Assembly: GCF_000233435.1 (NCBI RefSeq)
Contig: NC_016146.1
Span: 1 to 35,624, forward strand
Direction of reading: 5' to 3'
From: Blattabacterium sp. (Mastotermes darwiniensis) str. MADAR
GTDB taxonomy: Bacteria; Bacteroidota; Bacteroidia; Flavobacteriales; Blattabacteriaceae
DNA length: 35,624 nt
The notes under the pieces are model-generated. The model ran no database searches. It saw only the letters and a list, made by a program, of their open reading frames with translations, and had not been told where the DNA came from. Position numbers and translations under genes: made by a program. Positions 1-35,624 of this stretch are shown here, piece by piece. Each line of letters starts with the position of its first letter. Within the stretch, counting starts at the first letter, position 1.

Positions 1-1245
1 ATGGATAATGAGGCATTAATAGATTCTTTTTCTGATTTTAAATACGAGAAAAACATAGATAGAGTAAGTCTAATGGCTATATTAGAAGAATCGATACGAT
101 GTGTATTAAGAAAAAAATATGATTCCTCTAAAAATTATGACATCATTGTAAATCCAGACCAAGGAGATTTAGAAATATGGAGAAATCGTATAGTAGTTCG
201 AGATGGAACAGTAAAAGATATAAATAAAGAAATAGAATTGTCTACAGCACGTAAAATAGAAATTGATTTTGAAATAGGAGAAGAAGTAACGGAAAAAGTA
301 GAACTCCAATCTCTTGGAAGAAGATCTATTTTGTCTTTAAGACAAAATTTACTTTCAAAAATCAATGAATACGATAATACCAATACCTACAAAAAAATTA
401 AAAATAAAATTGGGGAAATTATTAATGTAGAAGTCTATCATATATTGCCTAAACAAATTATAATGAGAGATGAAGAACAAAATGAGATGGTCCTCCCTAA
501 AAAAGAACAAATTCCAAATGATTTTTTTCGTAAAGGAGATCCTGTTAGAGTATTGGTAAAAAGAGTAGATTGGAAAGATAGTAAACCTTTTGCTATTTTA
601 ACTAGAAGAGATGAAACATTTTTAGAAGAACTTTTCAAGTTAGAAATACCAGAAGTATCTGAAGGTCTGATTACGGTAAAAAAAGTGGCACGGATTCCAG
701 GTGAAAAAGCTAAAGTAGCTGTGGAATCTTATGATGATCGTGTAGATCCTGTTGGAGCTTGTGTAGGAATGAAAGGGTCTAGGATTCATCCTATTGTTAG
801 AGAATTAAAGAATGAAAATATAGATGTCATTAATTATACTTCTAATACACAATTATATCTTACAAGAGCTCTAAGTCCTGCTAAAATATCCATGATGGAA
901 GTTGATGAAGAAAATAAATATGTCAATGTCTATGTAAAATTAGAAGAAATATCTAAAGCCATTGGTAGAGGAGGACAAAATATACGATTGGCCAGTCAAC
1001 TTACCGGATATAAAATACATATATTTAGAGACTTTCCTTATGAAGATGACGTAGAATTGACGGAATTTTCTGATGAAATAGAACCAGAAGTTATCAAAAA
1101 ATTTCATCAAGTAGGTTTAAATACCGCAAAATCTATTTTAAATTATAGCAACTATGATCTCATAAAAAAAACCAATCTTGAAAAAGAAATTATAAATAAA
1201 GTCATTTTTATTTTAAAAAAAGAGTTTGAAGAGGAATTTAATTAA
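1..1245 (+). CDS. nusA: Transcription termination/antitermination factor NusA
   Basis: NusA binds RNA polymerase and nascent RNA and modulates pausing, termination and antitermination. The 414-residue protein has the family order: N-terminal polymerase-binding region (about 1-125), an S1 domain (about 135-205), then two KH domains with GMKGSR at 256-261 and GRGGQNIR at 322-329. It ends in a short helical tail (about 360-414), without the long acidic repeats of E. coli NusA; this length is usual for Bacteroidetes. The window begins exactly on the ATG, so the upstream context (often rimP) cannot be seen. The infB gene follows after 43 bp on the same strand, the widespread nusA-infB arrangement. 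Identification is firm. Confidence 0.97.
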   Translation: MDNEALIDSFSDFKYEKNIDRVSLMAILEESIRCVLRKKYDSSKNYDIIVNPDQGDLEIWRNRIVVRDGTVKDINKEIELSTARKIEIDFEIGEEVTEKVELQSLGRRSILSLRQNLLSKINEYDNTNTYKKIKNKIGEIINVEVYHILPKQIIMRDEEQNEMVLPKKEQIPNDFFRKGDPVRVLVKRVDWKDSKPFAILTRRDETFLEELFKLEIPEVSEGLITVKKVARIPGEKAKVAVESYDDRVDPVGACVGMKGSRIHPIVRELKNENIDVINYTSNTQLYLTRALSPAKISMMEVDEENKYVNVYVKLEEISKAIGRGGQNIRLASQLTGYKIHIFRDFPYEDDVELTEFSDEIEPEVIKKFHQVGLNTAKSILNYSNYDLIKKTNLEKEIINKVIFILKKEFEEEFN

Positions 1246-1288
1246 AAATGATTTTTTACAGAGATGATTTGATCAATTTTTATCTATT

Positions 1289-3868
1289 ATGAATGATAAC
1301 AGAATCCGATTAAAAAACGTATTGACAAAATACAATATTTCCTTGCAAAGAGTCGTTAATTTTTTGCAAAAAAAAGGAATTGAAATAGAAAAAAATCCTA
1401 ATGCAAAAATAGAGGAACGAGTATATAGATTCCTTGTACGAGAATTTCAGACATATAAAGAAATACGAGATGCTTCTGAAAAAGTTTTTTTGAAAAAAAG
1501 AATAGAAAAAGAGAAAATAAAAGAAGAATTACTAAAGTCAAAAAATACTCCTATTCGTACTACGCAATCAGAAGATTCAATTGTAAAAATTGATTTTTTT
1601 GAAAAAAAATATGATAAAAACAAAAAAAAAAAAAAGGAATTCCATAAAGAATCTGCAGATTCTATTCCAAAAAATTTTGGAAATTTAAAAAAAACAGAAC
1701 TTTATTCTTCTAAATATCATCATAAAGATAAAAAGCCTGAACACATTGATACCATATATCAAAAGCTAGATGGAGTTATGCTAACAGGAGATCGCATTGA
1801 TTTATCTCAATTTGAAAGAAAAAGAAACAATAAAAAAAAACGTAAAAGAATTAAAAAGGAAATTTTTGTTGAAGAAATGAGAAATATTCCTAGAAAAAAA
1901 GAAAGAAGAAATTATTTAAATTCAAATAACAAAGAAAAACTAGGAAATAAAAAAAGATTACAAAAATTTACGGATGAAAAAATAGATAAACAAATTAAAG
2001 AAACTTTAGAAAAAATTTATTCAAAAAAAATCAAGTACAAAAAAATTAGAAAAGAAAAACGTCAATACAAAAAAGAAAAAAAACTTATTCAAAGTAAAAT
2101 AGAAAAAAAAGAAAAAATTCTTAAAATAGCTGAATTTACAACCGTTAACGAATTAGCCTCTATGATGAACGTCAATGCCACAGATGTTATTATGTCTTGT
2201 ATGTCCTTAGGGATTATGGTTACCTTGAATCAACGACTGGATGCAGAAATATTAACACTGGTAGCAGATGAATTTGGATATAACATAGAATTTACTGGAT
2301 TAGACTTAGAGGAAGCTATTCAAGATGATAAAGATATAGAAGATAATTTAACTCATAGACCGCCTATTATTACTGTAATGGGACATGTAGATCATGGAAA
2401 AACATCTTTATTGGATTATATTAGAAATACCAATGTTATTGCTGGAGAATCTGGAGGAATAACTCAACACATAGCAGCCTATAGTGTAGAATGTTCCAAT
2501 AATCATAGCATTACTTTTTTAGATACCCCAGGACATGAAGCTTTTACAGCTATGCGTGCAAGAGGAGCACAAGTTACAGATATTGCAATTATAGTTATTG
2601 CATCGGATGATCAAGTTCGACCTCAAACTAAAGAAGCTATTAGTCACGCTCAAGCGGCTAATGTTCCTATTATTTTTGTCTTCAATAAAATAGATAAAAC
2701 CAATGCAAGACCTGACAAAATTAGAGAACAATTGGCCAATCTTAATTTCTTAGTTGAAGAATGGGGAGGTAAATATCCATCCCAAGAAATATCCGCAAAA
2801 TTAGGGACTGGAGTAAATCAACTATTAGAAAAAGTACTATTAGTAGCTGATTTATTAGATTTAAAAGCCAATCCAAATAAACCAGCGATAGGAACTGTCA
2901 TAGAAGCTTCTTTAGATAAAGGAAAAGGATATGTGACAACTCTTCTTTTACAAGGAGGAACATTAAAAGTAGGAGATTATGTATTAGCAGGAAATCATCA
3001 TGGAAAAGTAAAAAATATTTTAGATGAACGTGGAAAATCAATTGCATCAGCAGGCCCATCTAAACCTATAACCATACTAGGATTAAATGGAGCTCCTACA
3101 TCTGGAGATAAATTCAAAGTATTTAAAGACGAAAAGGTAGCAAAACAACTTGCTTACAGAAGAGAGCAGTTACAAAGAGAACAAAATATACGATATCAAA
3201 AACATTTAACTTTAGATGAGATAGGGAAACGTATAGCAATAGGAGATTTTAAAGAAATAAAAATAATTCTTAAGGGAGATGTAGATGGTTCCGTAGAAGC
3301 TATTGCGGATTCTATTCAAAAATTATCTATAAAAACCATAAGGATTAATATTATTTATAAAGGAGTTGGTCCGATTACAGAATCGGATGTTTTATTGGCA
3401 AGCGCTTCGGATGCAATTCTAATAGGATTTAATGTACGTCCAAATAATGGAGCTAAAAACATTGCAAAAAAAGAAGAGATAGAAATACGTACTTATTCGA
3501 TTATATACAACGTGATTAATGATATTAAAGAGGCTATGGATGGACTTCTCTCCCCTGAAAAAAAAGAAAAAATATTAGGAACTGCAGAAATAAGAAAAAT
3601 TTTTAAAATTTCAAAAATTGGAACTATAGCTGGATGCATGGTAATGGAAGGGAAATTACTACGTCAATCGAAAGTAAGATTGATTAGAGAAGGAATAGTC
3701 ATACACAATAATGGAGAATTTACTTCTTTAAAACGTTTTAAAGAAGATGTAAAAGAAGTATCTAAGGGATATGAATGTGGAATTATAGTCAAAGATTATC
3801 ATAATTTTCAATATGGAGATATTGTTGAAGGATATGAAGAATTATCTATTCCCATTAAAAAAAGTTAA
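1289..3868 (+). CDS. infB: Translation initiation factor IF-2
   Basis: IF-2 is the GTPase that brings initiator tRNA to the 30S subunit and promotes subunit joining. The 859 residues comprise a very Lys/Glu-rich, low-complexity N-terminal half (about 1-280), an IF2_N-like segment (about 285-335), and the GTPase domain with GHVDHGKT at 365-372, DTPGH at 412-416 and NKID at 466-469. Beta-barrel and C-terminal domains follow. The ATG at 1289 gives the conserved family start. An uninterrupted run of 14 A (1622-1635) lies in the N-terminal region and encodes a Lys string; it is a candidate slippage site. The stop is one base ahead of the aspS ATG, so the two genes are probably co-transcribed. Confidence 0.97.
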   Translation: MNDNRIRLKNVLTKYNISLQRVVNFLQKKGIEIEKNPNAKIEERVYRFLVREFQTYKEIRDASEKVFLKKRIEKEKIKEELLKSKNTPIRTTQSEDSIVKIDFFEKKYDKNKKKKKEFHKESADSIPKNFGNLKKTELYSSKYHHKDKKPEHIDTIYQKLDGVMLTGDRIDLSQFERKRNNKKKRKRIKKEIFVEEMRNIPRKKERRNYLNSNNKEKLGNKKRLQKFTDEKIDKQIKETLEKIYSKKIKYKKIRKEKRQYKKEKKLIQSKIEKKEKILKIAEFTTVNELASMMNVNATDVIMSCMSLGIMVTLNQRLDAEILTLVADEFGYNIEFTGLDLEEAIQDDKDIEDNLTHRPPIITVMGHVDHGKTSLLDYIRNTNVIAGESGGITQHIAAYSVECSNNHSITFLDTPGHEAFTAMRARGAQVTDIAIIVIASDDQVRPQTKEAISHAQAANVPIIFVFNKIDKTNARPDKIREQLANLNFLVEEWGGKYPSQEISAKLGTGVNQLLEKVLLVADLLDLKANPNKPAIGTVIEASLDKGKGYVTTLLLQGGTLKVGDYVLAGNHHGKVKNILDERGKSIASAGPSKPITILGLNGAPTSGDKFKVFKDEKVAKQLAYRREQLQREQNIRYQKHLTLDEIGKRIAIGDFKEIKIILKGDVDGSVEAIADSIQKLSIKTIRINIIYKGVGPITESDVLLASASDAILIGFNVRPNNGAKNIAKKEEIEIRTYSIIYNVINDIKEAMDGLLSPEKKEKILGTAEIRKIFKISKIGTIAGCMVMEGKLLRQSKVRLIREGIVIHNNGEFTSLKRFKEDVKEVSKGYECGIIVKDYHNFQYGDIVEGYEELSIPIKKS
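1622..1635 (+). repeat. A14 homopolymer inside infB
   Basis: Fourteen consecutive A residues lie in the Lys-rich N-terminal part of infB and are read in frame as part of a run of lysine codons. It is the longest homopolymer I found in the window. Runs this long are known to cause RNA-polymerase slippage and frequent indels in AT-rich symbionts; whether that happens here cannot be seen from one sequence. Confidence 0.9.
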
Positions 3869-3869
3869 T

Positions 3870-5588
3870 ATGTCATATAGAACACATAATTGCGGAGAAT
3901 TGTGTAAAAAAGATATTGGAAAAGAAGTAATTTTATCTGGTTGGATTCAAACAATAAGAAATTTAGGGTCCTTAATTTTTATAGATCTTAGAGATTATTT
4001 TGGAACAATCCAACTAATTTTTTCAAAAAAATTAAAAAAACAAGTTCTTGAGCTAGGAAGAGAATTTCTAATTAAAGTTAATGGAACAGTAGTCAAAAGG
4101 AAATCTAAAAATTGTAATCTACCTACAGGAGAAATAGAAATTCTTGTTTATAAATTAGATGTATTGAATTCCTCTCCTATTCCACCTTTTATGATAGAAG
4201 ATGAAACAGATGAAGAGGAAGGATGTCGTATGAAATATAGATATCTTGATATACGAAGAAATGCTATAAAAAATAATTTGATACTCCGTCATAAGATTTC
4301 TTTAGAAATACGAAATTTTCTTTCTAAGAATGGATTTCTAGAAATAGAAACTCCTGTATTAATCAACCATACTTCAGAAGGAGCGAGAAGTTTTATTGTT
4401 CCATCTAGAATGCACTCTGGGAAATTCTATGCTTTATCTCAATCTCCTCAATTATTCAAACAATTATTGATGATAGGAGGAATAGACAAATATTTTCAAA
4501 TTGTAAAATGTTTTCGAGATGAAGATTCTCGTTCTGATCGTCAAATAGAATTTACACAAATAGATTGTGAAATGGCTTTCGTAGAGGTTCATGATATCTT
4601 GTTTTTTTTTGAAAATTTTATTAAATATTTATTTAAAAAAATAAAAAATATTCAATTAGAACCTTTTACTTTAATGACTTATTCCGATGCTATTAAAATG
4701 TATGGAACAGATACGCCAGACTTACGTTTTGAGATTAGATTTGTAGATTTGAATGATTTGGTTAAAAAACAAGTATTCAAATCTTTTCAAACAACAAAAG
4801 AATTAATAATAGGAATAAATATTTCAAAATGTAGTCATTATACATGTGATCAAATATATTCAATAATTGAGTGGATGAAAAAAAAACAAGGAGCTCAAGA
4901 AATTTTTTGGATAAAATTTTTTCCGGATAAAACATGGATTTCTTCAAATAAAAAGAATGATGAAAATTTAATGAACATCATCCAACATTTTGAAGCTAAT
5001 CCTGGAGATTTATTATTTATTCTTTTAGGAAATAAACCAACAGAAATCAATCAACTTAGTCAATTACGGATAGAAATGGCCAATAAATTAAAAATGAGAA
5101 AGCCTAAATTATTCAAACCTTTGTGGATCATAGATTTACCTTTATTTGAATGGGATGAAAAATCTAAAAGATATAAATCTTTCCATCATCCTTTTACTAG
5201 TCCAAAAAAAGAGGACCTTCATTTATTAGAAAAATTTCCAGAAAATATTCGTTCAAAATCCTATGATTTAATTATTAATGGAGTTGAAATAGGAAGTGGA
5301 TCTATACGTATTCATGACAAAAATATACAAAATTTAATTTTTAAACATTTAGGTTTTTCCATAAAGAAAATAAAATCTGAATTTGGATTTATAACCAAGG
5401 CTTTTGAATATGGAACTCCACCTCATGGTGGAATTGCTTTTGGATTGGATAGATTAATAACTATTTTGGAAGGAAAAGAAAATATAAAAGATTTTATTGC
5501 TTTTCCAAAAAACAATGAGGGAATAGATCTCATGGTCAACTCTCCATCTTACTTAAATAGGGAAAAATTAAAAGAAATACATTTATAA
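3870..5588 (+). CDS. aspS: Aspartyl-tRNA synthetase
   Basis: This class II synthetase charges tRNA-Asp. I chose the ATG at 3870 (572 residues, MSYRTHNCGEL...), one base past the infB stop. An upstream in-frame ATG at 3813 would add 19 residues encoded inside infB that do not resemble the family. An N-terminal OB-fold anticodon-binding domain occupies about 1-105. Class II motif 2 is visible in the stretch containing CFRDEDSRSDRQ, with the FTQIDCEM block just after it. The bacterial insertion domain lies at about 280-410, and motif 3 is GGIAFGLDRL near the C-terminus. The last 6 bp overlap the convergent pyrophosphatase gene. The Asp-only or Asp/Asn specificity cannot be decided by eye. Confidence 0.96.
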   Translation: MSYRTHNCGELCKKDIGKEVILSGWIQTIRNLGSLIFIDLRDYFGTIQLIFSKKLKKQVLELGREFLIKVNGTVVKRKSKNCNLPTGEIEILVYKLDVLNSSPIPPFMIEDETDEEEGCRMKYRYLDIRRNAIKNNLILRHKISLEIRNFLSKNGFLEIETPVLINHTSEGARSFIVPSRMHSGKFYALSQSPQLFKQLLMIGGIDKYFQIVKCFRDEDSRSDRQIEFTQIDCEMAFVEVHDILFFFENFIKYLFKKIKNIQLEPFTLMTYSDAIKMYGTDTPDLRFEIRFVDLNDLVKKQVFKSFQTTKELIIGINISKCSHYTCDQIYSIIEWMKKKQGAQEIFWIKFFPDKTWISSNKKNDENLMNIIQHFEANPGDLLFILLGNKPTEINQLSQLRIEMANKLKMRKPKLFKPLWIIDLPLFEWDEKSKRYKSFHHPFTSPKKEDLHLLEKFPENIRSKSYDLIINGVEIGSGSIRIHDKNIQNLIFKHLGFSIKKIKSEFGFITKAFEYGTPPHGGIAFGLDRLITILEGKENIKDFIAFPKNNEGIDLMVNSPSYLNREKLKEIHL

Positions 5589-6071
5589 TTTTTTTTGATA
5601 TCTTAAACGAGATTCTTTATAAACATAAATGGCTTCTTTTTGATTTTTCCAATCTCCTATTATAACTTTTTTATTTTCCAGATCTTTATATACTAAAAAA
5701 AAATGTTCAATTTCTTTTTTAGCATGAAAGGAAATTTCATCTATATCATTAATTGTATTATAATTTGGATCTGAAATAGGTACACCAATAATCTTTTCAT
5801 CTTCTCCATTTTCATCATTCATAAAAAAAATCCCAATGGGTTTTACTTTGATCAAACAACCTGGAATTGTTGGGACCGTTAAAAAAACCAATATATCTAA
5901 TGGATCTCCATCTTTTGAAAGAGTTTTTGGAATAAACCCATAATCCGTTGGATAAATAATAGAAGAATATAAAACTCTGTCTAAACGAATAGAATTATTT
6001 TTTTTATCAAATTCATATTTATTTCTACTTCCTTTAGGAATTTCTATAAAAGCATCAAAACTTATTTTCAT
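5583..6071 (-). CDS. ppa: Inorganic pyrophosphatase (soluble, family I)
   Basis: The enzyme hydrolyses cytosolic pyrophosphate to phosphate and so pulls biosynthetic reactions forward. Family I signatures are clear: an EIPKGSRNKYEFD block near the N-terminus, YPTDYGFIP, the metal-binding DGDPLD motif, and EDEKIIGVP with a later HFFLVYKDLE. I prefer the ATG at 6071 (162 residues), because it forms an ATGA overlap with the stop of the upstream E2 gene and matches the family's short N-terminus. An alternative ATG at 6089 would add six residues. The coupled start suggests co-transcription with the E2 gene. The 3' end overlaps aspS by 6 bp on the opposite strand. Confidence 0.95.
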   Translation of the reverse strand: MKISFDAFIEIPKGSRNKYEFDKKNNSIRLDRVLYSSIIYPTDYGFIPKTLSKDGDPLDILVFLTVPTIPGCLIKVKPIGIFFMNDENGEDEKIIGVPISDPNYNTINDIDEISFHAKKEIEHFFLVYKDLENKKVIIGDWKNQKEAIYVYKESRLRYQKKL

Positions 6072-7195
6072 ATTATTTTGGTATAACAATTAAATTCTTC
6101 CAAATATAATGCTACTTTTTTAGCAAATTCACCTCCAAGTTCTCCATTTATTACACGATGATCATAGGAATGTGACAAATAAATTTTGTGTCTTATTCCA
6201 ATAAAATCTCCTTTTGGAGTTTCTATAATAGAAAGTTTTTTTTGTATTAATCCTATTGCCATAATTGCAACTTGAGGTTGATGTATAATAGGAGTTCCAA
6301 ATATATTTCCAAAACTACCTATATTACTAATTGTATAAGTACCTCCTTGGGTTTCTTCAGGTTTTAATTGATTGGATTTAGCTCTTCTTATTAAATCATT
6401 GATAATTTTTATTAAACCTCTTAAACTATAGGAATCTGCATGTTTAATCACAGGAACAATTAAATTGCCATTAGGCAATGCTGTAGCTAATCCTATATGA
6501 ATATTTTTTTTTTTTATAATATTAGTTCCATGTACAGAAATATTGATCATAGGGAGGTCTTTTATAGCTTTAACTACACATTTTACAAATACAGACATTA
6601 AAGTCAATTTTTCTCCTGTATTTTTTTGAAAAATATCCTTCATTTTATTTCTCCATTTCACTATGTTTGTGACATCTGCTTCAACAAAAGAAGTAACATG
6701 AGCAGATATATTCTTACTACTAATCATATGAGAGGCTGTAATTTGACGAATTCTATCCATTTCTATAATTTCCTCATTATGAGGATGAAGTATATTTTCT
6801 TTTTTATTCTGAATATACTTCAATATATCCTTTTTAGTAACACGACCTTTTTTTCCAGTTCCTTCTATGGATTCTAATTCATAAAAACTAATTCCTTCTT
6901 GATGAGCAAGAGTACGAACAAAAGGAGAGTAAAATCTTGTTCCTATATTTTTTTCCTCTATTTCTAAAATAGCTATGGAACTTCCTACCTTTGCTACTTC
7001 ATTTGGATAAAATAATTTCTTTTTCAATATTCCATTCACGGGAGAATAAATTTCAGAATCAACTTTATCTGTAGCTATTTCTACCAATAAATCTTCTTTT
7101 TTTACAGAATCTCCTTCTTTCTTTAACCAACGAATGATAGTAGCCTCAGCTATACTTTCACCCATGGATGGAAGGGTCAAATTATACTCGGCCAT
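6068..7195 (-). CDS. 2-oxoacid dehydrogenase complex, E2 acyltransferase subunit
   Basis: This is the lipoyl-bearing core subunit of a pyruvate/branched-chain/2-oxoglutarate-type dehydrogenase complex; it passes acyl groups to CoA. The 375 residues hold one lipoyl domain (about 1-78, lipoylated Lys44 in IATDKVDSE), a peripheral-subunit-binding domain (about 88-127), and the catalytic domain (about 145-375). The catalytic His346 sits in YDHRVINGE. The usual HxxxDG reads HRVING, with Asn350 where Asp is typical. The N-terminus (MAEYNLTLPSMGESIAEATI) resembles the Flavobacteria general or branched-chain E2 more than the 2-oxoglutarate-specific one, but substrate cannot be settled from the sequence. 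No E1 or E3 gene is in the window. A coding A12 run lies at 6504-6515. Confidence 0.9.
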   Translation of the reverse strand: MAEYNLTLPSMGESIAEATIIRWLKKEGDSVKKEDLLVEIATDKVDSEIYSPVNGILKKKLFYPNEVAKVGSSIAILEIEEKNIGTRFYSPFVRTLAHQEGISFYELESIEGTGKKGRVTKKDILKYIQNKKENILHPHNEEIIEMDRIRQITASHMISSKNISAHVTSFVEADVTNIVKWRNKMKDIFQKNTGEKLTLMSVFVKCVVKAIKDLPMINISVHGTNIIKKKNIHIGLATALPNGNLIVPVIKHADSYSLRGLIKIINDLIRRAKSNQLKPEETQGGTYTISNIGSFGNIFGTPIIHQPQVAIMAIGLIQKKLSIIETPKGDFIGIRHKIYLSHSYDHRVINGELGGEFAKKVALYLEEFNCYTKII

Positions 7196-7214
7196 CTAAA
7201 TTTATCGTTTTATT

Positions 7215-7245
7215 TATTTTTGATCAAAATGATTAATCAAAAATA
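7215..7245. promoter_or_regulatory. Inverted repeat with two opposed TAnnTTTG boxes, putative divergent promoter
   Basis: The 59-bp gap between the divergent E2 and NAD(P)HX-repair genes contains perfect 10-bp inverted arms, TATTTTTGAT (7215-7224) and ATCAAAAATA (7236-7245), separated by 11 bp. Each arm reads TATTTTTG outward, matching the Bacteroidetes -7 element TAnnTTTG for the gene on that side. No good -33 TTTG is visible at the usual spacing in either direction. It may be back-to-back -7 elements, an operator, or both; AT-rich chance is possible. Confidence 0.45.
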
Positions 7246-7254
7246 ATAAAAAAA

Positions 7255-8793
7255 ATGAAAATTCTTTCGTTAAATCAAATTAAAAAAGCAGATCAATATT
7301 GCATTGATAACGAAGATATTTCTTCCATAGAATTAATGGAAAGATCTGCAAGAGTCTGTTTTGATTGGATAATTCATCACTATCGTAAAATAAAAAAAAT
7401 TATAATATTAGTAGGAAAGGGTAAAAATGGAGGAGATGGTCTGGCATTAGCAAGAATGTTGTATCATGAATATGGAAATGCAGTAGTTACTATATATATT
7501 CTAAATATATCTAATCATTCCTCTTCAGAATTTCTCATCAATAAAAACAAAATATTAAAATATGGGATAGAATTGAAAATAATTAATGAAGGAGATAATT
7601 TTCCATTTTTAGTAGATGAAATAGAAAATAAAAACAGTATAATACTTATTGATGCTATTTTTGGAATAGGATTAAATCGTCCAATAAAAAAATATTGGAG
7701 AGCTTTTTTTCATTACATTAATGAAAATAAATTTACATCGGTTATTTCTATAGATCTTCCATCTGGGCTGTTTATAGAAAAAAACCAAAAAAATTTTGAA
7801 GAAATTATAATAAAAGCTACTCATACATTAACTTTTCAAGTACCTAAATTGCCTTTTTTTTTACCAAATTATTCCAATTATGTAGGAAATTGGCATTTAT
7901 TAAATATTGGATGGAAAGAAACTTACATCAATAGTATATCTGCAAAAAATTTTTATATAGATGAAGTTTATGTTAGATCCATATATAAAAAAAGAAAAAA
8001 ATTTTCCCATAAAGGAAATTATGGTCATGGACTTATTGTTGGAGGATCCTATGGAATGATTGGATCCATGGTCCTTTCTGCAAAAGCATGTTTTAGAATT
8101 GGAATTGGAAAATTAAGTGTTTATATACCACGATGCGGATATAATATTTTACAAACTCTCATTCCAGAAGCAATTATAAAAACAGATATTAAAAATAAAT
8201 GTATTAGCCATATTCCTCATCATTTATCTGCTGTAAATGCAATAGGAATAGGAATGGGTATGGGAAAGGATCCTATGACCGTATATGCATTAGAATCTTT
8301 CTTTTTGAGGAAAAAAAAAATTCCTATTGTATTAGATGCAGATGCTATAAATATATTATCCAATCGATTAGAAATAATGGATCTTATTCCGGAAAATACA
8401 ATTCTTACTCCACATCCAAAAGAATTTCATAGATTATGTGGCTCATGGGAAAATGATTATCAAAAATTAGATTTATTAAAAAAATTTTCTAATAAATACA
8501 AGATTTATCTTGTATTAAAAGGAGCACATACTGTTATTTCCACTCCTAATGGATCTCTTTATTTCAATAGTACTGGAAATCCAGGAATGGCTACAGCAGG
8601 AAGTGGGGATGTTCTCAGTGGAATAATTACAGGTTTGTTAGCCCAAGGTTATTCTGAAAAAAAATCTTGTATTATGGGAGTATACTTACATGGTTTAGCA
8701 GGAGATATGGCTTTAACAGAAGGAAATGAAGAATCTATAATGGCTAAAGATATTCTAAATTACATAGGAAAGTCTTATCAAAAAATAAAGTAA
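7255..8793 (+). CDS. nnrD: Bifunctional NAD(P)H-hydrate epimerase / ADP-dependent dehydratase
   Basis: The protein repairs hydrated NAD(P)H: the N-terminal half epimerises NAD(P)HX and the C-terminal half dehydrates the S form back to NAD(P)H using ADP. The 512 residues show the epimerase domain (about 1-215), with GKGKNGGDGLALA near 58 and DAIFGIG. The ribokinase-like dehydratase domain (about 235-510) shows GHGLIVGGSYGM, LDADAINIL, LTPHPKEF and NSTGNPGMATAGSGDVLSG. This is the usual bacterial YjeF/Nnr fusion. It is transcribed divergently from the E2 gene and stands alone. Its stop is 4 bp from the end of the convergent lnt gene. An A10 run lies at 8311-8320. Confidence 0.95.
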   Translation: MKILSLNQIKKADQYCIDNEDISSIELMERSARVCFDWIIHHYRKIKKIIILVGKGKNGGDGLALARMLYHEYGNAVVTIYILNISNHSSSEFLINKNKILKYGIELKIINEGDNFPFLVDEIENKNSIILIDAIFGIGLNRPIKKYWRAFFHYINENKFTSVISIDLPSGLFIEKNQKNFEEIIIKATHTLTFQVPKLPFFLPNYSNYVGNWHLLNIGWKETYINSISAKNFYIDEVYVRSIYKKRKKFSHKGNYGHGLIVGGSYGMIGSMVLSAKACFRIGIGKLSVYIPRCGYNILQTLIPEAIIKTDIKNKCISHIPHHLSAVNAIGIGMGMGKDPMTVYALESFFLRKKKIPIVLDADAINILSNRLEIMDLIPENTILTPHPKEFHRLCGSWENDYQKLDLLKKFSNKYKIYLVLKGAHTVISTPNGSLYFNSTGNPGMATAGSGDVLSGIITGLLAQGYSEKKSCIMGVYLHGLAGDMALTEGNEESIMAKDILNYIGKSYQKIK

Positions 8794-8797
8794 ATAT

Positions 8798-10444
8798 TCA
8801 AATATTTTTTTTGATATACATACGAAATAAAACCGTATACATGCAAATTGTTATTGCTGTTAATAAACTTATTTGAGCAAGATAATCTCCATATTTTGTA
8901 TAAAAAGTTTTCTTTCTATTCATTCCAATTTTATGGGATAATACTCCCTCTATTCCGTAAGGAATAGAAGAAATAATTTCCCCTTTATCATTAATAAAAC
9001 AAGAAACTCCAGTATTAGCAGACCTAGCTATACATTTTCTATTTTCAATCGCTCTAATACAAGAATAATAAAGGTGTTGTTTATATCCTTGTGATTCCCC
9101 CCACCATCCATCATTAGTGATTACAACCATAAAATCCGCATTATTTTTTTTAAAAAATTTAGAAACATATTCTCCAAATATGGATTCATAACAAATAATA
9201 GGAATAACCCTTATTCCAAAATAAGGATGTAAAAATACAGAAGAAAATGGATCTTCCTGTTTTCTATGTTCCATTACAGTTCCTCCAAAATCAAGTAATA
9301 TATTCCCCAATATAGGAAAAAGAATCTTTTTATAAGGAAAAGTTTCTACAGCTGGGACTAGTTTCGATTTATGATGAATTTTTATATCCTTGTATCTTCC
9401 AATTTGAATAACAGAATTAAATAATTTTTTTTTTAAGTAGGATTTGGATTTATGGGATATAGCTTCTATTCCTGTAATCAATACAGTTTTTGGATATCCA
9501 TTCAAATAATTTCTAAATATAGAAATTATTCTATTATTTCCTATATTTTCGATAGATATTTTTTCATCATGTCCTGGAAATGTTGTTTCAGGTGCTACAA
9601 TAAAAGTCTTTTTTCCAAAAGATATTTTTTTATTTATTAATTTTTTCAATCGATAAATTAATTCATCCGTTGAAATTATATATTTTTGAGAATATGGATC
9701 GATATTTGGTTGTAATATCAATACTTCTACCGTTTTATCTTTTTTTTCTTCATATTTTAAGTATATATAGTTAGAAATAAAAAGGAGAATAAATATTTTT
9801 CCTAAATTCATCAAAATTTTTTTGTATAAATTCAATTTATTCTTATTCTTTCTATATTCCATAATAGAATTGATTAACCCTATATTAACACTCCATATCC
9901 AAATAGATCCACCTAAAGAACCAGTATATTCATACCATTGAATCCATTCTACACGATTAGAAAAACCATTTCCTAAATTCAACCAAGGCCAAGATAATTC
10001 CCATTCTAAATGCATTTTTTCAAATGATATCCATATACAAACCAAGAATATATATCCTATTCTTTTATTTTCTATATTTTTTTTTATGCACGAATAAAAC
10101 GTAAAAACAATTGACATAAAGAAAGAATTAAGGGTAATAGGAATCAAATAAGCTTCTATAGTAGCAAAATCTCCATTAGGTCTTTTTGCATAAGATAACC
10201 ACCATGTAGCAATAGCATTCCATATTGAAAAAGTAAGAAAGGACAATAAAAAAATTGAAAAAACAATTCTTCTGTAAGAAGAAAAAGAATTACTTAAACA
10301 TTCTTCTATATACAATAGAGGAATAAAAGCTATAAATAAATATAGAGCATTTCCGTTGGTAGGCCATCCAAATCCTAATAGAATTCCTGAAAGGATACAA
10401 AAAATCGTATTTTTTGTTTTTTTTTGAATAAATGCAGTCAGCAT
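8798..10444 (-). CDS. lnt: Apolipoprotein N-acyltransferase
   Basis: Lnt adds the third acyl chain to the N-terminal Cys of outer-membrane lipoproteins, acting in the inner membrane with its active site outside. The 548 residues have several hydrophobic segments in the first 230 residues, a nitrilase-like domain (about 238-505) and a final membrane segment. The catalytic triad is visible: Glu286 in VAPETTFPG, Lys359 in HHKSKLVPAVE and Cys418 in IICYESIFGE. The protein is therefore expected to be active. It lies directly downstream of tmRNA on the same strand, with 15 bp between the tmRNA 3' end and the lnt ATG. It ends 4 bp from the convergent nnrD. A T10 run (A10 in the coding strand) lies at 9425-9434. 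Confidence 0.95.
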   Translation of the reverse strand: MLTAFIQKKTKNTIFCILSGILLGFGWPTNGNALYLFIAFIPLLYIEECLSNSFSSYRRIVFSIFLLSFLTFSIWNAIATWWLSYAKRPNGDFATIEAYLIPITLNSFFMSIVFTFYSCIKKNIENKRIGYIFLVCIWISFEKMHLEWELSWPWLNLGNGFSNRVEWIQWYEYTGSLGGSIWIWSVNIGLINSIMEYRKNKNKLNLYKKILMNLGKIFILLFISNYIYLKYEEKKDKTVEVLILQPNIDPYSQKYIISTDELIYRLKKLINKKISFGKKTFIVAPETTFPGHDEKISIENIGNNRIISIFRNYLNGYPKTVLITGIEAISHKSKSYLKKKLFNSVIQIGRYKDIKIHHKSKLVPAVETFPYKKILFPILGNILLDFGGTVMEHRKQEDPFSSVFLHPYFGIRVIPIICYESIFGEYVSKFFKKNNADFMVVITNDGWWGESQGYKQHLYYSCIRAIENRKCIARSANTGVSCFINDKGEIISSIPYGIEGVLSHKIGMNRKKTFYTKYGDYLAQISLLTAITICMYTVLFRMYIKKNI

Positions 10445-10459
10445 TTACAATTGAATAAG

Positions 10460-10867
10460 TGGAGCTGGCGGGATTCGAACCCGCGTCCAAACAAGTTCTA
10501 CGAAGGATTTCTACATACTTATCCAAAGTAAAGTTTTTCAGATTAAAATCGAACTATTGGATTACGATCAAAATCTTAGATTCAAAAATATTGAATCAGA
10601 AAACTTTAGAATCATCCGTTTTCTTATCCTTATATTCTGATTACCTCGACTTCAGGAACTATAAGGAAGAATTCCTGAGAGATATTTTGCTTCTGTATGT
10701 GTATCAGATTAAGCTTAATGATGTTTCATTCATCATTCAAGCAGCAAAAGCGTATTGTTTTTCGCCATTTATTATGTATGTAACGCTTTATTTACGTGTA
10801 AGGCATTACGCAACACGGTATGCTTCCCCTCATAAATAATCTTGCTGTCTATTCCAAAATCAGCCCC
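10460..10867 (-). ncRNA. ssrA: Transfer-messenger RNA (tmRNA)
   Basis: tmRNA rescues stalled ribosomes and tags the unfinished protein for proteolysis. The 5' end (GGGGCTGATTTTGG) starts at 10867. The 3' end carries the T-arm and acceptor CGGGTTCGAATCCCG...CAGCTCCA ending at 10460. The halves pair as the usual alanine-type acceptor stem (GGGGCT with AGCTCC, one G-U). CCA is not encoded. The tag frame begins at GGC 10766 and ends at TGA 10737, giving GEKQYAFAA after the uncoded Ala. The RNA fills the 514-bp gap between rodA and lnt; apparent ORFs across it are shadows. ClpP, a possible partner in tag degradation, is also encoded in this window. Confidence 0.95.
10737..10766 (-). other. tmRNA proteolysis-tag reading frame
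   Basis: Nine codons from GGC to GCT followed by TGA encode G-E-K-Q-Y-A-F-A-A. With the Ala carried by tmRNA itself the tag is expected to be AGEKQYAFAA. The GE start and the Y-A-x-A-A ending fit the Bacteroidetes tag pattern as I recall it (GE.NYALAA), with K-Q and Phe as differences. The resume codon is inferred from the pattern. Confidence 0.85.
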
Positions 10868-10878
10868 TGTAAATAGTC

Positions 10879-10886
10879 CAAATTTA
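10879..10886 (-). promoter_or_regulatory. ssrA: Putative -7 element (TAnnTTTG) for tmRNA
   Basis: On the minus strand TAAATTTG lies 11 bases upstream of the mature tmRNA 5' end and matches the Bacteroidetes -7 consensus. The distance would leave a short leader for RNase P to remove. No TTTG is visible about 20 bp further upstream, so the call rests on one box in the 91-bp AT-rich gap after rodA. Confidence 0.45.
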
Positions 10887-10958
10887 TTAAAAAATTTTAA
10901 ATAATAAGTCTTTTAATCTTAAAAAAAATAAATAAAATACAATTCAATTTATAAATTT

Positions 10959-12203
10959 TCAGATCAGACTAGTTTGATCTGAAGCATCTAATCGAATAAA
11001 AATGAATAATAAAATGGTAAAAGACCAAATAGAAGAACCTCCGTAACTAAAAAAAGGTAATACAATTCCTATTGTTGGAAAAAGACCCATAACCATTCCT
11101 AAATTAATGAAAAAATGAAAAAAAAGAATATTTCCTACAGAATATCCAAAAATTCTTCCAAAAATATCTTTCTGTCTTTCAGATAAAAAATATATACGAC
11201 TTATGAACAATAAATAAGATACAATTAAAACAACACTTCCTAAAAAACCCCATTCTTCTCCTACAGTACAAAAAATATAATCCGTATGTTGTTCAGGAAC
11301 AAATTTTCCTTTTGTAATAGTTCCTTTTTGATATCCTTTTCCAAAAAATTTTCCAGATCCAATAGCTGTTTTGGAATATAAAAGATTATATCCTACATTT
11401 TCTCTATATTTTCTGTCAAATTCATTTTTAAATAGGATATTTATCCTATCTTTATGATGTTTTTTAAAAAATTTTTGATAGAAAAATGGGGAAATCAAAA
11501 CAAAAGTAGAAAAAAAAATAAAGAATAAAATATGAAAAAATAAATCCCTTATGGATATTTGTTTCTTTTTTATAAAAAAAATCCATAAAAGAATTATAGA
11601 AAGAGAGAATATAATGATCCATGGAGAAATATTTAACGAAAGAACGAACAAAAAAATCAAAAAAAATAAATAAAATATGAAAAATACAGACAATCCTTCT
11701 CTATATAAAGTAAGAATAAAGGAAGAAAAAACTATAGAAGAACCTGGATCTGGCTGAAAAAATATTAACATTGTAGGTAATATCAATATTACAAATATAT
11801 ATAATAGAGTTTTCTTATTTTTTTGAATATCTTCTTGACTCATAAGACGAGCTATTATTAAAGAGGTTGATATTTTGGATAATTCAGAAGGTTGAAAACT
11901 AATACTACCAAAAACATACCAGGATTTTGATCCATTTATATTCTTACCAAAAAAGAATACTCCTATTAAAAGAAATAACGTAAATAAAAAAAAGAATGGA
12001 GAAAAGTATTTATAATGTATAGGTTTCAAAAGAAAAACAATAAATATGCAAACCAAACTAAATAAAATCCATATCAATTGCTTTTCCGCTTTTTCAGAAG
12101 AAACAGAATAGAGGTTCATACATCCAAAAAAAACTATGAAACTATAAATTGTTACAATCCACCAATCGATATTTACTAATAATGTTTTATTTCTTTTGAT
12201 CAA
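10959..12203 (-). CDS. rodA: Rod-shape SEDS glycosyltransferase RodA
   Basis: RodA polymerises peptidoglycan strands during side-wall elongation, paired with PBP2. The 414-residue protein is almost entirely hydrophobic helices (about ten). SEDS landmarks are present: GSKSWYVFGSISFQPSELSK, PEQHTDYIFCTVGEEWG with the catalytic-type Asp308, and PTIGIVLPFFSYGGSS near the C-terminus. Its start overlaps the end of mrdA by 17 bp, so translation is probably coupled. It is the last gene of the mreBCD-mrdA-rodA series. The retained catalytic Asp argues that it still works despite genome reduction. Confidence 0.95.
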   Translation of the reverse strand: MIKRNKTLLVNIDWWIVTIYSFIVFFGCMNLYSVSSEKAEKQLIWILFSLVCIFIVFLLKPIHYKYFSPFFFLFTLFLLIGVFFFGKNINGSKSWYVFGSISFQPSELSKISTSLIIARLMSQEDIQKNKKTLLYIFVILILPTMLIFFQPDPGSSIVFSSFILTLYREGLSVFFIFYLFFLIFLFVLSLNISPWIIIFSLSIILLWIFFIKKKQISIRDLFFHILFFIFFSTFVLISPFFYQKFFKKHHKDRINILFKNEFDRKYRENVGYNLLYSKTAIGSGKFFGKGYQKGTITKGKFVPEQHTDYIFCTVGEEWGFLGSVVLIVSYLLFISRIYFLSERQKDIFGRIFGYSVGNILFFHFFINLGMVMGLFPTIGIVLPFFSYGGSSIWSFTILLFIFIRLDASDQTSLI

Positions 12204-14097
12204 GAGAATATTTTGTATTTTTTTTATTATATACTTTCATTCTTGCTATGTAATCATACACATTTTTTAATCCTGAAGTCATTATTCTTTTCTCAATATT
12301 TATTCTATTTTTATGTACATGATTTTTAATATATTTTTCTGCAATAAGGCTAGCTATAGGACCAGCCCAACGTGATCCAAATCCTCCATTTTCTATTATA
12401 ACAGAAATAGCTATTTTAGGATCTTCTACTGGAGCAAATAAAATAAAAATAGAGTGATCAGGAAGAGAGATCGACTTTTGTTTAATCTTAATAAAATTTT
12501 GTGATGTTCCAGTTTTTCCAGCCATTCTAATATCTGAAGATTTAAAACTTTTTCCAGTTCCAATCTCAAAAACTTTTTCCATTCCACTAATGATTAAATC
12601 AAAATATTTTCTTTCTACTTTAGTCTTTTTAGCAATAGTATAATTTGGATTGGTTATTGGTTTGTTATTAATACTCTTTACAATATGTGGAGTGTAAAAA
12701 AAACCTTTGTTTGCTATAGCACAAACCATATTAGCTAATTGAATAGGAGTAACATTAATTTCTCCTTGTCCAATACTATTGGAAATAATAGTGAGAGCAT
12801 TCCATTTTGTGTATCCATATTTTTTATTGTAATAATCTCCAGATGGAATAACTCCTTTTTCTCCAGTAGCTAAATCATTGTATAAGTAATTTCCAAAACC
12901 AAAACTTTTAATAATATCACTCCATTCATTAACTCCTTTCGTTAAATTTTTTGGATATTTTTCAATTACACGTTTATAAACTTGTGCAAAATAATTGTTA
13001 CAGGATACAGCTACAGCAGTTTCTATTCCTATTGGAAATCCATGAATTCCAGAATGACAATGAATTCTTTTTTTTCCATATCTAAAACCATTATAACATA
13101 TAAAAGTCGTGTTCTTATTTACAACACCCATTTGAAGACCTGCTAATTCCGTTAACAATTTAAATGGAGAAGCAGGAGAATAACGAGCTTGTGTTGTTCT
13201 ATCAAATAAAGGATAATCTATTGTGTTTTTGATTAACTTTTTAAACTCTTTAGAACGATTAATTCCTACAAACAAATTAGGATTGTTAATGGGACTGGAA
13301 ACTAAAGATAAAATTTCGCCATTTTTAGGATTAATAGCCACTATTCCTCCTTTTTTTTGATACATGAGTTTTTCTGCATAATTTTGTAAATTCCAATCTA
13401 TAGTTAAAGAAATATCATTTCCACTAATAGCTTTAACATTATTTTTCTTGTTATTGTAGCTACCTATAATACATCCATTCTTATCCCTTACCCAATATCT
13501 TACTCCTTTTTTTCCTCTCAATATTCTCTCATAGGATTTCTCTACACCAGCCCATCCAATAAAGTCCCCTATTTGATAATAATGAGTTTCTTTCTTAAGA
13601 TCTTTTGGACTAACTTCCCCTATATATCCTAAAACATTAGCAGAACTTTCTACCTTATAATCTCTAAGAGAACGTTTTGTCCAATCAAAACCTTTATACT
13701 TATAAAGTTTTTCTTGTATTGTAGCAAATTTTTCTTTGGAAATAAAAGGAAGAAAAACAGATGGTAAATATTTTGAATAAGATTTTGCTTTTCTTAAATT
13801 TTTATGAAAAGTCTCTTTTTCTATTCCTACAAGATTACAAAATTCTATGATATTAAAACGTTCATCTATCAATATGGGAATGACTATTAACTCATAAATG
13901 GATTTATTGAAAACCAATAAGTGATTATTGCGATCAAAAATAGAGCCTCTTTCAGGAATAATAATTTCTTGCTTTATAGAAGTATTAAAGGCATTTAAAA
14001 TATATTTTTCAGTATATATTTGTATGTAAAATAATCTAATTATAAAAATTAAACCTATAGTTCCTAATAGAATATAGAAAATATATAATTTTTTCAA
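12187..14097 (-). CDS. mrdA: Penicillin-binding protein 2 (elongasome transpeptidase)
   Basis: PBP2 cross-links the peptidoglycan strands made by RodA. The 636 residues contain one N-terminal membrane anchor (about 5-25), a PBP dimerisation domain (about 45-215) and the transpeptidase domain. The three active-site motifs are intact: Ser310-P-F-Lys313 (in SPASPFKLL), S-C-N in AVSCNNYFAQ, and KTG in MAGKTGTSQ. The start appears to be TTG at 14095-14097, overlapping the mreD stop in a TTGA arrangement; no in-frame ATG exists before the anchor helix. The gene sits between mreD and rodA as in other Bacteroidetes. Confidence 0.95.
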   Translation of the reverse strand: MKKLYIFYILLGTIGLIFIIRLFYIQIYTEKYILNAFNTSIKQEIIIPERGSIFDRNNHLLVFNKSIYELIVIPILIDERFNIIEFCNLVGIEKETFHKNLRKAKSYSKYLPSVFLPFISKEKFATIQEKLYKYKGFDWTKRSLRDYKVESSANVLGYIGEVSPKDLKKETHYYQIGDFIGWAGVEKSYERILRGKKGVRYWVRDKNGCIIGSYNNKKNNVKAISGNDISLTIDWNLQNYAEKLMYQKKGGIVAINPKNGEILSLVSSPINNPNLFVGINRSKEFKKLIKNTIDYPLFDRTTQARYSPASPFKLLTELAGLQMGVVNKNTTFICYNGFRYGKKRIHCHSGIHGFPIGIETAVAVSCNNYFAQVYKRVIEKYPKNLTKGVNEWSDIIKSFGFGNYLYNDLATGEKGVIPSGDYYNKKYGYTKWNALTIISNSIGQGEINVTPIQLANMVCAIANKGFFYTPHIVKSINNKPITNPNYTIAKKTKVERKYFDLIISGMEKVFEIGTGKSFKSSDIRMAGKTGTSQNFIKIKQKSISLPDHSIFILFAPVEDPKIAISVIIENGGFGSRWAGPIASLIAEKYIKNHVHKNRINIEKRIMTSGLKNVYDYIARMKVYNKKNTKYSLDQKK

Positions 14098-14603
14098 TGT
14101 TTAATTTTTCTAAAGAAAAAATATATAATACACAAAATAGTTGTAAAAATACTGCTAAATATAGTTTTTAATAAAATAATTTTGCTAAAATTAGCAATTT
14201 TAAATATTTCCAATACAAACAAGGAAAGATGATGTGTCATTACTAATGAAAATATATAAAGTGTTTTTCGAATGAATGGTAATTCATAAATAGAAAAACT
14301 ACTTATATTAATGAAATTTTTTCCATCAAAAAATTGTAGAAATTTTAATCTAAAAAAAGCGGAAATAGTAGTAGAAAACGCATGATTTCCTCCAGTATTC
14401 ATGAATTTATCTATAATAAATCCAATTGTAAAAGATAAGAGTAAAAAAATGAATCTATTTCCACGATATGGATAAACTAATACAAAAAGAATATAGATAT
14501 AAGTATATAATCCGAAAAATATAGGATTGAATATAGATATTTGAATCAAACAAAGAAAAGAAATAAAAAAAGCATATACAAAAAAATTTTTGATGAAATT
14601 CAT
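14094..14603 (-). CDS. mreD: Rod-shape-determining protein MreD
   Basis: MreD is a small inner-membrane protein of the elongasome. The 169 residues form about five hydrophobic segments and contain little else; primary sequence is poorly conserved in this family. The call rests on position between mreC and mrdA, on length and on hydrophobic profile. One motif-like stretch, GFIIDKFMNTGGNHAFSTT, fits the MreD pattern of a loop with Asp and Gly after the third helix. The ATG shares one base with the mreC stop (TAATG), and the stop overlaps the mrdA start. Confidence 0.88.
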   Translation of the reverse strand: MNFIKNFFVYAFFISFLCLIQISIFNPIFFGLYTYIYILFVLVYPYRGNRFIFLLLSFTIGFIIDKFMNTGGNHAFSTTISAFFRLKFLQFFDGKNFINISSFSIYELPFIRKTLYIFSLVMTHHLSLFVLEIFKIANFSKIILLKTIFSSIFTTILCIIYFFFRKIKH

Positions 14604-15433
14604 TACTCATGTTCAACTTTATGAAGTTGAATATTATTCCATTCTTTTTTAAATAAATTTTTTACCACATAAGCATTTTCTATAGTGGAAAAATTTGCAA
14701 AGAGTTTTACTTTTATTACATAATTTGCATGTTCTTCATCAAATCTATAACCATAAACTTTTCCAATAGGGATTCCTTCAGGAAAGGTAGCCGATTTTCC
14801 ATCTGTTTCCACTATATCTCCTTTATTGAAAATAGAATGTCTAGGAATGTCATACAGTACAACATATTCATGATCTAATCCATCCCAACTTACCGTTCCA
14901 AAATATTTATTTTTTTTCAATCTTGCATTCACTTTAATTTTTGGATTTAATAGAGAAATAGCTATACTAAAATGCGGTGAAGTTTTTACAATAATTCCTG
15001 CTATTCCATCAGATAATATTATTCCCATATCTGTTTCAATTCCATCTAAACTTCCTTTGTTAATAGTGATATAATTCTCCTGTCCATGTATACTGTTATT
15101 TATAATTTTTACAGGAGTAAAAATATACTGTTGTAAATAATCAATATTTTCTTCTTTAAAATCTATAGTATATTTTTTTATTTTAGAGGATATAAGAGAA
15201 TGGCGTAATCTTGCATTTTCATTAATAAGTTTTTCATTCTCAATATCCAAAAATAAATATCGACGTAATCTATAAATGTTTTTATAAATATTTCCAATGA
15301 AATTGGAAGAATTTGTATCAAAATATTGATTCAAATTTATCTTTGAAAAAGAAAGAAGAAGAGCTGTATATTCTAATAAAATAAAGAAGATCAAAAAACG
15401 CCATTTCATAAATAAATGAAAAAACTCACGCAT
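14603..15433 (-). CDS. mreC: Rod-shape-determining protein MreC
   Basis: MreC is the periplasmic scaffold that links MreB to the PBP2/RodA synthase. The 276 residues comprise one N-terminal membrane helix (about 12-32), a segment rich in helix-forming polar residues likely to form a coiled coil (about 55-90), and the MreC beta-domain (about 100-260). The beta-domain shows ITINKGSLDGIETDMGII and GDIVETDGKSATFPEGIPIG, characteristic of the family. The gene begins 6 bp after mreB and its stop overlaps the mreD start. Length is normal for Bacteroidetes. Confidence 0.94.
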   Translation of the reverse strand: MREFFHLFMKWRFLIFFILLEYTALLLSFSKINLNQYFDTNSSNFIGNIYKNIYRLRRYLFLDIENEKLINENARLRHSLISSKIKKYTIDFKEENIDYLQQYIFTPVKIINNSIHGQENYITINKGSLDGIETDMGIILSDGIAGIIVKTSPHFSIAISLLNPKIKVNARLKKNKYFGTVSWDGLDHEYVVLYDIPRHSIFNKGDIVETDGKSATFPEGIPIGKVYGYRFDEEHANYVIKVKLFANFSTIENAYVVKNLFKKEWNNIQLHKVEHE

Positions 15434-15439
15434 ATTGCA

Positions 15440-16477
15440 CTATCTCATCAAAAATGTAAATTTATCAATATTTTTCAAAGCAACTCCTGTCCCTTTAACT
15501 ACAGCCCTCAAAGGATCCTCTACTAAAGAAACAGAAAGACCTGTTTTTTTAGATATTCTTTTATCTAATCCTCTTAAAAGAGATCCACCCCCAGCCATAT
15601 ATATTCCAGTTTTATAAATATCTGCAGCTAGTTCTGGAGGAGTACTAGAAAGTGTTTCCATAACTGCATCTTCAATTCTTAGAATGGATTTATCAAGAGC
15701 CGGAATGGTTTCTTTGTAAGAAAGATTCATTTCTTTTGGTTTTCCTGTAGGCAAATCTCTTCCTTGTATGTGGATATCTTCCGGAGGATTTTCAATAGAT
15801 TCCATAGCTGCTCCTATATCTATTTTTATTTTTTCTGCAGTTCTTTCTCCAATATATAGATTGTATTTAGTTCTAAGAAAATAGGATATATCATTAGTAA
15901 AAACATCTCCAGCTATTTTTATGGATTTTTGACAAACTATACCTCCTAGAGCTATTACTCCACATTCTGTAGTTCCTCCACCAATATCAATAATCATATT
16001 TCCTTCAGCTTTTGTCACCGATATTCCAGAACCAATAGCTGCTGCCATCGGTTCCTCAATTAAATAAACTTCTTTTGCATTAAGATGTTGTGCAGAATCT
16101 TTTACTGCTCTTTTTTCTACTTCTGTTATTCCGGATGGAATACAAATAACCATGGTTAATGATGGAGTAAAAAATTTTTTATTTATACCAGGAATTTTTT
16201 TTATGAATTCTCTTATCATTAGTTCTGCAACTTGATAATCGGCAATGACTCCGTCTTTTAATGGTTTATATATTTTAATATTTTCATGAGTTTTTCCTTG
16301 CATCTTTTTTGCTTCTTCACCTACGGCTAATACTTTTTTAGTTCTTATATCTATAGCTATTATTGAAGGGAGATCTACTATGACCTTATTGTGATGCATA
16401 ATAAGAGTGTTTGCTGTACCTAAATCTATAGCTATTTCTTGAGTAAATAGATTCCTCATAAAGTCAAATGAACCCAT
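15440..16477 (-). CDS. mreB: Rod-shape-determining actin homologue MreB
   Basis: MreB polymerises into ATP-dependent filaments beneath the inner membrane and directs side-wall synthesis. The 345 residues carry the actin-fold motifs: IDLGTANTL (18-25, phosphate 1), IDIGGGTTECGV (164-174, phosphate 2), EEPMAAAIGSG (141-151) and MAGGGSLLRG near the C-terminus. The N-terminus (MGSFDFMRNLF) fits the membrane-binding lead of the family. It is the first gene of the elongasome series and is divergent from folK across a 60-bp gap, where the promoter must lie. I see no clear consensus box there. Confidence 0.97.
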   Translation of the reverse strand: MGSFDFMRNLFTQEIAIDLGTANTLIMHHNKVIVDLPSIIAIDIRTKKVLAVGEEAKKMQGKTHENIKIYKPLKDGVIADYQVAELMIREFIKKIPGINKKFFTPSLTMVICIPSGITEVEKRAVKDSAQHLNAKEVYLIEEPMAAAIGSGISVTKAEGNMIIDIGGGTTECGVIALGGIVCQKSIKIAGDVFTNDISYFLRTKYNLYIGERTAEKIKIDIGAAMESIENPPEDIHIQGRDLPTGKPKEMNLSYKETIPALDKSILRIEDAVMETLSSTPPELAADIYKTGIYMAGGGSLLRGLDKRISKKTGLSVSLVEDPLRAVVKGTGVALKNIDKFTFLMR

Positions 16478-16537
16478 TTTTTATTGAATATTCACTCAAT
16501 TTAAAAATATTTTTACAAACAATCAGTATATTATCAT

Positions 16538-17062
16538 ATGAAGGAACACAAAGTATTTTTATTTCAAGGAAGTAATAAAGGAAATAGAAAAAAATATTTA
16601 GATGAATCATTGTCCTTAATTTACAAAAAGATTGGAAAAATAGTTCAAAAATCTTCTTATTTTGAAAGCGAAGCTTGGAATATGAATAAAAAAACATATC
16701 CTTTTTACAATAGGGCATTGTGTATAAAAACATTTCATTCTCCTATTGATCTTTTAGAAGAAATTTATGATATTGAATCTTGCATAGGTAGAACTAATAA
16801 AAGTGACTTATTTTCTTCTCAAGAAAAATATAAAGATAGAGAAATTGATATAGATATTTTGTTTTACGATCACATGGTAATCCAAAGTTCTATTTTAACT
16901 ATCCCACATCCTTTGTTACATTTTCGTAGATTTGTTTTAGAACCTATGTGTGAGATAGCCCCAAAAAAATATCACCCTATATTTCATCTTACTGTCTTGG
17001 AAATGTTAGGAGTTTGTATGGATGATTTAAAAATTAAAAAACTAGGTAATTTTATTCCATAG
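16538..17062 (+). CDS. folK: 2-amino-4-hydroxy-6-hydroxymethyldihydropteridine pyrophosphokinase
   Basis: HPPK transfers pyrophosphate from ATP to the pterin precursor in folate synthesis. The 174 residues begin VFLFQGSNKGNR, matching the family's LGSNxGDR. They contain the metal-binding REIDIDILFY (Asp104 and Asp106) and IPHPLLHFRRFVLEPMCEIAP, a long conserved block. The last 25 or so residues look like a variable tail. The ATG at 16538 is the only plausible start. It is divergent from mreB, and the LptD-like gene follows 38 bp later. No other folate gene is in the window. Confidence 0.95.
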   Translation: MKEHKVFLFQGSNKGNRKKYLDESLSLIYKKIGKIVQKSSYFESEAWNMNKKTYPFYNRALCIKTFHSPIDLLEEIYDIESCIGRTNKSDLFSSQEKYKDREIDIDILFYDHMVIQSSILTIPHPLLHFRRFVLEPMCEIAPKKYHPIFHLTVLEMLGVCMDDLKIKKLGNFIP

Positions 17063-17100
17063 TTATTATATTATATTACGAAAAAAAAATTTTAATTAAG

Positions 17101-18657
17101 TTGTTTCAAAAGAAAAAATGGATTTTCACATCCGAAATAATATTGTTTTCTTTTTTGTCCACCATTTTTACTTTTTCTAATGAAAAAAGAAAATATTTTA
17201 TTTCTCTCATAGAGGATATAGAGAAAGGAAAATCTTATTTAGAAGATTTTTCTACTACAAAAATACAATCAAACAGAATAAAAGAAGATTTTTCTACTAC
17301 AAAAATACAATCAAACAGAATAAAAGAAGATTTTTATGCCGATAAAAATATAAATTTGACTTATAATCTTGCTGTCCAAGAAAAAGATCATGTTGATGAT
17401 AATAGTAAAAAAGTCATTGATACAACTGATCCATTTTTTATGGATCAAAAAGAAAAAAACAATAAGAGGATGATCTCATATGGAAATAAAAAAGAGGAAA
17501 TAGGATACAAATATTCATCTTATGAGAGAAAAGAATTTAACGAATCCAATAGTTTTTTTTTCATTAGAAAAAAAATTTATGATATGAACCTAGAAGGAGG
17601 TTTTGTTCATAAAAATGAAGGAGAAAAAAAATTAATAATTCCAACAATTAGTTTTTTTATGCGTCAACAACCTTTCTTGAAAGAAAAAAATCCTTTTTTT
17701 AGTACTTTAATTATGGATTTTCATATTTTTGCATACAATTCCATCAATTATCATCCAATTTTTTCTGATACAGGAATACGAACTGGAATAAATACTAGCA
17801 TAAATATAGAAAACATTTTTCCTGTTTCTACTTGTTTTACAATACATCCAAAAATGAATTACAAAGGTTTTTTTGACACTTTGGATTGTGGATCAAATAT
17901 TCTATTATTTCAAACGATAGAAACATCAACAGATCTACTATTTACAAAAGAATTCTTAAAATTAAAAAGAAGCTCACTATTCAACAACATAGAATCTATG
18001 TTGTCTTTTGGTATTATCTACCGAACCAGTTCTATTGAAAAAAGAATCAATATTGTACTGAATAATAATTGTAAAATAGAAAATAATTTAGAAAAAAAAA
18101 AAATACTTGATTTTTTTCAGATAAAGACTTCTTATATTTTCGATGATAAATCTTTCAAGTGGAAAAATTTCCATTTTATAGGATCTACTGATCTTTTTAC
18201 AAATTGTTTGAAATATCAAGGTGGATTAAACTTTTATGAGGAAGAAGAAGAAATGTATTTTAACTTCCATTTTAAACATCAAATGAATCCTTTTCATAAA
18301 AAAAAGAAATATCGAAAAAAAGGAAAGAATTGTTATGAAGAATTTTTCTTTGAACAGGATAATTATGTTATGTTTCCTATTCCATTGGATATAAAAATTG
18401 ACTTAAGTTATAAAAATTCTTTCAATCAAGAAGAATTGTTAAAAAAATCATTTTTATTAAGAATAAATGGATTTATAGCAAAGTATTGGAATATGGAAAT
18501 GCAAATGGAGTACAATCTATTCCAACATAGAATGGATCTTTTCAAAATTAGTTTTTACAGAAATTTAAGAAACTTAAAAATGAATTTTAACTGGTATCCC
18601 ATAGGAGGAGTAGATCATCGTTACTGGTCTTTTTTTATTGGGGAAAATGAATCATGA
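17101..18657 (+). CDS. lptD: Shortened LptD-like outer-membrane LPS assembly protein
   Basis: LptD is the outer-membrane barrel that inserts LPS. The case here rests on the C-terminal 100 residues or so: an IPLDIKIDLSYKNSF segment, a long amphipathic stretch, and ISFYRNLRNLKMNFNWYPIGG. The last resembles the Bacteroidetes LptD end as I remember it (I.RDLHCWEM.FNW.P.G). An N-terminal hydrophobic segment (about 9-24) looks like a signal peptide. The protein has 518 residues, whereas Bacteroidetes LptD is usually about 850-900, and the first 140 residues are low complexity with a tandem 14-residue repeat. Alternating polar/aromatic stretches in the middle suit beta strands. The start is TTG; an ATG at 17118 is out of frame. 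The neighbour downstream is OstA-like. The symbol is tentative; it could be another degenerate barrel. Confidence 0.6.
   Translation: MFQKKKWIFTSEIILFSFLSTIFTFSNEKRKYFISLIEDIEKGKSYLEDFSTTKIQSNRIKEDFSTTKIQSNRIKEDFYADKNINLTYNLAVQEKDHVDDNSKKVIDTTDPFFMDQKEKNNKRMISYGNKKEEIGYKYSSYERKEFNESNSFFFIRKKIYDMNLEGGFVHKNEGEKKLIIPTISFFMRQQPFLKEKNPFFSTLIMDFHIFAYNSINYHPIFSDTGIRTGINTSINIENIFPVSTCFTIHPKMNYKGFFDTLDCGSNILLFQTIETSTDLLFTKEFLKLKRSSLFNNIESMLSFGIIYRTSSIEKRINIVLNNNCKIENNLEKKKILDFFQIKTSYIFDDKSFKWKNFHFIGSTDLFTNCLKYQGGLNFYEEEEEMYFNFHFKHQMNPFHKKKKYRKKGKNCYEEFFFEQDNYVMFPIPLDIKIDLSYKNSFNQEELLKKSFLLRINGFIAKYWNMEMQMEYNLFQHRMDLFKISFYRNLRNLKMNFNWYPIGGVDHRYWSFFIGENES
17242..17335 (+). repeat. 42-bp tandem duplication within the lptD-like gene
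   Basis: Two identical 42-bp units (17242-17283 and 17284-17325) are followed by the first 10 bp of a third. The unit length is a multiple of three, so the frame is kept and a 14-residue unit (E-D-F-S-T-T-K-I-Q-S-N-R-I-K) appears twice, then EDF again. Perfect identity at the DNA level points to a recent duplication. It lies in the low-complexity region after the signal peptide. Confidence 0.95.
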
Positions 18658-18698
18658 AAAAAAATATATGAATTGTAATTAATTTATTTTCCTTCATT

Positions 18699-20378
18699 AT
18701 GAATACAAAATATCTTTTTTTGTTAGTTTTTCTTCTATTATTTTTCCTAAATTTTAATAAAGGCTATTCTTTCTTTAAGAAGAATAAAAATTCTTTGATC
18801 AGAATTATTCATTCTGATTTTATACAAAAAAAAGAAAAATTACATGATGATGCTTTTTTTTTTATAGGTCATGTTCATTTCCAATATAATGGATATCAAC
18901 TTTTTTGTGATAAAGCTATTTATGAAAGAAAGAATAATAGATTTTATGGATATGGAAATGTTCAGTTAAAGTCATACAAAAAAAAATTTTTTTCTCATAA
19001 AATAGAATTTTCCAAAAATTTTGAAAATATAAAAGCTTCAGGTAAAGTGATTTTATTGCAAAATAATATAAAATTAACAGCAGATGTAATTAATTATAAC
19101 TTTAGAAAAAAAATATTTCAGGCAATAAAAAATGTTTTTTTAATTTTGGATAAATTACGATTATCTACCAATATTTTAGAATACAATCTTAGACTTAAAA
19201 AATTTTCTTATAAAAAAGGAGGTTTTATTTCTTATAGAAATTATTTTTTATATAGTCAGGAAGGATTTTTTTTTCCTATAAAGAAAAGAGCCCTATTAAA
19301 AAATAAAGTAAAATTAATCAGCAAATATTATACTGTATATTCTAATTCTATGGAATGTCTATTTCCGGTAGATAAAATTACTTTTTTCAGCCATACTATT
19401 ATGGTGGATAATAAAAATAGAGATAATTTTTTCTATACGAAAGGAGGTTTTTTTCTTATAAAAAAAGAAATTTTTTTATCCAAAAAATATTGTAGTATAC
19501 ATTATAATGGAAAAATAGTTCAAGGAGATTATTTATTTTACAATCACAAAAAAAAATATGGATTAATAAAAAATGTTTTTTTAGAGGATCCGAAAAAAGG
19601 ATATTCTTTTATGGGAAAAAACGGATATTTTGATTTTAATTCTGGATTATTCTCTTTAAAGAAAGATACAATAGCTGTAGTAATAAAAAAAGATTCAAAA
19701 AAAGATCCCATTTTTATTTATTCTGATATTATCAAAATAAATTTTCAAAAAAATTCTACATATTTGATTCAATTTTTTTCTGTTCAAGGAATTTTTTTAA
19801 ATGAAGAACTTCAAGGAAAAAGTGATTCTTTGGTTTATAACCCATCTAAAAATTACATTCAATTTTATGGAAATCCAATTTTTTGGTTAAAAGATCAACA
19901 GATTACTGGAAATTCCATTTATATGAAGTTGAAAAAAAATATCTTTTCATTAGATTTTTTTAAAATCATAAAAAATGCCTCTTATATAAAAAAAATAGAT
20001 TCGGAAATATTTAATCAAATACAAGGAAAAATTGTTACAGGTTTTTTTGGAAAAAAAAATCTTTTGGAAAGAATTTTAATCCAAGGAAATATTCAAGGTA
20101 TTATTTTTTCAAATCAATTTTATTGTGAAAATCTATATATAGATTTAAAAAATGGAAATGATGTAAAAAGGATTTTCTGTTTAGAAAAAGCAAATTCAGA
20201 ACTTTTCAAAAAAAAAGAAAAAAATTCCTTATTGATTCCTCTATTTTCTTGGAGGGAAAAAGAGCAACCTACAAACAAAAAGTATTTGTTTTATAACAAA
20301 ATGAAAAAATTTAGACAAGAAATTTTATTAGAAAAAAAAGAGATCAAAAAAATTTTTTATGAAAGAATTAGAGAATGA
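18699..20378 (+). CDS. OstA/LptA-like periplasmic LPS-transport protein
   Basis: OstA-domain proteins form the periplasmic bridge that carries LPS from the inner to the outer membrane. The 559 residues start with a hydrophobic signal or anchor (about 5-24). Repeated beta-jellyroll-like units follow; the first contains FFIGHVHFQYNGYQLFCDKA and NNRFYGYGNVQLKS, typical of the OstA fold (G-x-V-x-F, then D-x-A-x-Y, then GNV). Similar units recur near 100-150, 255-310 and 370-400. It is longer than E. coli LptA (185 residues) but normal for the Bacteroidetes OstA-like family. It ends in a charged, Lys-rich tail. The next gene starts 20 bp inside its 3' end. With the LptD-like gene before it, a role in LPS export is a reasonable inference. 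Confidence 0.8.
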   Translation: MNTKYLFLLVFLLLFFLNFNKGYSFFKKNKNSLIRIIHSDFIQKKEKLHDDAFFFIGHVHFQYNGYQLFCDKAIYERKNNRFYGYGNVQLKSYKKKFFSHKIEFSKNFENIKASGKVILLQNNIKLTADVINYNFRKKIFQAIKNVFLILDKLRLSTNILEYNLRLKKFSYKKGGFISYRNYFLYSQEGFFFPIKKRALLKNKVKLISKYYTVYSNSMECLFPVDKITFFSHTIMVDNKNRDNFFYTKGGFFLIKKEIFLSKKYCSIHYNGKIVQGDYLFYNHKKKYGLIKNVFLEDPKKGYSFMGKNGYFDFNSGLFSLKKDTIAVVIKKDSKKDPIFIYSDIIKINFQKNSTYLIQFFSVQGIFLNEELQGKSDSLVYNPSKNYIQFYGNPIFWLKDQQITGNSIYMKLKKNIFSLDFFKIIKNASYIKKIDSEIFNQIQGKIVTGFFGKKNLLERILIQGNIQGIIFSNQFYCENLYIDLKNGNDVKRIFCLEKANSELFKKKEKNSLLIPLFSWREKEQPTNKKYLFYNKMKKFRQEILLEKKEIKKIFYERIRE

Positions 20379-21555
20379 TTTTATTCAATATCAAGCTCAA
20401 GTTACATCCAATCCGATGAAAATAGTAGTAGATCATGCAGAAGGAAATTATATTTATGGAAAAGATGGAAAAAAATACTTAGATTTTGTAGCCGGTGTTT
20501 CTGTTAATACATTAGGACATGGAAATAAAAAAATAAAAGAATCCATAAAGAATCAATTGGAAAAATATTTGCATACTATGGTTTATGGAGAATTTGTACA
20601 GGAACCTTGTGTAAGGCTTTGTCAAAAATTATCAGAGATTACTCCATATCCACTAACAAAAACTTATTTGGTAAATTCAGGAACTGAAGCAGTGGAAGGA
20701 GCCTTGAAATTAGCAAAGTGTTATACAGGAAGGGAAGAAATCATTTCCTGTAAATTATCTTATCATGGAAGTACACAAGGGTCTATGAGTGTTATGGGAT
20801 ATGAAAAAAAGAAAAGACCTTTTCGTCCTCTAATTCCATTAGTTAAATTTATAACATTCAATCAAGAAGAAGAATTAATTGATTCTATTACCAATAAAAC
20901 TGCTTGTGTTATTTTAGAAACAATTCAAAGTTCTGCAGGTATTGTATTACCTACTCATTCCTTTCTAAAAGAAGTAAAAAAACAATGTAAAAAAAAAAAT
21001 TCTTTGATGATTTTGGATGAAATACAAACAGGATTTGGAAGAACTGGTAAGTTTTTTGCTTTTGAACATTATGGAATTGTTCCTGATATTTTAATTATGG
21101 GAAAAGGAATGGGAGGAGGAATACCTATTGGTGGCTTTATGTCCTCAAATGAAATCATGAAATCTTTTTATGATCAAGTCCCCCTTGGACATTTAACGAC
21201 TTTTGGTGGAAATGCGTTAGCTGCAACAGCTTCTCTAACTACATTAAATCAACTTAATGAGTCTAATATTATTGATAATATTTCTATAAAAGAAAAATGG
21301 ATTAGAAAATATTTAGTTCATGATCAAATAAAGAATATTCATGGAAAAGGTCTTCTTTTATCTTTTGAATTGAAAAATAAAAATCATATTGAAGAAGTTT
21401 TACAATCTTGTATAAAAAAAGGATTAATCTTATTTCGTTTTTTATTCAATAGTAATTCTCTACGTATTTCTCCTCCATTGACCATAACAAAGGAAGAAAT
21501 CCAAAAAGGATGTTCGATTATTATAGAATGTTTGAATGATCTTCAAACAAAATAA
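20359..21555 (+). CDS. Class III PLP aminotransferase (acetylornithine/aspartate family)
   Basis: The enzyme moves an amino group from an omega- or alpha-amino donor to 2-oxoglutarate, using pyridoxal phosphate bound to Lys249 (in LIMGKGMGGG). Family features include NSGTEAVEGALKLAK (106-120), SYHGSTQGS (134-142), LDEIQTGFGRTG (219-230) with the PLP-binding Asp220, and TTFGGNALAA. The 398-residue length is normal. It could be the acetylornithine aminotransferase of arginine synthesis or act in lysine synthesis; the family does not separate these by motif. Its neighbours are envelope genes and truA, not arginine genes, so context does not help; in free-living Flavobacteria an aminotransferase of this type also follows OstA. 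An A11 run lies at 20989-20999. Confidence 0.88.
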   Translation: MKELENDFIQYQAQVTSNPMKIVVDHAEGNYIYGKDGKKYLDFVAGVSVNTLGHGNKKIKESIKNQLEKYLHTMVYGEFVQEPCVRLCQKLSEITPYPLTKTYLVNSGTEAVEGALKLAKCYTGREEIISCKLSYHGSTQGSMSVMGYEKKKRPFRPLIPLVKFITFNQEEELIDSITNKTACVILETIQSSAGIVLPTHSFLKEVKKQCKKKNSLMILDEIQTGFGRTGKFFAFEHYGIVPDILIMGKGMGGGIPIGGFMSSNEIMKSFYDQVPLGHLTTFGGNALAATASLTTLNQLNESNIIDNISIKEKWIRKYLVHDQIKNIHGKGLLLSFELKNKNHIEEVLQSCIKKGLILFRFLFNSNSLRISPPLTITKEEIQKGCSIIIECLNDLQTK

Positions 21556-21586
21556 AAAAAATGTTTTTTTTCTTGTTTTCAAAAAA

Positions 21587-22336
21587 ATGAGATACTTCAT
21601 TGAATTAGCTTATAATGGAAAATATTATCATGGATGGCAGATACAAAAAGAGGTAAAGTCTGTAGAAGAAAGATTAGAATATTGTCTATCCAAATTATTG
21701 AAAAAATCTATAAATGTGGTAGGAGCAGGAAGAACGGATAAAGGAGTACATGCCCAACAAATGTTTGCTCATTTTGATTTTGAAAATAACATAAGTCCTA
21801 ATCTAATTAGGAAACTAAATATTTTTTTACCTAGATCCATTCATGTTTTCAATATTTTTCCAGTAAAACAACATATACATGCTAGATTTAATGCTATAAG
21901 TAGAATCTATAAATATTATTTAACATGTGAGAAAAATCCATTTATTCAAGACTTTTCTTGGTATTGTTTTTATCCATTAGATATTGAAAAAATGAATCAT
22001 GCTACTAAAATTTTAATGAAATATAGAGATTTTAGTTCTTTTTGCAAAAAATATAGAAAAAAAAGAGTAATAAATAATATATGTAAAATATACTATGCCT
22101 ATTGGTCTAAAAAGGATACTAACTTTTGTTTTACCATTGAAGCTAATCGATTTTTAAGGAATATGGTACGATCCATAATAGGAACATTGATTGATGTAGG
22201 AAGGAAAAAAATTAGTATAGATAGATTTATAGAAATTATAGAATTAAAAAATGATGTTTATCCTCGTAGTACAATAGTTCCTGCATGTGGATTGTTTCTA
22301 ACTAAAATTATTTATCCAGAGGACATTTTTTTATGA
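21587..22336 (+). CDS. truA: tRNA pseudouridine synthase A
   Basis: TruA makes pseudouridine at positions 38-40 in the anticodon stem-loop of many tRNAs. I chose the ATG at 21587 (249 residues, MRYFIELAYNGKYYHGWQ), matching the family's start; the upstream ATG at 21536 lies inside the aminotransferase gene and adds 17 unrelated residues. The catalytic Asp51 sits in GAGRTDKGVHAQ. Conserved segments include HARFNAISRIYKYYL and FLRNMVRSIIGTLIDVGR. Its stop overlaps the start of the ABC exporter gene by ATGA, so the two are probably translated together although their functions differ. Confidence 0.95.
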   Translation: MRYFIELAYNGKYYHGWQIQKEVKSVEERLEYCLSKLLKKSINVVGAGRTDKGVHAQQMFAHFDFENNISPNLIRKLNIFLPRSIHVFNIFPVKQHIHARFNAISRIYKYYLTCEKNPFIQDFSWYCFYPLDIEKMNHATKILMKYRDFSSFCKKYRKKRVINNICKIYYAYWSKKDTNFCFTIEANRFLRNMVRSIIGTLIDVGRKKISIDRFIEIIELKNDVYPRSTIVPACGLFLTKIIYPEDIFL

Positions 22337-24069
22337 AAAAAAAAATATCTTCCTTAAAACAATTTTTAAAAATAAGTTTTCATTATAAATATATTCTGAT
22401 AGCAATAATCAGTCTCTCTCTATCAATATCTTTTATATCGGCTTATCGTCCTAAGTTAATACAAAAAGCTATAGATGTACATATAGTTTATAAAGATTTT
22501 TTTGGACTTAAAAATATTTTACTATGGATTAGTTTTCTACTTTTTTTAGAAAGTGTATTTCATTTTATTCTATTATATTTATCCAATATTTTAGCTCAAA
22601 ACGTTATTGAGAAAATAAGAATTCTTTTGTTTGAAAAATTCCTATATTTCAAGACTTCTTTTTTTAACAAAACTCCAATTGGAAAATTGGTATCCTATTA
22701 TGTTTCGGATATAGAAACAATTACAGTTATATTCAACGATGGAATATTGCTTGTATCTGGAGACTTTTTAAGAATAATGATGATTCTAATTATGATGTAT
22801 ACAGTGCATAAAAAATTAGCTATTATTGTTTGTTTTACTATTCCTTTTATGTACTTTATTACTCGATTTTTTCAGAATACATTAAAAAAAACTTTTCATG
22901 AAGAACGTGTACACACTTCACGTTTGAATAGTTTTTTACAAGAAAAAATTATAGGAATGCCTATAATACAAATTTTTCATAAAGAAAAAGAAGAATATTT
23001 AAAATTTAAGTCTATCAATTATAAATTGATGAATGCACATTTTAAAACAATTTTTTATTTTTCTATTTTTTTTCCAATAGTGGAATTTATATCTGCTGCT
23101 TCAATAGGTTTTGTAATATTTTACGGAGGATTTCATGCAATTAAAAAAGTAAATATCGAACCAGGAAAGATTATTGCTTTTATTTTTTTTATTTACCTTC
23201 TTTTTCGTCCAATGCGTCAAATAGCAGATAGGTTTAATATTATACAAAGAGGAATAGCTGGAATAGAACGTATATTTTCTATATTAAATTCGGAAGAAAC
23301 AATTATGAATAAAGGAAATATACAAATCAAAAAATTAAAAGGACATATTATTTTCAATAATGTTTATTTTTCCTATTTAAATCATGAAGAAATGGTTCTT
23401 AAAGGAATTTCTTTCGAAATATTTCCTGGAGAAAAAGTTGCTATAGTAGGATCTACAGGATCTGGAAAATCTACAATTACACATTTAATTTCCAGATTAT
23501 ACGAAATAAAAAAAGGAAAAATTTTCATTGATGGATATTGTATTCAAGATATAGAACTTAAAAATTTAAGATCTCATATAAGAGTAGTGACACAGGATGC
23601 ATTTTTATTTAATGATTCCATTATTAATAATATAACCTTGGGTAATCCTTCAATTAGCGTAGAAAAAATAGAAAAAATGGCAAAAAAAATAGGCATACAT
23701 AGTTTTATAAAATCCTTGCCCCACGGATATAAATATATTGTAAAAGAAAAAGGAGATATTTTATCACTTGGAGAAAAACAATTAATTTCTTTTTTAAGAG
23801 TACAAATTCATCCTTATTCTATCCTTATTTTAGATGAAGCAACAGCTTCTTTGAATAAAGAATTGGAAAAATCGATTTATCATGCCATAGATTCTTTGAC
23901 TAAAAAGAGAACTTCAATTATTATCACTCATCGTCTTTCTACATTAGAAAATGCAGACAAGATTTTAGTTTTCAATAAGGGTTTTCTTGTAGAAAAAGGA
24001 ACCCATCAAGAATTGATCCGATTAAATGGATATTATGCAGAATTATACAAAGAAACATTGAATAAATAA
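22333..24069 (+). CDS. ABC exporter, MsbA-like (fused membrane and ATPase domains)
   Basis: A half-size ABC exporter that likely flips a lipid; MsbA (lipid A) is the best guess because LPS-transport genes flank it. The 578 residues have six membrane helices (about 15-310) and a nucleotide-binding domain (about 335-578). Walker A is GSTGSGKST (373-381, Lys379) and Walker B is ILILDEA with Glu502; HRLST provides the switch His. The signature reads LSLGE (477-481) rather than LSGGQ, and the D-loop has Asn508 where Asp is usual; relatives in Bacteroidetes often have LSVGQ, so this is moderately divergent. A10 lies directly after the ATG (22336-22345). A multidrug role cannot be excluded. Confidence 0.85.
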   Translation: MKKKISSLKQFLKISFHYKYILIAIISLSLSISFISAYRPKLIQKAIDVHIVYKDFFGLKNILLWISFLLFLESVFHFILLYLSNILAQNVIEKIRILLFEKFLYFKTSFFNKTPIGKLVSYYVSDIETITVIFNDGILLVSGDFLRIMMILIMMYTVHKKLAIIVCFTIPFMYFITRFFQNTLKKTFHEERVHTSRLNSFLQEKIIGMPIIQIFHKEKEEYLKFKSINYKLMNAHFKTIFYFSIFFPIVEFISAASIGFVIFYGGFHAIKKVNIEPGKIIAFIFFIYLLFRPMRQIADRFNIIQRGIAGIERIFSILNSEETIMNKGNIQIKKLKGHIIFNNVYFSYLNHEEMVLKGISFEIFPGEKVAIVGSTGSGKSTITHLISRLYEIKKGKIFIDGYCIQDIELKNLRSHIRVVTQDAFLFNDSIINNITLGNPSISVEKIEKMAKKIGIHSFIKSLPHGYKYIVKEKGDILSLGEKQLISFLRVQIHPYSILILDEATASLNKELEKSIYHAIDSLTKKRTSIIITHRLSTLENADKILVFNKGFLVEKGTHQELIRLNGYYAELYKETLNK

Positions 24070-24266
24070 TTTACGGACAATTCCGTTATTTTTTGATAAA
24101 ATTTTTCTACATACTGGTTATTTTTTATTGTTTCAGTAAATTTTTCCAAAAGTTCTTTATTTACTTTTTTATTATTACAAAAAGTAGATCCTTTCGGATA
24201 TAAATAAGGTCTTATTTCGGAATCTAAGATTAGATTATTCCCTATCCTAAGAAAATAGTTGTTAAA
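24033..24266 (-). pseudogene. Open frame without a start, possible decayed gene relic
   Basis: The 238-bp gap between the ABC exporter and lptB (24070-24307) is large for this compact window. On the minus strand a frame stays open for 77 codons, from just after TAG (24267-24269) to TAA at 24033-24035 inside the exporter's 3' end. It has no in-frame ATG. Its translation is ordinary-looking protein (for example RPYLYPKGSTF and NKELLEKFTETIKNN) rather than a Lys/Phe jumble; the latter half vaguely recalls the C-terminus of periplasmic solute-binding proteins. At this base composition such an opening is unlikely by chance but not decisive. I cannot name the ancestor. No RNA gene or strong promoter was recognised in the gap. 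Confidence 0.4.
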
Positions 24267-24307
24267 CTAATAATTTGCAATTTACAAATTTAAAACAAAC
24301 ATGAAAA

Positions 24308-25024
24308 ATGACTTTGATGGTTAAGAATATATATAAAAAATATAAAAAAAAATACGTTGTAAATAACGTAACTTTTCATTTAAATCCTGGAGAAATAGTT
24401 GGATTAATTGGTCCTAATGGAGCTGGAAAAACAACCTCTTTCTATATGATTGTAGGACTTATAAAACCGTATCGAGGAAAAATTATTCTTAATGAAGAAG
24501 ATATAACCAATTATCCGATTCATCAACGTTCTAGAAAAGGAATAGGTTATTTGGCTCAAGAGCCCTCAATATTTAGAAAATTGTCTGTGGAAGACAATAT
24601 TTTATGCATATTAGAAATGCAAGAAAAAATTGATCAAAAAGAAAATAAAAATAAAATGGAACAACTTATGGAAGAATTTGGATTGCAAGATATCCGAAAA
24701 AATCGTGGAGATATTCTTTCTGGTGGAGAACGTAAACGAACTGAAATTGCTAGATGTTTAGCTATAAATCCTAAATTTATTCTTTTAGATGAACCATTTT
24801 CTGGAATAGATCCAATAGCTATGGAGGAATTACAAAGAATTATTCTTTCTTTAAAAAAAAAAAATATTGGTATATTGATAACGGATCATAATGTACAAGA
24901 AATTTTTTCTATAACAGATCGTCTTTATTTAATGGTTGAAGGGAAAATATTAAAGGAGGTCTATTCTCAAGAAGAATTGAGACAAGATTCTATGGTAAGA
25001 AAAGTTTATTTAGGAAATAAATGA
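24308..25024 (+). CDS. lptB: LPS export ABC transporter ATP-binding protein LptB
   Basis: LptB is the cytosolic ATPase that drives LPS extraction from the inner membrane with LptF and LptG. The 238 residues show Walker A GPNGAGKTT (Lys41), Q-loop AQEPSIF, the signature SGGE (138-141, in ILSGGERKRTEIARCLA), Walker B LLDEPF with Glu162, and the switch His194 in ITDHNV. These blocks (SGGERKRTEIARCLA, DEPFSGIDPIA) are specific to LptB among ABC ATPases. LptFG are not in the window. An A12 run lies at 24853-24864. The stop overlaps the next gene's ATG (ATGA). Confidence 0.95.
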   Translation: MTLMVKNIYKKYKKKYVVNNVTFHLNPGEIVGLIGPNGAGKTTSFYMIVGLIKPYRGKIILNEEDITNYPIHQRSRKGIGYLAQEPSIFRKLSVEDNILCILEMQEKIDQKENKNKMEQLMEEFGLQDIRKNRGDILSGGERKRTEIARCLAINPKFILLDEPFSGIDPIAMEELQRIILSLKKKNIGILITDHNVQEIFSITDRLYLMVEGKILKEVYSQEELRQDSMVRKVYLGNK

Positions 25025-25650
25025 ATCATCGTTTTATAGGTCCAGAAGTAGAATTATTTCTCAATGGAAATCCTCCTAATATTGTAAAAAATAAATATTT
25101 TTTTTATGGAAAAAAAATATTTGCTGTGGACGGAGCTTTTTATTATTTAAAAAAAATGGGAATAAAAGTTGATTTTATTAGTGGAGATTTTGATTCCATT
25201 CTCAAAAAAGATCTTCCTTTAAAAGATGAAGTTTTTGAAACTAACAATCAAGATATAACAGATTTTGATAAAGCTTTGCGAATAATCCATCATAAAGGTT
25301 TTTTGAATGTAAATGTTTGGGGAGCTGGAGGTAGGGAACAAGATCATTTTTTAGGGAATCTATCCACTGCTTTAAAATATAAGAAAAAATTATCCCTAAT
25401 TTTTCATGACGATTATCATTCTTATTTTTTTTCTAATAAAAAAACATTTTTTTATCAGAAAAAAAATAAGATCATTTCTCTTTTTCCATTTCCAAAAGTA
25501 GAAGGATTATTAACTTATGGTCTAAAGTATCCTATCAATGATGAATCATTTCAAATAGGCAAACGTATAGGAATCAGAAATAAAGCCATTGAATCGAAAA
25601 TAAAAATAATTTATAAAAAAGGAGAATTATTAATTTTCTTAGAAAAATAA
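25021..25650 (+). CDS. thiN: Thiamine pyrophosphokinase
   Basis: The enzyme converts thiamine to thiamine diphosphate, the cofactor of E1 subunits, transketolase and similar enzymes. The 209 residues show the family series: VDGAFYYL (36-43), SGDFDSI (54-60), QDITDFDKAL (77-86) and GAGGREQDHFLGNLSTAL (101-118). The C-terminal beta-domain contains KVEGLLTYGLKYPI and IGIRNKA. The start overlaps the lptB stop, so it is probably translated in coupling with it. The end lies 18 bp from the convergent oxidoreductase gene. Retaining a kinase suggests thiamine is made or imported; no other thiamine gene is visible here. Confidence 0.92.
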   Translation: MNHRFIGPEVELFLNGNPPNIVKNKYFFYGKKIFAVDGAFYYLKKMGIKVDFISGDFDSILKKDLPLKDEVFETNNQDITDFDKALRIIHHKGFLNVNVWGAGGREQDHFLGNLSTALKYKKKLSLIFHDDYHSYFFSNKKTFFYQKKNKIISLFPFPKVEGLLTYGLKYPINDESFQIGKRIGIRNKAIESKIKIIYKKGELLIFLEK

Positions 25651-25668
25651 ATTGTTTATTTTATCATA

Positions 25669-26196
25669 TCATATATATTTGTTAATTTTTAGGATTATTT
25701 CATCCGTATGTTTTTTTAATGAATGATTGATTGTATTCAACATATGTATTGAAAAATGAACGTACCCATGATAAGTCATGTTACAAACATGAGCTGTTTG
25801 TTGTATGGGACGCAAAAATTCATCTATAGTGAAATTATTTCTTTCTCCTGCATGAAAAGTTTTTTTTTCTGAACCAGTAGTAATAGAAACCAATAAATGT
25901 TTCCCAGAAAGTATTTTATTTTCATTATTGTATAAGTTTGTAAGAACTTTATCTTTCCATTCTTTTAAAAGAGATGGATAACTATACCAATAAAGTGGAA
26001 ATTGAAATACTATAAATTTTACGTTTGAAATAATCCTGATTTCTTCCTCTATCCGAATTTTAAAATTCGGATAAATGTTATACAATTTCCTTATAATGAT
26101 ATTTTTTTTACTTTTAATATTCTGTACAATATTTTTGTTTAAAACAGATTTTTCTATATTGGGATGAGCTACTAAAAACAAAATTTTTTTTTCCAT
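25669..26196 (-). CDS. KefF-like NAD(P)H:quinone oxidoreductase (flavodoxin fold)
   Basis: The 175-residue protein is of the Flavodoxin_2 / NQO1 group, closest in pattern to E. coli KefF and its paralogue YheR. It begins KILFLVAHPNIEKS, then LYNIYPNFKIRIEEE, FQFPLYWYSYPSLLKEWKDKV (FMN/dimer block) and GKHLLVSITTGS, with HAGERNNFTIDEFLRPIQQTA. It likely binds FMN and reduces quinones with NAD(P)H. In E. coli KefF activates the KefC potassium antiporter, but no such antiporter is encoded here, so a role in quinone or electrophile detoxification is an inference. It starts 14 bp past the stop of mdh and may share its transcript. A perfect 22-bp palindrome lies inside it. Confidence 0.85.
   Translation of the reverse strand: MEKKILFLVAHPNIEKSVLNKNIVQNIKSKKNIIIRKLYNIYPNFKIRIEEEIRIISNVKFIVFQFPLYWYSYPSLLKEWKDKVLTNLYNNENKILSGKHLLVSITTGSEKKTFHAGERNNFTIDEFLRPIQQTAHVCNMTYHGYVHFSIHMLNTINHSLKKHTDEIILKINKYI
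26051..26072. repeat. Perfect 22-bp palindrome in the KefF-like gene
   Basis: Two 11-bp arms (ATCCGAATTTT and its exact complement) meet with no spacer. It lies in the part encoding N-F-K-I-R. It may be chance in AT-rich coding sequence or a protein-binding dyad; no loop is available for a normal terminator. Confidence 0.8.
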
Positions 26197-26210
26197 GATT
26201 GAAAAATCAA

Positions 26211-27143
26211 TTAAAAATTAATACGATTCAATCCTCTTATCATACTTTGTATGTGATTAGCAGATTTCTTCAACAGATTTATTTCTTCTTTATTTAATTG
26301 TAATTCTATAATTTTTTCCATTCCCGATTTTCCTAAAACAATTGGAACTCCTAAACACATATCTGTAAACTCATATTCCCCTTTTAAGAAAACAGAACAT
26401 GATAAAATTCGTTTGGAATCATTAAGAATGGATTCTACCATTTTAACAACAGAAACACTAGGAGCCATCCACGCAGATGTCCCCAATAAATTAACAATCT
26501 CTTCTCCCCCACTTTTAGTTTTTTCAATAATAATCTTATTTTTTTCTTTCGACAATAATTCAAAAATAGGAATTCCTGATATAGAAGTATATCTGTATAA
26601 AGGAACCATAGTATTTCCATGCCCTCCTAATAATAATGTTTGTATATCCATAGGAGAACAATTTAATTCTTTGGATAAAAAATAACGATATCTAGTTGAG
26701 TCCAATATACCTGCCATTCCCATAACACGAGAAGAATCCACCTTTGCGGTTTTATAACAAACATAGGTCATCACATCCAATGGATTAGAAACAATTATAA
26801 ATTTTGCTTTAGGAGAAAAATGGATGGATTTATTAGTCACAGAATGAATAATTTCTGCATTAGTATTTACCAATTCATCACGGCTCATTCCTGGTTTTCT
26901 GGGAATTCCAGAAGTAATAATAATTATTTCAGAATTTTCCGATTTTGAATAATCATTGGTAACACCAAGAACCTTAGTATTTGATCCAACAATGGATAAC
27001 ATCTGAGATATATCTAGACTTTTTCCTTCCGCTAATTTTTCTTTCCTATCCAATAAAATAATTTCTTTGACTATTCCTTTATTAGCCAATAAACTAGCAC
27101 ATGAGGCTCCCACATTTCCTGCTCCAATAATAGTAATTTTCAT
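26211..27143 (-). CDS. mdh: Malate dehydrogenase (LDH-like type)
   Basis: The enzyme interconverts malate and oxaloacetate with NAD in the TCA cycle. The 310 residues begin with the Rossmann motif GAGNVGAS (7-14) and the NAD-binding Asp32. Substrate residues identify malate rather than lactate: Arg82 (in PRKPGMSRDE), Arg88 and Arg151, with catalytic Asp148 and His175 (GGHGNTMVP). Length is typical of the tetrameric LDH-like MDH found in Bacteroidetes. It is divergent from gcvP across 87 bp with no consensus promoter that I could see, and is followed by the KefF-like gene. Confidence 0.95.
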   Translation of the reverse strand: MKITIIGAGNVGASCASLLANKGIVKEIILLDRKEKLAEGKSLDISQMLSIVGSNTKVLGVTNDYSKSENSEIIIITSGIPRKPGMSRDELVNTNAEIIHSVTNKSIHFSPKAKFIIVSNPLDVMTYVCYKTAKVDSSRVMGMAGILDSTRYRYFLSKELNCSPMDIQTLLLGGHGNTMVPLYRYTSISGIPIFELLSKEKNKIIIEKTKSGGEEIVNLLGTSAWMAPSVSVVKMVESILNDSKRILSCSVFLKGEYEFTDMCLGVPIVLGKSGMEKIIELQLNKEEINLLKKSANHIQSMIRGLNRINF

Positions 27144-27230
27144 AATAAAAATTTTATCAAAATATGAATTTTTTCAACGATACTTTATAAAATATTTTTC
27201 TAACTTTACATAAATACAATTTATATTTTT

Positions 27231-30119
27231 ATGAATGAGAATTTTTTTAGGAAAAAATTCTATTCCAGACATATAGGACCTTCTTGTGAAGAAATTTATG
27301 AAATGTTGAAAATATTACAATGCAAATCCATAAAAGATTTAATTAATAAAACAATTCCAAAAGAAATACGTTTAAGAGAACGATTAAAACTTCCTAATTC
27401 CATTTCTGAATATCAATATTTAAGTCATATTTATAAAATTAGCAATAGAAATAAAATTTATCGTACTTATATAGGTTTAGGATATAAAAATACTATAACT
27501 CCAGCAGTCATTCAAAGGAATATTTTAGAAAATCCAAGTTGGTATACTCCTTATACCCCTTATCAGTCTGAAATATCTCAAGGACGTTTGGAAGCATTGA
27601 TTAATTTTCAAACTATGATTTCCGATCTTACTGGAATGAAAATTAGTAATGCTTCAATGTTGGATGAAGGATCATCTACGGCAGATGCTATGTTAATGGT
27701 TTATAAGGAAAGTTTAAAAAAAAGAAGGATAACAAAAAAATCTCCCTATTTTTTTGTTTCAAATGAAATTTTTCCACAAACATTATCCATTATAAAAACA
27801 AGATGTTACGGATTAGGAATAAATTTAATTGAAGATTTTCATGAAAACTTAAAAAAATATAAAAAGAAAGAAATATTTGGGTTATTATTACCTTATCCTT
27901 CTTCTTCAGGAGAAATCTATGATTATCGTGAAACAGTTCTATATGCAAAAAAGAAGGAAATATCAGTGATAGTATCCACAGATCTATTATTTTTAACTTT
28001 ATTAAAGCCTCCTGGAGAGTTTCAAGCAGATGTTGTAGTAGGATCAACCCAATCTTTTGGAATCCCTATGGGTTATGGAGGACCTCATGCCGCTTTTTTT
28101 TCCACTCATGAAAGATATAAACGATTTATTCCAGGAAGAATTATTGGAGAATCTATAGATAGGAAAAAGAAAAAAGCATTTCGTCTTTCTTTACAAACAA
28201 GAGAACAACATATAAAAAGAGAAAAAGCGACTTCTAATATTTGCACCTCTCAAGTATTACCTGCTATAATGGCTTCTATGTATGCTTTATATCATGGACC
28301 AAAAGGTCTAAGATTTATAGCAGAAACTATTCATAAATATACTCAAAAACTTGAATTTTTGTTGGTAAATACTATTGATGGAATAGATCAAATGAATCTA
28401 TTTTATTTTGACACTCTTAGAATAAAAATAAAAAATCATAAAATTTTTTCTTTAGAAAAATTAAAGAGAGTCTCCGAACGTAAAAAAACTAATTTCAGAT
28501 ATATAGATAAAAATCATTTAACAATTACTTTAGACGAAACAACTCTTGAAGAAGATATTCATCATATAGTTTCTATTTTCCGTGAAGTTGGGTTAAGTAA
28601 AAAAGATACAGAAAAAAAATTTTTTAATAATAAATATAAAATACAAAATTCTTTAAAAAGAACCTCTAATTTTTTAGAACATCCAATTTTTCATAAGTTT
28701 CATTCTGAAAATGAACTTATGCGTTATATTAAAAGGTTAGAAAGAAAAGATCTTTCATTGAATCATTCTATGATCCCTTTAGGATCATGTACTATGAAAC
28801 TCAATGCATCTTCAGAATTATTTTCTTTGAGTCAATATGAATGGAGGAACATTCATCCTTTTTCTCCTAAAGATCAGACAAAAGGATATCAATTAGTTAT
28901 TCAAAAATTAGAAAATTATTTAAAGGAAATCACTGGATTTTCTGGAGTTTCCTTGCAACCAAATTCAGGAGCTCAAGGGGAATATGCTGGTCTCATGGTT
29001 ATAAAATATTATCATCATTTTTTACAAGAGGATAAAAGAAATATAGCCTTAATTCCTTCTTCGTCACATGGAACTAATCCTGCTTCAGCAATGATAGCTG
29101 GGATGAAAGTGGTTTTAATTCTTACTAAAAAAGACGGATCTATTGATAAAAATGATTTGTTAAAAAAAGTAAAAGAAAATAAGGATTTTTTATCCGTATT
29201 AATGATTACTTACCCATCTACTCATGGAGTTTACGAATCGAATATAAAAGAAATAATAGACATAATTCATGAACATGGAGGCTTGGTTTATATGGATGGA
29301 GCAAATATGAATGCACAAATAGGATTAATGAAACCAGCAAAAATAGGAATAGATGTATGTCATATAAATCTACATAAAACCTTCGCTATTCCTCATGGAG
29401 GAGGAGGTCCTGGAATGGGTCCTATTTGTGTAGCCAAACATTTAAAACCTTTTCTTCCCAATCATCCTTTTCTTCAAAAAAAGGAGACTGACAAAAGAAC
29501 AACATTAACCATATCTTCTTCTCCATACGGATCTCCTTTAATTCTAACAATTTCTTATGCATATATTCGGATGCTCGGTCCAAATGGACTTAAAAAATGC
29601 ACCGAAATATCTATATTAAATGCCAATTATATAAAGGAAAAATTAAAGAATTATTATAAAATACTGTTTGTTGGAAAAAACGATACAGTAGCACATGAAC
29701 TGATTATAGATTGCAGAATGTTTAAATCTATTGGAATAGAAATCATGGATATAGCAAAAAGAATGATGGATTATGGATATCATGCACCTACCATTTCTTT
29801 TCCTGTAGAAGGATGTATGATGATAGAGCCTACAGAAAGTGAATCTAAAGAAGAATTAGATCGTTTTATTGAAACACTTATAAATATACGTAAAGAAATT
29901 GACGAAATAGAAAAAGGTCTTTTTTCTTCAAAAGAAAATGTGTTAAAAAATGCTCCACACAGTTTATCTTCCTTAACGGAAGATAATTGGATGTATCCTT
30001 ATACTAGAGAAAAAGCTGCTTATCCATTGCCTTGGGTAAGAGAAAGAAAATTTTGGCCATCAATAGATCGGATCGATGATGGATATGGGGATAGGAATTT
30101 TATTTGCACATGTACTTAA
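27231..30119 (+). CDS. gcvP: Glycine dehydrogenase (decarboxylating), P protein
   Basis: The P protein decarboxylates glycine and loads aminomethyl onto the lipoyl H protein, feeding one-carbon units to folate. The 962 residues are the fused (P1+P2) form. The N-terminal half begins FYSRHIGPSCEEI and includes LTGMKISNASMLDEG. The C-terminal half has the PLP site HINLHKTFAIPHGGGGPG with Lys716, plus VSLQPNSGAQGEYAGL and IPSSSHGTNPASA. It ends with the conserved PLPWVRERKFWPS...DDGYGDRN region. All of it looks intact. The P protein needs GcvH, GcvT and a lipoamide dehydrogenase, which are not in this window. Its 3' end overlaps tsaD by 4 bp on the opposite strand. Confidence 0.97.
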   Translation: MNENFFRKKFYSRHIGPSCEEIYEMLKILQCKSIKDLINKTIPKEIRLRERLKLPNSISEYQYLSHIYKISNRNKIYRTYIGLGYKNTITPAVIQRNILENPSWYTPYTPYQSEISQGRLEALINFQTMISDLTGMKISNASMLDEGSSTADAMLMVYKESLKKRRITKKSPYFFVSNEIFPQTLSIIKTRCYGLGINLIEDFHENLKKYKKKEIFGLLLPYPSSSGEIYDYRETVLYAKKKEISVIVSTDLLFLTLLKPPGEFQADVVVGSTQSFGIPMGYGGPHAAFFSTHERYKRFIPGRIIGESIDRKKKKAFRLSLQTREQHIKREKATSNICTSQVLPAIMASMYALYHGPKGLRFIAETIHKYTQKLEFLLVNTIDGIDQMNLFYFDTLRIKIKNHKIFSLEKLKRVSERKKTNFRYIDKNHLTITLDETTLEEDIHHIVSIFREVGLSKKDTEKKFFNNKYKIQNSLKRTSNFLEHPIFHKFHSENELMRYIKRLERKDLSLNHSMIPLGSCTMKLNASSELFSLSQYEWRNIHPFSPKDQTKGYQLVIQKLENYLKEITGFSGVSLQPNSGAQGEYAGLMVIKYYHHFLQEDKRNIALIPSSSHGTNPASAMIAGMKVVLILTKKDGSIDKNDLLKKVKENKDFLSVLMITYPSTHGVYESNIKEIIDIIHEHGGLVYMDGANMNAQIGLMKPAKIGIDVCHINLHKTFAIPHGGGGPGMGPICVAKHLKPFLPNHPFLQKKETDKRTTLTISSSPYGSPLILTISYAYIRMLGPNGLKKCTEISILNANYIKEKLKNYYKILFVGKNDTVAHELIIDCRMFKSIGIEIMDIAKRMMDYGYHAPTISFPVEGCMMIEPTESESKEELDRFIETLINIRKEIDEIEKGLFSSKENVLKNAPHSLSSLTEDNWMYPYTREKAAYPLPWVRERKFWPSIDRIDDGYGDRNFICTCT

Positions 30120-31150
30120 AAGGATTTTTTCAATTTGGAATATGGAGTAATATTTATAGAATCGAATATTTTTTTTTCGTATTTAAGTAGTCCAGTGATA
30201 GCTATCATGGCTCCATTATCTGTAGAATATTTTTTTTTTGGAATAAAAATTTTCCATTTTTTGTTTTTTTTTGCAAAAAGAATAAAACAACGTCTAATTT
30301 CATTATTAGCTGAAACTCCTCCTGCTAAAGCAATCCTGAAGATTCCTGTCTTTATAGTTGCTTTCTTCATTTTTTCCAAAAGTATTTCGGCTATAGTTTT
30401 TTGAACGGAAGCACATAAATCGGATAAATTTTTTTTAATGAAAAATGAATCCTTTTTTGATTGATTATTTAAGAATTGAAAGACATGACTTTTAAATCCA
30501 CTAAAACTAAAATCTAATTCATTTACGTATGGTTTTGAAAACATAAATTTATTGGAACATCCATTCTTAGAAAAATGATCCAATAAAGGGCCACCAGGAT
30601 AAGAAAAACCTAATACTCTAGCTATTTTATCAAAGGCTTCTCCTACAGAATCGTCTAAAGTGGATCCTAATATTTCCATTTTAAAAAAATCATTGACTTT
30701 TATTATTTGGGTATGTCCACCACTAATCATTAAACATAAAAAAGGAAATTTTGGAGAATAATTATTGATATTTGCTTTTTTTATAAAATGTACAAGAATA
30801 TGTGCCTGTACATGATTCACAGTTATTAAAGGAATTTTTAATCCCATTGAAAAAGATTTTGCAAAAGAAACACCTACTAATAAAGATCCCATTAGTCCTG
30901 GACCTAAAGAACAGGATACAGCATTAATCTGATATCTATTTATTTTTGCAGAAGTAATAGCCTTATCGACAGCTAAAAATAGATTTTTTTCATGAAATCT
31001 TGAAGCTAATTCTGGAACTACTCCTCCATATTCCTTATGAATTTTTTGTCGTAGAATGACATTGGATAATACACATCTATTTTGTTGAATAATAGCAACA
31101 GCAGTATCATCACATGAAGACTCTATTCCAAGAATTAATTTTTTTTTCAT
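30116..31150 (-). CDS. tsaD: tRNA threonylcarbamoyladenosine transferase TsaD
   Basis: TsaD transfers the threonylcarbamoyl group to A37 of tRNAs reading ANN codons. The 344 residues begin ILGIESSCDDTAVAI and contain metal ligands His113 and His117 in NHVQAH, together with SCSLGPGLMGSLLVG and LMISGGHTQI. The C-terminal part has ALAGGVSANNEIR and YSTDNGAMIAITG, with the third metal ligand Asp. Partner proteins TsaB, TsaC and TsaE are not here. The tRNA-Ser(GCU) and tRNA-Arg(UCU) in this window read AGN codons and are expected substrates. A T10 run (coding A10) lies at 30230-30239. The 186-bp gap upstream, shared with the divergent 7TM-HD gene, holds no other gene. Confidence 0.96.
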   Translation of the reverse strand: MKKKLILGIESSCDDTAVAIIQQNRCVLSNVILRQKIHKEYGGVVPELASRFHEKNLFLAVDKAITSAKINRYQINAVSCSLGPGLMGSLLVGVSFAKSFSMGLKIPLITVNHVQAHILVHFIKKANINNYSPKFPFLCLMISGGHTQIIKVNDFFKMEILGSTLDDSVGEAFDKIARVLGFSYPGGPLLDHFSKNGCSNKFMFSKPYVNELDFSFSGFKSHVFQFLNNQSKKDSFFIKKNLSDLCASVQKTIAEILLEKMKKATIKTGIFRIALAGGVSANNEIRRCFILFAKKNKKWKIFIPKKKYSTDNGAMIAITGLLKYEKKIFDSINITPYSKLKKSF

Positions 31151-31336
31151 AAAATCAATAATGATTTTTTACTAAAATATAATAAAAAGTTTAAGTTATT
31201 GAACGGCAATAAAAAAAATTCATTTTAAAATATGATTTTTGATTCTTCATGAATTACGTAAAAATTAAAGTTTTGTATCTTGGTTTTTTTAATACTTTAT
31301 GCTTGATGAAAAAAAAATATTATCCATTTTTTATAA

Positions 31337-33340
31337 ATGTTTATAAAATTTTATAAAAATATCGTAGATAAGATTATTGTTACATTTATTGCTATTCTAT
31401 TATTGACGTTTTTTTTTCCAAGAAAAAAATTTTTTCAATACGAATTCTATGAGGGAAAAATTTGGAATTACGAAGATCTATTTTCTCCTTTTAATTTTGT
31501 AATTCCAAAAAATAGTAAAGATATTTATTTGGAAATAATGAAATTAAAAAAAAATAGAGAAATTTATTGCAATAAAAATCCAAATGTTTTCATAATTACA
31601 AAAACAAAATTAAAAAAATTTCCATTTATAAGAAACAATAAATTTTTATATAAAAAAATTCATAATATTCTAAATATTATATACCAATATGGATATTTGG
31701 ATTCTCATGATATCACAAAAAGAAATAATATTTCCTTTATTTTTTATCAAAAAAATAAATACTGGATTCCAGTATCGTACAACAAAATTTATACTTTCTA
31801 CAAGGTCAACGACCTTATTGAAAAAAAAGTTCATGGAAATAATAATCGGAGATTAAAAAAAATATTGAAAAATATTATTGTACCAAATCTTTACTATAAA
31901 AAAGATTATACGGAAAAAATTTTCCATGAAAAAATAAAATCCATTACAAAGATAAAATATTCTATTGTCAAAGGAGAAAAAATTATCAAAAAAAATGATG
32001 TTATAGATGGAGATAAATTTAAAATATTATCTTTTTTTATAAAAGAATATGAAACTAGAATATGGAATAAAAAAAAATATTATGGGTTGATTATAGGACA
32101 TTTTTTAATGATAAGTATTATATTTTCTATATTACTTTTATATCTTTTTTATTTTCAAAATAAAATATTTAAAAACAATAGGAAAATAAACTTCTTAATA
32201 ATCAATATTTTATTTATATCGCTGATAACAATTATTACTTTAAAATATAATTATAAAATATTATATTCCATTCCATTTTGTATCATTCCTATAAGTATTC
32301 GTGCTTTTCTTAATTTAAATTTGAGTCTTGTCATCCATTTAATAACTATTTTATTATTATCCTTAATTGCACCAAATGGCTTTGAATTCTTTTTCCTTCA
32401 AATTATTACAGGTTTCTTAGTAATGTTAACGAGAAAAAGTATTTATAAAATGGCTAATTTATTCTTTTCCGTAGGAAAAATAACTTTTACTTATATAGTC
32501 ACTTTTTGTTCACTTACTTTAATACGTGAAGGGACTTTAGAAAAAATATCCTTATATGCTTTTTATCCATTTTGTTTTAGTGGGGTACTTACTTTATTAG
32601 TTCATCCTTTGATCTTTCTTTTCGAAAGATTATTAAATCTTACTTCAGATATTTCATTGTTAGAACTTTCCGATACAAATACTCCTATATTAAGATTGTT
32701 ATCCAAAAATGCTCCAGGTACTTTACAACATGTTTTAACAGTATCCAATATAGCAGAAGAAGCTGCCTTTTCTATTGGGGCTAACTCGTTATTAGCAAAA
32801 ATAGGAGGAATTTATCATGATATTGGGAAGATAAAAAATTCTATTTTTTTTACTGAAAATCAGTATAATATAAATCCTCACAAAAGTCTGAGTCCAAAAG
32901 AAAGTGCTAAAATCATTTTGGAACATGTTTCAATTGGAATTGAATTAGCTAAAAAATATCACTTACCTGATCCTATCACAGATTTTATACGAACACATCA
33001 CGGAAATAGTGTCATTCATTATTTTTATGAAAAACAAAAAAAAGAACATCCAAATGTAGTAGTAGATGAAAAACAATTTCAATATTCTGGACCTAAACCT
33101 TTTTCTAAAGAAACGGCTATTGTTATGATATGTGATTCTGTAGAAGCTGCTTCCAAAAGCATAAAAAATCCATCCAACAAAGATTTAGAAAATTTAGTGG
33201 AAAATATTATTAATAAACAAAAAAAAGACAATCAATTTTCCAATTCCGACATAACTTTAAAAGAAATAGAAACAATAAAACAAGTTCTTCAAAAAAAATT
33301 AATAAATATTTATCATCCTAGAATAGGATATCCTAATTAA
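31337..33340 (+). CDS. 7TM-HD membrane phosphodiesterase, PgpH type (putative c-di-AMP hydrolase)
   Basis: PgpH-family proteins hydrolyse cyclic di-AMP through a cytosolic HD domain. The 667 residues follow the family layout: an N-terminal membrane helix (about 9-28), a large extracytoplasmic domain (about 30-245), a block of about seven helices (about 250-430), and the HD domain (about 445-640). Metal-site residues are His465 in TLQHVLT and His494-Asp495 in IYHDIGK, with later RTHHGNS and ICDSVEAASKS. All appear intact, so activity is plausible; the nucleotide specificity is inferred from the family. It is a lone gene divergent from tsaD. A weak promoter (TTTG 31272-31275, 22 bp, TATGCTTG 31298-31305, one mismatch) lies upstream. 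No cyclase is visible here. Confidence 0.9.
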   Translation: MFIKFYKNIVDKIIVTFIAILLLTFFFPRKKFFQYEFYEGKIWNYEDLFSPFNFVIPKNSKDIYLEIMKLKKNREIYCNKNPNVFIITKTKLKKFPFIRNNKFLYKKIHNILNIIYQYGYLDSHDITKRNNISFIFYQKNKYWIPVSYNKIYTFYKVNDLIEKKVHGNNNRRLKKILKNIIVPNLYYKKDYTEKIFHEKIKSITKIKYSIVKGEKIIKKNDVIDGDKFKILSFFIKEYETRIWNKKKYYGLIIGHFLMISIIFSILLLYLFYFQNKIFKNNRKINFLIINILFISLITIITLKYNYKILYSIPFCIIPISIRAFLNLNLSLVIHLITILLLSLIAPNGFEFFFLQIITGFLVMLTRKSIYKMANLFFSVGKITFTYIVTFCSLTLIREGTLEKISLYAFYPFCFSGVLTLLVHPLIFLFERLLNLTSDISLLELSDTNTPILRLLSKNAPGTLQHVLTVSNIAEEAAFSIGANSLLAKIGGIYHDIGKIKNSIFFTENQYNINPHKSLSPKESAKIILEHVSIGIELAKKYHLPDPITDFIRTHHGNSVIHYFYEKQKKEHPNVVVDEKQFQYSGPKPFSKETAIVMICDSVEAASKSIKNPSNKDLENLVENIINKQKKDNQFSNSDITLKEIETIKQVLQKKLINIYHPRIGYPN

Positions 33341-33354
33341 GTAAAATGTTTGGA

Positions 33355-33386
33355 TTTGTTTATTTAACGGATCTCCTTTAGATTTG
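33355..33386 (+). promoter_or_regulatory. Near-consensus Bacteroidetes promoter for the tRNA cluster
   Basis: TTTG at 33355-33358 and TAGATTTG at 33379-33386 are separated by 20 bp, matching the Bacteroidetes consensus (TTTG, 19-21 bp, TAnnTTTG). The second box ends 7 bp before the tRNA-Ser, so transcription could start at or just before the mature 5' end. It lies in the 53-bp gap after the 7TM-HD gene. Confidence 0.7.
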
Positions 33387-33398
33387 TAATAAAGGAGA
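33372..33398 (+). repeat. 9-bp inverted repeat joining promoter and tRNA-Ser 5' end
   Basis: TCTCCTTTA (33372-33380) and TAAAGGAGA (33390-33398) are exact complements with a 9-bp loop. The left arm overlaps the -7 box and the right arm includes the first five bases of tRNA-Ser. It could be a weak terminator for the preceding gene, a processing or regulatory hairpin, or coincidence. Confidence 0.6.
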
Positions 33399-33480
33399 GT
33401 TGCCGGAGTGGTTAACGGAACAGTTTGCTAAACTGTCGGTATGAAAAAATACTGCGTGGGTTCGAATCCCACATTCTCCG
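33394..33480 (+). tRNA. tRNA-Ser(GCU)
   Basis: An 87-nt class II tRNA with acceptor GGAGAGT paired to ATTCTCC (one G-U), discriminator G, a long variable arm, T-arm GTGGGTTCGAATCCCAC and anticodon GCT at 33427-33429. It reads AGC and AGU. CCA is not encoded. Confidence 0.96.
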
Positions 33481-33483
33481 CTA

Positions 33484-33558
33484 CGGGGTATAGCGTAGTC
33501 CGGTCATCGCGCCTGGTTTGGGACCAGGAGATCGTAGGTTCAAATCCTGCTACCCCGA
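33484..33558 (+). tRNA. tRNA-Pro(UGG)
   Basis: A 75-nt tRNA with acceptor CGGGGTA paired to TACCCCG, discriminator A, anticodon stem CCTGG/CCAGG and anticodon TGG at 33519-33521. It follows tRNA-Ser by 3 bp and lacks an encoded CCA. With wobble modification it could read all proline codons. Confidence 0.96.
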
Positions 33559-33564
33559 TGTTTG

Positions 33565-33638
33565 GATCACGTAGCTCAAATGGATAGAGCAACTGCCTTC
33601 TAAGCAGTAGGTCACAGGTTCGAATCCTGTCGTGATCA
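33565..33638 (+). tRNA. tRNA-Arg(UCU)
   Basis: A 74-nt tRNA with acceptor GATCACG paired to CGTGATC, discriminator A, anticodon stem ACTGC/GCAGT and anticodon TCT at 33599-33601. It reads AGA and AGG, the commonest Arg codons in this AT-rich genome. CCA is not encoded. Its 3' end is 2 bp from the clpP stop on the other strand. Confidence 0.96.
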
Positions 33639-33640
33639 TA

Positions 33641-34315
33641 TTATTTTTTAGATTCTAATACTTCGTCTATCATTCCATATTCTTTAGCTTCTTCAGAAGT
33701 CATCCAATAATCTCTATCTAAATCTTTTTCTATTTTTTCAATGGGAGAACCAGAATGTTTGGAAATAATTTCGTAAAGTTCTTTTTTCAATTTTAAAATT
33801 TCACGAACGGTAATTTCAATATCTGAAGCTTGTCCATGTGTTCCTCCTACAGGTTGATGAATCATGATTCTAGAATGTTTCAATCCAGATCTTTTATTTT
33901 TTACTCCAGAACAAAGTAAAACCGCGGCCATAGAAGCTGCCATCCCTGTACAAATAGTTGCTACATCTGGGTCAACAATTTGCATTGTATCATATATCCC
34001 TAAACCTGCATGGACATCTCCTCCTGGAGAATTTATGTAAATCTGTATATCCTTTGATGGATCTACCGATTGCAAAAATAACAATTGAGCCTGTACGATA
34101 TTAGCAACTTGATCTTCTATAGGAGTTCCTAAAAAAATAACACGGTCCATCATCAAACGAGAAAAAACATCCATTTGAGCTATATTCAGTTTACGTTCTT
34201 CGACAATATAAGGAGTCATCATTTGGATATACTTATCCATCCATAAGCTGTTTATTCTTTTATGTTTAACTGCAAATTTTAAAAATTCGGAAGAATTTTT
34301 TTTATAATAATTCAT
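33641..34315 (-). CDS. clpP: ATP-dependent Clp protease proteolytic subunit
   Basis: ClpP forms the barrel-shaped serine protease that degrades substrates delivered by Clp ATPases, including tmRNA-tagged proteins. The 224 residues carry the catalytic triad Ser128 (in GMAASMAA), His153 (in MIHQPVGG) and Asp202 (in LDRDYW), plus NSPGGDVHAGLGIYD (95-109). About 30 residues precede the usual mature start, consistent with a propeptide. No clpX is visible beside it. The 106-bp gap upstream shows no clear consensus promoter. The gene ends against the convergent tRNA-Arg. Confidence 0.97.
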   Translation of the reverse strand: MNYYKKNSSEFLKFAVKHKRINSLWMDKYIQMMTPYIVEERKLNIAQMDVFSRLMMDRVIFLGTPIEDQVANIVQAQLLFLQSVDPSKDIQIYINSPGGDVHAGLGIYDTMQIVDPDVATICTGMAASMAAVLLCSGVKNKRSGLKHSRIMIHQPVGGTHGQASDIEITVREILKLKKELYEIISKHSGSPIEKIEKDLDRDYWMTSEEAKEYGMIDEVLESKK

Positions 34316-34421
34316 ATTTATATAGATTTAATTTAATATTCCATCTTATCAAATTGAAAAATTTCATTCGATTATCCTTATTGGACATTAAATAAAATTT
34401 CTGGATTCATTTATCGATGAA

Positions 34422-35438
34422 TTAAAAATTTAGAATAGAATGATCTCCTAAATTTATTTCTTTAGCCTTTCCTATATAAGAAATATTACTTCCAATCATA
34501 GAATTATAAATATTAATATATCTGATTTCCGTATAATTTTGTATTAAAGATTTTTCTATATTACTATTGCTGATTCTTGTATATTTTCCTATCGATACAT
34601 AGGGTCCAATGACACTATTATCAATAATAGTGTTCTCTTCTATAGAACAAGGTTTTATAATGAAACTATTTTTTATGATAGTTTTTGGATGAATCAATTT
34701 TAAATGTTTGGATTCAATGGATAATATTTTCGAATTAGAAGAAATAATTTTTTTTTTATTTCCAAAATCCATCCATTTTTGAACTTGTTGACTAGTAAAT
34801 GAAATTCCTTTTCTTCTCATATTCTCTAATGCGGAAGTTAATTGATATTCCTTTTCGTTTCTTATATTATTGTCTAGGATATATTGCAATTCTTTTTTCA
34901 ATAAAGAACTATTTTTAAAATAATAAATACCAATAATTGCTAAATTAGATCTATTATTTTTTGGTTTTTCTATAAAATGAGTAATTAATCCTGATGGATT
35001 ACATTCTACAATTCCAAATGAACTTATATTTTTTACCTTTTTTGTCCATATAATGTTCTCTGCATTTGTATTTAATTCAAAATTTTCATGGTAAAATAAT
35101 GTATCGGAGAAAGCAACAATTATGGGCCCTTCTAAAGAATTTTTTGCTTTCAGCAAAGCATCAGCAGTTCCTAATGGTTTTTCCTGGTAATATATTGTTA
35201 CCTCAGTAATTCCTATATCATTAGATATTTTTATTAATTTTTTTTCTATTCTCTTATCTATTTCTCCTATAATAAAAACTATTTCTTTTATTGAAGTCCC
35301 TTTAATAAATTTCAATAAATTTTCCAACAATCTTTTCAATATTGGTTTTCCTACAATGGTTATTAACGGTTTAATTGTATTTATAGTGTGTGGACGAAGA
35401 CGTGATCCTTCTCCGGCCATAGGAATTATAATTTTCAT
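34422..35438 (-). CDS. Sugar-phosphate nucleotidyltransferase with beta-helix tail
   Basis: The enzyme couples a sugar 1-phosphate to a nucleoside triphosphate to give an activated sugar. The 338 residues begin with the nucleotide-binding IIPMAGEGSRLRPHT and KPLITIVGKPIL (Lys23 region), then YQEKPLGTADALL and FSDTLFYH. A C-terminal hexapeptide-type left-handed beta-helix (about 245-335) shows repeats such as IIDNSVIGPYVSIGKY. This is the layout of glucose-1-phosphate thymidylyltransferases, mannose-1-phosphate guanylyltransferases and GlmU-like proteins; the substrate is not decidable here. It starts 17 bp past the end of dut, the order I recall from Flavobacteria, and probably shares its transcript. 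A T10 run (coding A10) lies at 34748-34757. Confidence 0.85.
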   Translation of the reverse strand: MKIIIPMAGEGSRLRPHTINTIKPLITIVGKPILKRLLENLLKFIKGTSIKEIVFIIGEIDKRIEKKLIKISNDIGITEVTIYYQEKPLGTADALLKAKNSLEGPIIVAFSDTLFYHENFELNTNAENIIWTKKVKNISSFGIVECNPSGLITHFIEKPKNNRSNLAIIGIYYFKNSSLLKKELQYILDNNIRNEKEYQLTSALENMRRKGISFTSQQVQKWMDFGNKKKIISSNSKILSIESKHLKLIHPKTIIKNSFIIKPCSIEENTIIDNSVIGPYVSIGKYTRISNSNIEKSLIQNYTEIRYINIYNSMIGSNISYIGKAKEINLGDHSILNF

Positions 35439-35455
35439 GAATGAAAAAATTTAAG

Positions 35456-35624
35456 TTAGCGGTATCCAGTACTTCCAAAACTATTGTTTCCTCTTCCACT
35501 TTTATTTAAAATGGATGATTCTTCCCATTTTATCTTTATTTTTGGATAAATATCTATTATTGCAATTTTTTCTTTAGGTTTAATTTTAATAATTTTTAAA
35601 GATATATTTATTATAACTAATTGT
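35456..35624 (-). CDS. dut: dUTP diphosphatase, C-terminal part only
   Basis: The last 55 codons of a minus-strand gene that continues beyond the window. They end with SGRGNNSFGSTGYR, the glycine-rich C-terminal motif V (RGxxxFGSTGxR) of trimeric dUTPase, which closes over the active site. The stretch just inside the window edge (QLVI) fits the AQLV strand of the family. dUTPase converts dUTP to dUMP and keeps uracil out of DNA. The missing N-terminal part is outside the window; nothing suggests the gene is broken. Confidence 0.88.
   Translation of the reverse strand, partial: QLVIINISLKIIKIKPKEKIAIIDIYPKIKIKWEESSILNKSGRGNNSFGSTGYR

Follow-up and report, generated by a model that had tools for sequence, protein, structure and literature searches.

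Lpt machinery is commonly taken to mean LPS transport, and LptD normally inserts LPS into the outer membrane. The spirochaete Borrelia burgdorferi likewise keeps Lpt machinery without LPS, and its LptD (BB0838) retains an N-terminal β-taco domain (PMC10353723). LptA docks on this domain of LptD in both E. coli and Borrelia, and the Borrelia system has been argued to carry glycolipids, with lipoprotein cargo disputed (PMC10353723); a role in flipping lipoproteins was argued by He et al. 2023, according to the summary given in PMC13317210. Blattabacterium differs from Borrelia in having lost LPS secondarily, within an LPS-making phylum, and two of its strains have been described as unable to completely synthesize LPS (PMC3287516). 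The literature searched contained no link between Blattabacterium and LptD, the two words occurring together just in a mite study.

The window analyzed here, a stretch of 35,624 nucleotides, is the start of the 587,248-bp chromosome of the Blattabacterium of Mastotermes darwiniensis (genome G000). It contains an LptD gene and the following associated features, all located on the forward strand:

16538–17062, +: folK-like gene 5′ of LptD, in a position conserved in all loci examined.
17101–18657, +: shortened LptD ortholog of 518 aa, with a TTG start and no stops, recognized by homology and synteny.
17101–17178, +: signal-peptide-like start (residues 1–26), matching the starts of congener LptDs by alignment and start codons.
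17215–17454, +: scraps of the OstA/β-taco domain (residues 39–118) lying between in-frame deletions, from a block alignment to the relative G013.
17241–17335, +: perfect tandem duplication (42-nt unit, 2.3 copies) carrying EDFSTTKIQSNRIK twice, found by Tandem Repeats Finder.
17455–17613, +: deletion zone (residues 119–171), in which alignments show about 140 aa of the congeners to be gone, among them GPVFFYWYxVPxPIxxPFxYIP and the strands that open the barrel.
17614–18645, +: what remains of the barrel, its C-terminal two thirds (residues 172–515; dN/dS about 0.28), from hhalign and the codon model.
18699–20378, +: OstA-like (LptA-type) periplasmic protein of 559 aa, intact, with dN/dS about 0.15, recognized by Pfam OstA_2 and LptD_N.

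The gene order mreB–folK–LptD–OstA–argD–truA is conserved in the Blattabacterium loci examined, and the 518-aa ORF sits in the slot expected for LptD; the gene at 16538–17062 we take to be folK. The TTG start is common to the LptD of most relatives in the ORF calls. With other Bacteroidota LptDs (PF19838; other Blattabacterium and free-living Flavobacteriales), the protein shares C-terminal barrel homology, a signal-peptide-like start and, in scraps, the OstA domain. The two peptides on which an earlier, sequence-only reading had based its assignment to LptD, ISFYRNLRNLKMNFNWYPIGG and IPLDIKIDL, are both present in the ORF and align with the LptD of 33 congeners and of free-living Flavobacteriales. 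Direct protein comparison matches the C-terminal part to free-living Flavobacteriales LptD (E down to 9.6e-12), and the profile–profile comparison that the same reading had proposed returned the C-terminal match it anticipated, hhalign of the 518-aa protein alone against eight free-living LptDs covering residues 331–515 (probability 98.2, E 4.9e-14). Across 682 columns (E 3.4e-68), the 33 other Blattabacterium LptDs, taken as a profile, align collinearly with eight LptDs from free-living bacteria.

A search of the whole genome with PF19838 (LptD_2) gave a match at the LptD locus only, barely above the threshold (22.6 bits with the neighbors in frame; cut-off 22.5), and profile A1 found just a weak LptA match among PDB sequences (E 0.59). 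As hmmscan of the 518-aa protein reports no family in Pfam or NCBIfam, the gene is easily left "hypothetical", as had been foreseen. The empty hmmscan result would also suit an ORF of some other barrel family; however, such an identity is extremely unlikely, contradicted as it is by synteny, ortholog alignment, the PF19838 match and hhalign. Judged from these sequence comparisons, the ORF is an ortholog of LptD, and a chance match is excluded.

The protein was rightly suspected of being unusually short: its 518 aa compare with 697–822 aa in congeners (63–74% of their length) and with 831–915 aa in free-living bacteria, the latter range leaving out one sequence ended by its contig end. In a tree of MreB and MreC, the Mastotermes genome groups with G007, G013 and G060 (SH-aLRT 96). 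The LptDs of these closest relatives measure 782–822 aa, hence the comparison of ortholog lengths called for in the sequence-only reading places the shortening in the Mastotermes strain specifically. The block alignment distributes the gaps relative to congeners over many runs, about 251 aa in total. By a conservative count, at least seven of the deletions are larger ones, every one in frame, and recognizable blocks separate those in the N-terminal part; the chance of seven larger gaps all keeping the frame is about (1/3)^7.

Compared with full-length Blattabacterium LptD, which occupies the same gene order, the Mastotermes form is thus some 250 aa shorter and has lost most of the OstA/β-taco domain, the motif at the start of the barrel, roughly one third of the barrel at its beginning, and a short C-terminal tail. 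The OstA/β-taco domain is whole in congeners and, unlike in Borrelia LptD, just scraps of it are left here. The barrel-start motif, in its general form GPxxFYxxxVPxPIxxPF, is present in the other aligned congeners, lined up with free-living LptD, and is gone from the Mastotermes protein. This motif, like the initial strands of the barrel, aligns to the gate region of LptD, and the lost parts are presumed necessary for cargo transfer. Judging by length, the barrel may be short of about six strands. Weak similarity among the blocks within residues 119–171 leaves the exact breakpoints there uncertain. AF2 models built on two-sequence alignments were unusable (pLDDT 27 for the 518-aa protein and no better, at 26, for a full-length control).

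The N-terminal part had been described as low in complexity and devoid of a recognizable OstA domain. The second half of that description holds, the domain being missing as such; the first calls for a correction, in that the region is not featureless and contains the signal-peptide-like start, the OstA scraps EKGKSYL, TKIQSNRIK, QEKDHV and KKVIDTTDPFFM, and the 42-nt duplication. The duplication, located inside the OstA remnant, is the strongest tandem repeat of the window. It is perfect and recent, and it looks like drift.

Two codon-model analyses, run with our own implementation of a standard model, address the constraint on the gene. The Mastotermes LptD branch has a dN/dS of 0.34 against a background of 0.26, and neutrality is rejected (p = 1.8e-4). 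A four-taxon run gave 0.26 for the Mastotermes LptD (supported range 0.15–0.4), 0.155 for the OstA-like neighbor and 0.146 for BamA; divergence is high and synonymous sites are near saturation, and a branch-average dN/dS blends lasting constraint with possible recent relaxation. Purifying selection has acted on the trimmed gene, and recent relaxation is possible. As for marks of a pseudogene, there are no stops and dN/dS lies below 1. Of the 44 columns that show no variation among the 33 congeners, 16 are unchanged in the Mastotermes protein, 13 are altered and 15 are deleted, so that 13 of the 29 invariant residues still present are changed; other strains change 0–7 such columns, save G015 with 13.

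Two other strains carry altered copies of the gene. The LptD of G015 (L112:3337-5625), with its 13 otherwise invariant columns changed, is open; its profile match holds one stop, and this genome has no LpxC. In G016 (L111:3189-9544), a frameshift near residue 577 splits the gene, and the split LptD is followed by a tandem duplication of the LptD C-terminal part and the OstA-like gene.

LptD was found in 36 of the 49 Blattabacterium genomes, LptF/G in 43 and the OstA-like protein in 40, including those with a full-length LptD; the Mastotermes genome itself has two LptF/G genes in addition to the OstA-like gene. A shrunken LptD leaning on its OstA-like neighbor, as had been imagined, finds no backing in this distribution: because 40 of the 49 genomes carry such a protein, also beside full-length LptD, the neighbor is not a compensation. 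In the 13 genomes without LptD, the OstA-like gene is absent (nine) or has stops or a truncation (four), and LptF/G is absent in six of the nine, which makes the losses nested. LptD loss and OstA-like loss are associated at p 3e-7 by counts, a value resting on few independent events. The gene argD, the usual neighbor of the OstA-like gene, is missing or fragmentary in most LptD-lacking strains (L098, L100–L106).

The Mastotermes genome lacks a lipid A pathway. Profile searches for LpxA, LpxD, LpxB, LpxK and WaaA gave no match to any of them in the 49 Blattabacterium genomes, while the same searches do match control genomes, including Bacteroides. Since each of the five families is absent in all 49 genomes, a shared false negative is unlikely. 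In the Mastotermes genome, no LpxA or LpxD lies beside the LpxC–FabZ fusion (L097:7165-8475, corresponding to G000:C1 about 569,160–570,470), the sole locus read directly, with ORFs judged by eye. These absences rest on profile searches, and one absence of that kind, that of BamA by Pfam Omp85 PF01103, was refuted once synteny was checked. The BamA of the Mastotermes genome (L127:2376-4640, 791 aa), missed by PF01103, is present at 57–58% identity, and apparent absences of Omp85 elsewhere in the genus may likewise be false.

LpxC was found in 37 of the 49 genomes, and in the three loci read it is fused to FabZ. All eight LpxC-lacking genomes checked keep an intact FabZ half, the LpxC half being gone or eroded; fusion to FabZ accounts for the retention of LpxC. 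In the KPxH motif of LpxC, the histidine found in G007 and G027, presumably the catalytic one, is replaced with proline in the Mastotermes genome. Seven of the genomes that lack LpxC have an LptD with little or no damage, and the presence of LptD does not track that of LpxC (Fisher p 0.26). At the level of gene content, these surveys show that the Lpt bridge outlasted lipid A synthesis in the genus.

We hypothesize, with a probability of roughly 0.5, that the Mastotermes LptD forms the outer-membrane terminus of an LPS-independent Lpt line, diminished and in the first phase of being lost but still functional to some extent. The bridge, leading from LptF/G in the inner membrane through the OstA-like protein across the periplasm to LptD in the outer membrane, has, by gene content, been kept after the loss of lipid A synthesis. 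Its cargo cannot be ordinary LPS, because the lipid A enzymes are missing; most likely the Lpt system of the genus carries a non-LPS cargo, and the LPS-less Borrelia suggests that this would be another lipid-anchored or glycolipid molecule. In the Mastotermes strain, a series of in-frame deletions has cut LptD to about two thirds of its length, removing the part expected to dock the OstA-like bridge together with the gate strands at the start of the barrel. Selection has retained the frame, the signal-peptide-like start and the C-terminal barrel strands.

The function first suggested for this protein was that of a minimal LPS-insertion barrel assisted by the adjacent OstA-like protein. C-terminal LptD homology and the position of the OstA-like gene agree with it; nevertheless, this function is highly improbable in a genus with five lipid A/Kdo enzymes in none of 49 genomes and in a strain with proline in the KPxH motif and both the gate motif and the first strands deleted. 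It is also improbable, if less so, that the remaining strands make a smaller barrel, a pore or a structural outer-membrane protein. Such a repurposed product would fit the constrained signal-peptide-like start and C-terminal strands, and BamA is present for barrel folding. However, the OstA-like partner would then be roleless, yet it is constrained, and the same form is seen in no relative.

A stronger contender, which we regard as possible though short of an even chance, is a recently inactivated relic in which stops have not yet gathered, representing the first step in a loss order from LptD through the OstA-like protein to LptF/G. Gene erosion in obligate insect symbionts, as in Blattabacterium of Mastotermes and Cryptocercus, offers a familiar setting, with shared stepwise loss and longer forms in sister clades. 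The nested sets of losses, the deletion of a key domain and the gate motif, the 13 changed residues among those retained, the recent duplication and the damaged LptD stages visible in G016 and G015 all point in this direction. In contrast to usual symbiont gene erosion, the Mastotermes frame is still open after multiple in-frame deletions and the gene is constrained, with dN/dS well below 1, and the OstA-like partner is intact and constrained as well. Moreover, the proposed loss order is weakly supported, because few independent losses of LptD (two changes) appear on the genus tree. The Mastotermes LptD is therefore either a reduced working bridge end or a component that has begun to decay, and we slightly prefer the working form because its OstA-like partner is constrained and unbroken.

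Whether a working LptD of about 20 strands, having neither β-taco domain nor gate motif, takes a non-LPS cargo straight from the OstA-like bridge is a separate matter, and we consider it rather doubtful. If true, this protein would be an exceptionally small, LPS-independent outer-membrane end of an Lpt system. The retention of LptD, the OstA-like protein and LptF/G without lipid A synthesis raises the question of what else Lpt carries, for which Borrelia is the studied parallel. The Mastotermes LptD represents a natural deletion experiment, indicating either which parts of LptD are dispensable or how such a machine dies.
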